Source: Cellvibrio sp. OA-2007
GTDB lineage: Bacteria; Pseudomonadota; Gammaproteobacteria; Pseudomonadales; Cellvibrionaceae
Direction of reading: 5' to 3'
DNA length: 64,000 nucleotides
Assembly: GCF_000953825.1 (NCBI RefSeq)
Contig: NZ_BBUL01000087.1
Coordinates: 62,001 to 126,000, forward strand
The position numbers and the translations under genes are program-made. Within the stretch, counting starts at the first letter, position 1, and every line of letters begins with the position of its first letter. The notes under the pieces are model-generated. The model worked only from the letters and a program-made list of their open reading frames with translations, had not been told where the DNA came from and made no database searches. Shown in pieces: positions 1 through 64,000 of this stretch.

Positions 1-188
1 TAATAGTGACTGTGTCCAAAAAATAACCCTTATTAAGAATCCCAATAAAAACAAACGCTAAGCAGTTGGTGATTGTAACCTGCTGACGCTGGCTACAGTC
101 AAAAACACCATGCTCATCAATCAGTAAAGCCTATACCGTGAAAAAAAGTAGCCGCCCCTTATTTGCGCAATAGCAGGATAAATCCGGC

Positions 189-194
189 TATAAT
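189..194 (+). promoter_or_regulatory. possible -10 box for the RNase II gene
   Basis: A perfect TATAAT lies 34 bases upstream of the ATG at 228. The best upstream hexamer, TTGCGC at 163-168, sits 20 bases away, which is too far for a normal sigma-70 promoter, so only the -10 element is supported. The rest of 1-227 shows no gene and no clear repeat. Confidence 0.4.
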
Positions 195-227
195 CGCCCC
201 ATAATCCTTACCTAAAAGTTGTATTAC

Positions 228-2225
228 ATGCTCAATAAAGATGCCCTGCAGCAGCTCGCTCAATTAAAGTCCGCTATCGCGGTAACCAAAGATGTCGCAC
301 AAGGTCTGGTGCGTACCACCACAAAACGCTTTGGTTTTCTCATTCTCGACGATGGCCGCGAAGCGTTTATCGACCCCGACCAAATGATGCGTGTATTGCC
401 GGAAGATCGTGTCGAAGCGGAAATCACCACTAACAGTAAAGGCCAGTTTGAAGCAAAGCTGATCAAATTGATTCAACCCGGCTTAACAGAATTTGTCGGC
501 CGCTATGTCAATAAAGGCACCACCGATTTTGTGGAACCGGATGTAAACAATTTCAATCGCTGGTTATTCATCCCGCCGCAAGAGCGCAAAGGTTACAAAG
601 TCGGCGATTTAATTCACTGTGAAGTGTCGCGCCATCCATTCAATAGTGAAGGCAAAACCCAAATTCATATTCTCAACCGCATTGGCACTTTGGAAGAGCC
701 AGGTGTTGAAAGCCGCTACAGCATTGCCAAGTTTCAAATCCCCTTTGAATGGCAACCCGCGGCGCAAAATCAGGCTGGCGGGATTAATTGGTCGCCACTC
801 ACCTTCGATAATGGCGAGCTGGATTTAACCCACCTGCCCTTTGTAACCATTGATTCTGAAAATACCCGCGATATGGATGATGCCATTTATATCGCCCCCA
901 ATGACAAGGGCTGGGAATTAATCACCGCCATTGCCGATCCAAGCAAACATATCAGTTTTGATAGCCCGCTCGAACAGTCGGCACGCGCACGGGCGAGCAC
1001 CATTTATTTGCTTGGCCAAACGGTCACTATGTTGCCGGTAGATTTGTCCCACGACACCTATTCATTAGTGCCGGAACAAAAGCGTCCGGCATTAGTGTGC
1101 AAAATGCAAATTTTGCGCGATGGCACTATCAGCGCCTTTGAGTTTGTCGAAGCACAAATTCGCTCGCATTTCAAACTAAGCTACCAAGGCGTGTTCGACG
1201 CGCTGATGAGCACCGGCGATTCGCCCCTGGCTGCACCGGCTCACATCCACGACATGCTGGTCGAATTAAAAGACTTCGCCCAAGCGCGCGCGCAGTATCG
1301 TCAAACCCATGCATTGGTGATGGAAGAGCGCCCAGACTATTCCTTTATTCTCAACGACCAACGCAAAATTGATCACATTGAAAAACGCGAACGCAATATT
1401 GCCCATCGCATGATTGAAGAAGCCATGTTGGTCACTAACCTTTGCGCGGGTGAATTATTTTTACAACACCCGGGTTACGGTATTTTTTCCAGCCATGTTG
1501 GTTTCCGCCCAGAGCGCGTCAATGATGCAGTAGCATTGATTCAAGAGGATCGCCCAGATTTAACTATCGGCGATTTAACCCAGCTGGAAAATTTTCAACG
1601 GCTGTTTAGCGAACTGCGTAACAACCCTAGCGGCAATCCCGTCAACGCCAGTTTGCAGTCGCTCTTACAGCGCATGTTGCAAGCTGGCTCACTCACCTTC
1701 GATCCTATCCCGCATTTTGGTTTAGGTTTCAAAGCCTACGCGATGGTGACCTCACCGATTCGTCGCTATAACGATTTGTTCAATCATCTCGCCATTAAAC
1801 GAATTTTGCGCGGTTTGCCCGCAGAAGATGTGGGCGACAAAAAACAATTTGCCGAGCAATTGCAAAACCAATTGAACAACGGTCGCCAAGCGTGCCGCTA
1901 TGCTGAGTCTTGGCTCGGTTGCCAATACGCCAAACAGCATATAGGCAGCGTTCACCCTGCCAGCATCGGTTTGGTTAATTCATTTGGTGTTGGGGTAAAA
2001 ATGGATGATTGGGGTCTGGAAGGCTACGCCCTGCTTGCGCCGAAAGAGAGCGACATCAAAGCGCAATTTGATTCGCGCCGCTTGAGTCTCACCATTGAAG
2101 GCAACACCTACAAACTCGATGAAAAAGTGTTTGTCTTAGTTAAAGATGTCGACGTAGATAAACGCAAAATTAGTTTGGAATTAATCAGCGAAGAGACGGC
2201 ACAGCGGTTAAGTGCGTGGCTGTAG
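228..2225 (+). CDS. rnb: exoribonuclease II (RNB family)
   Basis: A 3'-to-5' processive exoribonuclease that degrades single-stranded RNA in the cytoplasm. The protein is about 665 residues, close to the 644 of E. coli RNase II and much shorter than RNase R. N-terminal cold-shock-like RNA-binding domains (about 20-150) precede the RNB catalytic domain, whose magnesium-binding aspartates are visible as D209, D215, D217 and D218 with the spacing seen in E. coli RNase II. An S1-like domain closes the protein. I chose the ATG at 228; a TTG nine bases earlier is in frame but neither has a strong ribosome-binding site. The EVE-domain gene follows 34 bases downstream. Assignment as RNase II rather than RNase R rests on length and end-to-end similarity. 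Confidence 0.9.
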   Translation: MLNKDALQQLAQLKSAIAVTKDVAQGLVRTTTKRFGFLILDDGREAFIDPDQMMRVLPEDRVEAEITTNSKGQFEAKLIKLIQPGLTEFVGRYVNKGTTDFVEPDVNNFNRWLFIPPQERKGYKVGDLIHCEVSRHPFNSEGKTQIHILNRIGTLEEPGVESRYSIAKFQIPFEWQPAAQNQAGGINWSPLTFDNGELDLTHLPFVTIDSENTRDMDDAIYIAPNDKGWELITAIADPSKHISFDSPLEQSARARASTIYLLGQTVTMLPVDLSHDTYSLVPEQKRPALVCKMQILRDGTISAFEFVEAQIRSHFKLSYQGVFDALMSTGDSPLAAPAHIHDMLVELKDFAQARAQYRQTHALVMEERPDYSFILNDQRKIDHIEKRERNIAHRMIEEAMLVTNLCAGELFLQHPGYGIFSSHVGFRPERVNDAVALIQEDRPDLTIGDLTQLENFQRLFSELRNNPSGNPVNASLQSLLQRMLQAGSLTFDPIPHFGLGFKAYAMVTSPIRRYNDLFNHLAIKRILRGLPAEDVGDKKQFAEQLQNQLNNGRQACRYAESWLGCQYAKQHIGSVHPASIGLVNSFGVGVKMDDWGLEGYALLAPKESDIKAQFDSRRLSLTIEGNTYKLDEKVFVLVKDVDVDKRKISLELISEETAQRLSAWL

Positions 2226-2259
2226 GTGTAAGAACCCGAAATTAATGAGAGTGTGAGTG

Positions 2260-2724
2260 ATGGCAAAAAATTTCTGGCTATTCAAAGCGGAGCTGCACAT
2301 TTACGGCATCGATCATCTCGCGGCTGAGCCGAATAAAACCGGCCGCTGGGATGGCATCCGCAATTACCAAGCCCGTAATTTTTTGCGCGATCAAGTTGCA
2401 TTAAATGATGAAGTATTTATTTATCACAGCAGCTGCAAAAATGTCGGTATAGTCGGCACCGCCACAGTGGTAAAAACCGCCTACCCCGACCCCACCCAAT
2501 TTAATCCCGAAAGCGATTATTACGACCCGAAATCCACACCGGAAAATCCCCGCTGGGTTTCGGTGGATATCAAACTCACCAAAGTGTTCCCACGTTTGAT
2601 TTCTTTAGCAGAAATCAAAGCGCAGCCAAAATTGGAAAATATGGTATTGGTGAAACAGAGTCGGTTGTCGACGCAGCCGGTGATGGAAGATGAGTGGAAG
2701 TTTATTCATAGGTTATTGACCTAA
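2260..2724 (+). CDS. EVE domain-containing protein
   Basis: A 154-residue protein that is essentially one EVE domain, a PUA-like fold thought to bind modified bases in DNA or RNA. The typical opening (a Phe-Trp-Leu strand followed by a Gly-Arg-Trp-Asp-Gly-Ile segment and an Asn-Tyr-Gln-Ala-Arg-Asn segment) and the internal His-Ser-Ser-Cys region match small bacterial EVE proteins of the YcfE/thymocyte Thy28 type. The ATG at 2260 follows a GAGAG stretch; an in-frame GTG lies directly before it. It is co-directional with rnb, 34 bases apart, and converges on the deacylase-like gene, leaving 14 bases between stops. The ligand cannot be read from sequence. Confidence 0.85.
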   Translation: MAKNFWLFKAELHIYGIDHLAAEPNKTGRWDGIRNYQARNFLRDQVALNDEVFIYHSSCKNVGIVGTATVVKTAYPDPTQFNPESDYYDPKSTPENPRWVSVDIKLTKVFPRLISLAEIKAQPKLENMVLVKQSRLSTQPVMEDEWKFIHRLLT

Positions 2725-2738
2725 TCATCAAGCTCAAA

Positions 2739-4361
2739 TCACTCATCTGCCATTCTATCTTGAGCCTTACTCACCCCTGTTTCTGGCTCACCCATTTCAT
2801 CGGTTGAATCCACGCCTGAATCGTCACCGTCCTCTTCATCCTCTTCGGATGCTTCGCTGTTAAGCTGACTCTCTTCAATCAGAATTGCTTCTGGTGTTTG
2901 TATTCCTATGTGATAAGCGGCAAAACCAGGCAGCACAACTTGATCCAAAGCCATGCCGATAATTCTGCCGTTGTAAGGCGATCGGATTGTGGTGCGGGCA
3001 TTGGTGATGGGATCGGTAACGGTGCCGAGAATTTCTTCTTCTTTTACGCGTTGACCCAGCGCTGCTTTGCTAAACAAAATTCCACTCTGATTCGCGCGAA
3101 CCCAGGCTGAGCGATAATAGACTGGGGCGATACGAGTCCAGCGCGGTTTTTTGCCGTACATACCTGTTTTCGCAAGTAAAGTATTAATAGCATTTACACC
3201 CTCCTCGACCACATCACTTTGCATGGCCATCGGCTCACCAGCTTCAAGTGTTATCGCAGGAATGCCTGCACGCACCGCCGCTGCGCGCAATGAGTTAGGA
3301 TTACCGCGGCCGTTTAATACGGCAATGACACCGAAATTCTGTGCAAGTCGCGCGACACTTTCATCCGATAAATCGGCGCGCAATTGCGGCAAATTGGTGC
3401 GATGAAAAGAGCCCGTATGTAAATCGATTAATGCATCGCACTGCAAAATAATTTGACTAAAAAAGGAATGCGCCAAACGCGATGCAGAACTGCCGTGAGT
3501 ATTACCGGGGAAATAACGATTCCAATCGCGGCGGTCGGGGAGATAACGGGAGTTGCGGCGGAAACCCATAATATTAGCGACCGGCACACCAATAATAGTG
3601 CCGGTCAATTTGGCTGGATCAATATTAAAAATTACCCGGCGAATCATTTCAATGCCATTTAATTCATCGCCATGAATGGCCGCCGTCATACACAAGGTTT
3701 TTCCCGGTGTTGCGCCATTAACAACCAGCACGGGCGTCTTTTCACTAAAACCACCTACTGCGGTTTCTGAATTCCAGGTTAAACGCACCGAGCTATTGGG
3801 CTTTACTTCACGCCCTAACAGAAACTTGGAAAAGGACAGGGGCTCGACTGGCGACTTATCGCTGGTTTCATTGGATACTGCGTCGATATTGGACGCAGTT
3901 GGCGCAGTTAAATCTTGCGCAGAACTTATGCTGGAGCTGCTCGCCTCACTCGATGCTGCCGACCTAATTGATACAGAACTTGATAGCTCTGAAGATAACT
4001 GCCCTGCCTTGGATTTAGCCGCATCCGACGATTCAGTTGCTACTAATTCACTAAAGGCGCTGCTACTAACAGTTACAGAGACACTTGAATATGTACTAGC
4101 CGAAGCAGTATCCATACTCGCATCAATCACTTCCGATAAAACTGAGATCGATGCAGCTGTTGAACTGGCTGCGCCAGAAGAACTAAAAGCGACAGAAGAG
4201 TTCGTCTGAGATACAACCGATGTTGTAGTTTGGCTGCGCAGACTGGCCTCACTCTGCTGCGATTGCGCCAAACTTACTGTGGCCAAGCTGCTAAGCGATA
4301 GTGCTATTGCAAGAGAAAAACCACTACACATCCAAGACTTTAATTTTAACACATCAGGCAT
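2739..4361 (-). CDS. secreted succinylglutamate desuccinylase/aspartoacylase-family protein with Ser-rich linker
   Basis: A 540-residue exported protein. Residues 1-33 form a signal peptide (basic start, hydrophobic core, Ala-x-Ala-type end). Residues about 35-170 are a low-complexity Ser/Ala/Thr linker of the kind seen in secreted enzymes of Cellvibrio and Saccharophagus. The catalytic part (about 175-480) has the AstE/AspA zinc-site pattern: His230 and Glu233 in a HGDEL motif, His315 in an Asp-Leu-His-Thr-Gly motif, and Glu373 as probable general base. A beta-rich C-terminal domain and an acidic tail follow. The family hydrolyses N-acyl amino acids or related amide bonds, but the substrate here is unknown. 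Other members are cytoplasmic, so the export signal and linker are unusual. Confidence 0.75.
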   Translation of the reverse strand: MPDVLKLKSWMCSGFSLAIALSLSSLATVSLAQSQQSEASLRSQTTTSVVSQTNSSVAFSSSGAASSTAASISVLSEVIDASMDTASASTYSSVSVTVSSSAFSELVATESSDAAKSKAGQLSSELSSSVSIRSAASSEASSSSISSAQDLTAPTASNIDAVSNETSDKSPVEPLSFSKFLLGREVKPNSSVRLTWNSETAVGGFSEKTPVLVVNGATPGKTLCMTAAIHGDELNGIEMIRRVIFNIDPAKLTGTIIGVPVANIMGFRRNSRYLPDRRDWNRYFPGNTHGSSASRLAHSFFSQIILQCDALIDLHTGSFHRTNLPQLRADLSDESVARLAQNFGVIAVLNGRGNPNSLRAAAVRAGIPAITLEAGEPMAMQSDVVEEGVNAINTLLAKTGMYGKKPRWTRIAPVYYRSAWVRANQSGILFSKAALGQRVKEEEILGTVTDPITNARTTIRSPYNGRIIGMALDQVVLPGFAAYHIGIQTPEAILIEESQLNSEASEEDEEDGDDSGVDSTDEMGEPETGVSKAQDRMADE

Positions 4362-4898
4362 ATCGCATATCTCATCGCTTGTATGCAGCTTCCGCTACAC
4401 GTCATTACACATTATTGGCAGCAGTCATCATAAGATAATTTCTATTAAGTTCAACGTGTAAAATTAGCAATCGCAGCAACATGGTGAGAGGCGCAACATT
4501 GCCGACTCAAAAGCGTGCACTTTTAGACAGGCTCCCAAAACACGCATCACATTTCCCGCCACGGCGTTCTAGGCTCGAACTATAGGTAACTGCAAGATTA
4601 GCGCGGCTGTTGGAGCCATAAGCCCTGCAAACAATCAGCCGAATACCTATGCCAAAACAGTGCTGACGATACACATTTGTGGTTTACCTGAAATAACGTG
4701 CACTTGCAAATCATTAAAAAGCCATCGGTTTGCGCTTTGATGACTGTGTCTTGGCTAATGATAAAGACGGAATAGTTGCATCACCGTTTGTCGCTGAAAT
4801 TAAAGCTAAAACCGTCCTGGCCCATCGGAAACTGAAGATATTTATAAAATCAACGCAGAGAACTTTATATGACGCCCCCAGGCTCCAAATAAATATTG
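4362..4898. other. 537-base gap without a recognised gene
   Basis: This stretch lies between two minus-strand genes and is the longest unassigned gap in the window. A plus-strand open frame starts at 4730 but runs far into the pirin gene in the wrong direction and resembles no family I know. A short minus-strand frame ending near 4720 reads like ordinary protein but I could not place it, so the gap may hold a decayed gene. I see no tRNA, no direct repeats and no convincing terminator. Confidence 0.4.
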
Positions 4899-5750
4899 TT
4901 ATACCGGCAAGGGAATCCAGTCCGTTTCACCCGGCACCATCGCAAAACCGCCATTCGTCCAACGCTCACCAGCAGCTTTTAGTTTATCGCGCGACGACGA
5001 AACAAAATTCCAGTGAATATATCGCTCACCTACTAAAGGCTCACCGCCAAGTAATAAAATACGTGCACCACTAACAGTTTCAATGACATCGTTTTCGCTC
5101 AACACTGCCAGATGAAACTCCGGCACCTCTTCACCGTTTACAGTCACATTGCCCTGTGCCACATAAATCGCTAATTCTTGCTGTGGAAAATTCGGGACAT
5201 ATTTCGCACCAGCCCCCAAAGCGAAATCAATATAGGTTGTGACACTCGCAGTTTTCACCGGTGACTCGACATCAAATGCTTTTCCAATCAAGACTTGCGC
5301 ACTCAAAGTGGCCAAATTGACAGATGGAATTTCCTCCGCTCCATAATGCGCAAAAGACGGTTCACAGTCTTCAACCTCTGTGGGTAACGCCAACCATAAT
5401 TGCATACCTTCAACAACTGTATTTTGCTCTCGCACATCCTCAGGCAAACGCTCGGAATGTACAATTCCACTGCCCGCTGTCATTAAGTTAATCGCACCCG
5501 GTTCAATGCGTTGATGAACACCTAAGCTATCTTTATGCATCATCGCGCCGGAAAATAGGTAAGTCACCGTTGCCAAACCTATGTGCGGATGCTGGCGAAC
5601 ATCACCTGCTGTAGTGCCGGGTTCAAACTGCGCAGGCCCCATATGATCGACAAAAATAAACGGGCCAACACGTTGCCGCAAACGTGAAGGCAGTAATCGT
5701 TTTACTGTAAAACCTATATCTTGAGTACGCGGAGATATTAATAACGTCAT
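4899..5750 (-). CDS. pirin family protein
   Basis: A 283-residue bicupin of the pirin family. The N-terminal cupin carries the family's metal site: a His-Pro-His-Ile-Gly motif near residue 55, a second His in the Met-Met-His-Lys-Asp segment, and a later His-Ser-Glu motif. Bacterial pirins act as quercetin 2,3-dioxygenase-like enzymes or as redox-responsive binding partners, and sequence alone does not decide between these. The start at 5750 is supported by a strong GGAGGG seven bases upstream. The downstream neighbour is the long gap at 4362-4898; the prepilin-like gene ends upstream, 56 bases away. Full length for the family. Confidence 0.88.
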   Translation of the reverse strand: MTLLISPRTQDIGFTVKRLLPSRLRQRVGPFIFVDHMGPAQFEPGTTAGDVRQHPHIGLATVTYLFSGAMMHKDSLGVHQRIEPGAINLMTAGSGIVHSERLPEDVREQNTVVEGMQLWLALPTEVEDCEPSFAHYGAEEIPSVNLATLSAQVLIGKAFDVESPVKTASVTTYIDFALGAGAKYVPNFPQQELAIYVAQGNVTVNGEEVPEFHLAVLSENDVIETVSGARILLLGGEPLVGERYIHWNFVSSSRDKLKAAGERWTNGGFAMVPGETDWIPLPV

Positions 5751-5806
5751 CGAATTACCCTCCAGTCTTGAGTAAATAGTTTTACTGCAGAAGTTTTTTC
5801 ATCAAA

Positions 5807-6286
5807 TCAAATCCGGCACGTCAGTGGTAAATCTTTAAGCTCCAAGTCCGTTTTATTTTCACCTGCGGCTTGCATGCCGTCAGGCACGGCTGCTTTACCG
5901 CAAATCCAGGAAATGGGGCTTTCGGGTGACCCCTTGACCATTATGGGTTGAATACTCAGGGTTTTATTTTTAATGTTGCCATGGGCTTTATTGCCAAAAT
6001 GGAGATGAAAAGCGCCGTCTTTTAAATCGATACGGTCTACATAATTGCCCAATAATTTATCTGCAGCGGGCATACCGGCTTCTTTATTATCTTTTAGAAA
6101 AACCTGCGTACTTTTGTGATAAAAAGCAACCAGCTTTTTGTAATCCTCAACCAACTCCATAGATTCAACCACTTGCTTGCGCGCTATGGCAGGGTCTGGC
6201 GATGGTAAAGCCATCAATGCCAGAATTGCGATAATGGCGACCACCACCATGATTTCGATCAGGGTAAAACCGTGTATTCTTTTCAT
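5807..6286 (-). CDS. type IV pilin-like (prepilin) protein
   Basis: A 159-residue prepilin. It has a short basic leader ending in Gly, then the class III signal motif FTLIE with the conserved Glu at mature position 5, then a hydrophobic helix. PilD-type cleavage after Gly6 is expected. The globular part has two cysteines near the C-terminus (a Trp-Ile-Cys segment and a Thr-Cys segment close to the end), resembling the disulfide-bounded D-loop of type IVa pilins. No pilus assembly genes are nearby, so it is an orphan pilin or minor pilin relying on machinery elsewhere. It could equally be a pseudopilin, but the C-terminal cysteine pair favours a pilin. Confidence 0.8.
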   Translation of the reverse strand: MKRIHGFTLIEIMVVVAIIAILALMALPSPDPAIARKQVVESMELVEDYKKLVAFYHKSTQVFLKDNKEAGMPAADKLLGNYVDRIDLKDGAFHLHFGNKAHGNIKNKTLSIQPIMVKGSPESPISWICGKAAVPDGMQAAGENKTDLELKDLPLTCRI

Positions 6287-6314
6287 TCAAACTCCTTGTT
6301 CTGATTTACCATTT

Positions 6315-6572
6315 TCATTTGCGAATAAATTTTGCGGCATACCAACAGCTCGCATGCATTTCATAACCTTGGTCTTGCGCCCACTAAATACCGGCACGCA
6401 CTAATTTTTCAGCAAAACCTTTACCTCGAAATTCGGGTGGAACAAAGGTGCTGGTAAAATCAATCGCCGATTTTTCACCATTGTTAAATAAACGATAGGC
6501 TAGCACTGCCTCCTCGCCTTCATGCGCAATAACAAACCGCTGTTCATTGGTTAAGTGCTGAATTTCACTCAT
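6315..6572 (-). pseudogene. YjdJ/NATD1-type GNAT acetyltransferase interrupted by an in-frame amber codon
   Basis: A small GNAT-fold acetyltransferase of the roughly 90-residue YjdJ/NATD1 type. From the ATG at 6572 the frame gives 62 residues including the acetyl-CoA loop region (Pro-Glu-Phe-Arg-Gly-Lys-Gly), then hits TAG at 6384-6386 right after Leu-Val-Arg-Ala-Gly-Ile. The same frame continues for 22 more codons to TGA at 6315-6317, and those codons encode the usual family ending (Trp-Ala-Gln-Asp-Gln-Gly-Tyr onward, including an Ala-Lys-Phe-Ile-Arg-Lys tail). A single substitution therefore truncates an otherwise intact gene. Either it is a recent pseudogene, the amber is read through, or there is a sequencing error. 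Confidence 0.75.
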
Positions 6573-6615
6573 TGGGCATCTCGATTTTGTCTGTTGAATA
6601 TAGAGTAGACCATAA

Positions 6616-6652
6616 AAAAATCCCCCAGTGCATGTGCAAATGGGGGATTTTT
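6616..6652. terminator. bidirectional Rho-independent terminator
   Basis: A hairpin with 12-base arms (AAAAATCCCCCA at 6616-6627 and TGGGGGATTTTT at 6641-6652) and a 13-base loop, flanked by A and T runs on both sides. It lies just downstream of the rimO stop at 6673 on the minus strand and so terminates rimO. Confidence 0.85.
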
Positions 6653-6672
6653 CCAATCAGGGGCTTAAATTA

Positions 6673-8076
6673 TTAAACTTTAGTGCCCCAGAGATCGTAT
6701 TCATCCGAGTGCTCAATCAATACATTAATCAAATCGCCGGGTTTTACATTTTCTTCGCCATTCAGGTAAACGCAGCCATCGATCTCCGGTGCGTCCGCAA
6801 AACTGCGACCAATCGCGCCTTCTTCATCCACTTCATCGATCAATACCTGCAAAGTCTGCCCTACTTTTTGCTTCAGGCGCTCAGTCGAGATGGCTTGTTG
6901 CAACTGCATAAAGCGGTCGTAACGCTCTTGCTTCACGTCATCAGGCACATGATCGGGCAAATCGTTAGCTTTTGCACCCTCAACCGGTGAGTACTGGAAG
7001 CAGCCAACACGATCCAATTGCGCTTCTTTGAGGAAATCGAGCAACTGCTGGAAATCCTCTTCGGTCTCACCGGGGAAGCCGACAATAAAGGTTGAGCGAA
7101 TAGTCAGGTTAGGCACTTGTTCACGCCAGCTCTTAATACGCTCCAGGGTCCGCTCAACTTGACCCGGGCGACGCATTTTGCGCAACAGGGTTGGGCTGGC
7201 ATGCTGAAATGGGATATCCAAATACGGCAGCACCTTACCGGCGGCCATTAACGGCATTACGTTGTCCACGTGAAGATAAGGATAGACGTAGTGCAAACGC
7301 ACCCAAACACCCAGCTCGCCCAGAGCAGCCGCAAGCTGGTACATATCGGTTTTAAGCGGGCGACCATCCCAGAAATCGGTGCGGTGTTTGATATCAACGC
7401 CGTAGGCCGAGGTATCCTGTGAGATCACCAGCAGCTCTTTTACACCAGCTTTCACCAAGCGCTCGGCTTCACCCAACACTTGGCCAATGGGGCGGCTAAC
7501 CAGCTTGCCACGCATGTCGGGGATGATGCAGAAGCTACAGGAGTGATTACAACCTTCCGATATTTTGAGGTAAGCGTAGTGGCGCGGAGTCAGTTTAATG
7601 CCCTGAGGCGGCACCAGATCGGTAAAGGGGTTATGGGTTGGGCTGGGCGGTAGGTGTTCATGAACTTGCGACAGCACCTCTTCATATGCGTGAGCGCCAG
7701 TAACGCCAAGCACATTCGGGTGAATCTGGATAATTTCATCCTTCTTGGCACCCAAACAGCCTGTCACCAATACTTTGCCATTTTCTGCCAGCGCTTCACC
7801 AATTGCCCCTAAAGACTCCTGCACGGCAGAATCGATAAAACCACAGGTATTTACGATCACCATATCGGCATCGTTGTAGGTGGGCACAATGTTGTAGCCT
7901 TCCATGCGCAGCTGGGTGAGGATTCGCTCGGAATCCACCAGATTTTTAGGGCAGCCGAGCGACACAAAACCAATGGTATTGCCCTTACTGCTGGCGATCA
8001 GCGGTTGGCTGGCGAGCGATTTGGCCGGAGCATCCAAGGTAGTGGTTTGTGACGGGTCGAAGGTATTTACAGTCAT
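6673..8076 (-). CDS. rimO: ribosomal protein S12 methylthiotransferase RimO
   Basis: A radical-SAM enzyme that adds a methylthio group to an aspartate of ribosomal protein S12. Domains run in the family order: an N-terminal UPF0004/MTTase domain binding one iron-sulfur cluster (cysteines in the Ser-Leu-Gly-Cys-Pro-Lys-Asn, Asn-Thr-Cys-Gly-Phe and Val-Thr-Gly-Cys-Leu segments), the radical SAM core with CNHSCSFC, and a C-terminal TRAM domain. I start at the ATG at 8076 (467 residues) because the 35 residues before it are low-quality and not family-like; the frame itself stays open to 8181. It ends at a strong terminator, so it is probably a single-gene unit. Confidence 0.93.
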
Positions 8077-8225
8077 AGTGGCTCGTGAAAGTGCTGGTAC
8101 AAAGGGAGGGCTTAAAAAAGTGGGCGGATTGTACCTGAAGTCAGCAAAACTTCCATCCAAAACTGACCAAAAAACAACCAAAACCTAAACCTTAAGGGAA
8201 TCAGCTAGCGAAAACCGACCATCCT

Positions 8226-9401
8226 CTATTTGGTTAAACCCGCCACACCTTGTTTGATGGCCGCTAACGCGGACGCAATTCTAGCTTTGGTTGTGCCTAT
8301 ATTCATCCGCATAAAACCGCTGCCGCCCTCACCAAACACACTGCCGGGGTTCATCCCCAACTTACATTGATGGACGAAAAAATCGCGCAGCCGGGCATCG
8401 CTCATGCCTAGCGCGCGGCAATCTAACCACAATAAATAAGTGGCTTCCGGTTTTATCAGTTTTAGTTGTGGAATTTCTCGCGCGATAAAATCCTGTGCGA
8501 AATCCCGCGTCGCTTCCAAATACTGCATAAGCGCATCCAACCATGCATCACCTTCACGATAAGCCGCTTCAAATGCGGTGATGCTAAGCGGGTTGTGATT
8601 GCCCATGTGTAGCGATTCAAATATTTTTTTCATCGCCGTGCGTTGCTGCTCATCGGGAATCACTAATGCCGACAACCCCAAGCCGGGAATATTGAAGGTT
8701 TTATTAGGCGCAATTGCAGTAATAATCTTATCGCCTGGTTGTGCCAAGCGGCCAAGCATAGTGTGCTTAACGCCGGAGTAAATTAAATCGCAGTGAATAT
8801 CGTCAGAGAGAATCGTTAAATCATAGCGGCGGCCAATATCTAACACTTGCTGTAATTCAGCTTCGCTCCAAACCCGACCAACGGGATTGTGCGGTGTGCA
8901 TAACAGAAATAAACGCGCACCCTGTTTTGCGCATGTCTCTAAATGTTCAAAGTCTATTTCATAGCGGCCATTCACTTCGCGCAGTGGATTGTTAATCAAC
9001 TGGCGATGATTGGTAGTGACTGCCGAAAAGAAAGGAAAATACACCGGTGATTGAACAATTACGCCCTCACCTTCTTTAGCAAATGCCTGCACCGCGGCAA
9101 ATAATGACGGCACTATTCCAGGCGCCATCAAAATCCAATCGCGCTCAATATTCCACTGATGACGACGCTGAAACCAATCAATAATCGATTGGTAAATACT
9201 GTCGGGATAAAGCGTATAACCGAGTACCGGGTGATTAATTCGCTCTTGCAGTGCGCGTGTTACACAATCAGGCACCGCAAAATCCATATCAGCTACCCAT
9301 AAAGGGGTTACATCTGTAGTTCCAAAGTACTGCTGCCGGCCATCAAACTTTACCGAAGCGGTATTTTCCCGTGAAATTTCCTGATCAAAATTAAATATCA
9401 T
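8226..9401 (-). CDS. PatB/MalY-family PLP-dependent aminotransferase or cystathionine beta-lyase
   Basis: A fold-type I pyridoxal-phosphate enzyme of about 391 residues. The family opening (a Thr-Pro-Leu-Trp-Val-Ala-Asp-Met-Asp segment near residue 35), a Cys-Thr-Pro-His-Asn-Pro-Val-Gly-Arg segment and the lysine in the Ala-Pro-Asn-Lys-Thr-Phe-Asn segment identify PatB/MalY C-S lyases, which cleave cystathionine or cysteine conjugates. The ATG at 9401 overlaps the TGA of the upstream membrane-protein gene as ATGA, so translation is probably coupled. Substrate preference cannot be read here; a role as an aminotransferase is possible. Confidence 0.88.
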   Translation of the reverse strand: MIFNFDQEISRENTASVKFDGRQQYFGTTDVTPLWVADMDFAVPDCVTRALQERINHPVLGYTLYPDSIYQSIIDWFQRRHQWNIERDWILMAPGIVPSLFAAVQAFAKEGEGVIVQSPVYFPFFSAVTTNHRQLINNPLREVNGRYEIDFEHLETCAKQGARLFLLCTPHNPVGRVWSEAELQQVLDIGRRYDLTILSDDIHCDLIYSGVKHTMLGRLAQPGDKIITAIAPNKTFNIPGLGLSALVIPDEQQRTAMKKIFESLHMGNHNPLSITAFEAAYREGDAWLDALMQYLEATRDFAQDFIAREIPQLKLIKPEATYLLWLDCRALGMSDARLRDFFVHQCKLGMNPGSVFGEGGSGFMRMNIGTTKARIASALAAIKQGVAGLTK

Positions 9402-9862
9402 CTTTTGTCCACATACCTTGAATACATACACTCACGATAAAGCAACCAAAAACCCCGAAGATAACCAACGGCGAGAAATAAACACAGCGCCGAGGTCACC
9501 AGCATAAAACTCATTTTATCTTTAAGCTCAGCCATATAAGGCGAATCAGCCATAAATAATAACGGCACTGCAACCAGTCCACGCAATAAAAAAACAATGC
9601 CGATTAATAACAAAGCAGTTTTTAAAAATGGTAGCGGCCGAATTATTCCTGCACCAGAAAAAGCGTAAGCAGACCACACAAAAAGCACTGTCGTAATACC
9701 AGCAGTAACAATAGCGGGATACCACAACCCCTGTTCACTCATAGTAGCCATTGCTTCTCCAGCGCCAAAAAAACGATACCAATCTTCACCGCCCATAATA
9801 ATTCCCAAATGCAAGAGTGCTGCAATACATACCAACCAACCATTAACTTTTAACAATGTCAT
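9398..9862 (-). CDS. small four-helix membrane protein, unknown
   Basis: A 154-residue protein with four hydrophobic segments (about 8-25, 48-70, 80-102 and 118-140) and short charged loops, so an inner-membrane protein. I do not recognise a named family. Its stop overlaps the start of the PatB/MalY-like gene by four bases, which suggests a two-gene unit. Nothing in the sequence points to a substrate. Confidence 0.75.
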   Translation of the reverse strand: MTLLKVNGWLVCIAALLHLGIIMGGEDWYRFFGAGEAMATMSEQGLWYPAIVTAGITTVLFVWSAYAFSGAGIIRPLPFLKTALLLIGIVFLLRGLVAVPLLFMADSPYMAELKDKMSFMLVTSALCLFLAVGYLRGFWLLYRECMYSRYVDKR

Positions 9863-9911
9863 TATTCGTATCTCCTTCGATCTTGTTAATCTTTTTGGTT
9901 ACCCAAAGTAA

Positions 9912-10517
9912 TTAAGGGCGCTTGAATTTCTTCCTCGCTTGCTCCACCTTGGCTCGCGTAACACAATCCTGATGATGATCATTAATCAACCCCATCGCCT
10001 GCATAAAAGCATATACCGTTGTCGGCCCGACAAACTTCCAGCCTTGTTTTTTCAATTCTTTCGATAAAGCTACCGACACACTGGATGTAGATACTGTTTG
10101 AGGCTCCGCTAACTGATCATTCTTTGGTTCGTAACGCCAGATAAAGGTGGCAAAAGAACCTTCGCGTTTAATCAGCTCTTGTAAACACTTGGCGTTATTA
10201 ATGACTGCTTCAATTTTCCCGCGATGACGAACGATGCCTTCGTCTTGCAATAAACGGTCAATATCTCGCTCAGTAAATTTGGCCACTTTATTAAAATCGA
10301 ATTGGGAAAATGCCGCACGAAAATTCTCGCGTTTGGCAAGAATGGTGCGCCAGCTTAAGCCAGATTGAAAACCTTCAAGACAAAGCTTTTCAAATAAACG
10401 GATATCATCCGCTACAGGAAAGCCCCACTCTTTATCGTGATAATCCAAAAATTCCGGCGCCGCCGCACACCATTTGCAACGAGGCTTGCCGTTCAAACCA
10501 AGAACTGTCTCGCTCAT
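9912..10517 (-). CDS. tag: DNA-3-methyladenine glycosylase I
   Basis: Removes 3-methyladenine from alkylated DNA in base-excision repair. The 201-residue protein matches Tag across its length. The zinc ligands of the HhH-related fold are present: Cys14 and His27 at the N-terminus and a His-His-x-x-Cys group near the C-terminus. The Tyr-His-Asp-Lys-Glu-Trp-Gly and Ser-Gly-Leu-Ser-Trp segments are typical. I chose the ATG at 10517, with GGAG nine bases upstream; the open frame continues 61 codons further but that extension is not Tag-like and overlaps the next gene. Not obviously in an operon with its neighbours. Confidence 0.95.
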   Translation of the reverse strand: MSETVLGLNGKPRCKWCAAAPEFLDYHDKEWGFPVADDIRLFEKLCLEGFQSGLSWRTILAKRENFRAAFSQFDFNKVAKFTERDIDRLLQDEGIVRHRGKIEAVINNAKCLQELIKREGSFATFIWRYEPKNDQLAEPQTVSTSSVSVALSKELKKQGWKFVGPTTVYAFMQAMGLINDHHQDCVTRAKVEQARKKFKRP

Positions 10518-10605
10518 TTCAAACGTCTCCGTGTTAGTAATAAGGGTATGAACAAATAATTGATATTTATTGGCTAGATTAAGGTTATGCCAGCATGGTT
10601 TCAAC

Positions 10606-11034
10606 TTAGCGTTGATAGATATCAGGAACCCACTTTTCCATAAAATTATCGGGATGAGAAATAGCACCGAATCCGAATTGCTCGTACAAGCCATGCGCAT
10701 CTTTGGTGACTAATACAAAGCGTCGCAGATTTTGCAGGTCCGGGTGCGCAACAATTTCCTCCATTAACCACTTACTCAAACCCTTATCTCGATGGGCATC
10801 CAGAATAAACACATCTGAAAGATAGGCAAAGGTTGCGGTATCGGTAATCACCCGAGCAAAGCCAACTTGCTCGTTTTGGTCAGTGAATACGCCGAAGCAC
10901 ATCGCATGATCAATCGCTTTTTGCATGGTTTCAGCGGGCATTCCTTTTGCCCAGTAGGTGTTTGAAATAAAAGAGTGGATAACATTGAAATCCAAGTCGG
11001 ATTTATTGGTACTTATTTTATAGCCCGCCACCAT
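10606..11034 (-). CDS. GNAT family N-acetyltransferase
   Basis: A 142-residue GNAT protein. Motif A is visible as a Val-Phe-Ile-Leu-Asp-Ala-His-Arg-Asp-Lys-Gly-Leu-Ser-Lys segment (about residues 77-90), which binds the acetyl-CoA pyrophosphate, and a late Leu-Tyr-Glu-Gln-Phe-Gly-Phe segment is typical of the fold's motif B. The acyl acceptor is unknown. It lies 88 bases upstream of tag on the same strand with no visible terminator between them, so co-transcription is possible. Confidence 0.88.
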   Translation of the reverse strand: MVAGYKISTNKSDLDFNVIHSFISNTYWAKGMPAETMQKAIDHAMCFGVFTDQNEQVGFARVITDTATFAYLSDVFILDAHRDKGLSKWLMEEIVAHPDLQNLRRFVLVTKDAHGLYEQFGFGAISHPDNFMEKWVPDIYQR

Positions 11035-11047
11035 TTATTAGATTCCT

Positions 11048-11128
11048 CTAAGAATTATTCGCTGGATGAACAGAATACTGCAACTCCACCATCCCCTCAC
11101 CTGTTCGTGAAGCGGTTATGTGCAGTAA
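11048..11128 (-). pseudogene. 3'-terminal fragment of a RibD-C/DHFR-like gene
   Basis: The last 26 or so codons before the stop at 11048 resemble the C-terminal strand of the intact DHFR-like protein at 13017-13571. Both contain Gly-Glu-Gly-Met-Val-Glu-Leu followed by Gln or Arg and Tyr. At DNA level the two sites share a 22-base identical run (11079-11100 and 13040-13061). Upstream of this tail, 11129-11291 has no recognisable reductase sequence. I interpret it as the remnant of a second family member removed by deletion, although a local partial duplication would look the same. Confidence 0.6.
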
Positions 11129-11291
11129 GTAATATAGGCCGACCAACCTATGCGATGTGGGGATATGGTAATTGAAGATGTGATCTTGTGTGGCGAAAAA
11201 AACATGAAAAAAATTATAAATCCTCGAACCTACGCGGACGAAAGCCCACACAGCTGACTCACTGTTAACTGCGTAGGCTTTGAGAGTATCG

Positions 11292-12914
11292 TTATTTTGA
11301 CTGCAAATCGAAAGCGATCAGACTGCCAGTGCTCTCTCTTGCGCCAACAGCGAGAATAAGAGAGCGATTATCGGTAATAGTGATCATACCGGGAGCGTCA
11401 TATTGCCAAACCGACTTTTTTGTTTGGATATCTAAAGCATAGATTCGCGAATTGGTACTAACAAAAAGCAAGTTGTTCGTCAGAACAATATTACGATGGA
11501 AACTATTGTCACTAGTTGACGGAGGAGTCCAGCTCCACAGGACTTTTCCAGTTGTTTCGTCTATCGCATCAATAGCTACCGGATTATTTTTCCCGGCATA
11601 AACAACTCCGTTGCCTACAGCAAAAAAAGGCTTATAGGAAAAGGCTGATGTCCATTCGTACTTATTATTCAGGGTATCAAAACTGGATATCACTCTATCT
11701 TCATATTGCTCAACATTACTGCTCGCGCGACCACTAAATCCACCACCACTGAAAGCCAGAACATTGCCTCTACTACCAACAACTGGGGCGCCGTGATAGT
11801 CGTAACTGGAGTTCCCAAAGGGGTCATCAATAGTTGCTATTGTCTTTCCGGTCTGTTTATCAATTACAGTTAATTTTGATCCGCTGTGGGCATAAACATG
11901 TTTTTCACCAATTGCGACCGAATCCATCCCCCAAGAAGTCGCTGCAGAAGAATCCCAAAGTCTCGCACCAGTTTCTGCAGAAAACGCTGTAACAGACCCA
12001 CCATAATAGCCACCAGTTTGGACGACCAAGTCCCCACTTGCCGTGGGAGCCAAGTAGTGCCCCCACTGCGATGAAAAACTTGACTGGAATTGCAACTTGC
12101 CATCTTGTCGGTTAATACTCCACAGTTTGGTATTTTCGTGTCCAGAGGTGGCAATAAATAAACTTTTATCGTTAAGTGCAGGTGGATTCAATGCAGGCAT
12201 ATTGCCAAAAGAAACCCGCCACAATTCTGAACCTTTTTTCTCATCCAGAGCAATAACGGCAGCATCCCCAAAATAAACATCGGTAGAAACGTATACAACA
12301 CCCTTGCCGGCTGCGGGTGCATTAATTCCGCCAATGGGTTCATTCGATGGTTCACGCTGCCACTCCCATAATTTCGTAAAATTACTGGTATCGACATAAA
12401 TCGGAACGTAACCATTGTGTAGCGCATTAGCCTGATGGGTTTGCCACTCCGGAACTTTTGCGACACGCAAATTGATAGCCAACTCTGAACTAGAAGATGC
12501 AAATTGACCAGTGCAATTTATATCCTTACAAGCTATAAACGAGAGCGAAGACGTATAATCTCCTGCTACTAATTTATGATTGGTGAAGGTATCCAGTTTA
12601 AAATTGCGATCATCGGCAGCATGTATCACTGCAGAGTCAAGGGTATTTTTCTGATTATCAATCACCTTGATGTAGACGGCTTTATTACCAATATTACTTG
12701 CACTCCAAGTACCCTCAATAATGACCGGATACTTATCACCTTCACTCACCGCAAGCTGTAATTTTTCTGTTTTTATTTGTAGAGAGACATGTGCGGCGGG
12801 TATTACAGGATTGGGGTTATCATCTGGATTTTTTGATCCACCCCCCCCTCCACCGCCACAAGCGCTGAACAATGCAGAAACAACTACAACGGGTATGCCC
12901 CTATAAAATTTCAT
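11292..12914 (-). CDS. lipoprotein with PQQ-like beta-propeller repeats
   Basis: A 540-residue outer-membrane-type lipoprotein. The signal peptide ends in a lipobox (Leu-Phe-Ser-Ala-Cys) near residue 19, followed directly by seven glycines and a Ser/Asn/Pro/Asp-rich linker. Residues about 40-150 look like a beta-sandwich, and the rest has repeated propeller blades of the type Gly-x-Leu-Trp-x-(Ser/Trp), as in BamB and PQQ-dependent dehydrogenases. There is no sign of dehydrogenase active-site residues, so a scaffold or binding role is likelier. I chose the ATG at 12914 because GGAG sits about ten bases upstream, whereas the ATG at 12929 has none. The glycine run is encoded partly by eight consecutive G. 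Confidence 0.82.
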   Translation of the reverse strand: MKFYRGIPVVVVSALFSACGGGGGGGSKNPDDNPNPVIPAAHVSLQIKTEKLQLAVSEGDKYPVIIEGTWSASNIGNKAVYIKVIDNQKNTLDSAVIHAADDRNFKLDTFTNHKLVAGDYTSSLSFIACKDINCTGQFASSSSELAINLRVAKVPEWQTHQANALHNGYVPIYVDTSNFTKLWEWQREPSNEPIGGINAPAAGKGVVYVSTDVYFGDAAVIALDEKKGSELWRVSFGNMPALNPPALNDKSLFIATSGHENTKLWSINRQDGKLQFQSSFSSQWGHYLAPTASGDLVVQTGGYYGGSVTAFSAETGARLWDSSAATSWGMDSVAIGEKHVYAHSGSKLTVIDKQTGKTIATIDDPFGNSSYDYHGAPVVGSRGNVLAFSGGGFSGRASSNVEQYEDRVISSFDTLNNKYEWTSAFSYKPFFAVGNGVVYAGKNNPVAIDAIDETTGKVLWSWTPPSTSDNSFHRNIVLTNNLLFVSTNSRIYALDIQTKKSVWQYDAPGMITITDNRSLILAVGARESTGSLIAFDLQSK

Positions 12915-13016
12915 TAACTGTATCTCCATATTTGATAATTAATCAGTATTCTGCTGAAGTGCTGGCTGTGGATACTAGCAAATAAACGACACTCTGTTGT
13001 TCTAAAAGTAGCGTTC

Positions 13017-13571
13017 TTACAAAGATTCGACGTCATACCGCAACTCCACCATCCCCTCACCCATGTGCTGCGCAGACCTTAATTTAAACGCGGGGCTTAA
13101 TACTTTACGGGGAAACACAGGTCTACCGCTGCCAAGTGTAACCGAGCCGATCTGGATAATCATTTCATCTAACAAACCCGCATCATAAAACTGCACGGCA
13201 AGTTCACCGCCGCCAGCGATCCAAATATTTTTACCTGCAGCGGCAGAGCACATTTGTGCATGGAGTTCGCGCACATCGCCTTGTACATAATGAATATCGG
13301 CGCCGGCAATTGCAGGTAATGTCCGATGGCTAAACACCCAAACTGGCTGGGCGTAAGGCCAAGGCGATCCCATCTCGGCCATTACCGCATCGGCATTGCG
13401 CAGTAACCACTCATAGGTTCCTAACCCCATAGCAATAGCGCCGATTTGTTCGATGAATTGCGGGTAGCTGGATTGGTTGATATCCGCAAGTGGGAATAAC
13501 CAATCAATGGAATGATCGTCGGTGGCAATAAAACCATCGAGACTTGAGGCAGTGTAATATTGGGTTTTCAT
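13017..13571 (-). CDS. dihydrofolate reductase-like (RibD C-terminal domain) protein
   Basis: A 184-residue protein of the RibD_C/DHFR superfamily (YwjB/YyaP-like). The opening (Tyr-Tyr-Thr-Ala-Ser-Ser-Leu-Asp-Gly-Phe-Ile-Ala) and the glycine-rich NADPH segment (Ile-Trp-Ile-Ala-Gly-Gly-Gly-Glu-Leu) are characteristic. The true substrate of such stand-alone proteins is generally unknown. The AAGGAG ribosome-binding site is unusual because it lies inside an 11-bp hairpin (see 13578-13605). Upstream on the same strand is ovoA, 79 bases away. Confidence 0.88.
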   Translation of the reverse strand: MKTQYYTASSLDGFIATDDHSIDWLFPLADINQSSYPQFIEQIGAIAMGLGTYEWLLRNADAVMAEMGSPWPYAQPVWVFSHRTLPAIAGADIHYVQGDVRELHAQMCSAAAGKNIWIAGGGELAVQFYDAGLLDEMIIQIGSVTLGSGRPVFPRKVLSPAFKLRSAQHMGEGMVELRYDVESL

Positions 13572-13577
13572 TGTTGC

Positions 13578-13605
13578 TCCTTAGCTGATTTGAGTCAGCT
13601 AAGGA
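13578..13605 (-). promoter_or_regulatory. hairpin covering the ribosome-binding site of the DHFR-like gene
   Basis: Perfect 11-base arms, TCCTTAGCTGA at 13578-13588 and TCAGCTAAGGA at 13595-13605, with a 6-base loop. On the minus-strand transcript one arm includes the AAGGA of the Shine-Dalgarno, seven bases before the ATG at 13571. It has no T-run behind it and so is not a terminator for ovoA. It may control translation or serve as a DNA operator. Confidence 0.6.
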
Positions 13606-13650
13606 TAGCAATAGTTGTGTCTGATTTTGTCAGGTAGGTTAGCCGTAAAA

Positions 13651-15846
13651 CTAACCAATGCGCTCCCAAAACGTAACCTCAGAAACTGTATGCTGAAATT
13701 TCCGCTTGGTCTCGCGAATCACAAACGGGACTTCATGCGGGCCTTTGATTAAACGGAAGTGCGCTTTCAAGTGCGCTTGCAAACCATCCAGCGTTGTAAA
13801 ACTCTCACCGTCTTTTTTGAAACCGCCGATCCATTCTTCGCGTGGAGTGTGGTCGGTTAGCCAGGTGTAGGGCGATGTGAGCATAAACACACCGCCGATA
13901 TTCAAGCGTTCATGAATATTCCCGAGGAATTTCGCCGGGCTGTAGAGGCGGTCGATTAAATTGGCGGCGAGGATAAAATCGTAGCCAGTGAATTGAGGTT
14001 TAAGGTTACAGGCATCACCTTGGGAGAATTCAACTTTTTGTTTGAATTCATTCAAACCAAGATCGCTGAGTGAACGAGATTTGTAGGAAATCAATTCGCC
14101 TTCATCAACCAATGTGTAGCGTAGGGTCTCGCTGTTGGCGAGCTGCACGCCTTGGCCGATAAAACGCGCAGAAAAATCGATACCTGTAACATGATCAAAA
14201 TAGCGCGCTAACTCAAACGTGGCGCGCCCAGAGGCACAACCTAAATCCAGCGCTTTTATTTTGGGTTTATCGCGCAACTCTTGCACCGCCAAATCAACCA
14301 GGGCTTTAGAGAAATTGGTTACGCCGAAATATTCATCGCCATAGTGAAATTCAGCGTATTCAGACATTAATTTATCGGTTTCGTAATGGGAGCTGGGCAC
14401 AGGTTTTATTTCTCCAGAGACAACATAACGGAAGCCCGCATGTTGGAAAAAGTGGCGACGGAAAGCGTAGCGCGATGAGCGTAGTGTTTCATTGCCGCAG
14501 GAAATCCATGAGCCGCCTTTGATTAAATTGTGGCGCTCGTCGAAGGTAGGTGTGGTGAAGTCATCGTAAATGGCGTGAACTTCAAATCCATCAAAAGGAT
14601 AAATGGGTGTTTCAGTCCATTGCCATACATTGCCGACCACATCATAAAAATCACCTTGCGCAAATTTATTGACCGGGCAAGACGAGGCAAAGTGGTCAAG
14701 ATGAATATTCGCCGCCGCTTTATCTTTGCCGACTTCATTTGCACCGGACACATCATAAATACGATACCACTCATTTTCAGTGGGCAGGCGCACCGGCAAA
14801 CCCGTTTCGGATTTTTTCCAATTACAAAAAGCTTTGGCTTCGTGATAGTTCACTTCTACCGGCCAGTCCCAGGGCATGACAACTTCTTCAGTCATTAAAC
14901 GCAAATACCAGCCATTGGTTTTTTTCACCCAGAATGTTGGATGCTGTGCTTTGGTAAATGCGAGCCAGCCTTTACCTTCTTCTTCCCAATTATGAGAATT
15001 TAAATAGCCACCCGCTTCTACAAATTGCAAAAACTCATGATTGCTTACTAAAAAAGTCGCTGCTTCAAATGCGGGCACTTCGGCTTTATGTACACCGTAT
15101 TCGTTATCCCAGCCGTAAAACGCATCGTTTTTATCTTTTGCTAAACGCACCTGCCCTGCCATTACTTTAACTAAACTGTTTTTCGGTGCAGTGCCCGTAG
15201 AGCGGCAGGGTTTCCAATTGGTTGAATTTTTTACGTAGTCAAGTTTATGTTGGCGAATCAATACTGAAGATGTTTCCAAATGAATCCGCTCGTGCTCAAT
15301 GCCCATGATGATCGCCCACCAAGGGTTATTCCAATCAACCGGCATTTGCAGCGGCGCATGATCAATAAGATCCAATACTCGTGCGCGCACCTGATCGCGA
15401 TAGGCTTTTACTTCCGCAGGTGTGGGCCATTGATAGTTGCCATCATTGAGATCATCCCAACTCATTTCATCTACACCCACTGCGAACATAGATTCAAAGC
15501 GCTCGTTAATCCGTTCGCTGATCATGCGGGTTAGCAATAATTTATTAACGAAAAAAGTGGCTGTATGGCCGAAATAAAAAATCAATGGATGACGCAGATT
15601 AATCGGCTTAACATAAAAAGCCTGATCGTTGGCCAGACACTCAAATAGGGATTCGTAAGTCGTGAAAGTATCCAGAAAATAATTGCGCAATGACTGACGT
15701 AGAGCTGCTTCATCAGTATCACGCAGATTGGGAGTACGAGTGATTAAAGGGTGGAGGGATTTTAAATCGCCTTGCGGTTTCATCGATATCGGCGCAACTG
15801 AATCGGATTCGGCGGTTTTGCGCAGCGTGGAATGTCCCGTATGCAT
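13651..15846 (-). CDS. ovoA: ovothiol synthase OvoA (5-histidylcysteine sulfoxide synthase / 4-mercaptohistidine N1-methyltransferase)
   Basis: Joins cysteine to C5 of histidine with oxygen and non-haem iron, then N-methylates the thiol-histidine, giving ovothiol A after C-S cleavage. The 731-residue protein has the three OvoA domains: DinB-like (about 45-200) carrying the iron ligands His94, His185 and His189 (an HxxxH pair), an FGE/sulfatase-modifying domain (about 225-475) with Asp-Val-Val-Gly-Asn-Val-Trp-Gln-Trp and the late Gly-Gly-Ser-Trp segments, and a SAM methyltransferase domain (about 500-731) with Leu-Asp-Leu-Gly-Cys-Ala-Ser-Gly. The methyltransferase separates it from EgtB. The second of two adjacent ATGs has better spacing to AGGAG. 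The C-S lyase (OvoB) is not obvious nearby; the PatB/MalY-like PLP enzyme at 8226 is only a distant candidate. Confidence 0.93.
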   Translation of the reverse strand: MHTGHSTLRKTAESDSVAPISMKPQGDLKSLHPLITRTPNLRDTDEAALRQSLRNYFLDTFTTYESLFECLANDQAFYVKPINLRHPLIFYFGHTATFFVNKLLLTRMISERINERFESMFAVGVDEMSWDDLNDGNYQWPTPAEVKAYRDQVRARVLDLIDHAPLQMPVDWNNPWWAIIMGIEHERIHLETSSVLIRQHKLDYVKNSTNWKPCRSTGTAPKNSLVKVMAGQVRLAKDKNDAFYGWDNEYGVHKAEVPAFEAATFLVSNHEFLQFVEAGGYLNSHNWEEEGKGWLAFTKAQHPTFWVKKTNGWYLRLMTEEVVMPWDWPVEVNYHEAKAFCNWKKSETGLPVRLPTENEWYRIYDVSGANEVGKDKAAANIHLDHFASSCPVNKFAQGDFYDVVGNVWQWTETPIYPFDGFEVHAIYDDFTTPTFDERHNLIKGGSWISCGNETLRSSRYAFRRHFFQHAGFRYVVSGEIKPVPSSHYETDKLMSEYAEFHYGDEYFGVTNFSKALVDLAVQELRDKPKIKALDLGCASGRATFELARYFDHVTGIDFSARFIGQGVQLANSETLRYTLVDEGELISYKSRSLSDLGLNEFKQKVEFSQGDACNLKPQFTGYDFILAANLIDRLYSPAKFLGNIHERLNIGGVFMLTSPYTWLTDHTPREEWIGGFKKDGESFTTLDGLQAHLKAHFRLIKGPHEVPFVIRETKRKFQHTVSEVTFWERIG

Positions 15847-15902
15847 CATGAACTCCTGATCAATATGTACTGCTCGAAAAATAGTCAGCGAGAGAGCTTA
15901 AA

Positions 15903-15926
15903 TGACACCATTGCCATATAGTGTCA
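15903..15926. promoter_or_regulatory. operator-like palindrome upstream of ovoA
   Basis: TGACAC at 15903-15908 and GTGTCA at 15921-15926 are inverted repeats separated by 12 bases. The site is centred about 70 bases upstream of the ovoA ATG, where a regulator would be expected. I do not recognise the regulator. Confidence 0.4.
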
Positions 15927-15945
15927 GTAGGACTCATGCCCTTTA

Positions 15946-15977
15946 TCTAGGTAATGCTCAGCATTGATGTACCTAGA
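15946..15977. repeat. nested inverted repeat upstream of ovoA
   Basis: TCTAGGTA (15946-15953) and TACCTAGA (15970-15977) are perfect inverted repeats. Between them lies a second palindrome, ATGCT-C-AGCAT (15954-15964). There is no T-run on either strand, so it is not a standard terminator for the upstream ATPase gene. Confidence 0.5.
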
Positions 15978-16055
15978 CGCATCACTGCCGCATTAGTTAC
16001 AACTATTACCAGCTATAACCAAGAGAGCAATAAACGTGAGTAACATCTAAATCGA

Positions 16056-16907
16056 TCAGTCGCGCCCCACAAAATCCCGTGCAAACTGCCATGCAACACG
16101 CCCGCTACGTGCACCGCGAGTTCTGTGCCAGAGTAAAGCCGCTGTTTCAGCTTGGTTATCCCACTGCCCGCCTAGCTGCATAACCCAGTAATTCGCTGCT
16201 GCGAGATATTCATCCTGTGAGAATGAATAAAAGCTCAACCAGAGACCAAAGCGCTCAGAGAGCGACACTTTCTCTTCGATGCTGTCATTGGGGCGCACCT
16301 CGCCGTCTTCGTTGCTCACACCCAGATTGTCGCGCATTTGCTGCGGGATCAAATGGCGTCGATTGCTAGTCGCATAAAAGAGCATATTGGCTGTAGGGGC
16401 AGAAATGGAGCCATCTAAAACAGACTTCAGTGCTTTATAACTTATCTCACCTTCTTCAAACGACAAATCATCGCAAAAAATAATGAATTTTTCGGGGCGC
16501 TCGCCCACCAAATCAACAATAGAGGCAAGATTCAGTAAATCTGTTTTATCCACTTCAATGATTTTCAACCCCTGCTCTGCATACGCATTCCAGGCGGCTT
16601 TGATCAGGGTGGATTTTCCTGTGCCGCGCGCACCAGTAAGCAAAACGTTATTGGCTGATTTACCGGCGATAAACTGACGTGTATTGCGCAATATGGCGTT
16701 CTTCTGGGTATCGATATTCTTTAACGCATCCAAGTCGACCCGATGTGGCTGTTTGACCGCCTGCAGATAACCACTACCATTGGCAAGGCCGCGCCAGCGA
16801 AATGCGCTCGCGGACCAGTTTGGTTCAGGTGCAACAGGAGGTAAAACGGTTTCTACACGGGTGATAAGTTGTTCCAGGCGGGTAATAAATCGCTCTAAAT
16901 CAGACAC
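16056..16907 (-). CDS. DUF815 family AAA ATPase
   Basis: A 283-residue P-loop ATPase of the DUF815 family. The Walker A segment (Gly-Ala-Arg-Gly-Thr-Gly-Lys-Ser-Thr, about 92-100), a Walker B-like Ile-Phe-Cys-Asp-Asp segment, and an Ala-Thr-Ser-Asn-Arg-Arg sensor 1-like stretch with the following His-Leu-Ile-Pro are typical. The function of this widespread family is not established. The start is GTG at 16907, backed by AGGAA upstream. It is transcribed away from the receiver-domain gene at 17035, with 127 bases of shared upstream sequence. Confidence 0.85.
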   Translation of the reverse strand: MSDLERFITRLEQLITRVETVLPPVAPEPNWSASAFRWRGLANGSGYLQAVKQPHRVDLDALKNIDTQKNAILRNTRQFIAGKSANNVLLTGARGTGKSTLIKAAWNAYAEQGLKIIEVDKTDLLNLASIVDLVGERPEKFIIFCDDLSFEEGEISYKALKSVLDGSISAPTANMLFYATSNRRHLIPQQMRDNLGVSNEDGEVRPNDSIEEKVSLSERFGLWLSFYSFSQDEYLAAANYWVMQLGGQWDNQAETAALLWHRTRGARSGRVAWQFARDFVGRD

Positions 16908-17034
16908 ACTAAGTTCCTGCAGTTATTAAGAATCGCGACCAATCTTGGTAAAAGGTTATTTACTAAAGCTAGCGAAGAAAACAGACTAGGCTATATTGTA
17001 AGAAGTTTTATTTCTACACAAGTTAAGGCCACTT

Positions 17035-17697
17035 ATGTTTACCAAGCCGGAATTACAGATCATCGGACAAACGCTGACACAAAAGCGGGCCTGGATCGCC
17101 AAAAATATTGCAACTGCTGATGTTAACGCCAAATCAGAGCTAGAGCAGAACCTGAAAACCCTAGATGCAGTTTTACAAAAAATTACCTTTGAACTAGTAG
17201 GCGGCAGCGAGAAAAGCACCGTCAATCACTATATATCTGAAAAAGCTGTCTCCCCGATTCGTCAGGCAGCCCTTGGTCGCCGCCAAGAACTAACACCTAT
17301 GCATATAAGGGTACTGCTAGTCGATGACGATCAGCTGATTTGCGATTTGGTGACTGCCTATTTGGAGGCGGCAGGTATCTATCAGGTTGACTACGCCAAT
17401 GACGGCCAGCAAGGCATTAATATGATGTACGAGGCCAATCCCATCTATGACTTGGTATTGTGCGATTGGAATATGCCCAGCAAATCCGGTTTGGAAGTGC
17501 ACAGCGCTATGCGCGCTGCAGAGCGCTATTTGGGTACAGTCTTTATGCTCGTAACCGCCGTCAGCGAAGCTAAACAGATTCGCTCGGCGATTGAGGATGG
17601 TGTGGATGACTACGTGGTGAAGCCGATTGAGCAGGATAAATTGATCAAAAAGATTGCACGCTTTTTCCCGCATGTAAACGGAAGCCCGAGCGATTGA
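17035..17697 (+). CDS. single receiver-domain response regulator with helical N-terminal extension
   Basis: A 220-residue protein. Residues about 89-218 form a CheY-like receiver: acidic pocket Asp97-Asp98-Asp99, phosphoacceptor Asp144, Thr174 and Lys196. There is no DNA-binding or enzymatic output domain, so it should act by protein contact. The first 88 residues are helical and charged and are not a family I know. The ATG at 17035 has AAGG seven bases upstream; an internal Met89 at the start of the receiver could give a shorter form. No histidine kinase is adjacent. It is divergent from the DUF815 ATPase and convergent with mksB. Confidence 0.85.
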   Translation: MFTKPELQIIGQTLTQKRAWIAKNIATADVNAKSELEQNLKTLDAVLQKITFELVGGSEKSTVNHYISEKAVSPIRQAALGRRQELTPMHIRVLLVDDDQLICDLVTAYLEAAGIYQVDYANDGQQGINMMYEANPIYDLVLCDWNMPSKSGLEVHSAMRAAERYLGTVFMLVTAVSEAKQIRSAIEDGVDDYVVKPIEQDKLIKKIARFFPHVNGSPSD

Positions 17698-17739
17698 GTG
17701 AAGTACTGATCCGCCAATACTCCACTTGCATCAGATCAG

Positions 17740-20700
17740 TTATACCTCCACTTCTGACATGAAATCCAACGCCGCTTGCTGGCGAATTGCGCGGCGATGA
17801 TTGGCCATCAACTTTTTAATTTTTTCCTGATCACAAACTTGGCGATCCAACATTACCCGGGTTTTTAATTCACCAACCGGTTCAGCCGTGGGGCATTTGC
17901 TGAATACAAATTGGTTGGAGATCAAATCCATAAAGGGGCCTGATTTGCTGCTTGGCATAATAAAGTTTAATTGCAAGCCGAGGCTCTCGGTTAAATAGTT
18001 AATCACCTCGCGCGAGCGGTGCTCATCCATTTTAGAAAAGGCTTCATCTACCAATACCATACGCAAATGACTGTTGCCTTCATTAAAGCGAAAGGCCGAA
18101 GTGATGGCGGCACTGCGAATAATATAAGCCGGTGTCTCCAGCTGACCACCAGAGCCGGTACCGTATTGGCTCAATGCAATCGGCGCTTTGCCTTCCGGCT
18201 CTTTATAAATTTCATAACAGCGATAATTGCGATAATCGGCAATGCGTGTTAATTCGCGCAGAGCTTTTTGTTCATCTTCATCCAGCAACATGGTCATCAA
18301 GCGCTCGCGCACTTTTTGATGTTTTTCATCGAGCTTCATGTTGAACAGGGTTTCGCCCTCATCCAAACTGGGGCTATCAATTACTGCTTTAAAAAATTGC
18401 CAATATTCTTTAAATTCCGGCACCCATTCCCAATCAAAGCGGAAACGTTCGCGGTCAGCACCAAAACGATGATGCTCAAGTTCTTTGTTTAATTCCTCGA
18501 GTGTTTTTTTGCCGTCATTGATTGCTTGATAAATCGAATGGCAGAGATTGGTCACAAACGCGTTATTAAAACTTTCACGTAGCGAATCAATTTCTTGATG
18601 ACGCTGCGCCAGAATATGGTTTTTATCGCGATTATAAAGCGCATCAAACTGACGACGCATATCGCAAATTGCACGGAAGTTTGCGCTGCCCAAGTCATCG
18701 TTGTAATCAATATCAAATAAAATTGCATCGCTGGTAGAGCAAAATTGGTTGTGCACCATCGCCGCTTGTTGCAAGCGGTGCAAAATGGTTTTTAACTCCG
18801 CATTCACACCCGCCAATTGCGTCTCGAAATGCTGCACGTTGTGTTGCGCCACAGCTTCATCGGCAGCTTGTAAACGGGCATCTGCATTAAATTCCGGCCA
18901 GAAGGCAGTAATACCTTGTACATTTGCCTCGCATATATCGGCTTGGGCAAGAGTTTTATCTTGCTCTGCATCCAGTTTATGGCAAAGATTATCAGCCAGT
19001 TTTAAATCGGCGCGGCAATCTACTTGCGCACTATTTAAACGGGTATAGAGCTGATTCTGTTCTTGTAAGCGATTCTGCAATTCTTGAAGCTCTGCTTCCA
19101 AGGCTTTGGTATCACTTAAATCCAATTGCTGTAATTTGGATTCAATCGCTTGGACTTTGTTTTGCGCCGCAAGCATGGTTTGTAAGGTTTCAGCGTAGCC
19201 AAGAGGCTTGAGCTTATCTATCGCCAATAACAAATCTTGCGCTTCTTCTGCGTAAGCAGTTGCCGCTTGCCATTCACTAACCAATGCATGAAATTCATTG
19301 CGCTTGGCTTCCAATGCTCGCTCGCGCGCTCCCTGACCAAACACCAATTCCGAGTCGGCCATATCGCAGCGGAACATGGCGTAGTTGCCAGATCCCATAG
19401 CCTCTTTAGTAATACCACGGCGAGTATTTTTTAATTCTTTGGCACTTTCTACACGCTGCACATTGCCGTAACTGGCTTTGATATAAGCTTCTGCAGTGGC
19501 GTGCGAGAAAGTCATCACCTGCGTTATAGAGTTGGTTGGCACATCGCTGGATTTATCCAAATCCTTGCGCGCTTTTTCGCCTTGAATGATACGCGCGCGA
19601 TTACCCTGCCCCGCCATATTGCGCACAATTGCAATCGCTTCGGCTTCATATTCTGCCTCGACAATAATGCCAAACCGCGCCGCGCCAATATAACCCTCAA
19701 TCGCCGCTTGCCATTCGCGATCAGTTACATCCACATAATCGCAAAGTACCCGCGCATCGGCTTTCGGGCATTGCGCAGTAATCGTATCCAGCGCTGCTCG
19801 CACAAAACCTGGGTAGCTCACCTGCCGCGATTCCAAGGTTTGAATTTCACGGCGTTTAACTTCAGTTTGTTTTTGCAAACGCTCGGTTTGCGCTTTACGC
19901 TTGTCGCGCTCTTGCGCTAATTGGTCGCGTAAATTAGTACGCATTACCGCCGCGTTGGTATCCACATCAAACAAACTGGCCACAAAAGCATTGTGCGTTT
20001 TTTGCAACTCAAGTACTTTTGCCAACTGCGGTTCCAGCGGGCTAACTTCAATCAAATCGCGATTGAGCAATTGGTGAATATCCAGCCCATCAGTATCGGT
20101 GCAGAGACTTTTAACTAGATTGGCAAGGCTGGCGTCTTTTAGCGCTGGCAACTCATGAGTAATGGAAGTCTGGCGCAGCGCTTGAGCAAACTGCTGCGCC
20201 GCATCTAAATTGATTTGCATCTGCTGGTGTTGTTTGCGCAACTCAGGCACTTGAGTTTGAATCAACTTTTCTTGGGCGAGTTTTTCTTGCTCCAGTTGAT
20301 CTTTGTCACGCAATGCGGGCACACCCAAACGGCGCGCAGTGGCAGCAAGAATTAACTGGTTAATTTCATCGCGCTGGGCTTCGCAGCTTGCCAAGGTTTG
20401 CTGATGGCTTGCCGAGGTTTCGCGCAATAATTGTTGTTTATGTTTTGCTTCTAAATAAAGAGATTGCGAATCGGTATAGCGACGTTTGGCCACTGAATAC
20501 TGCAGCACCTGCTGTTCCAGCCAGTTTGCAATAAAATTGTCCGACCACTGCCGCCCCTGCGCCATGCGCTCAATACCCTGACGCAACGTGCGCGCGTCTG
20601 CCTCCATGGTATGAATGCGTTTTAACATAGTCGATACAGTGCGAATCGCCTCACCTAAATCGCGATACTCAAGAATTTCATTAGCGACAAATTCATCGAT

Positions 20701-21396
20701 GCCTTTAATCGGCTTGTAAGCCATAAAGCGTGAGAATGCGCGCGCGGCATTCATCGCTTCACGTTCAGAGATTGCATCTTTTTTGCCGCGCAAAACGCCA
20801 TACAAACGGCATAGATAAGATTTTTTCTTATCGTATTTTTCGACTTGTTGTTGGCCATACTGGCGGCGCAATCCGGCGTAGAGCTTGTCGAGCGGCACTA
20901 CATATTTATGAGTTTTCTCTTCTTTTAATACATCTTTTAAGCTGAGTTCTACATCGCTCAAAATATAAAATTGGGTATCATCTAAACGCGCCACTTTTTG
21001 CAGTGAGGTACCCTGCCCGGTGGTTTCTAAAAATGCGCGCATACCAATCAACGCGGTAAACGGCTCGCTATTTTCACCCTGAGTAGGATAAAACACCGCC
21101 GCCAAATAGCCATCACAACCCTGCGGGCGCGAGTAGGCGCCGTCATCACAACCCAGCACATAGGACGCAAGTGTGCGCACCAACTTGCCACCGCGGCCGC
21201 GCTGGCTGGATTCATCCTGCCCCGGATTGAAGTGAAACAAATTATCGTGCGCAGCGGTCATGATAGTTTGAATCGCATCTGCGGCTGTGGTTTTGCCGGA
21301 ACCATTTCCGCCCGAAAATAGATTAATCGGCCCAAATTCAAATTCGGTATTGGGCACATTGCCCCAGTTCACATAAATAAATTTTTTGAGATACAT
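17740..21396 (-). CDS. mksB: MksB/JetC-like condensin SMC subunit
   Basis: The SMC-type ATPase of an MksBEF alternative condensin. It has 1,218 residues: Walker A (Gly-Gly-Asn-Gly-Ser-Gly-Lys-Thr-Thr, about 29-37), long Gln/Glu/Leu-rich coiled coils from about 260 to 500 and 700 to 1000, a hinge-like region between them, and a C-terminal half-head with a Gly-Ser-Gly-Gly-Gln signature and Walker B in Leu-Val-Asp-Glu-Ala-Phe. Such proteins bind and loop DNA, compact the chromosome, or in Wadjet/MksG systems restrict plasmids. It starts two bases after the mksE stop. No MksG/JetD gene follows; the next gene is on the other strand. Confidence 0.9.
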   Translation of the reverse strand: MYLKKFIYVNWGNVPNTEFEFGPINLFSGGNGSGKTTAADAIQTIMTAAHDNLFHFNPGQDESSQRGRGGKLVRTLASYVLGCDDGAYSRPQGCDGYLAAVFYPTQGENSEPFTALIGMRAFLETTGQGTSLQKVARLDDTQFYILSDVELSLKDVLKEEKTHKYVVPLDKLYAGLRRQYGQQQVEKYDKKKSYLCRLYGVLRGKKDAISEREAMNAARAFSRFMAYKPIKGIDEFVANEILEYRDLGEAIRTVSTMLKRIHTMEADARTLRQGIERMAQGRQWSDNFIANWLEQQVLQYSVAKRRYTDSQSLYLEAKHKQQLLRETSASHQQTLASCEAQRDEINQLILAATARRLGVPALRDKDQLEQEKLAQEKLIQTQVPELRKQHQQMQINLDAAQQFAQALRQTSITHELPALKDASLANLVKSLCTDTDGLDIHQLLNRDLIEVSPLEPQLAKVLELQKTHNAFVASLFDVDTNAAVMRTNLRDQLAQERDKRKAQTERLQKQTEVKRREIQTLESRQVSYPGFVRAALDTITAQCPKADARVLCDYVDVTDREWQAAIEGYIGAARFGIIVEAEYEAEAIAIVRNMAGQGNRARIIQGEKARKDLDKSSDVPTNSITQVMTFSHATAEAYIKASYGNVQRVESAKELKNTRRGITKEAMGSGNYAMFRCDMADSELVFGQGARERALEAKRNEFHALVSEWQAATAYAEEAQDLLLAIDKLKPLGYAETLQTMLAAQNKVQAIESKLQQLDLSDTKALEAELQELQNRLQEQNQLYTRLNSAQVDCRADLKLADNLCHKLDAEQDKTLAQADICEANVQGITAFWPEFNADARLQAADEAVAQHNVQHFETQLAGVNAELKTILHRLQQAAMVHNQFCSTSDAILFDIDYNDDLGSANFRAICDMRRQFDALYNRDKNHILAQRHQEIDSLRESFNNAFVTNLCHSIYQAINDGKKTLEELNKELEHHRFGADRERFRFDWEWVPEFKEYWQFFKAVIDSPSLDEGETLFNMKLDEKHQKVRERLMTMLLDEDEQKALRELTRIADYRNYRCYEIYKEPEGKAPIALSQYGTGSGGQLETPAYIIRSAAITSAFRFNEGNSHLRMVLVDEAFSKMDEHRSREVINYLTESLGLQLNFIMPSSKSGPFMDLISNQFVFSKCPTAEPVGELKTRVMLDRQVCDQEKIKKLMANHRRAIRQQAALDFMSEVEV

Positions 21397-21398
21397 AA

Positions 21399-22157
21399 CT
21401 ATTCTTCAGCCGCAAAAAGCGAACGATTTAAATGCGGAGCGGTTGTATGCGTTTTTGGTTCAGTCGAGTCAGCTTGATCTTGACCATCAGTTTCTTCATC
21501 GACCAGCAATAGATTTTCTGCAAGATGATTGCGAATTTGCTCCAGCCATTCGTTATTGACCAGATTGATAATCAGCGGGCGAATCTTGATCCAACTTTCA
21601 GTTGAATCAATATCGGATTCAGCAAAAAAGTTAATCAAACGCAACTGGCGCAAACGCTTAAACGCTTGCCGGCGCTCACCAAGATTTTCCGGCAGACTGC
21701 GGCGCAATAGACTTTTCATCGCCATGGCAATTGCCTCTAGCGATAACGTAGCGCAACCCTGTTCATCAATACTGCCTTCACGCAGCGCCTTGTCATATTC
21801 AGCGCGCAATACTAATACTAAGGCCACTTCATGTTGGTTCAAGCGGTTGCGCAAACCGGCGTTAAACGGCTCATCACTCTCATCATCCATGCCCGGCAAA
21901 CGTGCGCCGGGTGGTAAAATTCGTACAAAACGGAAATGGCTATCATGCTGGAAGCGAACGCCCATTAAACCAAGATAATCATTGACCAATTCATGAATGC
22001 GCACAAAGCGGTCATAAAGCTCTGCTTCTACCTGACTGTCATCGCGGCAGAGCACACCATAATCCAATAACCGTTGCACCAGTTCACGCCAGTTATCCAA
22101 GCTGAGATTGTGTTTTTCTAATTGCTCTTGTAGCAACGATCTTAATTGATCACTCAT
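21399..22157 (-). CDS. mksE: MksE/JetB-like condensin subunit (DUF4194)
   Basis: A 252-residue winged-helix (KITE-type) subunit that bridges the SMC heads with MksF. The DUF4194 family is recognisable from the N-terminal helical region, the Tyr-Asp-Arg-Phe-Val-Arg-Ile-His-Glu segment and the Arg-Leu-Arg-Gln-Leu-Arg-Leu-Ile winged-helix strand near residue 170. The C-terminal 30 residues are acidic and probably disordered. The gene overlaps the mksF stop by eight bases and is followed two bases later by mksB, so the three products are likely translated in a coupled way. Confidence 0.88.
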
Positions 22158-23658
22158 TTTCTACACCATCGTCGATCAAGCTAATCACAAACTCGTCGCG
22201 CTGTTTAAAGTATTTGTCGCTATTAACCAGCGGTTGCGAGTGCAACCAGTCAGCGTTTTGGGTAATGGCAAAACGATAGCGAGATGACAAATTCGCCGCT
22301 GCCCCCACTTCAATTGCATGGGATAAATTCAGCAATTCCTGCATGTTTTTCGCTTGTAACTCGCTGCTTTTAATTTCGCCTTTTTGCACTAAGGATGCAT
22401 GCACATAATCACGCAGGCTACTGGATTGCAAAATGAATGCCTTATCAAGCGCCTGCTGCACAAACAGCGCTTTTTGCGCTTCTGCATCGAGGGCTTTATC
22501 TTCATCGAGCGTGGAGCGGACAATTTGAATATTGCGCGGCGCGCGCAATTGAATCTGTGCCGGGTCAACAAACCCCATATGAATACTGGCGATCGCCTCG
22601 CCCTGCTCTAGCAATACTTGATCTTGTTGTTCAAGCGTTAAGTTGCCAAGCGAGCGATAGATATCCATCAAATCATCTTGCCCGCGGCTATTAATGTAGC
22701 TGAGCTGGCGAATGATAATATCGGCGCGCTGAGTAAAGGTATTTAACGCACGGCGCAGTGCGGGCAACATAATGTCACAGGCATTTTTTAAACGTGAATC
22801 AATGGTCTGCAACAGCGTTTCCAGCAGTGAAATACCGGGCACTACTTTTTGCGGCAAGGCTTTACGCAGACGGATTTCCATTACTGCGCGCCAATCTTTT
22901 GCGGCAGTTTCGGCATCACCCAAGCCATATTTACGTTTGCGCCGGATTTTGGTGATGATGTCAGAAATTTGGTCGCGGTATTTTTCCACGCTGTCGGCAG
23001 ACAGGCGCACTTCCAAATCCGGCTTAAACACCGTCTCCATAAAATCAAAAAACTCATCACTCGCCTGCTGAATTAATTGGCGCGATTCAACCTCGCGCAC
23101 CAATTGACGCTTGCGCTCCTCCAGCTCGGCGATTACATCGGTGAAGTCACTAATGATCCGCTCTGAGTATTCATAGGCATCCAGCAAATCATTAATTTCG
23201 CCTTGATCGTAAAAAGCTTGCAGGCTGTTGCGAGTATTGCGGGTATTGCGATTGCGGGTGCGGAATTGATTTGCATCGTTATCAGCAAATGGCTGGGTAA
23301 ACAATCGCCCCATACGGCTAAAACCATAACTACTTTGCAGGCTGGTTTGATCCACTTGTTTTTCCAGCCAGCCATTTTCAATCAGTCGATTGATAATAAA
23401 ACTGGCGAGATCACGCTGGGTTTTAAAACGGCCTTCGTTGCCATCATCACCATCTGCTGCATCCGCATCCAAAATAGGCGCACGGGCAATGGCTTCTTTA
23501 AAAATATCCACCAATTGCTCGCGATTCATAGCGTGGCCGTAATCGCGCAAATCGGTATAAAGGCGTTGATACAACAGGCGCAGGCACTCAGCCACTAGCT
23601 CGCGGTATTTACCGGTGAGTGGATTAAAAAAATGCGGGCGGGAATCGCTAAAAAACAT
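22150..23658 (-). CDS. mksF: MksF/JetA-like condensin kleisin subunit
   Basis: The kleisin-like partner of MksB and MksE, 502 residues. The opening (Phe-Phe-Asn-Pro-Leu-Thr-Gly-Lys-Tyr) and the helix-rich body with a winged-helix N-terminus ([10 protein letters not shown] about residues 75-90) fit the Wadjet JetA/MksF family. I start at the ATG at 23658, one codon after an in-frame TTG. It is the first gene of the mksFEB unit, 36 bases after the DUF3012 gene, so the unit may be driven from further upstream (hemB or before). Confidence 0.88.
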
Positions 23659-23694
23659 CAAGTGTTACTTCATAGGAAAATCAGCATGCGCTGA

Positions 23695-24087
23695 TTAGAT
23701 ACAATGCTGGGCAAATAGTGCTTCTTCTTCTTTTGTCCATTCATTCGATTTTTTGACCATCATCACTTCACACCAATCATTGCTGCCCACATCCGGCACT
23801 ACACCATTAAGTGAATCAACATGATCGATAGAGGATTGCGGAATATTATCCCCTACCGCAGGTTGCGCAGCTGGTGTTTGTGAATCCTGTAATTCTTGCT
23901 TGGCGATATTGGCAATCGCAGTCATGGTTTCTACAACAGCCTGCGCTTCTTGTTCTTGCGCAGCCACCTCACTGGATTGGGCATTATTTTCTGTAAGTTG
24001 AATCATGATGACACCAGCGATGATAACCAGAATACTCAGCAGCAATAACGCAGCAAGCAACTTTTGTTCACGGAAAAATTGAATCAT
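23695..24087 (-). CDS. membrane-anchored protein with C-terminal DUF3012-like domain
   Basis: A 130-residue protein. Residues about 9-30 are a single transmembrane helix near the N-terminus, followed by a Glu/Gln/Ala-rich stretch (about 35-75) that may form a coiled coil. The last 35 residues match the small DUF3012 module: a Val-Gly-Ser-x-x-Trp-Cys start, an Asn-Glu-Trp-Thr motif and a final Phe-Ala-Gln-His-Cys. DUF3012 normally occurs as a tiny lipoprotein, so a TM-anchored form with a linker is uncommon. The two cysteines could form a disulfide in the periplasm. It lies 22 bases after hemB and 36 before mksF; a functional link to either is only inference. Confidence 0.7.
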   Translation of the reverse strand: MIQFFREQKLLAALLLLSILVIIAGVIMIQLTENNAQSSEVAAQEQEAQAVVETMTAIANIAKQELQDSQTPAAQPAVGDNIPQSSIDHVDSLNGVVPDVGSNDWCEVMMVKKSNEWTKEEEALFAQHCI

Positions 24088-24109
24088 GTGTAGTTAATTC
24101 CAGCCTATC

Positions 24110-25090
24110 TTAAGCAAGCCACTCAGCCATTTTTTCGGCGTAATAAGTAATAATTAAGTCTGCACCGGCGCGTTTAAATGCGGTCATGGTTTCGAGCACA
24201 ATCGCTTTCTCATCGATTACACCCGCTGCTGCACCCGCTTTAATCATGGCGTACTCACCACTCACGTGATACACCGCCAATGGGCGCGCTGAATTCGCAC
24301 GAATATGCGCCAGCACATCCAAATATGCTATGCCGGGTTTGACCATTAGAATATCGGCGCCTTCGGCTTCATCCTGCATAGATTCCGCGAGTGCTTCCCG
24401 AGCATTAGCCGGGTCCATTTGGTAGGTGTTGCGCGTACCTTTAAAGCTGCTATCAACTGCATCTCTAAACGGGCCATAAAATGCTGAGGCAAATTTGGTC
24501 GAGTAAGACATCACCGGAATATGAGTAAAACCTGCAGTATCGAGCGCTTCGCGAATCGCGCTGATCATGCCATCCATCATTCCCGATGGGGCGATCATAT
24601 CCACACCTGCCTGCGCAGCTAGCACAACTTGTTTTTGCAAGTTAATCAGTGTTGCATCGTTGGCAACATCGTCATGGGCAACTACGCCGCAGTGGCCGTG
24701 ATCGGTATACTCACAAAAACAATTATCGCTAATCACCAGCATGTCTGGCTGTGCTTGTTTTGCAGTGCGAATCATACGCGCGAGCAAACCATGCTCACAC
24801 CAGGTATCTGAACCCTCGCTGTCTTTATGCGTAGACACCCCAAATAAAATGACCGCCTTAATACCTTTATTCCACGCGCGCGTTACGATTTCCGCCAGTT
24901 GATCTTCCGGGTAACGATACACATCGGGCATTGATTTAATCGCAACCGGTGCGGTGATTCCCTCTTCGATAAAAATGGGCAGAATAAAATCGCTCATGCG
25001 CACGTGGGTTTCGCGTACTAATTCACGCAGCGCAGTGGTTTTGCGCAGGCGACGAAAACGAAAATCCGGTGTTGCTAATGGTATTTGCAT
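24110..25090 (-). CDS. hemB: delta-aminolevulinic acid dehydratase (porphobilinogen synthase)
   Basis: Condenses two 5-aminolevulinate molecules into porphobilinogen in haem synthesis. The 326-residue protein carries both active-site lysines (in the Ser-Tyr-Ser-Thr-Lys-Phe-Ala-Ser and Leu-Met-Val-Lys-Pro-Gly segments). The region after Val-Ile-Ser-Asp has cysteines in Asn-Cys-Phe-Cys-Glu-Tyr-Thr-Asp-His-Gly-His-Cys-Gly, a metal-binding pattern. I chose the ATG at 25090; the open frame extends 18 codons further without family similarity. The unknown gene upstream ends 23 bases before it, and the DUF3012 gene follows closely, so hemB probably shares a transcript with them. Confidence 0.96.
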   Translation of the reverse strand: MQIPLATPDFRFRRLRKTTALRELVRETHVRMSDFILPIFIEEGITAPVAIKSMPDVYRYPEDQLAEIVTRAWNKGIKAVILFGVSTHKDSEGSDTWCEHGLLARMIRTAKQAQPDMLVISDNCFCEYTDHGHCGVVAHDDVANDATLINLQKQVVLAAQAGVDMIAPSGMMDGMISAIREALDTAGFTHIPVMSYSTKFASAFYGPFRDAVDSSFKGTRNTYQMDPANAREALAESMQDEAEGADILMVKPGIAYLDVLAHIRANSARPLAVYHVSGEYAMIKAGAAAGVIDEKAIVLETMTAFKRAGADLIITYYAEKMAEWLA

Positions 25091-25113
25091 AAATAAATGC
25101 CTAATCGTAAAAA

Positions 25114-25539
25114 TTAAATGCGCAATGAGCCTTCGTGGCTCCATTCACAGCGCACCCGCATATCACCCGAACCCGGCTTGTGATAATTACCGTTAGCCTC
25201 CCAGGTGAACGTATGCGTGCCAGATAACTCGGTCTCCAAATGCACCGTCGCAGAAACCCAATACATACGGCTCAGCAGAGATTCAAATTGTGCAATCCAT
25301 TGATCCCATTCGTATTCAACAGCTTTATAAGATGCACCAAAGTGCATTACTTCGGTTTGATAATTAAAAAAAGGCGAATCAATACTGGGTATTGCAAACA
25401 TCTCTTGGCTCAAAAAAGGCCATTCATCTGCATGAGGTAATGACAACATTGCTTCACGGTTAGTGCGAATTCGCTCCGACTCCACCATGGCTGACGATAC
25501 ATCCTTAATACAACCGTAGACAATTGACTCTTGATCCAT
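25114..25539 (-). CDS. conserved-looking protein of unknown function
   Basis: A 141-residue soluble protein without signal peptide or membrane segment. It is acidic, rich in Trp and Tyr, and ends in a beta-rich stretch (a Thr-Phe-Thr-Trp-Glu-Ala segment, then Met-Arg-Val-Arg-Cys-Glu-Trp). I do not recognise a family. Its GGAG ribosome-binding site and its spacing (23 bases to hemB, 53 bases from the lipoprotein gene upstream) support a real gene in the same transcription unit. Confidence 0.7.
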   Translation of the reverse strand: MDQESIVYGCIKDVSSAMVESERIRTNREAMLSLPHADEWPFLSQEMFAIPSIDSPFFNYQTEVMHFGASYKAVEYEWDQWIAQFESLLSRMYWVSATVHLETELSGTHTFTWEANGNYHKPGSGDMRVRCEWSHEGSLRI

Positions 25540-25592
25540 ACCGACTCCGATATAAGTTATCGAATAAAAACAATTTGATATTTCAGGTCAGA

Positions 25593-26204
25593 TTAAAACG
25601 GCCACCACCAACTGCCTTTAAAGCGTTCTTCACAGCTGCGCAATTGATTCTCGTATTGCTGCGCGCGGTCTTCCACTTTGCGAGCAGTATTCAATAGCCA
25701 ATTTTTTTGGCGATAAGTCGAGCGATTATAACCACCGTGGCCTTCATGATAAGCGAGATATAGATTGTAACTGTCTTGTAAACCTATACGGCTGCGCTTT
25801 TGGCTTTGCTTGTTATACCAACCGATAAAATCGATTGCATCGCCAAAATTATCGCGTCGCGACCAACCATTACCGCTTTGATCCTGATATTCATTCCACA
25901 CATCATCTTTGGCTTGCGGATAACCATAGGCATCGCTCGGCCTTGGCCCCGGAAATATCCACAAAATTTTTGTGCGTGCAGGTCGTGCATTGTGCTTGAA
26001 TTGCGATTCTTGATACATGATCGACATCATAACTGGCACCGAAGATCCCCAGCGCTTCTCCGCTTTTTTAGAATCTTTATACCAGGAAGGTTTATCATCA
26101 AAAATATTGCAGAGATTATTGGGATTTGCCGGCGGTAAACTGGAGCAACCCGCCAACATTAAGAGCAAGCCCAATAACAATATTTTGCACATTGAATAGA
26201 TCAT
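25593..26204 (-). CDS. lipoprotein with lytic-transglycosylase-like (SLT) domain
   Basis: A 203-residue lipoprotein. The signal peptide ends in the lipobox Leu-Ala-Gly-Cys near residue 20. A Met-Tyr-Gln-Glu-Ser-Gln-Phe segment holds the likely catalytic glutamate of SLT-type lytic transglycosylases, and Leu-Ala-Tyr-His-Glu-Gly-His-Gly-Gly-Tyr is typical of the goose-lysozyme-like fold. It probably cleaves peptidoglycan from the outer-membrane side of the periplasm. The ATG directly follows the ligA stop (TAAATG), so expression is tied to ligA. A second in-frame ATG four codons later would keep the signal peptide. Confidence 0.8.
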   Translation of the reverse strand: MIYSMCKILLLGLLLMLAGCSSLPPANPNNLCNIFDDKPSWYKDSKKAEKRWGSSVPVMMSIMYQESQFKHNARPARTKILWIFPGPRPSDAYGYPQAKDDVWNEYQDQSGNGWSRRDNFGDAIDFIGWYNKQSQKRSRIGLQDSYNLYLAYHEGHGGYNRSTYRQKNWLLNTARKVEDRAQQYENQLRSCEERFKGSWWWPF

Positions 26205-28289
<2,085 letters not shown>

Positions 28290-28352
28290 TCATGCCTTAG
28301 CGAGCGGCTTTCTGGCACATCCTTGTGCGGAAATAAAAACAAAAATCAATTA

Positions 28353-29573
28353 TTAACGCGGTGGCGGGCGACGAAACAGACGCATGCGCTCAAAATTGCG
28401 AATGCGCTCACGGCAGTGTTCTAAAGTCTGCCGCGTCATTACACTGCGCTGTTCATCTTTTAATTCGCCACCGAGCGTCTCCGCTATAGCGCGCGCAGTG
28501 TCAGCCATTAAATCAAATGATTGCATGGAGTCCGCATTGATTGGCAAAGTCATAAATAAACTCACGCCCGGCGTTTCAAACTCATCCATTGCATCCAAAT
28601 CAAACGTGCCGGGCTTGACCATATTGGCCATACTAAACAGCAATGCACCTTCACCTTTGGTATCGCTATGGCGATGAAAAATATCCATGCTGCCGTAACG
28701 CATGCCGCATTTCAAAATAATATCGAGCAAATCACCGCCGTTAAACATTTCACCCTTGTGCGCCATAACATTGATGATTAAGACTTCTTCTGGCTCAGCA
28801 GGTTGTTTCTCGGCAATATTATTATGTGCTGCGGTTGCAGAGTGTGGTTCATCGTCTTCGTAATCATCTTCAGAATCATACTCGTCATATTCTTCTTCAT
28901 GACTGTACTCATCATCTTCAAACTCTTCGGGCTCTTCTGAACTTACATCCTGCTCGTCTTCGAACTCAGATTCTTCATCAATCAATGGGTCACGCGCAGC
29001 ATCATCTGCCAACTCACGCGTGTAGGGATGATCGTCACGCTCATAATCTTCACCTTCATATTCATCGTCTTCGCGATCATCATAATCATTTTCAATGTCA
29101 CTATTATCCAACGCGGAAAAGCTTGGCTCAATACGATCTTCCAGAGGCAAGGGTTGGTTTTTACTGTCGCTTACCGACTCCATCAACATGGGAACCGCCT
29201 GCCCCAAATTCAAACTGGCTTGTTGCGGTTCACGCTGCGCACGGGAATGAGATGTGGACGAAGCTGCCTCTTGTTGACGCTGATGTTTTTCCAAATATGA
29301 TTTAGCTTGTGCTTTTTTTTCTATACTTGGCACAGGCGCAGATGATTCGCGCTTACCCACCACCCGTGCGCCACCATTAGGCAACTCGCTAATATAACTA
29401 GGCGCCTCAACTGGCGGCTCATCCTCATCTTCAATAGGCTGTTTCAAACTTTTCTTCAATGAACGAGACACTTTAATATTGCCATTGCGCTCATTGCGCT
29501 TGCGCCTGATCCCATCCGCTAACACGAGGATAATCAATAAAAAACCAATGATGATGACCCAATCTTTCCACAT
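28353..29573 (-). CDS. zipA: cell division protein ZipA
   Basis: An inner-membrane anchor for FtsZ at the division site. The 406-residue protein begins with one transmembrane helix (about 5-22, N-out), followed by a basic stretch, a long Pro/Gln and then very acidic Asp/Glu/Tyr linker (about 150-255), and the C-terminal FtsZ-binding domain (about 262-395, starting at an Ile-Asn-Val-Met-Ala segment). The linker is unusually acidic, with runs of Asp and Glu over 100 residues. It starts 29 bases after smc and is probably co-transcribed with it. Confidence 0.93.
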   Translation of the reverse strand: MWKDWVIIIGFLLIILVLADGIRRKRNERNGNIKVSRSLKKSLKQPIEDEDEPPVEAPSYISELPNGGARVVGKRESSAPVPSIEKKAQAKSYLEKHQRQQEAASSTSHSRAQREPQQASLNLGQAVPMLMESVSDSKNQPLPLEDRIEPSFSALDNSDIENDYDDREDDEYEGEDYERDDHPYTRELADDAARDPLIDEESEFEDEQDVSSEEPEEFEDDEYSHEEEYDEYDSEDDYEDDEPHSATAAHNNIAEKQPAEPEEVLIINVMAHKGEMFNGGDLLDIILKCGMRYGSMDIFHRHSDTKGEGALLFSMANMVKPGTFDLDAMDEFETPGVSLFMTLPINADSMQSFDLMADTARAIAETLGGELKDEQRSVMTRQTLEHCRERIRNFERMRLFRRPPPR

Positions 29574-29602
29574 AAGGTTATCCGTATTAATTAGTTCAAT
29601 GT

Positions 29603-32600
29603 TTAAACCGCAGCTAATTCTGCGGCTTCGTCCACATCTACTGTCACTAAGCGTGAAACACCTGGCTCATGCATAGTAACGCCTAACAATTGGTGTGCCA
29701 TTTCCATCGCATTTTTATTGTGTGTGATGTAAATAAACTGCACCTGCGCCGACATTTCTTCAACCATGCGTGCGTAACGGCCAACGTTGGCGTCATCGAG
29801 CGGCGCATCAACTTCGTCGAGCATGCAGAAAGGTGCCGGATTCAAACGGAAAATCGAAAACACTAACGCAATCGCAGTCAGTGCTTTTTCACCACCCGAC
29901 AACAAATGAATGGTGCTGTTACGCTTGCCCGGTGGGCGCGCCATAATGGTAATACCTGTATCAAGCAACTCTTCGCCGGTTAATTCCAGATAAGCATGGC
30001 CACCACCAAATACTTTAGGGAATAACTCCTGCAAACTTTTGTTGACCTGATCAAACGTTTCTTTAAAGCGTGTGCGGGTTTCGCGGTCGATGCGTTTAAT
30101 CGCATTTTCCAGTGTTTCGAGCGCTTCCATCAAATCGGTGTTTTGTGCATCGAGATAATTTTTGCGCTCTGATTCAGTTTTATATTCATCAATTGCCGCG
30201 AGGTTAATCGGGCCGAGGCGAGAAATTTTACCGGCGAGACTTTCCAATTCTTCTTCGAGTGGCTTTACTTCGGTACCTTCTGGCATTTCCGCCAGAATAA
30301 TATCCAGATTTAATTCTTCTTCCTCAAGCTGCTCAACAATGCCTGCGCGCTGCACTTCAAACATTTGCGCAGCTAAACGCTCCTGTTCTAAATGCGCACG
30401 TACAGCTTGTACTTCTTGCTCTGCACGATTGCGCGCCTGCTCGGAATTACGCAACTCATGCTCCACCGTTTCCAGTGCGCGGCGAGCCTCTGTTAGCGAA
30501 GCCTCAACTGAAAGGCGTTTGGATAAGCTTGCCTCCAGCTCTAACTTGTATTCTTCAACTGGATCGCGGTTATCTGCAATGCTGGCCATTAATTGCTCGC
30601 GGCGCTCTTGCAAACGCGATGCTTGTTCACGCAAACGGCCAATTCCCAAACGAATCGAATCCAATTGGGTTTTTACCGATTGGTAACGCATAGCAATTTC
30701 GTGGGCTTTATCTTTATCGTGACGGGCGCGTTGACGCGCAGTATCAAGACCAGTGCGAATATCATCGCGCTGTTGCAGTAAGGATTCGCGCAAATCAGTA
30801 TCTTGTTCCATCATTTCGATGGCTTCGCTCAAAATCATGCGCGCCTCAGACAAGTGCTCGGCTTCTTGCTCCATTTGCTCGCGCGCTTCGCGAATTTCGT
30901 TGTCCGCCCGCTCACGGCGCATATTCATTTGTTCAATGCGAACTTGTTTGGCACTGAGCTGCGAACGCAGTTCGCCGTACTTGCGACTTTCATCATCCAC
31001 TTGGCGACGCAGGCTTTCACGATCCTGTTCCAGGCGCTTAATCGCTGCACGCCCCTCTTCAAGCTGCTCACTGAGCAACTCAATGTTTTCTTCTGCGCTC
31101 GCAATCGTTGCCGACAACTCTTCCAGTTCTTGTCGACGAGCAATAACACCTGAACTGGCATCGGTATCGCGAGTTACGCGTACCCAGTGCGGACTCAACC
31201 AAATGCCATCGCGAGTGATAACAGATTCATGCGCACCAAGCTGTTTGCGCAATGCCAAGGCCGCCGGTAAATCATCGGCAATATAAATTCCGGCCAGCAG
31301 CCCTTGGGCATCCCAAGGGGCAGTGACTTTTTCGCTCAACAACGAGGCTTTTGTCGATGCATTTGCGGGCAGCTTGGCATTAGTATCAAACAATACCAAT
31401 TCACCTTGCGTGAGGTTTTCAAGTAACCCGGTGACCGCATCAACTTGATCGACACAAACTGCTTGTAGTGCATTGCCCAGCACAGTTTCCAGCGCTTTAT
31501 CCCAGCCATCGGCAACACTGATCGAATCAGCGAGACGCGCTTTATTAGTTAATTCATTTTGTGCCAGCCATTGGGTAACGGCTTTATTTTTTTCACCCAT
31601 CGCCGCTTGTTGCAATGCTTCAAGTGATGCGTGGCGACCGCGCATTTTTTGCAACTGACTGCGCGCCTGATCCAATTCATTCACAATGCGATTGTTATCG
31701 GTGCGAGTGCTATCTAACTGTTCAACAAATGCATCCAACTGCATACGTTTTTCATCGGCAACCAAATCCAATTCGGCGAGCTGTTCAGTCAGCTCATGGA
31801 TCGAGTCATCTTCTGAGCTGTCTTGCAGGTTGGTTTTTTCTTCTCGTAATTTTTCAATGCGCTGTAATAAACGCTGCTGCACTTGCTCAAGATGTTGAAT
31901 GCGCGATTGCTGTACTTCGGCGCGTTGGCGTGGCTCGGCTGCTCGCTGGTTAAAGCTATCCCAATCGTTTTGCCAACGCTGCATAGCTTCTTCAGCATCG
32001 ATTAACGACTCGCCCGAGGTCTCTTCCGCCGCTTTTACCATTTCCAACTCGGGTTCGAGCTCTAATAACTCTTCTTCCCAAGCTTCGGTTTTTTGCGTAT
32101 CGATTAATAAATTTTCTTCCGCTTCTTTGCTATCGCGGCTGGTTTGATCCAAGTCCGCCTGCAATTGGCGCGCGCGCTCGCCGGCGTGCTGGATACTTTG
32201 CTCAAGGCGCGCGATTTCTGCACCTATCGCGTAATAGCGACCTTGAATCTCATTGAATTTATCACCCAGCTCAGTGTATTGGCTGCGGTACTTTTCGATT
32301 TGCGTATCCTTATTTACCTGATCGGTAACAAAGGATTCCATGCGCAATTCAAGATCGCGAATGCCCGCTTGTTTGGCTTTCGCTTGCATATCCAATTGCT
32401 GGAATTTAAGTGCTTGCAATTGCGCTTTCAGCAATCGCTCTTCTTTTTTGTATTCGGCATATTTTTCTGCCGCTTGTGCCTGACGCTGCAAGCGCGACAA
32501 TTGACGCTCTAGCTCATCACGAATATCGGTGAGTCGTTCAAGGTTTTCTTTGGTACGGCGCATACGGCTTTCGGTATCGCGGCGGCGCTCTTTGTATTTG

Positions 32601-33112
32601 GAAATACCAGCAGCTTCTTCGATATAAACACGGAGATCTTCCGGTTTTGCCTCGATAAGCTTGGAAATCATGCCCTGCTCGATAATCGCGTAACTGCGTG
32701 GACCCAACCCGGTGCCGAGGAAGATATCAGTGATATCGCGGCGACGGCATTTTGTGCCATTGAGGTAATAGCTGTTGTCACCATCACGGGTAACTTTACG
32801 TTTGATACTGATTTCAGTGAAAGCGGCGTATTCGCCTAGAAGGGTGCCATCGGAGTTGTCGAACACCAGTTCGATTGAGGCCTGACCGACCGGTTTACGA
32901 CCACTGGAGCCGTTAAAGATTACGTCAGTCATGTTTTCGCCGCGCAGGTTTTTGGCGGAAGACTCTCCCATTACCCAACGCACGGCATCAATAATATTGG
33001 ATTTACCACAGCCATTAGGGCCAACAACAGCGCATAGGTTGCTGGGAAAGTTGACCGTAGTCGGGTCAACAAACGATTTAAAGCCAGCCAGCTTGATGCA
33101 CTTTAGCCGCAT
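29603..33112 (-). CDS. smc: chromosome segregation protein SMC
   Basis: Canonical SMC ATPase that organises and segregates the chromosome. It has 1,169 residues: Walker A (Gly-Pro-Asn-Gly-Cys-Gly-Lys-Ser-Asn, about 32-40), coiled coils from about 165 to 500 and 670 to 1010, the hinge around 515-640, a Leu-Ser-Gly-Gly-Glu-Lys-Ala signature and Walker B (Met-Leu-Asp-Glu-Val-Asp-Ala). I start at the ATG at 33112; an in-frame GTG lies four codons earlier. The kleisin partners ScpA and ScpB are not in this window. It leads the zipA-ligA string. The 285 bases upstream, to the ccmI stop, show no gene. Confidence 0.97.
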   Translation of the reverse strand: MRLKCIKLAGFKSFVDPTTVNFPSNLCAVVGPNGCGKSNIIDAVRWVMGESSAKNLRGENMTDVIFNGSSGRKPVGQASIELVFDNSDGTLLGEYAAFTEISIKRKVTRDGDNSYYLNGTKCRRRDITDIFLGTGLGPRSYAIIEQGMISKLIEAKPEDLRVYIEEAAGISKYKERRRDTESRMRRTKENLERLTDIRDELERQLSRLQRQAQAAEKYAEYKKEERLLKAQLQALKFQQLDMQAKAKQAGIRDLELRMESFVTDQVNKDTQIEKYRSQYTELGDKFNEIQGRYYAIGAEIARLEQSIQHAGERARQLQADLDQTSRDSKEAEENLLIDTQKTEAWEEELLELEPELEMVKAAEETSGESLIDAEEAMQRWQNDWDSFNQRAAEPRQRAEVQQSRIQHLEQVQQRLLQRIEKLREEKTNLQDSSEDDSIHELTEQLAELDLVADEKRMQLDAFVEQLDSTRTDNNRIVNELDQARSQLQKMRGRHASLEALQQAAMGEKNKAVTQWLAQNELTNKARLADSISVADGWDKALETVLGNALQAVCVDQVDAVTGLLENLTQGELVLFDTNAKLPANASTKASLLSEKVTAPWDAQGLLAGIYIADDLPAALALRKQLGAHESVITRDGIWLSPHWVRVTRDTDASSGVIARRQELEELSATIASAEENIELLSEQLEEGRAAIKRLEQDRESLRRQVDDESRKYGELRSQLSAKQVRIEQMNMRRERADNEIREAREQMEQEAEHLSEARMILSEAIEMMEQDTDLRESLLQQRDDIRTGLDTARQRARHDKDKAHEIAMRYQSVKTQLDSIRLGIGRLREQASRLQERREQLMASIADNRDPVEEYKLELEASLSKRLSVEASLTEARRALETVEHELRNSEQARNRAEQEVQAVRAHLEQERLAAQMFEVQRAGIVEQLEEEELNLDIILAEMPEGTEVKPLEEELESLAGKISRLGPINLAAIDEYKTESERKNYLDAQNTDLMEALETLENAIKRIDRETRTRFKETFDQVNKSLQELFPKVFGGGHAYLELTGEELLDTGITIMARPPGKRNSTIHLLSGGEKALTAIALVFSIFRLNPAPFCMLDEVDAPLDDANVGRYARMVEEMSAQVQFIYITHNKNAMEMAHQLLGVTMHEPGVSRLVTVDVDEAAELAAV

Positions 33113-33397
33113 AGATCCATACACTCTGTTTCATCAGGCTTATATGGTTTGAGCGCCCTACCCCAACCCGCCTGTTCAATAAATAAATCGCCGGCAACCA
33201 CATATTGCCTAGCTGTTTGATTTTGTTAATTTTTTTAGCTGTTATTAAAAATCAGAAAACAACCAAAAAAACCTGTAAGGGCGGGATTCTACACATTTGT
33301 GTGCCGCATTACACCCGCTGCCGCGAGCAAAAACTGCAACGAGAATCCGACTGTCTAATTTTCACTCAAAAACAACAAAATTCAGCTAAATTCCGGA

Positions 33398-34678
33398 TTA
33401 TTGCGCCACCTTTTGATCAATTGTGACATTAAGATCTGAAGGGATTGACTTCATATCCACCGGGCCAAAACTACCCTGCCAATCGCCCGCTTTAGCGGTT
33501 GCCGTACCATCTTGCGAAATTCGAGCAATCACCTCAATGCTATCCACTGAGCCCAAACTCATCGCCGGCGTCATTGCCATAGCTTCAGTTAACACCACTT
33601 GCTTCGGCAATTCAGACACAGCCACCCGCGTAATGGCCAGAGGCATTTTTGCCCCTTGCCAAGTGCGCGCGTAAATAAACACAATTTGATCAGGGTTAGC
33701 ATCAACACCTTCAGCCAAACTCACATTAACACTCAACTGACGGCCTGCACGGGCGGCAGCAAGGGAGGCCTCTGTGCCACCCTCAGCAAAATACAAGGTG
33801 GCTGCGCGTTCAATACCTGAAATTAATGCCTGACTACCTGGTGAATCCTGTCCAGTCAACTTAACTGTGTGCTCCCAATACTTAATCGCGCCGACGTAAT
33901 CCTTTTTGCCGAATGCATCAATACCCGCAAGGCCTAGAGCCGTCGTGTTATCTGGCTCGACCTTAAGTACTTTTTCAACCAAATCGCTGATTGGTGGACT
34001 CATTTTATTGCCGTCACGCAAAAACATAGCTTGCGCCAACTCAGCCATAATCATCGCGGAGCTACTGTCGCGCTGTAATACTTGTTGATAAGCGTTAACG
34101 GCCTGTGCGAAATCATTTAAATCCATGTGCATCCGCGCCAGAAAAAACCAGTATTGCAATTGCTCAGGTTCATCAGCTAGACGCGCCTGAATCAAGCGCA
34201 CCATCTCACGCGCACGCACCGGATCCGGATTTCGACCAGCTTGATAGTCAGCATTATCAAGCTCTTGCTTAAGCTCTTGCGCCAGACGGATTTCTACATC
34301 GGCGCTGCTGCCCAGCTGCTGATAAAGCCCCCAACTGATCGCAACAATCAATACCGCAATCGCACTCAATGTTTTGATGCCTGCACCCATAGTGCGATTT
34401 TGCTGCGCTGCACGAATGTCAGCCTCGTCATCTAATAACGCACGTTCCTGCTCCAACTTTAATTGCGCAAACTGCTCCTGATCTATACGTCCGGCAGACA
34501 ATTGCACTTCCAACTCAGCGATATGTTCGTGAAACAGGCGCACATTCTCGGCAAGCCGCTCTGCAACCACCTCGCTTGACTGACCATTTTGTTGCTTGCC
34601 GTAACGTACCAGCGGCCAAAAAACAAAACCCAACGCCAACATACTCAGGAGCGCTACACCGACCCACAAGGACATCAT
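33398..34678 (-). CDS. ccmI: cytochrome c biogenesis protein CcmI
   Basis: A membrane chaperone that delivers apocytochrome c to the haem-ligation complex. The 426-residue protein starts with two transmembrane helices (about 3-22 and about 100-117) flanking a cytoplasmic leucine-zipper-like loop, followed by a periplasmic TPR region (about 140-300) and a C-terminal domain rich in beta strands. This is the fused, full-length form. Its ATG overlaps the ccmH TAA by one base, so the two are translationally coupled. Confidence 0.9.
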   Translation of the reverse strand: MMSLWVGVALLSMLALGFVFWPLVRYGKQQNGQSSEVVAERLAENVRLFHEHIAELEVQLSAGRIDQEQFAQLKLEQERALLDDEADIRAAQQNRTMGAGIKTLSAIAVLIVAISWGLYQQLGSSADVEIRLAQELKQELDNADYQAGRNPDPVRAREMVRLIQARLADEPEQLQYWFFLARMHMDLNDFAQAVNAYQQVLQRDSSSAMIMAELAQAMFLRDGNKMSPPISDLVEKVLKVEPDNTTALGLAGIDAFGKKDYVGAIKYWEHTVKLTGQDSPGSQALISGIERAATLYFAEGGTEASLAAARAGRQLSVNVSLAEGVDANPDQIVFIYARTWQGAKMPLAITRVAVSELPKQVVLTEAMAMTPAMSLGSVDSIEVIARISQDGTATAKAGDWQGSFGPVDMKSIPSDLNVTIDQKVAQ

Positions 34679-35205
34679 TATTGTTTCTCCTGATTGGATT
34701 TTTGATCTGTTTGATTGCCAGTATTTTGCACAGGTGATGATTTCAACAAACTCGCTAAACGCGCCTGCTCAGATGAGGTAAGACCCGAATCTACTGCTAC
34801 ATCAAGGCGGCGCCGCTTGCGAACTATAAGTAGCAACATGATGACACCAAACACCAATAAAAATATCGGCGCCCCCCAGAGCAACAAGGTCGCGGGCGAT
34901 AACCGCGGGCGATACAAAATAAACTCGCCGTAACGCTCAACCATAAAATCGACAATCTCTTTATCTGATTTGCCATCTTTTATCATCAACTCAAGTTCGC
35001 GCCGAAGATCTTCAGCAATAGGCGAATTGGTGCCGGCAAGATTTTGGTTTTGGCATTTGGGGCAGCGCATCTCATCAATAAACGTTTGATAGCGCTTGCG
35101 GTCGACATCATTATCAAACTCATGGACTTCGATGGCGGCAAATGAAGAAAGAGAAATAAACAACAACCCGATACAGGTGCATAGTCTTATTAGAGTTGCG
35201 CACAT
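34678..35205 (-). CDS. ccmH: cytochrome c-type biogenesis protein CcmH
   Basis: A periplasmic thioreductant for apocytochrome c cysteines, anchored in the inner membrane. The 175-residue protein has a signal-like N-terminus, the RCPKC redox motif (Cys48 and Cys51), a three-helix domain, and a C-terminal transmembrane helix (about 105-125). I chose the ATG at 35205 because GGAAG lies seven bases upstream; the ATG at 35223 has no ribosome-binding site. It is the single-domain (CcmL-like) form, with the TPR part encoded separately as ccmI. The gene is cut off from ccmG by two tRNA genes and must have its own promoter in 35206-35440. Confidence 0.92.
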   Translation of the reverse strand: MCATLIRLCTCIGLLFISLSSFAAIEVHEFDNDVDRKRYQTFIDEMRCPKCQNQNLAGTNSPIAEDLRRELELMIKDGKSDKEIVDFMVERYGEFILYRPRLSPATLLLWGAPIFLLVFGVIMLLLIVRKRRRLDVAVDSGLTSSEQARLASLLKSSPVQNTGNQTDQKSNQEKQ

Positions 35206-35369
35206 AAATAGGCTTCCACACATTAAATGAAAAATTTGCGCGAGTATAACAACTCATAAGGATGATCGGTAAATTTTGCCCGCAAGACTAAAAATCGATC
35301 ACAAGTGTTTGTTTCATATCCATTTTTTGGTTTTTTTATAAAATTTTCAGGAATCTGTAAAAAAAAGGT

Positions 35370-35397
35370 TGACCCAAACTTTTACATGATTAGAATA
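35370..35397 (+). promoter_or_regulatory. promoter of the tRNA-Val/tRNA-Asp pair
   Basis: TTGACC (35370-35375) and TAGAAT (35392-35397) are separated by 16 bases, followed by a GC-rich discriminator (CGCGCC) as in stable-RNA promoters. The first tRNA starts 41 bases after the -10 box, and a short AGCGCT-GAAA-AGCG-like hairpin lies in the leader. Confidence 0.75.
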
Positions 35398-35438
35398 CGC
35401 GCCACCAACAAGGTGAGCGCTGAAAAGCGTAAAATCTT

Positions 35439-35514
35439 GGGCGGTTAGCTCAGTTGGTAGAGCAATGCCCTTACAAGGCATGGGTCACAAGTTCGAGTCT
35501 TGTACCGCCCACCA
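35439..35514 (+). tRNA. tRNA-Val (anticodon TAC)
   Basis: A complete 76-base cloverleaf with encoded CCA. The 7-bp acceptor stem is GGGCGGT pairing with ACCGCCC, the D arm is GCTCAGTTGGTAGAGC, the anticodon loop is CTTACAA and the T loop is TTCGAGT. It matches bacterial valine tRNA closely. It lies on the strand opposite to the surrounding ccm genes. Confidence 0.97.
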
Positions 35515-35553
35515 CTCTTACTCATAAGGTAGTTGTGGTTTTTGTGACGATGC

Positions 35554-35630
35554 GGACCGGTAGTTCAGTCGGTTAGAATGCCGGCCTGTCACGCCGGAGG
35601 TCGCGGGTTCGAGTCCCGTCCGGTCCGCCA
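35554..35630 (+). tRNA. tRNA-Asp (anticodon GTC)
   Basis: A complete 77-base cloverleaf with encoded CCA. The acceptor stem is GGACCGG with CCGGTCC, the anticodon loop is CTGTCAC, and the T arm is GCGGG-TTCGAGT-CCCGT. It follows tRNA-Val by 39 bases and ends 12 bases before a strong terminator, so the pair is one transcription unit. Confidence 0.97.
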
Positions 35631-35642
35631 ACATTTGAAATG

Positions 35643-35670
35643 AAAAAGCCCCACATTTGGGGCTTTTTTT
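35643..35670 (+). terminator. Rho-independent terminator of the tRNA unit
   Basis: AAAAAGCCCC (35643-35652) pairs with GGGGCTTTTT (35659-35668) around a 6-base loop, followed by further T. Confidence 0.9.
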
Positions 35671-35705
35671 ATGGCCGTAAATTAATAGCCACCAAATATT
35701 AATAA

Positions 35706-35735
35706 TAAAAAAGCCCCACGCAGGAGCTTTAGAAA
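35706..35735 (-). terminator. Rho-independent terminator of the small membrane protein gene
   Basis: On the minus strand, AAAGCTCC, a short loop and GGGGCTTTTTT form a GC-containing stem followed by a T-run. It lies about 22 bases after the stop at 35758. Confidence 0.75.
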
Positions 35736-35757
35736 AACCTCAGAACAAAGGTGCAGA

Positions 35758-35904
35758 CTATACAGCTTTGTTGTTAATCACTTGATCAGCCTTCGCTGAA
35801 TCCTCTTTAATATGTTTGTACGCGTAAACACCCACGTAAGTAATCATTATGCATGCCAATGCAACTATTACTAAACCATAAAGAACGATTGAATCAATAT
35901 ACAT
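35758..35904 (-). CDS. 48-residue single-pass membrane protein, unknown
   Basis: A very small protein: a short N-terminus, one hydrophobic helix (about residues 5-27), then a Lys/Asp/Glu-containing tail of 20 residues, probably cytoplasmic. I chose the ATG at 35904 because of an excellent GGAGG five bases upstream; the open frame extends to 35988 but that part overlaps the upstream terminator hairpin. Size and layout recall small accessory subunits such as CcoQ or DUF3149 proteins, but no motif proves this. It has its own terminator and an apparent Anr-dependent promoter (see 35963-35976), which suggests a role at low oxygen. Confidence 0.75.
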   Translation of the reverse strand: MYIDSIVLYGLVIVALACIMITYVGVYAYKHIKEDSAKADQVINNKAV

Positions 35905-35950
35905 AAATACCTCCGCGTTTTTTATTAACAAACTCAGTTTACGCGGGAGG

Positions 35951-35982
35951 AAAAAACTGGGTTTGATCTCGATCAAACCCAG
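35951..35982 (-). terminator. terminator of the ccmABCDEFG operon
   Basis: A perfect 12-bp stem (CTGGGTTTGATC at 35957-35968, GATCAAACCCAG at 35971-35982, 2-base centre). On the minus strand it is followed by six T (35956-35951). It starts 33 bases after the ccmG stop. A two-base centre forces the innermost pairs open, but about ten pairs remain. Confidence 0.75.
35963..35976 (-). promoter_or_regulatory. perfect FNR/Anr box upstream of the small membrane protein
   Basis: TTGAT-N4-ATCAA matches the FNR/Anr consensus at all ten conserved positions. On the minus strand a TAAACT hexamer begins 28 bases after the box centre, and the box would lie near -41, the class II activation position. The start site would fall about 25 bases before the ATG at 35904. 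The site lies inside the stem of the ccmG terminator, so part of the match could come from that palindrome. Confidence 0.55.
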
Positions 35983-36014
35983 ATACATTGAAGAGGGAAT
36001 GGTTAGGCGTACAC

Positions 36015-36560
36015 TCAGTTCAAGCTATCAATTACAGGCTTGATAGTCTGCTCCCATACTTGAGCATTCACATCACCAATATGTTTATAGCGAATCACGC
36101 CTTGCTTATCGATCACATAGGTTTCTGGTGCGCCGAAAACACCCAAGTTCAAGCCTAGGCGACCATCCTCATCAAGCACACTGTAAACATACGGGTTGTG
36201 TAATTCTGCTAACCACCGCTGAGCATCTTCAGTATTGTCTTTGTAGTTAATGCCGTAGATAAGAACGCCCTGCGCCTTAAGCGTATTGAGAAATTCATGT
36301 TCTTGTTTACAAGTGGTGCACCAGGTGGCCCATACATTTAAAAGGCTGACTTTGCCTTTAAGCATTTCATGATTTGCACTTACTAACCCTTGCGGATTTT
36401 CCGGAGCCGGTAAGACCGGCAATTCAAACGCAGGCACTGGCTTGTTCAATAATGCCGATGGCATCTCATTGGGATTTAACGAAAGACCGCGCCAAAACAA
36501 GACAGCCAATAATGCAAAAACAATCAAAGGGATAAATAGAAATAACCGCTGTTTATTCAT
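36015..36560 (-). CDS. ccmG: thiol:disulfide interchange protein CcmG (DsbE)
   Basis: A periplasmic, membrane-tethered thioredoxin-like reductant in cytochrome c maturation. The 181-residue protein has an N-terminal membrane anchor (about 5-23), a thioredoxin fold with the Trp-Cys-Thr-Thr-Cys active site (Cys81, Cys84) and a cis-proline region near Gly-Ala-Pro-Glu-Thr. The start overlaps the ccmF stop by eight bases. It is the last gene of the first ccm block and is followed by a hairpin terminator. Confidence 0.95.
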   Translation of the reverse strand: MNKQRLFLFIPLIVFALLAVLFWRGLSLNPNEMPSALLNKPVPAFELPVLPAPENPQGLVSANHEMLKGKVSLLNVWATWCTTCKQEHEFLNTLKAQGVLIYGINYKDNTEDAQRWLAELHNPYVYSVLDEDGRLGLNLGVFGAPETYVIDKQGVIRYKHIGDVNAQVWEQTIKPVIDSLN

Positions 36561-38559
36561 TGACTAACTTTCCTACCGGATTAGTGACCGCCAGTAATTC
36601 TTGTTTCACAGGTTTGCGGTAACGCTTATCGGCTACTGCGAGCACAGCACCAAAGCCCATCATTAATGCGCCCAACCAAATCCAGCGCACAAATGGCTTG
36701 AGGTGCACACGCATCGCCCAAGCAGTTTCATTTAGGGGTTCTCCCATGGCGACATAAAGATCGCGAAACAAACCTACATCTAACGCCACTTCTGTCATGG
36801 TACTACCTGTTGCGGTGTAGCGGCGCTTTTGTGGTTTCATTTCGCGTAGGAATTTACCGTCTTTCATTACGGTGATGAGCGCCTCTTCAGCAGAGTAATT
36901 GGGGCCATCAATGTGAGTTAGTTTATTGAGAATAAAATCGTATTCTACGACTGTTACTTTCTGCCCTACCTCCATACGAACATCACGCTGCTCGGTATAA
37001 ATACTGGTTAAACCAACACCTACAGTGGTAACCGCAATACCGGCATGAGCAATAATCATTGCAAAGTAACTCACGCTCAACTTTTTAAGGCCTACCATCA
37101 TCGACTCGCTGTTGCGCAAGCGATAAAGCAAATCTGCGACAAGTGCTGTCACTATCCAGCTGGCAATAAACACCGTTAGCGCGGCAAGAATTTCATATTG
37201 ATCGCGATAAACCAGCGGAAAAACCAACGCGATTGCCAGACTAATCGACCAAGGCTTCCACAAGAGTTTCACAAACTGCATACCCGACGTGCGCTTCCAG
37301 TTAGAGAGTGGCCCGAATGCCATCAGTAAGCACAACAAGCCCATTAACGGCAAAAAGAATAAATTGAAATATGGTGGCCCTACAGAAATTTTGCCGAGGC
37401 TAAGCGCATCCGCAACCAACGGATAAAGAGTGCCGATTAACACCATAATCATCAGGATGGTTAACAAAATATTATTGCCGAGCAAAAACGTTTCGCGCGA
37501 TAACAAAGTAAACCCGGCTGAACCCCTTACCACGGGGGCACGCAATGCAAACAGCGTTAGAGAGCCGCCGACCACCACCAAAAAGAAACCAAGAATAAAA
37601 ATACCGCGCTCGGGATCATTAGCAAATGCATGCACCGAAGTCAGCACACCGGAGCGAACCAAAAAGGTGCCCAGCAAACTCAACGAAAAGGTAAAAATGG
37701 CGAGCAATAACGTCCAGCTTTTAAACAAGCTGCGCTTTTCAGTTACTGCGAGCGAGTGAATTAATGCCGTGCCTATTAGCCAAGGTAAAAAGGATGCGTT
37801 CTCTACCGGATCCCAAAACCACCAACCACCCCAGCCCAACTCGTAATAAGCCCACCAACTGCCGAGGGCGATACCAACGGATAAAAAGCCCCAGGCCATA
37901 GTTGCCCAAGGGCGCGACCAACGAGCCCAAGCGCTATCCAAGCGACCCGTCATAAGTGCCGCAATCGCGAAAGCAAATACCACGCTGAAGCCGACATAGC
38001 CCATGTACAACACTGGCGGATGAATAATCAGCCCTATATCTTGTAAGAGTGGATTTAAGTCGCTGCCATCTTGGGGCGGAACGGGAAGAATGCGATCAAA
38101 AGGATTTGAGGTAAATAGAATAAACGATAGAAAACCCACCGCCACAAACCCCATTATCGCTAAAACGCGCGCCTGCATATCCAGTGGCAATGAACGGCTA
38201 AAGATAGCAACCGCCAGCGTCCAACCAGAGAGCATCAAAATCCATAAGAGTAGCGAGCCTTCATGCCCACCCCATACTGCACTGATTTTGTAATAGTAAG
38301 GCAGTAGCGAATTGGAATTGGAGGCAACATATTTAACCGAGAAGTCATCGTGTAAAAACGAATACACGAGGCAACAAAAAGCAAAGACAACAAAGATAAA
38401 AAAACCGGTCGCAAGTGAACGCGCCGATTGCATCAATACATTGCTGCCGTAGTGCGCACCTACCAATGGCAGTACAAACAATGCAGCGCTCAAGCACAAG
38501 GATAGTATTAGCGAGAACTGCCCCATTTCCGGTGCGAGCTGAACTAAATCAAGCGCCAT
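36553..38559 (-). CDS. ccmF: haem lyase CcmF
   Basis: The large membrane subunit that attaches haem to apocytochrome c. The 668-residue protein has about 13-15 transmembrane segments and the WWD signature (Gly-Trp-Gly-Gly-Trp-Trp-Phe-Trp-Asp-Pro-Val-Glu-Asn, about residues 230-245), plus conserved histidines in periplasmic loops and a large periplasmic domain before the last helix. It overlaps ccmE by 11 bases and ccmG by eight, so the operon is tightly coupled. Full length for the family. Confidence 0.96.
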   Translation of the reverse strand: MALDLVQLAPEMGQFSLILSLCLSAALFVLPLVGAHYGSNVLMQSARSLATGFFIFVVFAFCCLVYSFLHDDFSVKYVASNSNSLLPYYYKISAVWGGHEGSLLLWILMLSGWTLAVAIFSRSLPLDMQARVLAIMGFVAVGFLSFILFTSNPFDRILPVPPQDGSDLNPLLQDIGLIIHPPVLYMGYVGFSVVFAFAIAALMTGRLDSAWARWSRPWATMAWGFLSVGIALGSWWAYYELGWGGWWFWDPVENASFLPWLIGTALIHSLAVTEKRSLFKSWTLLLAIFTFSLSLLGTFLVRSGVLTSVHAFANDPERGIFILGFFLVVVGGSLTLFALRAPVVRGSAGFTLLSRETFLLGNNILLTILMIMVLIGTLYPLVADALSLGKISVGPPYFNLFFLPLMGLLCLLMAFGPLSNWKRTSGMQFVKLLWKPWSISLAIALVFPLVYRDQYEILAALTVFIASWIVTALVADLLYRLRNSESMMVGLKKLSVSYFAMIIAHAGIAVTTVGVGLTSIYTEQRDVRMEVGQKVTVVEYDFILNKLTHIDGPNYSAEEALITVMKDGKFLREMKPQKRRYTATGSTMTEVALDVGLFRDLYVAMGEPLNETAWAMRVHLKPFVRWIWLGALMMGFGAVLAVADKRYRKPVKQELLAVTNPVGKLVNE

Positions 38560-39013
38560 ATTTTAAGCCCTCACAGGTCTTTTGATGCTCGCCTTTATCT
38601 TTCATCGCTTCGGCAACTTCAGGTGGAGTGTAATTTTCATCGTGTTTGGCAAGCACCTCACTAGCATTAATCTCGCCGGTTTCAGTTACTATGCCATTGA
38701 TCACTGCGGCCTCTCCTTCGGCGAACAAATCTGGCAAAATTCCGTTGAAATTAACTTTTACATCCGCCGTGCCATCGGTGATCAAAAAGCGAATTTCAAG
38801 CGAATCGCTGGCACGTTCAACACTGCCGGGCTTGACGCAACCACCGGCGCGGATACGGGTATTGTGTGGCACATCACCCGCTGCTATTTTGCTAGGCGGA
38901 TAAAATAAATTGATGTTTTCACGCAACGCGTAAGCCATAAGACCAACAGCAATACTGGAAAACACCACAATAAATATCACAATCATTAAACGTTGCTTGC
39001 GAACCGGATGCAT
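38549..39013 (-). CDS. ccmE: haem chaperone CcmE
   Basis: A membrane-anchored periplasmic haem carrier, 154 residues. It has an N-terminal transmembrane helix (about 8-30), an OB-fold domain, and the covalent haem-binding His124 followed by Tyr128 in the His-Asp-Glu-Asn-Tyr motif. The stop overlaps the ccmF start by 11 bases; 33 bases separate it from ccmD. Confidence 0.95.
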   Translation of the reverse strand: MHPVRKQRLMIVIFIVVFSSIAVGLMAYALRENINLFYPPSKIAAGDVPHNTRIRAGGCVKPGSVERASDSLEIRFLITDGTADVKVNFNGILPDLFAEGEAAVINGIVTETGEINASEVLAKHDENYTPPEVAEAMKDKGEHQKTCEGLKYGA

Positions 39014-39046
39014 GTTTACATTCTCTAACGACTAATACGGATTAAA

Positions 39047-39253
39047 TTATTCAACAGATTGATCTGCTGCTGGATTAGCTTGCGCTAACTTTTGTAATTT
39101 CTGTTGTTGCTTGATAAAGTTTTTTTTCTGCAGCAACGGGCTGACCAATAAAAAAATCAGTGCGGCAAACGTAATTGCATAGGAAGCCCAAACATAAGGG
39201 CCGTGGCCATTCATAGCGATAAAATCAGCAATTGTTTCAAATTGGAATTTCAT
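39047..39253 (-). CDS. ccmD: haem exporter protein CcmD
   Basis: A small membrane protein (68 residues) that releases holo-CcmE from the CcmABC complex. It has the typical Met-x-Gly-His-Gly-Pro-Tyr-Val-Trp-x-Ser-Tyr segment near the N-terminus, one transmembrane helix (about 25-43) and a basic, Gln/Lys-rich tail. I use the ATG at 39253, with GAGGG seven bases upstream; an in-frame GTG two codons earlier overlaps the ccmC stop. Its ATG falls three bases after the start of that stop, so coupling is likely. Confidence 0.9.
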   Translation of the reverse strand: MKFQFETIADFIAMNGHGPYVWASYAITFAALIFLLVSPLLQKKNFIKQQQKLQKLAQANPAADQSVE

Positions 39254-39255
39254 TA

Positions 39256-40008
39256 TCACGCCCTCTTATTGGTTGCACTGATAAGATCACTAACCCATTG
39301 CGTGCGACTTTCACGGCGCAATATTTCCACCCGGGTATTGAGTAAAAGTACTAATGCATAAAATGCGTAAAAACCGATCACCATAATCAATAGCGGATAT
39401 AGCATTGATGGGTCAATGGTAGATTTACTGGTGAATTTAATCGTTGCAGGCTGATGCAGTGTGTTCCACCAATCGACTGACTTGTAAATGATCGGAATAT
39501 TCACCATGCCCACCAAGGCCAAGACTGCGCTGGCTTTATCGGAGGTATCGCGATGGGTAAATGCTTGCTGTAAAGCAATCATGCCCAAATAGAGGAAAAA
39601 TAAAATTAACATGGAGGTGATACGTGCATCCCATTCCCACCAGGTACCCCAGGTAGGCTTGCCCCAAATGGAACCCGTCACCAGCGATACAAATGTTAAT
39701 AGAGCACCAATCGGCGCAGCGGATTTCATCACCATAAAGGGCAACTTCATTTTCCAGATAAGACCAACAGCTCCGGAGATCGCCATAATGTAATAACCCG
39801 CCAAGGCTAAGAATGCAGCGGGAACGTGAATATAAATAATGCGGTAACTATTGCCCTGCTTGAAATCAGCGGGGGCAAATGCCAACCCCCACACCGCTCC
39901 CGTCAGCAGAAGCGCAATGCTCAGTGCCGCCAACCAAGGCATCCAAGCAGTTGTTTTTTCGTAAAACCAACGGGGAGAGCCTAATCGATGAAACCATTGC
40001 CATGCCAT
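39256..40008 (-). CDS. ccmC: haem exporter/handling protein CcmC
   Basis: A six-helix membrane protein that presents haem to CcmE. The 250-residue protein carries the WWD-type signature (Gly-Thr-Trp-Trp-Glu-Trp-Asp-Ala-Arg, about 125-133) and histidines in flanking periplasmic loops (in the Tyr-Ile-His-Val-Pro and Asn-Thr-Leu-His-Gln-Pro segments). Length and order fit the family. A 42-base gap separates it from ccmB. Confidence 0.96.
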   Translation of the reverse strand: MAWQWFHRLGSPRWFYEKTTAWMPWLAALSIALLLTGAVWGLAFAPADFKQGNSYRIIYIHVPAAFLALAGYYIMAISGAVGLIWKMKLPFMVMKSAAPIGALLTFVSLVTGSIWGKPTWGTWWEWDARITSMLILFFLYLGMIALQQAFTHRDTSDKASAVLALVGMVNIPIIYKSVDWWNTLHQPATIKFTSKSTIDPSMLYPLLIMVIGFYAFYALVLLLNTRVEILRRESRTQWVSDLISATNKRA

Positions 40009-40050
40009 AGTAAGAGACCTTATTGCAGTTTAGCTGATCGTTATTATTAG

Positions 40051-40749
40051 TTAACCATTTGTACTTATACGCAGCGCACCCAGCGCTGCTATGGGTGCCA
40101 GCACTATTGCCAATGCCAGAAATGCCCCTAATACGGCGAGCTGCATACCCACTGCCCCGCCCTGTACTGCAGATTGCACCGCACTTGCACCAAAAATCAG
40201 TACTGGAATATACAGCGGCATGACAATCAAGGACAACAACAAACCGCCCTTACGCAGCGAAACTGTTAAGGCTGCACCCACTGCGCCGATCAAACTCATG
40301 GATGCCGTACCTAATGCCAATGATGCCAGCAATGGAAGATAACCTTCTCCTGGCAAACTCAACATCAAACCCAGCAGCGGTGCGAGCAAGGTCACTGGTA
40401 AACCCGAGACCAACCAGTGCACCAGCACTTTTGCCATCACCGTAAAGTACAGTGACTGCGGACTAATCAACATTTGCTCTAGGGAGCCATCATCGTAATC
40501 GCTGCGAAATAAACCGTCTAACGACAATAGGGTCGCCAGCAGTGCCATCACCCAGACAATTCCCGGCGCCAGTAATGCCAGTACCGATTTTTCCGGGCTG
40601 ACCCCCAAGGGAATCAGCGTTACCGCAATCAGGAAAAATACGAGAGGATTGGTTAACTCGGCCTTATGACGCGCCGCGATTAACATATCGCGGCGGAAAC
40701 TGGCGATAAATCCCCCCCACAAACTTACTGCCGGATACTGATCAGCCAT
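40051..40749 (-). CDS. ccmB: haem exporter permease CcmB
   Basis: The ABC-type membrane subunit that works with CcmA to release haem-bound CcmE. The 232-residue protein has six predicted transmembrane helices and the N-terminal Phe-Arg-Arg-Asp segment typical of the family. I chose the ATG at 40749; an in-frame GTG lies three codons earlier. It overlaps the ccmA stop by eight bases. Confidence 0.94.
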   Translation of the reverse strand: MADQYPAVSLWGGFIASFRRDMLIAARHKAELTNPLVFFLIAVTLIPLGVSPEKSVLALLAPGIVWVMALLATLLSLDGLFRSDYDDGSLEQMLISPQSLYFTVMAKVLVHWLVSGLPVTLLAPLLGLMLSLPGEGYLPLLASLALGTASMSLIGAVGAALTVSLRKGGLLLSLIVMPLYIPVLIFGASAVQSAVQGGAVGMQLAVLGAFLALAIVLAPIAALGALRISTNG

Positions 40750-41452
40750 GATACGCACCGTCGCTCGTCAGACCACCAAGATCATCGTTGGTTTTATCCC
40801 CTGCACGAGCGGGCTGATAATCTTGCAAATTCACCATACGCAACTGCGGCAGGGTTAGATCCTGATGCGAGGTCAGAATCACCACTCCGCCCTTGGCTGA
40901 CTGCTGGGCGATTAGCGTCTCCAACTGGCTTACGCCCAACTTGTCGATCGCGGTGAAGGGCTCGTCCAGAATCCAGATGCGCGCGCGGCTCAAATGCAAC
41001 CTTGCCAATGCAACCCGGCGCAACTGCCCTGCGGATAGTTGGTAGCACGGGGTGTCTTCGTAGCCATAGAGGCCAACAGCCGCTAATGCGTCATTAACCG
41101 CAATTGCCGCACCGCTCTGGGCTTGGTACCACGCCAGATTTTCGGCAGGTGTTAAGGCTTTTTTGATACCAGGTAAATGTCCTAGGTAAAGGCTGTCGCC
41201 CGCGAACTCCCAAGCTGCCTCAGGCAAACGTTGGTCAGCGTAAAGGATTTGACCAAGATAATCCGTGCTGATGCCCGCAAGAGCGCGCAATAAAGTCGTT
41301 TTACCTGCGCCGTTAGGGCCACCGATTTGCACCACATCACCTGGGTAGAGCTGTAAATCCAACTCTGCAAATAGCAGGCGCTCGTCCCGCTCACAGCCAA
41401 GTTTACGCAGCTCAAGTAGTGGAATTTTCACCTTGGTTACCGAATCGGTCAT
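40742..41452 (-). CDS. ccmA: haem exporter ATP-binding protein CcmA
   Basis: The ABC ATPase of the CcmABCD complex, 236 residues. Walker A is Gly-Gly-Pro-Asn-Gly-Ala-Gly-Lys-Thr-Thr (about 44-53), the signature is Leu-Ser-Ala-Gly-Gln-Leu-Arg-Arg (about 140-147), and Walker B is Ile-Trp-Ile-Leu-Asp-Glu-Pro. It is the first gene of the ccmABCDEFG block, divergent from the fliK-like gene with 164 bases of shared upstream DNA. Confidence 0.94.
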   Translation of the reverse strand: MTDSVTKVKIPLLELRKLGCERDERLLFAELDLQLYPGDVVQIGGPNGAGKTTLLRALAGISTDYLGQILYADQRLPEAAWEFAGDSLYLGHLPGIKKALTPAENLAWYQAQSGAAIAVNDALAAVGLYGYEDTPCYQLSAGQLRRVALARLHLSRARIWILDEPFTAIDKLGVSQLETLIAQQSAKGGVVILTSHQDLTLPQLRMVNLQDYQPARAGDKTNDDLGGLTSDGAYHG

Positions 41453-41616
41453 GCTTATTATTTGCCTTGGCGTGTATGGTATCTACAGGAAACATCTTTT
41501 CAGCCGCTATACTCTGCACAGCGGCTGTTCAATGTAGGCGATTATAACGACCTGCACATCGCCAAAGCACTCCAATTTACATTTTTGATCAGATTAAAGT
41601 CCATTTGGGATATGTC

Positions 41617-43452
41617 ATGGAGCTAGGTTCCATCACCGACAAGCTGGTACAAAATCACCAGCGCGCGCAGATCGAAAAAATAATGGCGATCACAAAAGCG
41701 CTCGGCCTAAAAGTTGGCAGTCATTTTTTAGCAGATGTGCAAAAAGTAACCCAAGCAACGCCGGAAGAGCGCGCGCAATTGATTAAATCGATTGAAACTA
41801 ATTTAGCGCAGCTCAATAAAAATTCAGCGGCGCCAGCGATAAAAGCCTTAATCAGTGAATTGGAAGCGCAAAAAAAACTCGCACAAACACCCGGCATTAA
41901 GCTAGTCGCTCTTTCCGTCAACACTCCCGCTGCTGCTACCACCACACCAAACGCAACGACATCGCCCAGTGCGGCAACAACAAATCTACTTACTTACACC
42001 AATCAACCCATACAAGCTGGCCAAACATTATTGATGCAATTGAGTGAAGCGCAACGATTGCAATTATTACAAGTACTAAGCAAAACCGAGGTTGCGGCAT
42101 TCAATGCAATAATACAAACGAATAACTCACAAGCCTCAGCGACAACGAACATCCCTCTCACCCTACAAGCTCTTTACACTAACAGCACAGCAACTACACA
42201 GTTAACCACTAGCGCACTACTAAACAGTGAGTTCACCAGTAAAACCTTGCAGCCCAATCTTGAACCACAAAAATTAGCGACTATCAAAACCACCGAGGCG
42301 ATTGGTGAAACCTTGCGCCGCTTATTGCCACAAAAAGATAAGGGGCAGGATTTGCTGGCAAGCCTGCCGAAAATCACTCAATTTATACAGCAGCTACCTA
42401 TTGCCGAGCGAAAAGAATGGCTTTCGAGCCAAGTGCAACAGTCACTGAAAACTCTGGCTAATCATATTCGCTTATCTGATCAACTCACTAATCCCAAATT
42501 AGTAGAAATGACACTCAAAAATAACGGGCAAAGTTTCGAACAAAAATTAGCGCAACTAGTCACGGGTCAGCAATCTGCCGATGCATCCTCAACTTCAATT
42601 AGCGGCACGCCATCGCCCGAAAAAAAATCCGCCGCTATAAATCCATTGAGCACCTCATCCAATCTCAAAGCAGCACTATTAAACCCAAACAACCCAGCTG
42701 CCGCGACACAAAAACCCAGCCTAACTCACCAACACTCTGTAGAAAAAATAGCAGCGCAAGATCTAAAAGGCGCGCTCTTAGGGCTCCTGCACCAACTCGA
42801 TACCGAACTGGGGGCAACCAAACCGACACAACCAGGCTCACCGCTAACAACCGAGTTCAATAAAAATCTATTAGCAATCGCCCTGCCCCAATTTTTAGGT
42901 ATGCTCAGCAACAAACAACAAGGTGAACTCAGCCAAAAACAATTGCGCACGCAATTGGTAATGCTAATGCATCAACACACGCTGGGCAGCATCGCTAAAA
43001 TTCAATTGCAGCAAGTGCACGCACTGAATCACCAACTAGCGCAGGCAGATCAGGCACAGCCTACGCAATCATGGCAATTTGAAATTCCCGTGCGCCAAGG
43101 ACAAGAGGTTCACCCACTCCACATTCAATTGGAGCAGCAATGGATTGAAGAGCAAGATGAGGGCACGGAAAAAGGCAGCACACGGGTGCGCCAATGGAAT
43201 GTAATGCTTAGTTTTGATTTGCCATTAGTGGGGCAATTTTATTCGCAGCTTTCGTTAGTGGGTGAAAGCCTATCGGCAAAATTTTGGGCAGAAAATGAAA
43301 ACACCTTAATCGAAGCAAAGAATAAAACAGACATGCTGAAAACACAATTAGAGCGCGAAGGCATTAAAATTACGCAAATCCAATGTATGCCCGGCCTCCC
43401 ACCCAAACCTAAAATGTCATTCAGTTATTCACTGGTCGACATTAAAACCTGA
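41617..43452 (+). CDS. FliK-like hook-length control domain protein
   Basis: A 611-residue protein with a long Thr/Gln/Asn/Ala-rich N-terminal part and a C-terminal domain (about 470-600) of the flagellar hook-length control family: a Phe-Glu-Ile-Pro-Val-Arg segment, then Leu-Ser-Phe-Asp-Leu-Pro-Leu-Val-Gly, and ending near Leu-Glu-Arg-Glu-Gly-Ile. FliK proteins measure hook or needle length by touching FlhB. No other flagellar gene is nearby except the FlhB-tail gene nine bases downstream, a pairing also known beside ccm genes in pseudomonads. I chose the ATG at 41617 (GGGA upstream) over a TTG four codons earlier. Whether it works in flagellar assembly is unproven. Confidence 0.8.
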   Translation: MELGSITDKLVQNHQRAQIEKIMAITKALGLKVGSHFLADVQKVTQATPEERAQLIKSIETNLAQLNKNSAAPAIKALISELEAQKKLAQTPGIKLVALSVNTPAAATTTPNATTSPSAATTNLLTYTNQPIQAGQTLLMQLSEAQRLQLLQVLSKTEVAAFNAIIQTNNSQASATTNIPLTLQALYTNSTATTQLTTSALLNSEFTSKTLQPNLEPQKLATIKTTEAIGETLRRLLPQKDKGQDLLASLPKITQFIQQLPIAERKEWLSSQVQQSLKTLANHIRLSDQLTNPKLVEMTLKNNGQSFEQKLAQLVTGQQSADASSTSISGTPSPEKKSAAINPLSTSSNLKAALLNPNNPAAATQKPSLTHQHSVEKIAAQDLKGALLGLLHQLDTELGATKPTQPGSPLTTEFNKNLLAIALPQFLGMLSNKQQGELSQKQLRTQLVMLMHQHTLGSIAKIQLQQVHALNHQLAQADQAQPTQSWQFEIPVRQGQEVHPLHIQLEQQWIEEQDEGTEKGSTRVRQWNVMLSFDLPLVGQFYSQLSLVGESLSAKFWAENENTLIEAKNKTDMLKTQLEREGIKITQIQCMPGLPPKPKMSFSYSLVDIKT

Positions 43453-43461
43453 GCTCGTGCA

Positions 43462-43755
43462 ATGACATCACACTACTCCACACAACAATTACAAAAAGCC
43501 GTTGCACTTTATTACGATGGCAAAAATGCCCCGCACGTAAGTGCCAAAGGTACCGGCGCAGTTGCTGAACAAATTATTGCGATTGCACAAGAGCACGACG
43601 TTCCGCTGTGTGATAACGCAGCACTGGTCGATCTGTTGGTGACACTGGAGTTAGGCGATGAAATCCCTGAAGCGCTCTACATTGCAGTAGCTTACATTAT
43701 TGCTTTTGCCTATCAGCTTGAGGGCAAAATACCCGATCCCTGGCATACCCCTTAA
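43462..43755 (+). CDS. orphan FlhB/EscU cytoplasmic-domain homologue
   Basis: A 97-residue protein that matches only the C-terminal part of the type III export switch FlhB/EscU: Val-Ala-Leu-Tyr-Tyr-Asp near the start, a Val-Ser-Ala-Lys-Gly segment, and Leu-Gly-Asp-Glu-Ile-Pro-Glu near residue 70. It begins just after the point where FlhB self-cleaves at NPTH, so it resembles the released C-terminal fragment made as a separate protein. No NPTH and no membrane part are present. It follows the fliK-like gene by nine bases and presumably interacts with its product or with the export gate. Confidence 0.88.
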   Translation: MTSHYSTQQLQKAVALYYDGKNAPHVSAKGTGAVAEQIIAIAQEHDVPLCDNAALVDLLVTLELGDEIPEALYIAVAYIIAFAYQLEGKIPDPWHTP

Positions 43756-43884
43756 TCAATCTACACACAGACTCTACAAAAGTTGCACAAAGCGCTCAGA
43801 TATCACCCTTCCCAAGCTCCCCAGATGATGCGATTATGACGCCACTCTTTTGACATTCACATTTCATAAGCGCACATCACTCCC

Positions 43885-44700
43885 ATGAATCACTTTATCA
43901 CCAGCGAACAACTTAAAAGGCAACTGGGCAAGGTTGTGATTTTTGATTGCCGTTTTAACTTGATGAACAAAACTCAAGGTCAGGAGCAGTACCGAACCGG
44001 GCATATTCCAGGAGCCTATTTTCTGGATTTGGAAAAAGATCTTTCCAGTGCGGTTGCCACTCACGGCGGCCGTCACCCATTACCCGATACTGAAACCCTC
44101 AGTAAAAAATTGCGCACTGCAGGTGTTAATCAGCAATCAACAATAGTGCTTTACGATGATTCACGCATGGGTTACGCCGCTCGCGGATGGTGGTTGCTGC
44201 GTTATCTGGGTCATCAACAGGTACTCATTCTCGATGGTGGTTTCGCTGGCTGGATTGCAAGTGGCGGCGGCTTAGATAGACGTGAGCCTGCAATAAAAAG
44301 CGGGAATTTTAAAGCCACACCACAAAAGGATTGGATTGTAAATCGCGAAGATATTTTACAAGCGGCTTCAAACTTTACCCTGATCGATTCCCGCGAAGCC
44401 AAACGCTATCGCGGCGAAGAAGAACCTATAGACCCGATTGCCGGCCACATTCCTGGTGCGCTGAATTATTTTTGGCAAGAGGCGACTAGTGAACAGGGGT
44501 TTATTAAATCCCCTGAAGCGCAGCTACAAAGGTGGAATGATTTAACTGAGCGAGATAATCTGGTGGTGTATTGCGGTTCAGGTGTCACAGCCTGCATGAA
44601 TATTTTGTCATTAGAAATGATTGGAATAAAAGCCAAGCTCTATCCCGGAAGCTGGAGCGATTGGTGCTCTTATTTATCCAGCACATCCCCCAGCGCATAA
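43885..44700 (+). CDS. sseA: sulfurtransferase (3-mercaptopyruvate/thiosulfate sulfurtransferase)
   Basis: A two-rhodanese-domain enzyme, 271 residues. The N-terminal domain is inactive; the C-terminal domain carries the catalytic Cys230 in the loop Cys-Gly-Ser-Gly-Val-Thr-Ala, the loop form of 3-mercaptopyruvate sulfurtransferases (rhodaneses proper usually have a Cys-Arg-Lys loop). It transfers sulfur to cyanide, thiols or thioredoxin. The start has no strong ribosome-binding site. It stands alone, 129 bases after the FlhB-tail gene, and converges on the ten-gene operon that ends at 44760. Confidence 0.88.
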   Translation: MNHFITSEQLKRQLGKVVIFDCRFNLMNKTQGQEQYRTGHIPGAYFLDLEKDLSSAVATHGGRHPLPDTETLSKKLRTAGVNQQSTIVLYDDSRMGYAARGWWLLRYLGHQQVLILDGGFAGWIASGGGLDRREPAIKSGNFKATPQKDWIVNREDILQAASNFTLIDSREAKRYRGEEEPIDPIAGHIPGALNYFWQEATSEQGFIKSPEAQLQRWNDLTERDNLVVYCGSGVTACMNILSLEMIGIKAKLYPGSWSDWCSYLSSTSPSA

Positions 44701-44722
44701 CAATCTACATTTAGAAAATAAT

Positions 44723-44752
44723 TGTGCGAGCAATAGGGATATTGCTCGCACA
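44723..44752 (-). terminator. hairpin between sseA and the convergent operon
   Basis: Perfect 13-base arms (44723-44735 and 44740-44752) with a 4-base loop. On the minus strand it is followed by ATTATTTT, so it most likely terminates the ten-gene operon; on the plus strand no T-run follows. Confidence 0.7.
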
Positions 44753-44759
44753 CATAGTC

Positions 44760-45518
44760 TTAATTTACATATTCATACTCGATACGTACATCCTGTGGAC
44801 CACCGCGATCACCATCGATGTTCGAGCGGCCATGAAAACGCATCAGATATTTACCATTTGGATCATAAGCAAGGTTAATCGGGTCGGCAAAAAGCGAAAT
44901 AAATGCTTTTGCGGGTGCGATGCGAAAATAAATCCAATCGCGGCCAAAATTTGCATCATATACTGGCGATTCAGTACCCTTAATTTTGCGCACTTCTAAT
45001 TGCAGGCTGCTTAACCGAGTCGGCATAGCAAAATCAAATTTCAACCGTTTGCCTGCAACCAACTTATCCCAATTCAGCTGAATGTACGCGTCAAAGCCCG
45101 CATCAATAACCATACGTGCATTATCGTAAATCACTTTTTCATTTTGACTGCTACCCATGCCATGGGTAAGCACTAAACGGGCACCTTGAAAGTGGGCCGA
45201 TGTGAATTCGTTATCCCGTGTATCTTCAAAATCAAAACTGGGCTGAAAAGGTTCTCCTTGGTAAATCAAGGTTTTGGATGCAAAAGTGCTTCCGGTAGGA
45301 GTCATGTAATCAACCCGAACCGATTTATTTTCATCCAGCGCCGTGTACAGTTCGCGATAGATCAGTTGGTTGTTTTCAAGATTGTATGCGCTGCCCGCTA
45401 CAACATAGTTATCTTCAGCAATCACTGCGCTACTGTACATGCCGGTAAAAACACTGCACAGCCCGAGACTAGCAATCAGAATATGGCGCAGGCAATTTTG
45501 CGGTTTTGTGCTGGACAT
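44760..45518 (-). CDS. secreted protein of unknown function
   Basis: A 252-residue protein with a signal peptide (residues 1-34, ending Ala-Val-Ile-Ala) and a beta-rich body with many Tyr and Asp residues. I do not recognise the family. Its start lies 50 bases inside the preceding DUF2878 gene, an unusually long overlap, but the next Met would lose the signal peptide, so I keep the early start; GAGGG is placed nine bases upstream. Last gene of the light/stress-type operon, so the product may act on the cell surface or on lipids in the periplasm. Confidence 0.75.
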   Translation of the reverse strand: MSSTKPQNCLRHILIASLGLCSVFTGMYSSAVIAEDNYVVAGSAYNLENNQLIYRELYTALDENKSVRVDYMTPTGSTFASKTLIYQGEPFQPSFDFEDTRDNEFTSAHFQGARLVLTHGMGSSQNEKVIYDNARMVIDAGFDAYIQLNWDKLVAGKRLKFDFAMPTRLSSLQLEVRKIKGTESPVYDANFGRDWIYFRIAPAKAFISLFADPINLAYDPNGKYLMRFHGRSNIDGDRGGPQDVRIEYEYVN

Positions 45519-46023
45519 AGGTTAAAACCCTCAAGCTAATCAAACGATGCAGTGGCAATATGACTAACCACAGAGCCGCTATTATAGGAACAACTTCAAG
45601 TATCGGGCTAGACCATTCTGCTGAAGATAGTTTTACACCTGCCATATAACTCATTGGCGCTGCTATTGCTCCCAATAAGCCAGACCACAGAGGCCGCGAA
45701 TAAATCCACGACAGGGAATGATTAAGAGTGAGCCCCAGCAGCACCCATAGACACATCAACCACAGCGGCGGCAAATAAACAGATTCTAAAAACAAAATAG
45801 AGCCTGTATGCAGGAGTAGCAGATCATGAACAAGACCTATAACCACTGCAAGTAGCACGGCAACCGTGTCCTTCAGGCGCTGGGTATAGAAAACAAAATG
45901 CAAAACCAGCGCGCACAATGTAAACGCACCAGCCCATAAACTGCCGAACAAAATACAAACAAGCCAACCGGCTTGAAACACTAGAACATTGGCGATAGTT
46001 AAGAGCAAAGCTCTACGCTTCAT
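45469..46023 (-). CDS. DUF2878 family membrane protein
   Basis: A 184-residue inner-membrane protein with about five to six hydrophobic helices and short loops, matching the DUF2878 family. The function is unknown, but the family often sits beside cfa-like, DUF1365 and FAD-oxidase genes in gammaproteobacteria. The ATG overlaps the cfa stop by four bases; its own 3' end overlaps the next gene by 50. Confidence 0.82.
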   Translation of the reverse strand: MKRRALLLTIANVLVFQAGWLVCILFGSLWAGAFTLCALVLHFVFYTQRLKDTVAVLLAVVIGLVHDLLLLHTGSILFLESVYLPPLWLMCLWVLLGLTLNHSLSWIYSRPLWSGLLGAIAAPMSYMAGVKLSSAEWSSPILEVVPIIAALWLVILPLHRLISLRVLTYVQHKTAKLPAPYSDC

Positions 46024-47285
46024 TGGAAATAGCCATTGCGATACTGTGGCTTCGCCAATAAAACTTGTGCTGTACCAATACTGCGTTCAATAAAGCCGCC
46101 TTCGCAATAGCAGAGATAAAACTCCCACATACGAATAAAACGTTCATCAAACCCCTGCGCCCTTACCGCCTCCAATTTTTTATGAAACGCTTCTCGCCAA
46201 TGTTTTAAAGTCTGCGCATAGTGTTCGCCTATATCTTCTATGTGCAAAATATTCATATCTGTTTTGCGTTTGGCAACATCACTAATCACCGCAATAGAAG
46301 GAAGCGAACCACCGGGGAAAATGTACCGCTGAATAAAATCGACTGTCTTGCGTGCCATGTCATAGCGCTGATCAGCAATGGTGATAGCCTGCAACAACAT
46401 TAAACCATTGGGTGCTAACAAACGGGAACAAGTAGCAAAGTATTGGGCGTAATGTTCGTGCCCTACGGCCTCAATCATTTCAATCGATACCAATTTACTG
46501 AATTGACCACGCAAATCACGGTAATCATCAAACAGCACCGTAACACGGTCACTCAACCCGGCTTCAGCCACTTTTTCAACCGCGTAATCATGCTGCTCGC
46601 GAGAAATAGTGGTTGTAGTGACACGGCAACCATAGTGCTTAGCGGCATAAATAGCCATACCGCCCCAACCTGTACCTATTTCAAGCAAGTGATCATTAGA
46701 ATTCAATTGCAATTTTTCGCATACACGTTGCAATTTATAAACCGACGCATCTGCCAAGGTCGCTTGCGGCGTTGGATAAATGGCCGCTGAGTACATCATA
46801 GTGCTGTCGAGGAACAACCGAAAAAAATCGTTGCCCAAATCGTAGTGGGCAGAAATATTTTTCCGCGACCCCTCTTTGGTATTGCGATTAAACCAATGAA
46901 ACACTTTTAACAAGTATTGGCCAACCAAAGATTGTTTTGAATCCATTGCATCAAGCGCATCTAAATTGCGTACAAATAGCCGCGTCACCTGCGTGAGATT
47001 GGGTGTACTCCAATAACCGCTCATGTAAGCCTCACCTGCACCCACTGAACCACCGAATATAACATCCGAATAGAGTTGTGCATCGTGCACATAAATATCT
47101 GCCACCAAATCGGTGTGATCAGCAAGCTGACCAAACTGATACAGTTCGCCTTGTTCATGAATGCGCAAGCAACCTTGTTTCAGGCCGCGCAACAATTTAA
47201 ATAGCATTGAGCGTGCAATGCTTTGGTTACGGCTTAATGACGACACTCGATGTTTTGGCAGCAGCCTGATACTGGTAGTTTTCAC
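46020..47285 (-). CDS. cfa: cyclopropane-fatty-acyl-phospholipid synthase family methyltransferase
   Basis: A SAM-dependent enzyme that methylenates or methylates double bonds of phospholipid acyl chains. The 421-residue protein has an N-terminal lipid-binding region and the methyltransferase domain with Leu-Glu-Ile-Gly-Thr-Gly-Trp-Gly-Gly (about 195-203), and the Ser-Ala-His-Tyr-Asp-Leu-Gly-Asn-Asp-Phe-Phe segment typical of Cfa. It begins with GTG, with GGGGAA at good distance, and overlaps the DUF1365 gene by four bases. Relatives in similar clusters make unusual lipids (for example furan fatty acid precursors), so true cyclopropane synthesis is not certain. Confidence 0.87.
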   Translation of the reverse strand: MKTTSIRLLPKHRVSSLSRNQSIARSMLFKLLRGLKQGCLRIHEQGELYQFGQLADHTDLVADIYVHDAQLYSDVIFGGSVGAGEAYMSGYWSTPNLTQVTRLFVRNLDALDAMDSKQSLVGQYLLKVFHWFNRNTKEGSRKNISAHYDLGNDFFRLFLDSTMMYSAAIYPTPQATLADASVYKLQRVCEKLQLNSNDHLLEIGTGWGGMAIYAAKHYGCRVTTTTISREQHDYAVEKVAEAGLSDRVTVLFDDYRDLRGQFSKLVSIEMIEAVGHEHYAQYFATCSRLLAPNGLMLLQAITIADQRYDMARKTVDFIQRYIFPGGSLPSIAVISDVAKRKTDMNILHIEDIGEHYAQTLKHWREAFHKKLEAVRAQGFDERFIRMWEFYLCYCEGGFIERSIGTAQVLLAKPQYRNGYFQ

Positions 47286-48130
47286 GATGATTCCCCTGTC
47301 GTTTTAAGTTCAGTGCTGGTAGCAGCGGGCAAAGGGTTTATGGTTTGGTGGGTGTAAACAGGTACGCCTTTAATAAACAGGCGCAGCGCTTGCCAATAAA
47401 TAGCAACAGGTACTTTTATTGCCATCCAAGGTTGCAATAAAAGTATTTTTTGCAATGCAGACTTTGACCAGGGTCGACGCTTGAGCGTGAGAGTTGCATC
47501 CATATGGCAAATTGATTGCTGTTCAGTGCAAGCAGATTGATCAGATACACTCACATGGTTTTCCATGTGCACAAGAACATGCTCTGCCGGTACCGAACTA
47601 ATCCATTGGTAGACCATATCGATTGGATTAAATGGCGACACATGAAATTGTTTATCAAATTGCGAATTTGCCTTACCGGTTTTCTCATTGCAATGAATAA
47701 GATAAGTATGCCGTTCATTCCAGGGTGTATTATTAACTTGAGCAAGAATCATTGCAGGCTGTTCGATATTTTCATTAAACAAGTAATACAGGGTTACCGG
47801 ATTAAAACAAAAACCGAAGATGCGTAAATTAGTCAGCATACGTACGGCACCATCGGGGCAGCTAATATTGCCAAAACTGCCCTGTGCCAATAGTTTATTG
47901 ACCTCAGCAATAACGGCATCCTTTAAAGGTACAAGCGGATCACCCAGAAAATCGGTGCGGCGAAAACTACCCAGATTCGCACGATTCAATGACCAGCCTG
48001 TCACCCCCTTGAACAACTCCGGCAACTCATCCAGATCGATATAAAATAAAGTCGATGCGTAGGTAAACTCGTGACGCTTTGGAAAAAAGCGCCGGTGCCG
48101 CAAATTGCCCTGATAAATTGCACTATGCAT
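47282..48130 (-). CDS. DUF1365 family protein
   Basis: A 282-residue protein of the DUF1365 family, recognised by its start (Gly-x-x-Arg-His-Arg-Arg-Phe-x-Pro-x-x-His-x-Phe), a central Phe-Gly-Phe-Cys-Phe-Asn-Pro-Val-Thr segment and a Lys-x-Phe-His-Val-Ser-Pro-Phe segment. It has no clear membrane helix or signal. The biochemical role is unknown, but the family is almost always encoded between an FAD oxidase and a cfa-like gene, as here. Confidence 0.88.
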   Translation of the reverse strand: MHSAIYQGNLRHRRFFPKRHEFTYASTLFYIDLDELPELFKGVTGWSLNRANLGSFRRTDFLGDPLVPLKDAVIAEVNKLLAQGSFGNISCPDGAVRMLTNLRIFGFCFNPVTLYYLFNENIEQPAMILAQVNNTPWNERHTYLIHCNEKTGKANSQFDKQFHVSPFNPIDMVYQWISSVPAEHVLVHMENHVSVSDQSACTEQQSICHMDATLTLKRRPWSKSALQKILLLQPWMAIKVPVAIYWQALRLFIKGVPVYTHQTINPLPAATSTELKTTGESS

Positions 48131-48163
48131 ATGAGCACCTGATATTCAACATTTTCTCATTCA

Positions 48164-49447
48164 CTACCAGATTTCTCCGAGCACTTCTGCCACACGAATC
48201 GCTGAGACCACGCCATCTTCGTGGAAACCATTGCGCCAATAGGCGCCGCAAAAATGTGTATGATTTTTTCCGCTGATTTCTGCCCAGCGCGCCTGCGCTG
48301 CGACAGATTCACGAGTAAACATGGGATGACTATAGTGATATTCGCCGTAAATTTTTTCCGGATCTATTGCATCGCCTGCATTGACCGAAACACAGAATAT
48401 TGTTGCCGAATTTAACTTTTGCAAAATATTCATGTTGTAAGTTAAGGCAGCATTTTCATTGACATGCCCTACGTCAGTCGCAGCTAAAAACATATAGTTC
48501 CAGCTTGCCCAACTGCGGCGCAATCTAGGCAGTAGGCGAATATCGCTATGCAATACCACTTGATTGGATTGATAGGGAATAGCGGAAAGAATGTCATATT
48601 CAGCGGGTGAGGGATCAACCAGCAGCTTTAACGCCTGATCGCTATGGCACGCAAAAATAACGTCATCGAAAAATTGTTGCCCGAAGCGAGCGGTAGTGAC
48701 GGCTACAGCGTCTAGATTGCGTTTGACATTAAGTACCGGGCAATTGGTATAAATTGTATTTTTATAGTTTTCGGTCAGCGGTCGCAAATACTGATGTGAA
48801 CCGCCTTTAATGGTGTACCACTGGGGTTGCTGTGTAACAGTCAGCAAGCCGTGATTATGAAAGAAGCGAATAAAAAATACCAACGGCATATTTGCCGCTG
48901 TATCCATAGGTGATGACCAAATCGCGGACACCATCGGCAAGATATAAAATCGAATAAATTTTTCGCTATAGCCCTGTAGCTCTAAATACTCTCCAAGTGT
49001 TTGCACTTCAGGAAGTGCATCATCTTTATAGAGTTGCGTGCAATCTGTATTAAATCGCACAATTTCTTTTAACATGCGCCAATGTTTTCTATCGAAGATG
49101 TTTTTCCGCTGCGCAAAAATTCCATTCAGGGATGTGCCGCTGTACTCAAAGCCGGTTTGCTGGCAGGCAACACTAAAACCCATTTCTGTTGACTGATAAG
49201 CTACCCCTAACTGGGCAAGCAGTTTTAAAAAGTTGGGATATGTGCGGTCATTAAACACAATAAAACCGGTATCGACCGCCAAATTACCTTCAGGTGCGGC
49301 AACGATTTTAGTTGCTGTATGGCCACCAATCTCATTGGCCGCCTCAAACACTGTCACGTCATGACTGCGCGACAACAAGTACCCGCTCAGCAACCCGCTG
49401 ATTCCTGAACCTATAATGGCAATTTTTTTTCGGGCAACTACTGTCAT
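48164..49447 (-). CDS. FAD-dependent amine-oxidase-like oxidoreductase
   Basis: A 427-residue flavoprotein with an N-terminal dinucleotide-binding motif (Gly-Ser-Gly-Ile-Ser-Gly, about 13-18, followed by a Val-Phe-Glu-Ala segment) and the amine oxidase/phytoene desaturase-like C-terminal domain (ending with Gly-Ala-Tyr-Trp-Arg-Asn-Gly-Phe-His-Glu-Asp-Gly). The family usually oxidises a lipid or a polyene in such clusters. The next gene, DUF1365, begins 33 bases on. Confidence 0.85.
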   Translation of the reverse strand: MTVVARKKIAIIGSGISGLLSGYLLSRSHDVTVFEAANEIGGHTATKIVAAPEGNLAVDTGFIVFNDRTYPNFLKLLAQLGVAYQSTEMGFSVACQQTGFEYSGTSLNGIFAQRKNIFDRKHWRMLKEIVRFNTDCTQLYKDDALPEVQTLGEYLELQGYSEKFIRFYILPMVSAIWSSPMDTAANMPLVFFIRFFHNHGLLTVTQQPQWYTIKGGSHQYLRPLTENYKNTIYTNCPVLNVKRNLDAVAVTTARFGQQFFDDVIFACHSDQALKLLVDPSPAEYDILSAIPYQSNQVVLHSDIRLLPRLRRSWASWNYMFLAATDVGHVNENAALTYNMNILQKLNSATIFCVSVNAGDAIDPEKIYGEYHYSHPMFTRESVAAQARWAEISGKNHTHFCGAYWRNGFHEDGVVSAIRVAEVLGEIW

Positions 49448-49492
49448 GCGTCAGCTCTTGATTAAATAAATTGAAAAATAAGGTGCAGTAAA

Positions 49493-50290
49493 TTAAACCT
49501 TGGCATTGCGCGATATTTTTTGCAACAACCACACCTGTGCACGCAATGGCAAGCACGCGATAGCATTCATCAGCCACACGAGAGGCCAAGGAAATTGCAC
49601 TAACCAATGACGCTTACTAATGCCGCGCATAATACGAATTGCAGCTTCCGCTGTTGTCTGTGCAAACGGCATTGGGAAATCGTTGCGCTCGGTGAGCGGG
49701 GTTTTAACAAAACCCGGGCGCACCAGGGTGATATCAATCTGCTCGTTAACCAAATCGACTCGCAGAGAATTAAATAAATATTCCACAGCCACCTTGGAAG
49801 CACCATAAGCTTGTGAGCGCGGCATAGGTAAAATACTGGCCATGCTGGATATGCCGACTAATTGCGCAGTCTGCGCGGATGATTTTTTTTCGTGCAGGAT
49901 TTTTTTACGCAGCAAAGGCAAACAAAACAACAGGCTGTTAACTGTGCCCTGCCAATTAATGGCCATTACTTTCTCAAACGGTTCGCGCGTCAGATGGTTT
50001 ACATCTACATATTCACAAGTGCCTGCATTTAAAATCGCAAGATCTAAAAATGGCACCTGCTGGCTGATCCACTCGCCTGCGCGTTGGCTGTCATCCGCAT
50101 CGGAAAGATCAACCCTCACCGCCACACAGCGCCCTGGAAATTGTTGCGTCAATTGCGCTAAAGGTTCTTCGGAACGTGCCAGCACAAACACTTTTGCCCC
50201 CTGCTTCAAATAGCACAGCGCCAACTCATAACCAATCCCGCTGGAGGCGCCGGTAATCAATACTGTGTAAGGCGCGGAATTGGCAGTCAT
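49493..50290 (-). CDS. short-chain dehydrogenase/reductase
   Basis: A 265-residue classical SDR: cofactor motif Thr-Gly-Ala-Ser-Ser-Gly-Ile-Gly (about 14-21), Asn-Ala-Gly in the usual place, and catalytic Tyr-x-x-x-Lys in Ala-Tyr-Gly-Ala-Ser-Lys. The C-terminus has a hydrophobic stretch (about 230-250) that could bind membrane. The substrate is unknown. It lies 12 bases after the photolyase gene. Confidence 0.87.
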   Translation of the reverse strand: MTANSAPYTVLITGASSGIGYELALCYLKQGAKVFVLARSEEPLAQLTQQFPGRCVAVRVDLSDADDSQRAGEWISQQVPFLDLAILNAGTCEYVDVNHLTREPFEKVMAINWQGTVNSLLFCLPLLRKKILHEKKSSAQTAQLVGISSMASILPMPRSQAYGASKVAVEYLFNSLRVDLVNEQIDITLVRPGFVKTPLTERNDFPMPFAQTTAEAAIRIMRGISKRHWLVQFPWPLVWLMNAIACLPLRAQVWLLQKISRNAKV

Positions 50291-50302
50291 AAATTAGCTC
50301 GG

Positions 50303-51724
50303 TTAATGTTTTATTGGCGGCAATTGTGCAAAAAGCGCGATGGTTTCTTTTCGGCTCGCACTCAAATCGACAATTGGGCGCGGGTAATTAGTCAATGCAG
50401 GCGGGTTGTGAATCTGTTTATTCGACAAATGCGCCAGCTCTGGAATCCATTTACGAATGAATTCGCCATTTGGATCAAAACGCTCAGACTGACTTACAGG
50501 ATTAAAAATACGAAAGTAAGGAGCGGCATCTGTACCCGTGGAAGCACTCCACTGCCAACCGCCATTGTTGGCTGCAAAATCGCCATCGATCAGCTGCGAC
50601 ATAAAATAATCTTCACCCCAGCGCCAATCGATTTGGCAATTCTTGGTTAAAAACATCGCGACAACCATACGCAATCGGTTATGCATCCAACCTGTCGCAT
50701 TCAATTGGCGCATCGCGGCATCAATAATCGGAATACCCGTTTTGCCTTCGCACCAGGCAGCAAATAAGGTTTTGTCATAACGCCAGGGAAAAGCTTCGGT
50801 GTGCGCTTGCATCGCTTTCCGCTTGCACACTTGGGGGTAATCCACCACCACATGCTGATAAAACTCGCGCCAGATTAATTCACTAAGCCAGCAGTTTGCC
50901 CCCGCATCACCACCATCCCACTCACCATGGGTGTAAGCGAGCACAGCAGCAACGGCTTGGCGAGGCGATAGTGAACCTATCGCAAAATACGGGGATAAAC
51001 TGGAGGTGCCATCAATAGCGGGAAAATCGCGCTGATCTTGGTAGCGCGCAATCGATGTTTCGATAAACCTATCCAAACGGCGATAGGCTTCATCTTCTCC
51101 GGCTGGCCAAAACACGGATAAATCGCGTAATTCGTGACCCGAAAATAATTGATCAATTTCATCAATCGAGGCAGAAGCCAGATTGGCAGGAGCCACTTGT
51201 TTAGCAGGCGCGGCCAATGGTTGCATCGCCACCGGCATTACTGTTTGCAACCATTTCTTTTTGAACGCAGTAAAAACTTTATAAGGATCGCCTTGGCCAT
51301 TGCGAATCATGCCCGGTGGCACAATACAGCGATCATGACAGCGTTTGACCAAAATGCCGTGATCGCGCAGCAATTGATTAACGGCGAGATCGCGATTTAA
51401 TTCATTGAGCGGATACTCCGCATTGAAATAGCAATACTCGGCTTTGACAGCCTGCGCAAGACGCAATAATTCCGGTGCTACTTCAGCGGGCTTTTGTACG
51501 CGAATAATTAACAGTGGAATATTCAGCGCGGCCAAATCTTTGATGATTATGTGCAAATGGCGACGCACAAAATCCAACTGAGCGGGTGCAATTGTATGCT
51601 GGTGAACGTAGGCATCACAGTGTACATAAACCGCTACAACTCCCTGCCCCAATTCGGCAGCTTTAAATAACGCGGGATTATCACGCACGCGTAAATCATG
51701 GCGCAGCCAAACTAATGCAGTCAT
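50303..51724 (-). CDS. phrB: deoxyribodipyrimidine photolyase
   Basis: Repairs UV-induced cyclobutane pyrimidine dimers using blue light. The 473-residue protein has the N-terminal antenna domain (Leu-Arg-His-Asp-Leu-Arg-Val-Arg-Asp-Asn near residue 10) and the C-terminal FAD domain with Trp-x-x-Asn-Asn-Gly-Gly-Trp-Gln-Trp-Ser-Ala-Ser-Thr-Gly-Thr-Asp-Ala. This is the class I CPD photolyase arrangement. The ATG overlaps the NTF2-like stop as ATGA. A light-repair enzyme inside a MerR-controlled lipid operon supports a light or oxidative trigger. Confidence 0.94.
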   Translation of the reverse strand: MTALVWLRHDLRVRDNPALFKAAELGQGVVAVYVHCDAYVHQHTIAPAQLDFVRRHLHIIIKDLAALNIPLLIIRVQKPAEVAPELLRLAQAVKAEYCYFNAEYPLNELNRDLAVNQLLRDHGILVKRCHDRCIVPPGMIRNGQGDPYKVFTAFKKKWLQTVMPVAMQPLAAPAKQVAPANLASASIDEIDQLFSGHELRDLSVFWPAGEDEAYRRLDRFIETSIARYQDQRDFPAIDGTSSLSPYFAIGSLSPRQAVAAVLAYTHGEWDGGDAGANCWLSELIWREFYQHVVVDYPQVCKRKAMQAHTEAFPWRYDKTLFAAWCEGKTGIPIIDAAMRQLNATGWMHNRLRMVVAMFLTKNCQIDWRWGEDYFMSQLIDGDFAANNGGWQWSASTGTDAAPYFRIFNPVSQSERFDPNGEFIRKWIPELAHLSNKQIHNPPALTNYPRPIVDLSASRKETIALFAQLPPIKH

Positions 51725-52155
51725 TTGGCGCCTACTTTTTTCTTTATTTGGCGAATGGCAAAACCCATCACCGGAATATGTTCATACAGCATAGAGCCTG
51801 CGTCAAAATAATCCCTGTGGTAATAGACTTTATCGTTGAATAACAGGTGAGTATTACCGGTCAATTCCAGCAGTTGGCCGCCCGCTAATTTGCTATGGCG
51901 ATAATGCATAGTCCAGAACAATACTGCTTCACCGCGCGCAGTCATTTCCATGGAGTGATGAAACTCAAAACGGCACTCCATTAAATTACTCATCATGGCT
52001 GCATAATATGAGGTGAGATTACCGAGCCCATTGACCGCATGTAAGGGATCGCGAAATTGAATGTCATCGCTGTAGATTTCACCCAGAGTGTTAAGAATTT
52101 TTTTATCAAAACGCAAGTACAAATTACGTACTTTTTGCGGAACTGTCAGCGCCAT
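51721..52155 (-). CDS. nuclear transport factor 2-like (SnoaL-type) protein
   Basis: A 144-residue protein with the cone-shaped NTF2/SnoaL fold: the opening helix and Tyr-x-Asp-Asp-Ile-x-Phe-x-Asp-Pro segment, then curved beta strands. A pocket ligand or enzymatic role is possible but not defined. It sits nine bases after the regulator gene and overlaps the photolyase start by four bases, a position seen in similar photolyase operons. Confidence 0.82.
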   Translation of the reverse strand: MALTVPQKVRNLYLRFDKKILNTLGEIYSDDIQFRDPLHAVNGLGNLTSYYAAMMSNLMECRFEFHHSMEMTARGEAVLFWTMHYRHSKLAGGQLLELTGNTHLLFNDKVYYHRDYFDAGSMLYEHIPVMGFAIRQIKKKVGAK

Positions 52156-52164
52156 AAAAATGAC

Positions 52165-53079
52165 TTATCCCTTTAGTAATTGATTTATTGTGACCAATAC
52201 TTGTTGTTGGTTATCGCAAGGACGAACGCCTGTAGCAAGTTCAGGTGATAGAGCAGGAACGAGACGTACCGCATTCCCAACTAACACAACAGGCATGGCA
52301 GAAAAACTCCGCCATAAACTCAAGTGTAGTTGTAGCTCGCTGGTATTGACGGCTTCGCCACCCATAATTACCAATATTTTTGCTTTAAATGCTTCCGCAC
52401 AGAGCAGCGATTCTTTTGCTCCCAAATAGCCTAGATAGTCCGCGTTATGCTGATTCACCAACAAACCATAGGTTAATAGCAGCGGCACCAATAGCTCCTC
52501 ATCTGGCGTTGCAGACAAAACCAGAATTTTTTCCCCATTGGCCGCTTGCCGCTGGCGATTCTGCGAAGCTTGAACATATTCCTGTAATACTGCGGTAAAA
52601 AATGCGCGCCGCATTGGTCTGCCCGGTTCATCACCCTGCAAATCCACCAGCAACGGTAACAACAAATAATCAGCAATCATCGGGCTTGGGTAAAGCGCAA
52701 AAGTGTCTTCAATTAATCGTTCAAGTTGGTTGCGATTAAATGCGGTGATTGCTGTTTGAATTTGCTGCGCCAATTCCAGCCAGATTGAATCTATCTGCGG
52801 CATTGACTCTCCGCGCTGTTCATCAGCAAGCAATGCCTTTACTTTGCTGATTGCCAAACCGCGCCCGAGCCATAACTGGATTTCTTTTACGCGCTCGATA
52901 TCGGCGCGGCTATACAATCTATGGCCTTTGGTGGTTCTCTGCGGAATTAGTAAGCCGTAACGACGCTCCCACGCACGCAAGGTAACGGTATTAACGCCAG
53001 TCTCACGAGAGATTTCGCGAATCGGCAACCGGTCTTCAACCAGCGCCTCATCAACTTCGAGATCGACAACACGATTCAT
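52165..53079 (-). CDS. MerR-family transcriptional regulator (LitR/CarH-like, class II)
   Basis: A 304-residue regulator. The N-terminal MerR DNA-binding domain (about 18-85) includes Glu-Thr-Gly-Val-Asn-Thr-Val-Thr-Leu-Arg-Ala-Trp-Glu-Arg-Arg-Tyr-Gly-Leu. The C-terminal 200 residues match the helical and Rossmann-like B12-binding region of LitR/CarH proteins, but I do not see the Asp/Glu-x-His-x-x-Gly motif that holds cobalamin, as in class II LitR proteins that work without direct B12 sensing. The ATG at 53079 overlaps the upstream TGA by one base. It probably represses this operon through the sites at 54047-54112; the inducer is unknown. Confidence 0.82.
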   Translation of the reverse strand: MNRVVDLEVDEALVEDRLPIREISRETGVNTVTLRAWERRYGLLIPQRTTKGHRLYSRADIERVKEIQLWLGRGLAISKVKALLADEQRGESMPQIDSIWLELAQQIQTAITAFNRNQLERLIEDTFALYPSPMIADYLLLPLLVDLQGDEPGRPMRRAFFTAVLQEYVQASQNRQRQAANGEKILVLSATPDEELLVPLLLTYGLLVNQHNADYLGYLGAKESLLCAEAFKAKILVIMGGEAVNTSELQLHLSLWRSFSAMPVVLVGNAVRLVPALSPELATGVRPCDNQQQVLVTINQLLKG

Positions 53080-54038
53080 CACGCACTCTCAACAATGTGA
53101 TTACGTATACCGAGCCGCTCTGGATGCGGCGCCCAAAATGTTTGCGCCTTTAAATAGGGATTATCGAGCTTCAACAAATGATGTTTCAGCAGTGTCAGTG
53201 GCACTACCAACGGCACCATACCCGCTTTGTAAGAATCTATTAGCTGCGATAACTCTTGTTTATCTTGTGTGTTCAAATATTCTTTTAAATATCCCCGCAA
53301 ATGCATAATCGCATTGGTATTGCCTTTACGCGTTGCGTGGTGCGACAGTGCGGCCATAAACAAACGAAAAAATTCATCGCTACTTTCCTGAATATCGCGG
53401 CCGGAAAGGTTCGACAAATAACGACCAATCGAAAAATAACTAGGCACATGGTGCGCCATGACCTGGTATTTATAGCGGGAGTAAAACTCGATGAGTTTTT
53501 TAGCGGTAGGCGCGCTGGCAACATTGGTTTTAAAGTCGTGATAGGCAAATACACGGGCGAGAAAATTATCGCGCAAGCCCGTATCGTTTAAACGCCCGGC
53601 TTCTTCTACCGGCAGCAAAGGCATCAACTCCATCAAGCGTTGCGCATAGGCACCACGACCACGATGGTCGGCGGTATAGCCATTGGTGCGATAGCGCTTC
53701 ATGCCAAAAACACCGCAGCTGGGTGACTTTTGCATAAATACATAACCGCAAATATCAGGCATTGCCGCCACGGCTAGCTCAGCTTGCTCAACCAAGGCAT
53801 CAGTAACATCCAGCTCCGGGTTGTCGATACCACGCACACGGGTTTCATCACCCATCATCACCAAACGTATAGGTTTACGCGGAATCCCTAAGCCAATCGC
53901 CACTTCTGGGCAGACAGGGCGAAACTCAACGTAATCACTGAGCACATCGGTCAAATAACGATTGTGCTTGTGTCCGCCATCAAAACGAACCTGCTCACCG
54001 AGCAAACACTGGCTAACACCAAGAGGAATTTTGCTCAT
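53079..54038 (-). CDS. DUF523 and DUF1722 fusion protein
   Basis: A 319-residue protein. The N-terminal half (about 5-150) is DUF523, with conserved cysteines (Ser-Gln-Cys-Leu-Leu-Gly, then a Pro-Val-Cys-Pro-Glu segment, and Lys-Ser-Pro-Ser-Cys-Gly) that may bind a metal cluster. The second half (about 180-310) is DUF1722 (YbgA-like), with Lys-Tyr-Gln-Val-Met-Ala-His. The fusion is known in pseudomonads, where it lies next to a MerR regulator and photolyase. I chose the ATG at 54038; an upstream Met in frame lacks support. First gene of the operon. Confidence 0.87.
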   Translation of the reverse strand: MSKIPLGVSQCLLGEQVRFDGGHKHNRYLTDVLSDYVEFRPVCPEVAIGLGIPRKPIRLVMMGDETRVRGIDNPELDVTDALVEQAELAVAAMPDICGYVFMQKSPSCGVFGMKRYRTNGYTADHRGRGAYAQRLMELMPLLPVEEAGRLNDTGLRDNFLARVFAYHDFKTNVASAPTAKKLIEFYSRYKYQVMAHHVPSYFSIGRYLSNLSGRDIQESSDEFFRLFMAALSHHATRKGNTNAIMHLRGYLKEYLNTQDKQELSQLIDSYKAGMVPLVVPLTLLKHHLLKLDNPYLKAQTFWAPHPERLGIRNHIVESA

Positions 54039-54046
54039 ACAAAACC

Positions 54047-54070
54047 TATACAATTGATTGATGATGTATA
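54047..54070 (-). promoter_or_regulatory. operator 1 (TATACA-N12-TGTATA)
   Basis: TATACA (54047-54052) and TGTATA (54065-54070) with a 12-base spacer. The TGTATA half coincides with the likely minus-strand -10 box (TATACA), with TTGTAT at 54095-54090 as -35 and a 19-base spacer between them, as in MerR-controlled promoters. It resembles the operator described for LitR-type MerR regulators. Confidence 0.65.
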
Positions 54071-54088
54071 AGTTTTACACCACAAACT

Positions 54089-54112
54089 TATACAAAGCAA
54101 ATAATATGTACA
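54089..54112 (-). promoter_or_regulatory. operator 2 (TATACA-N12-TGTACA)
   Basis: TATACA (54089-54094) and TGTACA (54107-54112), again with a 12-base spacer, 42 bases from operator 1 (half-site to half-site). It covers the candidate -35 region. The inner halves of the two sites also form a 30-base inverted repeat (11-base arms TGTATAAGTTT and AAACTTATACA). Confidence 0.65.
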
Positions 54113-54190
54113 ACATTTCGAGAAGGAGATTAAAAAAGGAAGGGTGAGCAAGCCTTACAGTTAGCACTAGGCTGAGCAGGTAACAAATTG

Positions 54191-54226
54191 ATTTAAAATA
54201 AAAAAGCCGAGCTTTCGCCCGGCTTT
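54191..54226 (-). terminator. Rho-independent terminator of cysB
   Basis: AAAGCCGAGC (54203-54212) and GCCCGGCTTT (54217-54226) pair over ten bases with one G-U, closed by a GAAA tetraloop on the minus-strand RNA, followed by T-rich sequence. It lies 15 bases after the cysB stop. Confidence 0.9.
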
Positions 54227-54240
54227 CAATGATCAATGCA

Positions 54241-55305
<1,065 letters not shown>

Positions 55306-55499
55306 TTAATTTATTCATTCAAAGAATAGAACAACGTGCCGACCTGTGCCCAGCATTATGATTTGTGCTACAAGCCGACCTTGTTACAACTTTAGACTAT
55401 ATCCCGAAAATTCAAAGTTTTTGGCGAGGGAATATTACAAAAACAACAAAAACCAAGCGAATCACAGCCTATATTGGATATAAGTTGCCTGCCAGCCCC

Positions 55500-56405
55500 T
55501 CATGATTTAGGGCGATTAGCGATTCCATGAGGCACATGACCTGTAGCAACATGCTCACGAGCTGACTCGCAATGCATTGGCTGATCGTCAAAAAACACAT
55601 CGGCCCCATAGGCTTTAAGGAAAGTGCCTTTTGAAAGCCCCCCCAAAAACAACGACTCATCAATCCGGATATTCCAGGCGCGCAACGTGCGTATCACCCG
55701 CTCATGAGCTGGAGCCGAACGCGCAGTCACTAATGCAGTACGAATCGGGCAGTTCTCACCGAACTCTGTTTGCAACAGATGCAGCGCTGCCAAAAAATGT
55801 TTAAATGGACCACCGCTCAGCGGTTGTTTAGCTGATGCCTTTTCACTTTGCGTAAAGGCCGAAAGCCCCTGTGATTTATAAATTTGCTCGGCTTCATCTG
55901 AAAAAATAACCGCATCGCCATCAAATGCAAAACGCAATTCCTCCTCATTATCGACCTGATTATTCGAGGCAATTAGTGTGGCCGCTGCCATGCCATGGTC
56001 AAGCGCCTGCCGAACATCATCCGGCTCTGTCGAGAGGAATAAATGGCAACCAAACGCCGAGGCATAACGATAAGGGGATGTGCCACCACAAAACGCGGCG
56101 CGGCTAATTTTTAAACCATAATGTTCAACTGAATTGAACACGCGCAAGCCGGTGTCCGCGCTATTGCGCGACAACAAAATTACTTCAACACGCGGCTCAT
56201 CACCCAAACGTTCATTGAGGCGCAATAATTTTTTGACCAAGGGAAATGCATCACCCGGTGCGAGAATTTCGTCTTCATGGTCAATTTGATATTGCGCATA
56301 GGCCGCCAAGCCTTGATTAACATAGACCTGATGACTCTCATCCAAATTGAACAACGCACGGGATGAAATCGCTATGACAAGTTTATCGCCGAAACCATTA
56401 GGCAT
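55500..56405 (-). CDS. 5'-nucleotidase (NT5C1-like family)
   Basis: A 301-residue protein of the bacterial/cytosolic 5'-nucleotidase family (PF06189). It has an early Ile-Ser-Ser-Arg-Ala-Leu-Phe-Asn-Leu-Asp segment, a Leu-Leu-Ser-Arg-Asn-Ser-Ala-Asp segment (about 78-85), and a HAD-like Phe-Asp-Gly-Asp-Ala-Val-Ile-Phe-Ser-Asp-Glu-Ala-Glu stretch near 163-175. It should dephosphorylate nucleoside monophosphates. I use the ATG at 56405 with GGAGAG eight bases upstream, rather than a TTG two codons earlier. The amidohydrolase gene ends 22 bases upstream. Confidence 0.87.
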   Translation of the reverse strand: MPNGFGDKLVIAISSRALFNLDESHQVYVNQGLAAYAQYQIDHEDEILAPGDAFPLVKKLLRLNERLGDEPRVEVILLSRNSADTGLRVFNSVEHYGLKISRAAFCGGTSPYRYASAFGCHLFLSTEPDDVRQALDHGMAAATLIASNNQVDNEEELRFAFDGDAVIFSDEAEQIYKSQGLSAFTQSEKASAKQPLSGGPFKHFLAALHLLQTEFGENCPIRTALVTARSAPAHERVIRTLRAWNIRIDESLFLGGLSKGTFLKAYGADVFFDDQPMHCESAREHVATGHVPHGIANRPKS

Positions 56406-56427
56406 GATCAATACTCTCCATTACCAC

Positions 56428-57204
56428 TCAAATTGAATGCTGCAATATAAACTCATCCGCATCCAAATAGGCGGGAAATTTTTCGCGATATTCGGTTAAC
56501 TTTTCCGCATACAATTCTACCGTTATTAATTCGGCTTCCTGACTTGTAGCAATTAACTCCCCCGCTGGACCGTAAACGCTGGAATCACCGGCATAATGCT
56601 GCTCTGCTTCGTCCATGCCCACACGATTGACGCCAAGAATGTAGCTCAAATTTTCTATCGCGCGCGCTTGCAATAACCGATTCCAATGCAGGGCGCGTAC
56701 ACTCGGCCAGTTGGCAACATAAAGTGCAAGATCGTAATCGTTGCGATTGCGACTCCACACGGGGAAGCGCAGGTCATAACAAATTAATGGCAACACACGC
56801 CAACCATTAATCTCGACTAGCACCCGCTCTTTGCCCATCGCATAACGAGTATGTTCGCCCGCCATACGGAATAGATGACGCTTATCGTATTCGGTATAAC
56901 TACCGTCGGGGCGCATCCACACTAAACGATTAAAATACTGCTCGCCATCCTTTACAACCAAGCTGCCCGTAACAACAGCGTCGTGTTTAGCTGCCTGTTG
57001 TTGCATCCACTGATAGGCGCGGCCGCCCTCAACTTCTGCATAATTGCGCGCGCCGGCGCAGAACCCGGTGGTGAAAACTTCGGGCAATACAATCAAGTCT
57101 GTTTTAGTAATTGCCGTCATCGATTGGGCAAACACATCGAGATTATGCTGTGGATCATTAGGCACTATAACTTGCTGCACCAGCGTAACAGTCAAATTAT
57201 TCAT
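56428..57204 (-). CDS. nitrilase-superfamily omega-amidase (YafV-like)
   Basis: A 258-residue carbon-nitrogen hydrolase. The Glu-Lys-Cys triad is present: Glu42 in Leu-Pro-Glu-Val-Phe, Lys108 in Tyr-Asp-Lys-Arg-His-Leu-Phe, and Cys142 in Ile-Cys-Tyr-Asp-Leu-Arg-Phe. The short length and these motifs fit the YafV/Nit2 group, which hydrolyses alpha-ketoglutaramate and related omega-amides. The PatB/MalY-like enzyme at 8226 is too far away to be a partner. The gene overlaps the MFS permease by eight bases. Confidence 0.88.
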   Translation of the reverse strand: MNNLTVTLVQQVIVPNDPQHNLDVFAQSMTAITKTDLIVLPEVFTTGFCAGARNYAEVEGGRAYQWMQQQAAKHDAVVTGSLVVKDGEQYFNRLVWMRPDGSYTEYDKRHLFRMAGEHTRYAMGKERVLVEINGWRVLPLICYDLRFPVWSRNRNDYDLALYVANWPSVRALHWNRLLQARAIENLSYILGVNRVGMDEAEQHYAGDSSVYGPAGELIATSQEAELITVELYAEKLTEYREKFPAYLDADEFILQHSI

Positions 57205-58381
57205 GATGCGTTTCCCCTACTGAATGAACAGGATGCAACCAAACATAACAAAGTATAAATGCCAACAGCGCGGCCACAGCAGCCAGCACAAATGTAGTCA
57301 CTGCACTATAGTCCCACAACAGCCCCCCAACTAATGCACCAGCTGCGCCGCCCGCGCCAAAACTAGCAGAACTATACAGCGCCTGAGCCTGCCCTTGATT
57401 TGTTCCTTTAAAATGCGTGCGAACCAACTCAATAGAAACCGCATGGGCGACACCAAAGCTACAAGCATGGAGCAATTGGGCAAACAACAATATGCTTAGC
57501 GATTCAGCCCCATAAGCAATTAACAGCCAGCGCCCACCGGTCACGAACAAACTGAACAACATTAAAAAACGCAAGGTGAAGTGACGCAACAATTTATGCA
57601 TCACGATAAAAATGGCCACTTCTGCCACAACACCCAATGCCCATAACAAGCCTGTTGCTGTGCTGCTGTAGTCGTAGTTTTCCACAAGATAGAGAGTATA
57701 AAAAGTGTAGTAAGGACCGTGACTCAGTTGCAATAAAAAGCTGGCGGCCAAAAAGCACAGAATAGTTGGCTGCAAAACCAACGCTAAAAAATTCTGCCGT
57801 TGGCCATCGCTTTTTTTCGCACTCACATCTTTCAAACTGAGACTGGAAAGCCAAATTAGAATCAAAAAACTCAGAATAAAAAGTGGCAGAAAACGGATCG
57901 GCATTACATCAAACACCAAGCCCAAGCCTACTACGGCCGCGATAAAACCGATTGAACCCCATAAACGGATTTGACCGTAGCGGTGATAGTTATTGCCCAA
58001 GTAGCCCAGTGTGATTACTTCAAACTGCGGCAGCACTGCATGCCAAAAAAAGGTGTAACAACTCACCACCAATACCAGCCACCAATAGCGCTGATCGAGC
58101 AGAATTCCGGCAAAAATAATACTCGCTGCCAAACTCCCCAGGCGAATAATGCGCAGCCGCTGCTGTGTATGATCAGCCAACCAACCCCAAAAGTTTGGGG
58201 CAATAATACGGGTAGCCATAATGATGGCCGTGATAATGCCGACATCTTGCGATGAGTAGCCCAGCGATTTTAAATAAATGCCCCAATAAGGAATGAGCGT
58301 GCCGACTACAGCGAAATAAAAAAAATAAAATCCGGACAGGCGCCAATAGGGAATTGCTTGCTGCGCAAAAGAAAGGGACAT
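57197..58381 (-). CDS. MFS transporter (HcaT/LacY-like MFS_1 family)
   Basis: A 394-residue permease with 12 predicted helices. The start (Tyr-Trp-Arg-Leu-Ser-Gly-Phe-Tyr-Phe-x-Tyr-Phe-Ala) and the Tyr-Trp-Gly-Ile-Tyr-Leu-Lys-Ser-Leu-Gly-Tyr-Ser segment are typical of the MFS_1_like/HcaT group. The transported compound is unknown. It overlaps the amidase gene, so the two and the 5'-nucleotidase gene form a likely three-gene unit. Confidence 0.85.
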   Translation of the reverse strand: MSLSFAQQAIPYWRLSGFYFFYFAVVGTLIPYWGIYLKSLGYSSQDVGIITAIIMATRIIAPNFWGWLADHTQQRLRIIRLGSLAASIIFAGILLDQRYWWLVLVVSCYTFFWHAVLPQFEVITLGYLGNNYHRYGQIRLWGSIGFIAAVVGLGLVFDVMPIRFLPLFILSFLILIWLSSLSLKDVSAKKSDGQRQNFLALVLQPTILCFLAASFLLQLSHGPYYTFYTLYLVENYDYSSTATGLLWALGVVAEVAIFIVMHKLLRHFTLRFLMLFSLFVTGGRWLLIAYGAESLSILLFAQLLHACSFGVAHAVSIELVRTHFKGTNQGQAQALYSSASFGAGGAAGALVGGLLWDYSAVTTFVLAAVAALLAFILCYVWLHPVHSVGETHHE

Positions 58382-58476
58382 ATAAAAACAACTGAAGGAG
58401 TGAATTTCACATTAGGTTAATTACCCTTAGGCCAAACAACCCTAAAGATAACTAACCCAACACACCCTTAAAGAAC

Positions 58477-59577
58477 TTATTTCACACTTGCAGGTATTAC
58501 CGGTACAGAATGTTTAACCGCACCGTTTTGCGCGCGCTGACGCAACAAATGATCCATCAATACCAGCGCCAGCATAGCTTCAGCAATCGGCGTTGCACGA
58601 ATACCAACACAAGGGTCGTGGCGACCTTTGGTGATCACTTCAACTGGATTGCCATGCACATCCACACTGCGGCCGGGAATATGCAAACTGGAAGTCGGTT
58701 TAAGCGCGAGGTTGGCAATAATATCCTGCCCGGAAGATATACCCCCTAAAATACCGCCCGCATTGTTTGACAAGAAACCTGCTGGCGTCATTTCATCGCG
58801 ATGCTCACTGCCGCGCTGCGCAACACAATTAAAGCCCTCACCTATCTCAACACCTTTTACCGCATTGATACTCATTAATGCATGGGCAATTTCGGCATCG
58901 AGGCGATCAAAAATCGGCTCGCCCAAACCGGGCGGAACATTGGTGGCGACAACAGTAATTTTTGCACCGATTGAATCGCCTTCTTTATTAAGTGCCTGCA
59001 TAAAAGCTTCCATTTCTGGAACTTTGCTCGCATCCGGGCAAAAGAATGGATTTTGATCAACCTGATCCCAATCGACAGTTTCAATTTTTATCGGCCCCAA
59101 TTGCGACAAATAACCGCGCACTTCAATACCGTGAAAATCTTTCAAATATTTTTTTGCGATGGAGCCTGCAGCAACACGCATCGCCGTTTCACGCGCAGAT
59201 GAACGGCCACCGCCGCGATAATCGCGCACACCGTATTTTTGCATGTAGGTGTAATCGGCATGGGCCGGACGGAATTGATCTTTGATATTGGAATAGTCTT
59301 TGGAGCGCTGATCGGTATTTTCGATCATCAAACCAATCGGTGTACCGGTTGTTTTACCTTCAAATACACCGGATAAAATCTTCACCGCATCATCTTCACG
59401 GCGCTGGGTGGTATAGCGGGATGTGCCTGGCTTACGGCGATCCAAATCGATTTGAATATCGGCTTCGGTCAATTCAAGACCGGGCGGGCAGCCATCTACA
59501 ATTGCACCCAAGGCCACACCATGGCTTTCGCCGAAGGTGGTAACAGTAAATAATTTGCCGTACGTATTTCCAGACAT
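58477..59577 (-). CDS. aroC: chorismate synthase
   Basis: Converts EPSP to chorismate, the last shikimate-pathway step, using reduced FMN. The 366-residue protein opens with the family signature (Gly-Asn-Thr-Tyr-Gly-Lys-Leu-Phe, then Gly-Glu-Ser-His-Gly), has the Arg-Tyr-Thr-Thr-Gln-Arg-Arg-Glu segment near residue 55, the [10 protein letters not shown] motif (about 123-132) and a late His-Asp-Pro-Cys-Val-Gly-Ile-Arg-Ala segment. Full length. Order prmB-aroC is as in other gammaproteobacteria, with 114 bases between them. Confidence 0.97.
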
Positions 59578-59691
59578 TAGCTATTTCCTGATTTAAGGGA
59601 TTTCCCAATAGATAAGAATCCAACAACAGATCGAAAAAAAAGTGCGCCAATTATACGTGACTTACCCCACTGGCGCATCGACATCCTCGCC

Positions 59692-60621
59692 TCAGAGTAC
59701 GCCCGCCGCGCGCGCATTGCGCAAATCCTGAGCAGTAAGAACAAACACCCCATGGCCACCACGCTCAAACTCCACCCAGGTAAACGGCAGTGTTGGATAT
59801 GCAGCTTCTAATGCAGGCCATGAGTTGCCAACCTCCACTACCAAGAGCCCATCTTCTGTTAAAAAATCAGCAGCTTCTTGCAACAAGCGCCGGGTAAAAT
59901 CCAAACCGTCATCACCAGAGGATAAACCCAACTCAGGTTCTGCATGGAACTCATCGGGCAGACTGGCCATATCCTCTGCATCCACATAGGGCGGATTGGA
60001 GACGATCAAATCAAAACGCTGTCCGATCAGGCTTTCAAACAGGTCTGACTGGAGTGCAAAAACTCGCTCCGTCATGCCGTGTTGCTGGATATTTTCGTCG
60101 GCCACAGCCAACGCATCGTAAGAGATATCACTGAGTTGTACATAGGCATCGGGAAACGCATGGGCGCAAGCGATACCGATACAACCACTGCCAGTGCACA
60201 AATCCAATATGTGTTGCGGCTCGTTGATTAACCAGGGCGCAAACCGTTTTTCGATCAGCTCGGCAATGGGCGAGCGCGGCACCAACACACGCTCATCAAC
60301 CACATAGGGCAAGCCCGCAAACCAAGCCTGACCGGTAATATAGGCAGCGGGGATACGCTCTTCGATGCGACGCTGAACATTGGCGACAACACGCTCACGC
60401 TCGCTGCGCATTAGGCGCGCATCCAACCATTCATCGCCCAGCGGCGGCGCTAGGTGAATGGCATGCAGCACCAACTGCTCAGCTTCGTCCCACGGGTTAT
60501 CGGTGCCATGACCGTAAAAGAGTTTCGCGGCAATAAACTCACTGGCTGCCCAGCGTAATAAATCGCGAATAGTAAATAATTCTTCGCGCGCCTGATCAAA
60601 AACGGTAACAGATGTAGTCAT
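59692..60621 (-). CDS. prmB: ribosomal protein L3 N5-glutamine methyltransferase PrmB
   Basis: Methylates a glutamine of ribosomal protein L3. The 309-residue protein has a helical N-terminal domain and a SAM-methyltransferase domain with [11 protein letters not shown] (about 138-148) and the catalytic Asn-Pro-Pro-Tyr motif followed by Val-Asp-Ala. The Val-Asp after the motif and its place beside aroC point to PrmB rather than PrmC. It is divergent from folE. Confidence 0.93.
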
Positions 60622-60765
60622 GGATAACCTCGAGCTGGGCAGAGAGCGGACATTCTACCCAATAAATTGGTCAAATCAGGATTTATGTTTTCTAGAAGTT
60701 GGCCGAAAGCGGTAAACTGCCGTTTTGTGATGGGCAGAGCATTGCTGCCGCTAGAGGAGTTTCTA

Positions 60766-61305
60766 ATGAGAGAACATTTTGCGAATATTATCGCGGGTAT
60801 TGGTGAAGATTTAACCCGCCCCGGCCTGCTGGATACCCCTGATCGCGCAGCCAAGGCCTTTCAATTTTTAACTCGCGGCTACAACCAAACCCTTGAAGAC
60901 GTGGTCAACGATGCGCTCTTTCCATCTGACTCAGATGAAATGATTATCGTAAAAGATATCGAACTCTATTCACTCTGCGAGCACCACTTGCTGCCGTTTA
61001 TTGGCAAAGCGCATGTTGCTTATATCCCTACCGGAAAAGTGTTGGGATTATCGAAAGTTGCGCGCATTGTTGATATGTTTGCCCGCCGCCTACAAATTCA
61101 GGAACAGCTCACGGTGCAAATCGCGGAATGTATTCAGGAGATTACTGGCGCATCCGGTGTCGGTGTAATTATCGAAGCGAAACATATGTGCATGATGATG
61201 CGCGGCGTTGAAAAACAAAACTCGTCAATGAAAACCTCGGCCATGCGCGGCACCTTCCGTAGCAATCAAGCCACCCGCAATGAATTTTTATCGCTGCTGC
61301 GTTAG
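60766..61305 (+). CDS. folE: GTP cyclohydrolase I
   Basis: Makes dihydroneopterin triphosphate from GTP, the first step of folate synthesis. The 179-residue protein has the zinc ligands Cys71 and His74 in Cys-Glu-His-His and Cys142 in His-Met-Cys-Met-Met-Met-Arg-Gly, and the Thr-Pro-x-Arg-x-Ala-Lys start. I chose the ATG at 60766, preceded by GAGGAG at good distance; the frame is open for 33 codons further upstream, but that part overlaps the prmB promoter region and is not family-like. Followed by a strong terminator. Confidence 0.95.
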
Positions 61306-61335
61306 TCACTTTCACAAAGTTAATTTTCATTCAAT

Positions 61336-61371
61336 AAAAAGGCGGCATCACCGGGTGATGCCGCCTTTTTT
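61336..61371. terminator. bidirectional terminator between folE and the DUF4892 gene
   Basis: A 16-bp stem (AAAAAGGCGGCATCAC, 61336-61351) with a 3-base loop, ending in TTTTTT. It serves folE on the plus strand and the convergent gene on the minus strand. Confidence 0.9.
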
Positions 61372-61396
61372 GTAAGAAAATTATACGCAATAAAAA

Positions 61397-62305
61397 TTAA
61401 TCACTTACCTTGACCACCTCCACTCGCGCACTTCTATCACCCCGTCCTGCTGGCGCAAGACTGCCAATACCATAAGCCGCGACACGTTTAGCAGCTATAC
61501 CCTTTTCTTGCAGTGCTGCACTTAATTGTTCAGCATAACCCTGCGAATTTTTTTGCTGCTGTGCAAGTGGTACAGGTGCGTAATCATGTCCTACCAGTGC
61601 CACCTTCCAATCGGGCCGCTGCGTGAGCACATCAATTAAAGCCTGAATGTGGGCGGGCTTAATGTTGATGTTTGCATGGTTTTTTGTATCACCAGCAACA
61701 AAATCGGGAAATACGTAATAACCGCTGGCAAGTAGGGATTTGATAATCGATTCAGGGCTAGACGCTATTCCCAGCTCGATAACGCTATCAACATGCAGCA
61801 CATCTAATTGTAGATACACACGTTTATTGCCACGTTGCACTGCGTAAAGCGCCACATAAAAAGGCGTTTCATCGGCGGTAGTCACTTCGTACGCGCCATA
61901 TTGTTGGAATTGATCCAAACCATACAGCAATTGAATTTTGAAATGATTGTTGGCCCACGAGTTACTGGTGCCGCAATCGCGACCATTACAGTGATACAAC
62001 TCGCGAAAATTAAAATTCTGCAACTGATCCAAATAAAAATCAAAACCATTACTGGCGCTGTGCCCTTCAGGTAACTCCAGGGTGTAGCGCGCAAGACGCC
62101 CACTTAAGCGCTGTTGTCGATCAACTCTCCAGCTGCCAGCAATTTTTTTGTAACTACCCAGTGCCAGCAAATATTCATCAGCATCTGCATTACTTTGAAA
62201 AATCACGCGGGCATTGTGATAATTTTGTATTGGCAAGTCGGCAGCAGCAAGTACACTTGCGCTAAGCAGCAAAACAAAACAACTGATCAAACGAACAAAA
62301 ATCAT
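61397..62305 (-). CDS. DUF4892 protein with C-terminal OmpA-like domain
   Basis: A 302-residue exported protein. A signal peptide (1-21, ending Ala-Ala-Ala) precedes a DUF4892 domain (about 22-190) and a short OmpA/MotB-like peptidoglycan-binding domain (about 205-300: Ile-Asn-Ile-Lys, Val-Ala-Leu-Val-Gly-His, then a Tyr-Ala-Glu-Gln-Leu-Ser segment and Gly-Asp-Arg-Ser-Ala-Arg-Val-Glu). It is likely periplasmic, attached to the wall non-covalently. Function unknown. Confidence 0.83.
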   Translation of the reverse strand: MIFVRLISCFVLLLSASVLAAADLPIQNYHNARVIFQSNADADEYLLALGSYKKIAGSWRVDRQQRLSGRLARYTLELPEGHSASNGFDFYLDQLQNFNFRELYHCNGRDCGTSNSWANNHFKIQLLYGLDQFQQYGAYEVTTADETPFYVALYAVQRGNKRVYLQLDVLHVDSVIELGIASSPESIIKSLLASGYYVFPDFVAGDTKNHANINIKPAHIQALIDVLTQRPDWKVALVGHDYAPVPLAQQQKNSQGYAEQLSAALQEKGIAAKRVAAYGIGSLAPAGRGDRSARVEVVKVSD

Positions 62306-62343
62306 AAACTCTCACTGCGTAATAATGGTGTTATTAACCAGAA

Positions 62344-63216
62344 CTATAGGGCGAAGCGAGCAAAAAACATATTTAGCTTTTCTGCAATTACATCCACCTC
62401 TTGCTCCATATGCAAATGGTGCCCGCCGGATAAAACCTCATAATTCACATGGGAAAATTGCTCCACTTCCTGCAAGTAATTAACATAAAGTTTTGGTAAA
62501 CCCTCTTCTGCCAGTAACAATTTTATTGGCGCACTGATGCGATTAATAAACGCATGTAGCTGCTCACGTGATAATTTAATCATTGAGGGCGCAAGCAAAC
62601 GCGGATCAGTACTCCATGAAACCCCGCCTTCTTGTGCCACCACACCACGCTCAGTTAACGCCTTTGCAGCCGCATATCCAAGCGGAAACATGCCGCGTTC
62701 ACGCGCTTTAATGGCAAGGTTAATATCAGGGTAAATAGACCGTATTTTTTGCTGCTGGACACGCAGCCCTTGAATGGCGCTCGCCAGCTGTTTGGGGGCA
62801 TCTTCAGGGTGTGCAGGTTCCGGCAACAACCCCTCAACCAGCCCCAGCGCAACAATGCGCTCAGGAAATGCACCCGCTGCCAAGCTACCAACAATAGCAC
62901 CACGCGAGTGCCCCAAAAGTGCAAAGCGATCCCACCCCAAGTAATCGGCAACGGCAAGAATATCGTTGATATCATCCCAAGGAGTGTAAGCCATTTGACC
63001 GGGGCGATGCTCACTCCTGCCATGACCAGCCATATCCAATGCAACTATATGTAAGTTTTTCAGACGAGGAGCTAGTGCAAAAAAACTGGCGGCATTATCC
63101 AGCCAACCATGCAAAGCAAGCACAGGCAGTTGCGGTGCGTCGCCCCACTCCTGCGCAGCGAAATTCATTCCATTAACATTGAAGCACAGCTCGCGCGGAC
63201 TGGTTGATTGCGCCAT
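62344..63216 (-). CDS. alpha/beta hydrolase
   Basis: A 290-residue alpha/beta-hydrolase. The oxyanion His-Gly is in Ala-Leu-His-Gly-Trp, the nucleophile serine in Gly-His-Ser-Arg-Gly-Ala (about 99-104), and the late catalytic His is in Gly-Gly-His-His-Leu-His. The family includes esterases, epoxide hydrolases and hydroxynitrile lyases; the substrate is not defined. I use the ATG at 63216 with GGATAAG upstream; a GTG lies five codons earlier. Confidence 0.87.
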   Translation of the reverse strand: MAQSTSPRELCFNVNGMNFAAQEWGDAPQLPVLALHGWLDNAASFFALAPRLKNLHIVALDMAGHGRSEHRPGQMAYTPWDDINDILAVADYLGWDRFALLGHSRGAIVGSLAAGAFPERIVALGLVEGLLPEPAHPEDAPKQLASAIQGLRVQQQKIRSIYPDINLAIKARERGMFPLGYAAAKALTERGVVAQEGGVSWSTDPRLLAPSMIKLSREQLHAFINRISAPIKLLLAEEGLPKLYVNYLQEVEQFSHVNYEVLSGGHHLHMEQEVDVIAEKLNMFFARFAL

Positions 63217-63251
63217 AGACTTATCCAACACAACTCAAAGGTTGTTTTATT

Positions 63252-63719
63252 TTAGGCGTGATCCAGCCAAAGTAAATCACCCATATCTGCAGCGATGAGT
63301 TCTGCTCGAATTGCAGCGAGAGAACTTGTACCCATTGGATAATAATGCTCTGGCTTACTACACAACATATTGACCAGAGAGCCTACTAAGGGTTGATGAC
63401 TAACAAGCAATATGGATTGACTGGATGATCGCGCATTGAGCTCACCCAACCATTTGATGAGAGCCTGTGGATTTGCTTCGGGCACTAATAATTCTGTTGT
63501 TTGAATCGCAATCCCAGAAAAGTAGCCCGCTGCAATAACCGCTGTTTGTTGTGCACGCACCAGAGGACTCGCCCAAATTTGCATTAAGGGGTTCATATCG
63601 GCAATGCGCGCCTGCACAACTCTAGCCGTGTCGCTACGGCCTTTATCGGTGAGTTGGCGAGCTTCATCCGTACTAATCTGCGCCTCTGCCTGACCATGAC
63701 GAAGAATAAAAATAGTCAT
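63252..63719 (-). CDS. sixA: phosphohistidine phosphatase SixA
   Basis: Dephosphorylates histidine phosphotransfer domains such as that of ArcB or PTS proteins. The 155-residue protein has the histidine-phosphatase signature Arg-His-Gly-Gln near its start (His8) and a second histidine in the Val-Ser-His-Gln-Pro-Leu-Val-Gly segment. Its ATG directly follows the stop of the DUF4389 gene, so the two are co-transcribed. Confidence 0.92.
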   Translation of the reverse strand: MTIFILRHGQAEAQISTDEARQLTDKGRSDTARVVQARIADMNPLMQIWASPLVRAQQTAVIAAGYFSGIAIQTTELLVPEANPQALIKWLGELNARSSSQSILLVSHQPLVGSLVNMLCSKPEHYYPMGTSSLAAIRAELIAADMGDLLWLDHA

Positions 63720-64000
63720 TTAATCAGCCGTTTTTTCGGGCGCATCAGGTAGATCTTTCGCTTGAGCCGGTGGCACCACCACATTTTCAACCACATCTGA
63801 ATCCGCTGGCCAATCAGCAAAAGGAAAAGGTTTTTCTTCGCTGCTATAACACAAAAACTTTAATACATCATAAATATAAGTTGAGAGTGAATGACCAAAA
63901 CGGCGCAGATGTTGATTGTCCTCACCGGTAATCAGTGAGAATACAAATTGCACTGCGACCAATATCCACATCACCAGACTAGCCAACTGCAACACCGCAG
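63720..64000 (-). CDS. DUF4389 family membrane protein (5' end outside the window)
   Basis: The last 92 or so residues of a DUF4389 protein, seen as a hydrophobic helix (Met-Trp-Ile-Leu-Val-Ala-Val-Gln-Phe-Val-Phe) and the family stretch Phe-Pro-Phe-Ala-Asp-Trp-Pro, followed by a Pro/Ala-rich acidic tail. The open frame continues through the window end, and the family normally has another membrane helix upstream, so the start lies beyond base 64000. Its TAA is followed at once by the sixA ATG. Confidence 0.82.
   Translation of the reverse strand, partial: AVLQLASLVMWILVAVQFVFSLITGEDNQHLRRFGHSLSTYIYDVLKFLCYSSEEKPFPFADWPADSDVVENVVVPPAQAKDLPDAPEKTAD

Follow-up and report, generated by a model that had tools for sequence, protein, structure and literature searches.

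Can one short palindrome both end the transcription of an operon and start that of the gene behind it? At the end of the cytochrome c maturation genes of Cellvibrio sp. OA-2007, the first-pass annotation had proposed just such an element, a terminator hairpin containing an FNR/Anr site, followed by the gene of a small membrane protein. We examined the proposal in the 64,000-nucleotide stretch of DNA to which it refers (the window) and in related genomes, asking which parts of the element are conserved, and where.

The palindrome and its neighbours

The gene immediately upstream of the hairpin is ccmG of the dsbE family (36015–36560, minus strand), the last gene of ccmA–G, which matches NCBIfam TIGR00385 with 185.9 bits against a cut-off of 123.15. 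Family models confirmed each of ccmA, B, C, E, F and G on the minus strand of the window. Past ccmG on this strand lie, in order, the hairpin, the small gene of 48 codons, a pair of tRNA genes encoded on the opposite strand, and ccmH- and ccmI-like genes that family models place on the same strand as ccmA–G, the ccmH-like protein scoring below the cut-off of the one model that it matched. The claim that the ccmABCDEFG operon ends at the hairpin needs a small correction in that the ccmH- and ccmI-like genes continue the cluster downstream. The ccm cluster lies in two blocks, 33398–35223 and 36015–41452, with the ccoM-like gene and the tRNA genes (Val and Asp) between them, and a terminator-like hairpin (35710–35730, minus strand) is seen 3′ of the small gene. 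In two Cellvibrio genomes, ccmG-like genes form a tandem pair (L012, G005:C42, and L017, G003:C211).

The hairpin (35957–35982, minus strand) has the perfect 12-nt arms (35957–35968 and 35971–35982) and the T6 tail (35951–35956, minus strand) that had been described for it. In its folded form it is an 11-bp stem closed by the tetraloop CGAG, with a minimum free energy of −15.7 kcal/mol that is equalled by 1 of 200 shuffles. Five of the 11 pairs are G-C and the T6 tract comes behind them, the make-up of an intrinsic terminator; we propose it as that of ccmA–G. Its inner part is the FNR/Anr box TTGATCGAGATCAA (35963–35976, minus strand), an exact match to the consensus TTGATN4ATCAA, as the first reading had it, and the sole exact match in the window, where 0.15 would be expected. 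Among the seven perfect hairpins listed with stems of at least 9 pairs, only that at 35957–35982 contains the box. The tetraloop is exactly the N4 spacer of the box, so that any exact FNR box can by itself fold as a tetraloop hairpin of 5 bp; the addition of flanks with G-C pairs and of a T tract would give a terminator-like element. The earlier caution that the palindrome could create part of the match holds for the second half-site, which follows from the first. The chance of TTGAT in the right register, given a perfect palindrome, is about 0.0012, and the box is kept where the stem is absent (see below).

Class II FNR/Anr-dependent promoters have the box centre near −41.5 and a −10 hexamer at a fixed distance from it. 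Here the hexamer TAAACT (35941–35936, minus strand) begins 28.5 nt beyond the box centre (35969.5), close to the 28 bases noted at first pass, and this spacing would put the transcription start at 35928–35929 (+1 at about 35929) on the minus strand and the box near −41. Downstream of the hexamer come GGAGG (35914–35910) and the ATG at 35904 that opens the 48 codons, which agree with the ribosome-binding site and small open reading frame described there. A generic scan of 35400–36600 returned no sigma-70-like site, an expected and uninformative outcome because the promoter would be an activated one.

The 48-residue membrane protein encoded by the small gene (35758–35904, minus strand) resembles CcoM, a subunit of cbb3 cytochrome oxidase. 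Its best NCBIfam match is to the CcoM model NF041600 (E 1.5e-5), and since this match reaches 25.3 bits, under the curated cut-off of 40, and the next model, the conjugative membrane family TIGR03745, scores 23.0 bits, we limit the label to CcoM-like. In Pfam all matches fall under their cut-offs, the best being to DUF2976 with 20.1 against 28.2 bits. With NF041600, each of the 29 aligned homologues gives an E value of 0.01 or less (best 1.8e-11); 14 of them also match the conjugative family TIGR03745 (best 5.3e-5). The profile of the protein matches chain N (36 residues) of PDB entry 5djq with an E value of 6.2e-5, the alignment running from residue 1 over the hydrophobic helix; we take this entry to be a cbb3 oxidase with its CcoM. 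The likeness to the CcoM of the Pseudomonas stutzeri cbb3 oxidase is that of a small protein aligned from residue 1 over the hydrophobic helix, whereas the Cellvibrio protein has 48 rather than 36 residues, falls below the NCBIfam cut-off and is encoded behind ccmG in the Cellvibrio genomes. Low-oxygen control of the small gene would be sensible because the gene is CcoM-like. CcoM, a protein of 36 residues, is given a role at low oxygen in PMC10433244, the one bacterial paper among those found to mention both CcoM and Anr, which describes no ccoM promoter in the parts of its text available to us, and our search found no literature that pairs CcoM with FNR. In one further genome (L043, G010:C13) the CcoM-like frame is without its usual C-terminus and continues into the adjoining tRNA gene region.

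Conservation of the box and distribution of the stem

Of the genomes with a match, 66 of the 72 in the same family and 55 of the 101 in other families supplied the 121 homologous genes analysed; the remaining 6 and 46, mostly with weaker matches, did not enter the box count. The box was sought within 250 nt upstream of each gene (93 nt in one) at a threshold of at least 9/10, with dinucleotide shuffles as the control. It was found in 103 of the 121 genes, as against about 1.5 by shuffles, the genes belonging to related genomes and so not being independent events. Boxes of at least 9/10 precede 64 of 66 same-family and 39 of 55 other-family ccoM-like genes (shuffles, 1.0 and 0.5), and are exact in 41 and 20 genes, respectively; in the other 18 of the 121, the best upstream match is below 9/10. 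The distance to the −10 element is conserved with the box: of the 103 boxed genes, 64 have TAnnnT starting at base 29 from the box centre and another 29 have it at base 30, while each other position from 8 to 69 accounts for 0–10 genes. An equivalent 3-nt test shifted to 40–60 nt gives 1–6 genes, compared with 93 of 103 at 29–30 nt. Box and −10 spacing together form the geometry of a class II FNR promoter, and as sequence evidence for a promoter we regard them as strong.

Whether TTGAT/ATCAA persists independently of the stem, a check that the first-pass annotation had put forward, is answered by the 95 of 103 boxed genes that keep the box with no perfect extension of at least 6 pairs, among them G004, which has a long stem with one mismatch; 57 of the 103 have no extra pair beyond the box at all. 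Judged by this distribution, the box is the old, conserved part of the element. Of the 103 boxed genes, 8 have a stem that extends perfectly by 6 or more pairs, where swapped flanks give 0.39, and 7 of these 8 extended stems come from Cellvibrio genomes in which ccmG is followed by ccoM after about 110 nt. A 7-pair extension in G060 (L139), which contains no G-C pair, was taken as chance and not as a real stem. In G008 both box and stem are kept and the ccoM frame is missing behind ccmG (by eye; L002, L193, G008:C420); this genome is 79% complete with no ccoM found anywhere in it, and the gene may be in the missing part.

Counting G004 and G008 with these seven, the long stem centred on the box occurs in nine Cellvibrio genomes, all within one clade of 12 that has a support of 97/97 in a midpoint-rooted tree of part of ccmF plus ccmG. 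It is absent from three members of the clade: G001, which retains the box and has ccoM some 3.9 kb away from ccmG, and G007 and G017, where there is no stem though ccoM is still adjacent to ccmG. The tree requires three changes for the stem, and one gain followed by two losses fits.

Compensatory changes that destroy the box, which had been named beforehand as evidence against a dual element, were not what the nine stem genomes contained; the opposite was found, as all five box pairs are invariant and four of the six outer pairs have changed on both sides yet stay paired. In these genomes 98 of 99 cells are paired, compared with 28–60% when the partner is slid by 1–3 columns. None of 500 shuffles attains the covariation score, while 12 attain the count of doubly changed pairs and 18 that of pair types; these figures come from nine related genomes, four of which share one of the double changes (C-G to G-U). 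Flanks that are paired whatever their sequence argue for an RNA hairpin, and half-sites that are fixed in sequence argue for a protein site; the terminator arms seem to have been added to the box later.

Regulator, proposed mechanism and alternatives

An Fnr is among the proteins of the genome, scoring 284.8 bits with NF008365 (cut-off 228); its sequence shows N-terminal cysteines and one more besides, the pattern of oxygen-sensing Fnr proteins. Exact boxes number 22 genome-wide, against 3 for the reversed control, and 11 of the 22 are inside long reading frames. The ccoN gene has one about 176 nt upstream (L063, G000:C2:39609–39622), and fnr itself has another, 105 nt upstream (L067, G000:C4:7494–7507). 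Each of the 21 exact boxes other than that at the ccoM-like gene has at most 3 extra pairs. An exact box was also seen, by eye, upstream of an nrdG-looking gene (L068).

The conservation of box and spacing, the covariation and the encoded Fnr together support the original idea that one element ends ccm transcription and starts a low-oxygen gene. The reading that we consider likely is a class II FNR-dependent promoter that serves the ccoM-like gene and whose operator grew, in one lineage of Cellvibrio, into the intrinsic terminator of ccmA–G. As DNA, TTGAT-N4-ATCAA would bind an Fnr dimer near −41 at low oxygen, and ccoM transcription would start at about 35929. In RNA arriving from ccmG, the half-sites and the added G-C-containing flanks would form the 11-bp hairpin with the N4 spacer as its tetraloop, and hairpin and T tract would release the polymerase upstream of the −10 element. 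Fnr binding, the oxygen response and termination are all things that we infer from sequence.

The strongest competitor, which we nevertheless think unlikely, accepts the FNR box as real but gives the outer stem and T tract no part in ending transcription in the cell. A terminator at the ccmG–ccoM junction is indeed not essential, because 8 of the 16 genomes with ccoM directly behind ccmG have no stem, and in two genomes that keep it, G002 and G008, the T tails are poor, that of G002 being too weak to count under the tail criterion. A stem plus T tract overlapping the box is nonetheless found in 7 of the 16 adjacent genomes, and an outer stem without function would not readily account for pairs that change on both sides with pairing kept. 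The absence of the stem, with the box kept, in G001, where the two genes are far apart, also speaks against this alternative, although G007 and G017 are without the stem while adjacent. In G009 a separate hairpin was noticed by eye between ccmG and the box, below the stem-plus-T rule.

We see a rather small chance that the user of the box is another CRP/FNR-family protein with an identical consensus, such as a Dnr-type nitric-oxide sensor; this would be compatible with the promoter-terminator reading. Anr and Dnr have a common consensus and further CRP/FNR-domain proteins are encoded in the genome; that a clear Fnr is present, and that an exact box is found at ccoN as well, favours Fnr over them.

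Box-bearing hairpins elsewhere were collected with the pattern box, 4–9 nt and T6 in 390 genomes of the order and with box, 4–9 nt and T5 in 21 genomes of the genus, and the places inspected were loci L202–L260 (some of which repeat a place) and 40 further places of the order listing. Besides ccoM, six genomes of the order have, between them, seven places where a long stem with 7–16 extra pairs is centred on an exact box (L277, L281, L285, L286, L287, L290 and L293), and a T-tailed long stem centred on the box occurs in the Cellvibrio genome G013 (L250). Only one of these eight, L287 (G114:C1:249004–249046), has TAnnnT at offset 29, and most of the eight are presumably ordinary terminators with a chance match. 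On this survey a terminator can contain the box by chance, and such hairpins are not unique to ccoM as a pattern; what sets the ccoM element apart is the conservation of its box without the stem and of the −10 distance, by which the box predates the stem. The reading in which the element is a terminator only and the FNR match a by-product of its palindrome, for which one may cite that the first half-site dictates the second and that seven of the eight other T-tailed hairpins have no hexamer at offset 29, was rejected as highly improbable because the box is conserved without the stem, in many genomes and at a fixed −10 spacing, and the right register would so seldom arise by chance.

Known systems and possible masking of the ribosome-binding site

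The promoter-terminator element shares with class II FNR/Anr promoters the sequence TTGATN4ATCAA, its centre near −41 and a −10 hexamer at a fixed distance, and differs from them in that the Cellvibrio operator doubles as the inner half of the terminator hairpin of the upstream operon. The nearest case that we found is the meningococcal cbbA–fHbp region, in which, according to three papers (PMC5976157, PMC3949423 and PMC4999090), the FNR box comes after a predicted terminator and read-through has been studied. The order of parts is alike (an upstream gene, a predicted Rho-independent terminator and an FNR-box promoter of the next gene), but the predicted meningococcal terminator is built, by the same accounts, from DNA uptake sequences that directly follow cbbA, and it is described apart from the FNR box, whereas in Cellvibrio one palindrome would be both. 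Our search for an overlap of terminator and FNR box found nothing closer, most subscription papers lying outside it.

In the Cellvibrio element one sequence has apparently been selected twice, once as DNA to which a protein binds and once as an RNA hairpin, the two roles being told apart by box pairs that are fixed and flanks that drift yet stay paired. An FNR-box promoter layout for a small oxidase subunit is kept in many families of the order, and its Cellvibrio form suggests a way to insulate neighbouring operons without extra DNA. An FNR box with its 4-base spacer would be a ready-made tetraloop hairpin that evolution could convert into a terminator.

Transcripts that read through the hairpin would carry one more sequence of interest, CCTCCCGCG (35942–35950, minus strand), upstream of the −10 element, which we propose as an anti-Shine-Dalgarno arm. 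It would be absent from RNA started at the ccoM promoter, and its predicted partner is CGCGGAGG (35910–35917, minus strand), inside which the Shine-Dalgarno sequence lies. In the predicted fold of RNA coming from ccmG the Shine-Dalgarno sequence is paired, at −11.6 kcal/mol (z −1.63; 9 of 200 shuffles fold as well), compared with −0.4 for RNA starting at 35929. Complementarity of arm and Shine-Dalgarno sequence has p < 0.05 in 9 of the 16 adjacent genes against 14 of 87 others, and is not significant in 7 of the 16. Swapping arms between genomes raises the mean arm energy of the 16 adjacent genes and G001 from −15.2 to −11.7, and 0 of 2000 swaps reach the observed value, as against 1825 of 2000 when these 17 genes are tested with a control segment that lies upstream of the box. 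Ten genomes, hand-picked one per clade, gave 2 of 2000. The arm sequences vary between clades, as in G001 and G018.

Among the other genes the observed value is reached by 3 of 2000 swaps in the co-directional, 17 in the divergent and 0 in the whole set, and the upstream control segments of these genes give 121, 810 and 99, respectively; the orientation labels are crude (G019 is mislabelled), the swap test in a mixed gene set is confounded by G+C, and 14 of the 103 rows were dropped for want of a clear −10, for a short right arm or for a long leader. The weaker arm effect in other genes, the divergent ones included, may be explicable by G+C.

That the arm masks the Shine-Dalgarno sequence in read-through RNA and leaves the native transcript unmasked is, on these models, a possibility that we rate well below even. 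We offer as no less tentative a proposal that a double lock sits at this one 80-base site and keeps ccoM off except when its own promoter is active: the FNR operator, transcribed into RNA, would terminate the upstream operon, any read-through transcript would carry the Shine-Dalgarno-pairing arm (at or just before the −10), and the Fnr-started transcript, free of the arm, would be translated. In the fold-back inhibition of IS10 the ribosome-binding site is hidden in read-through RNA and free in the native transcript. The Cellvibrio case would be alike in hiding the site in the one RNA and not in the other, and would differ from IS10 in concerning a cellular respiratory gene; it is a prediction.
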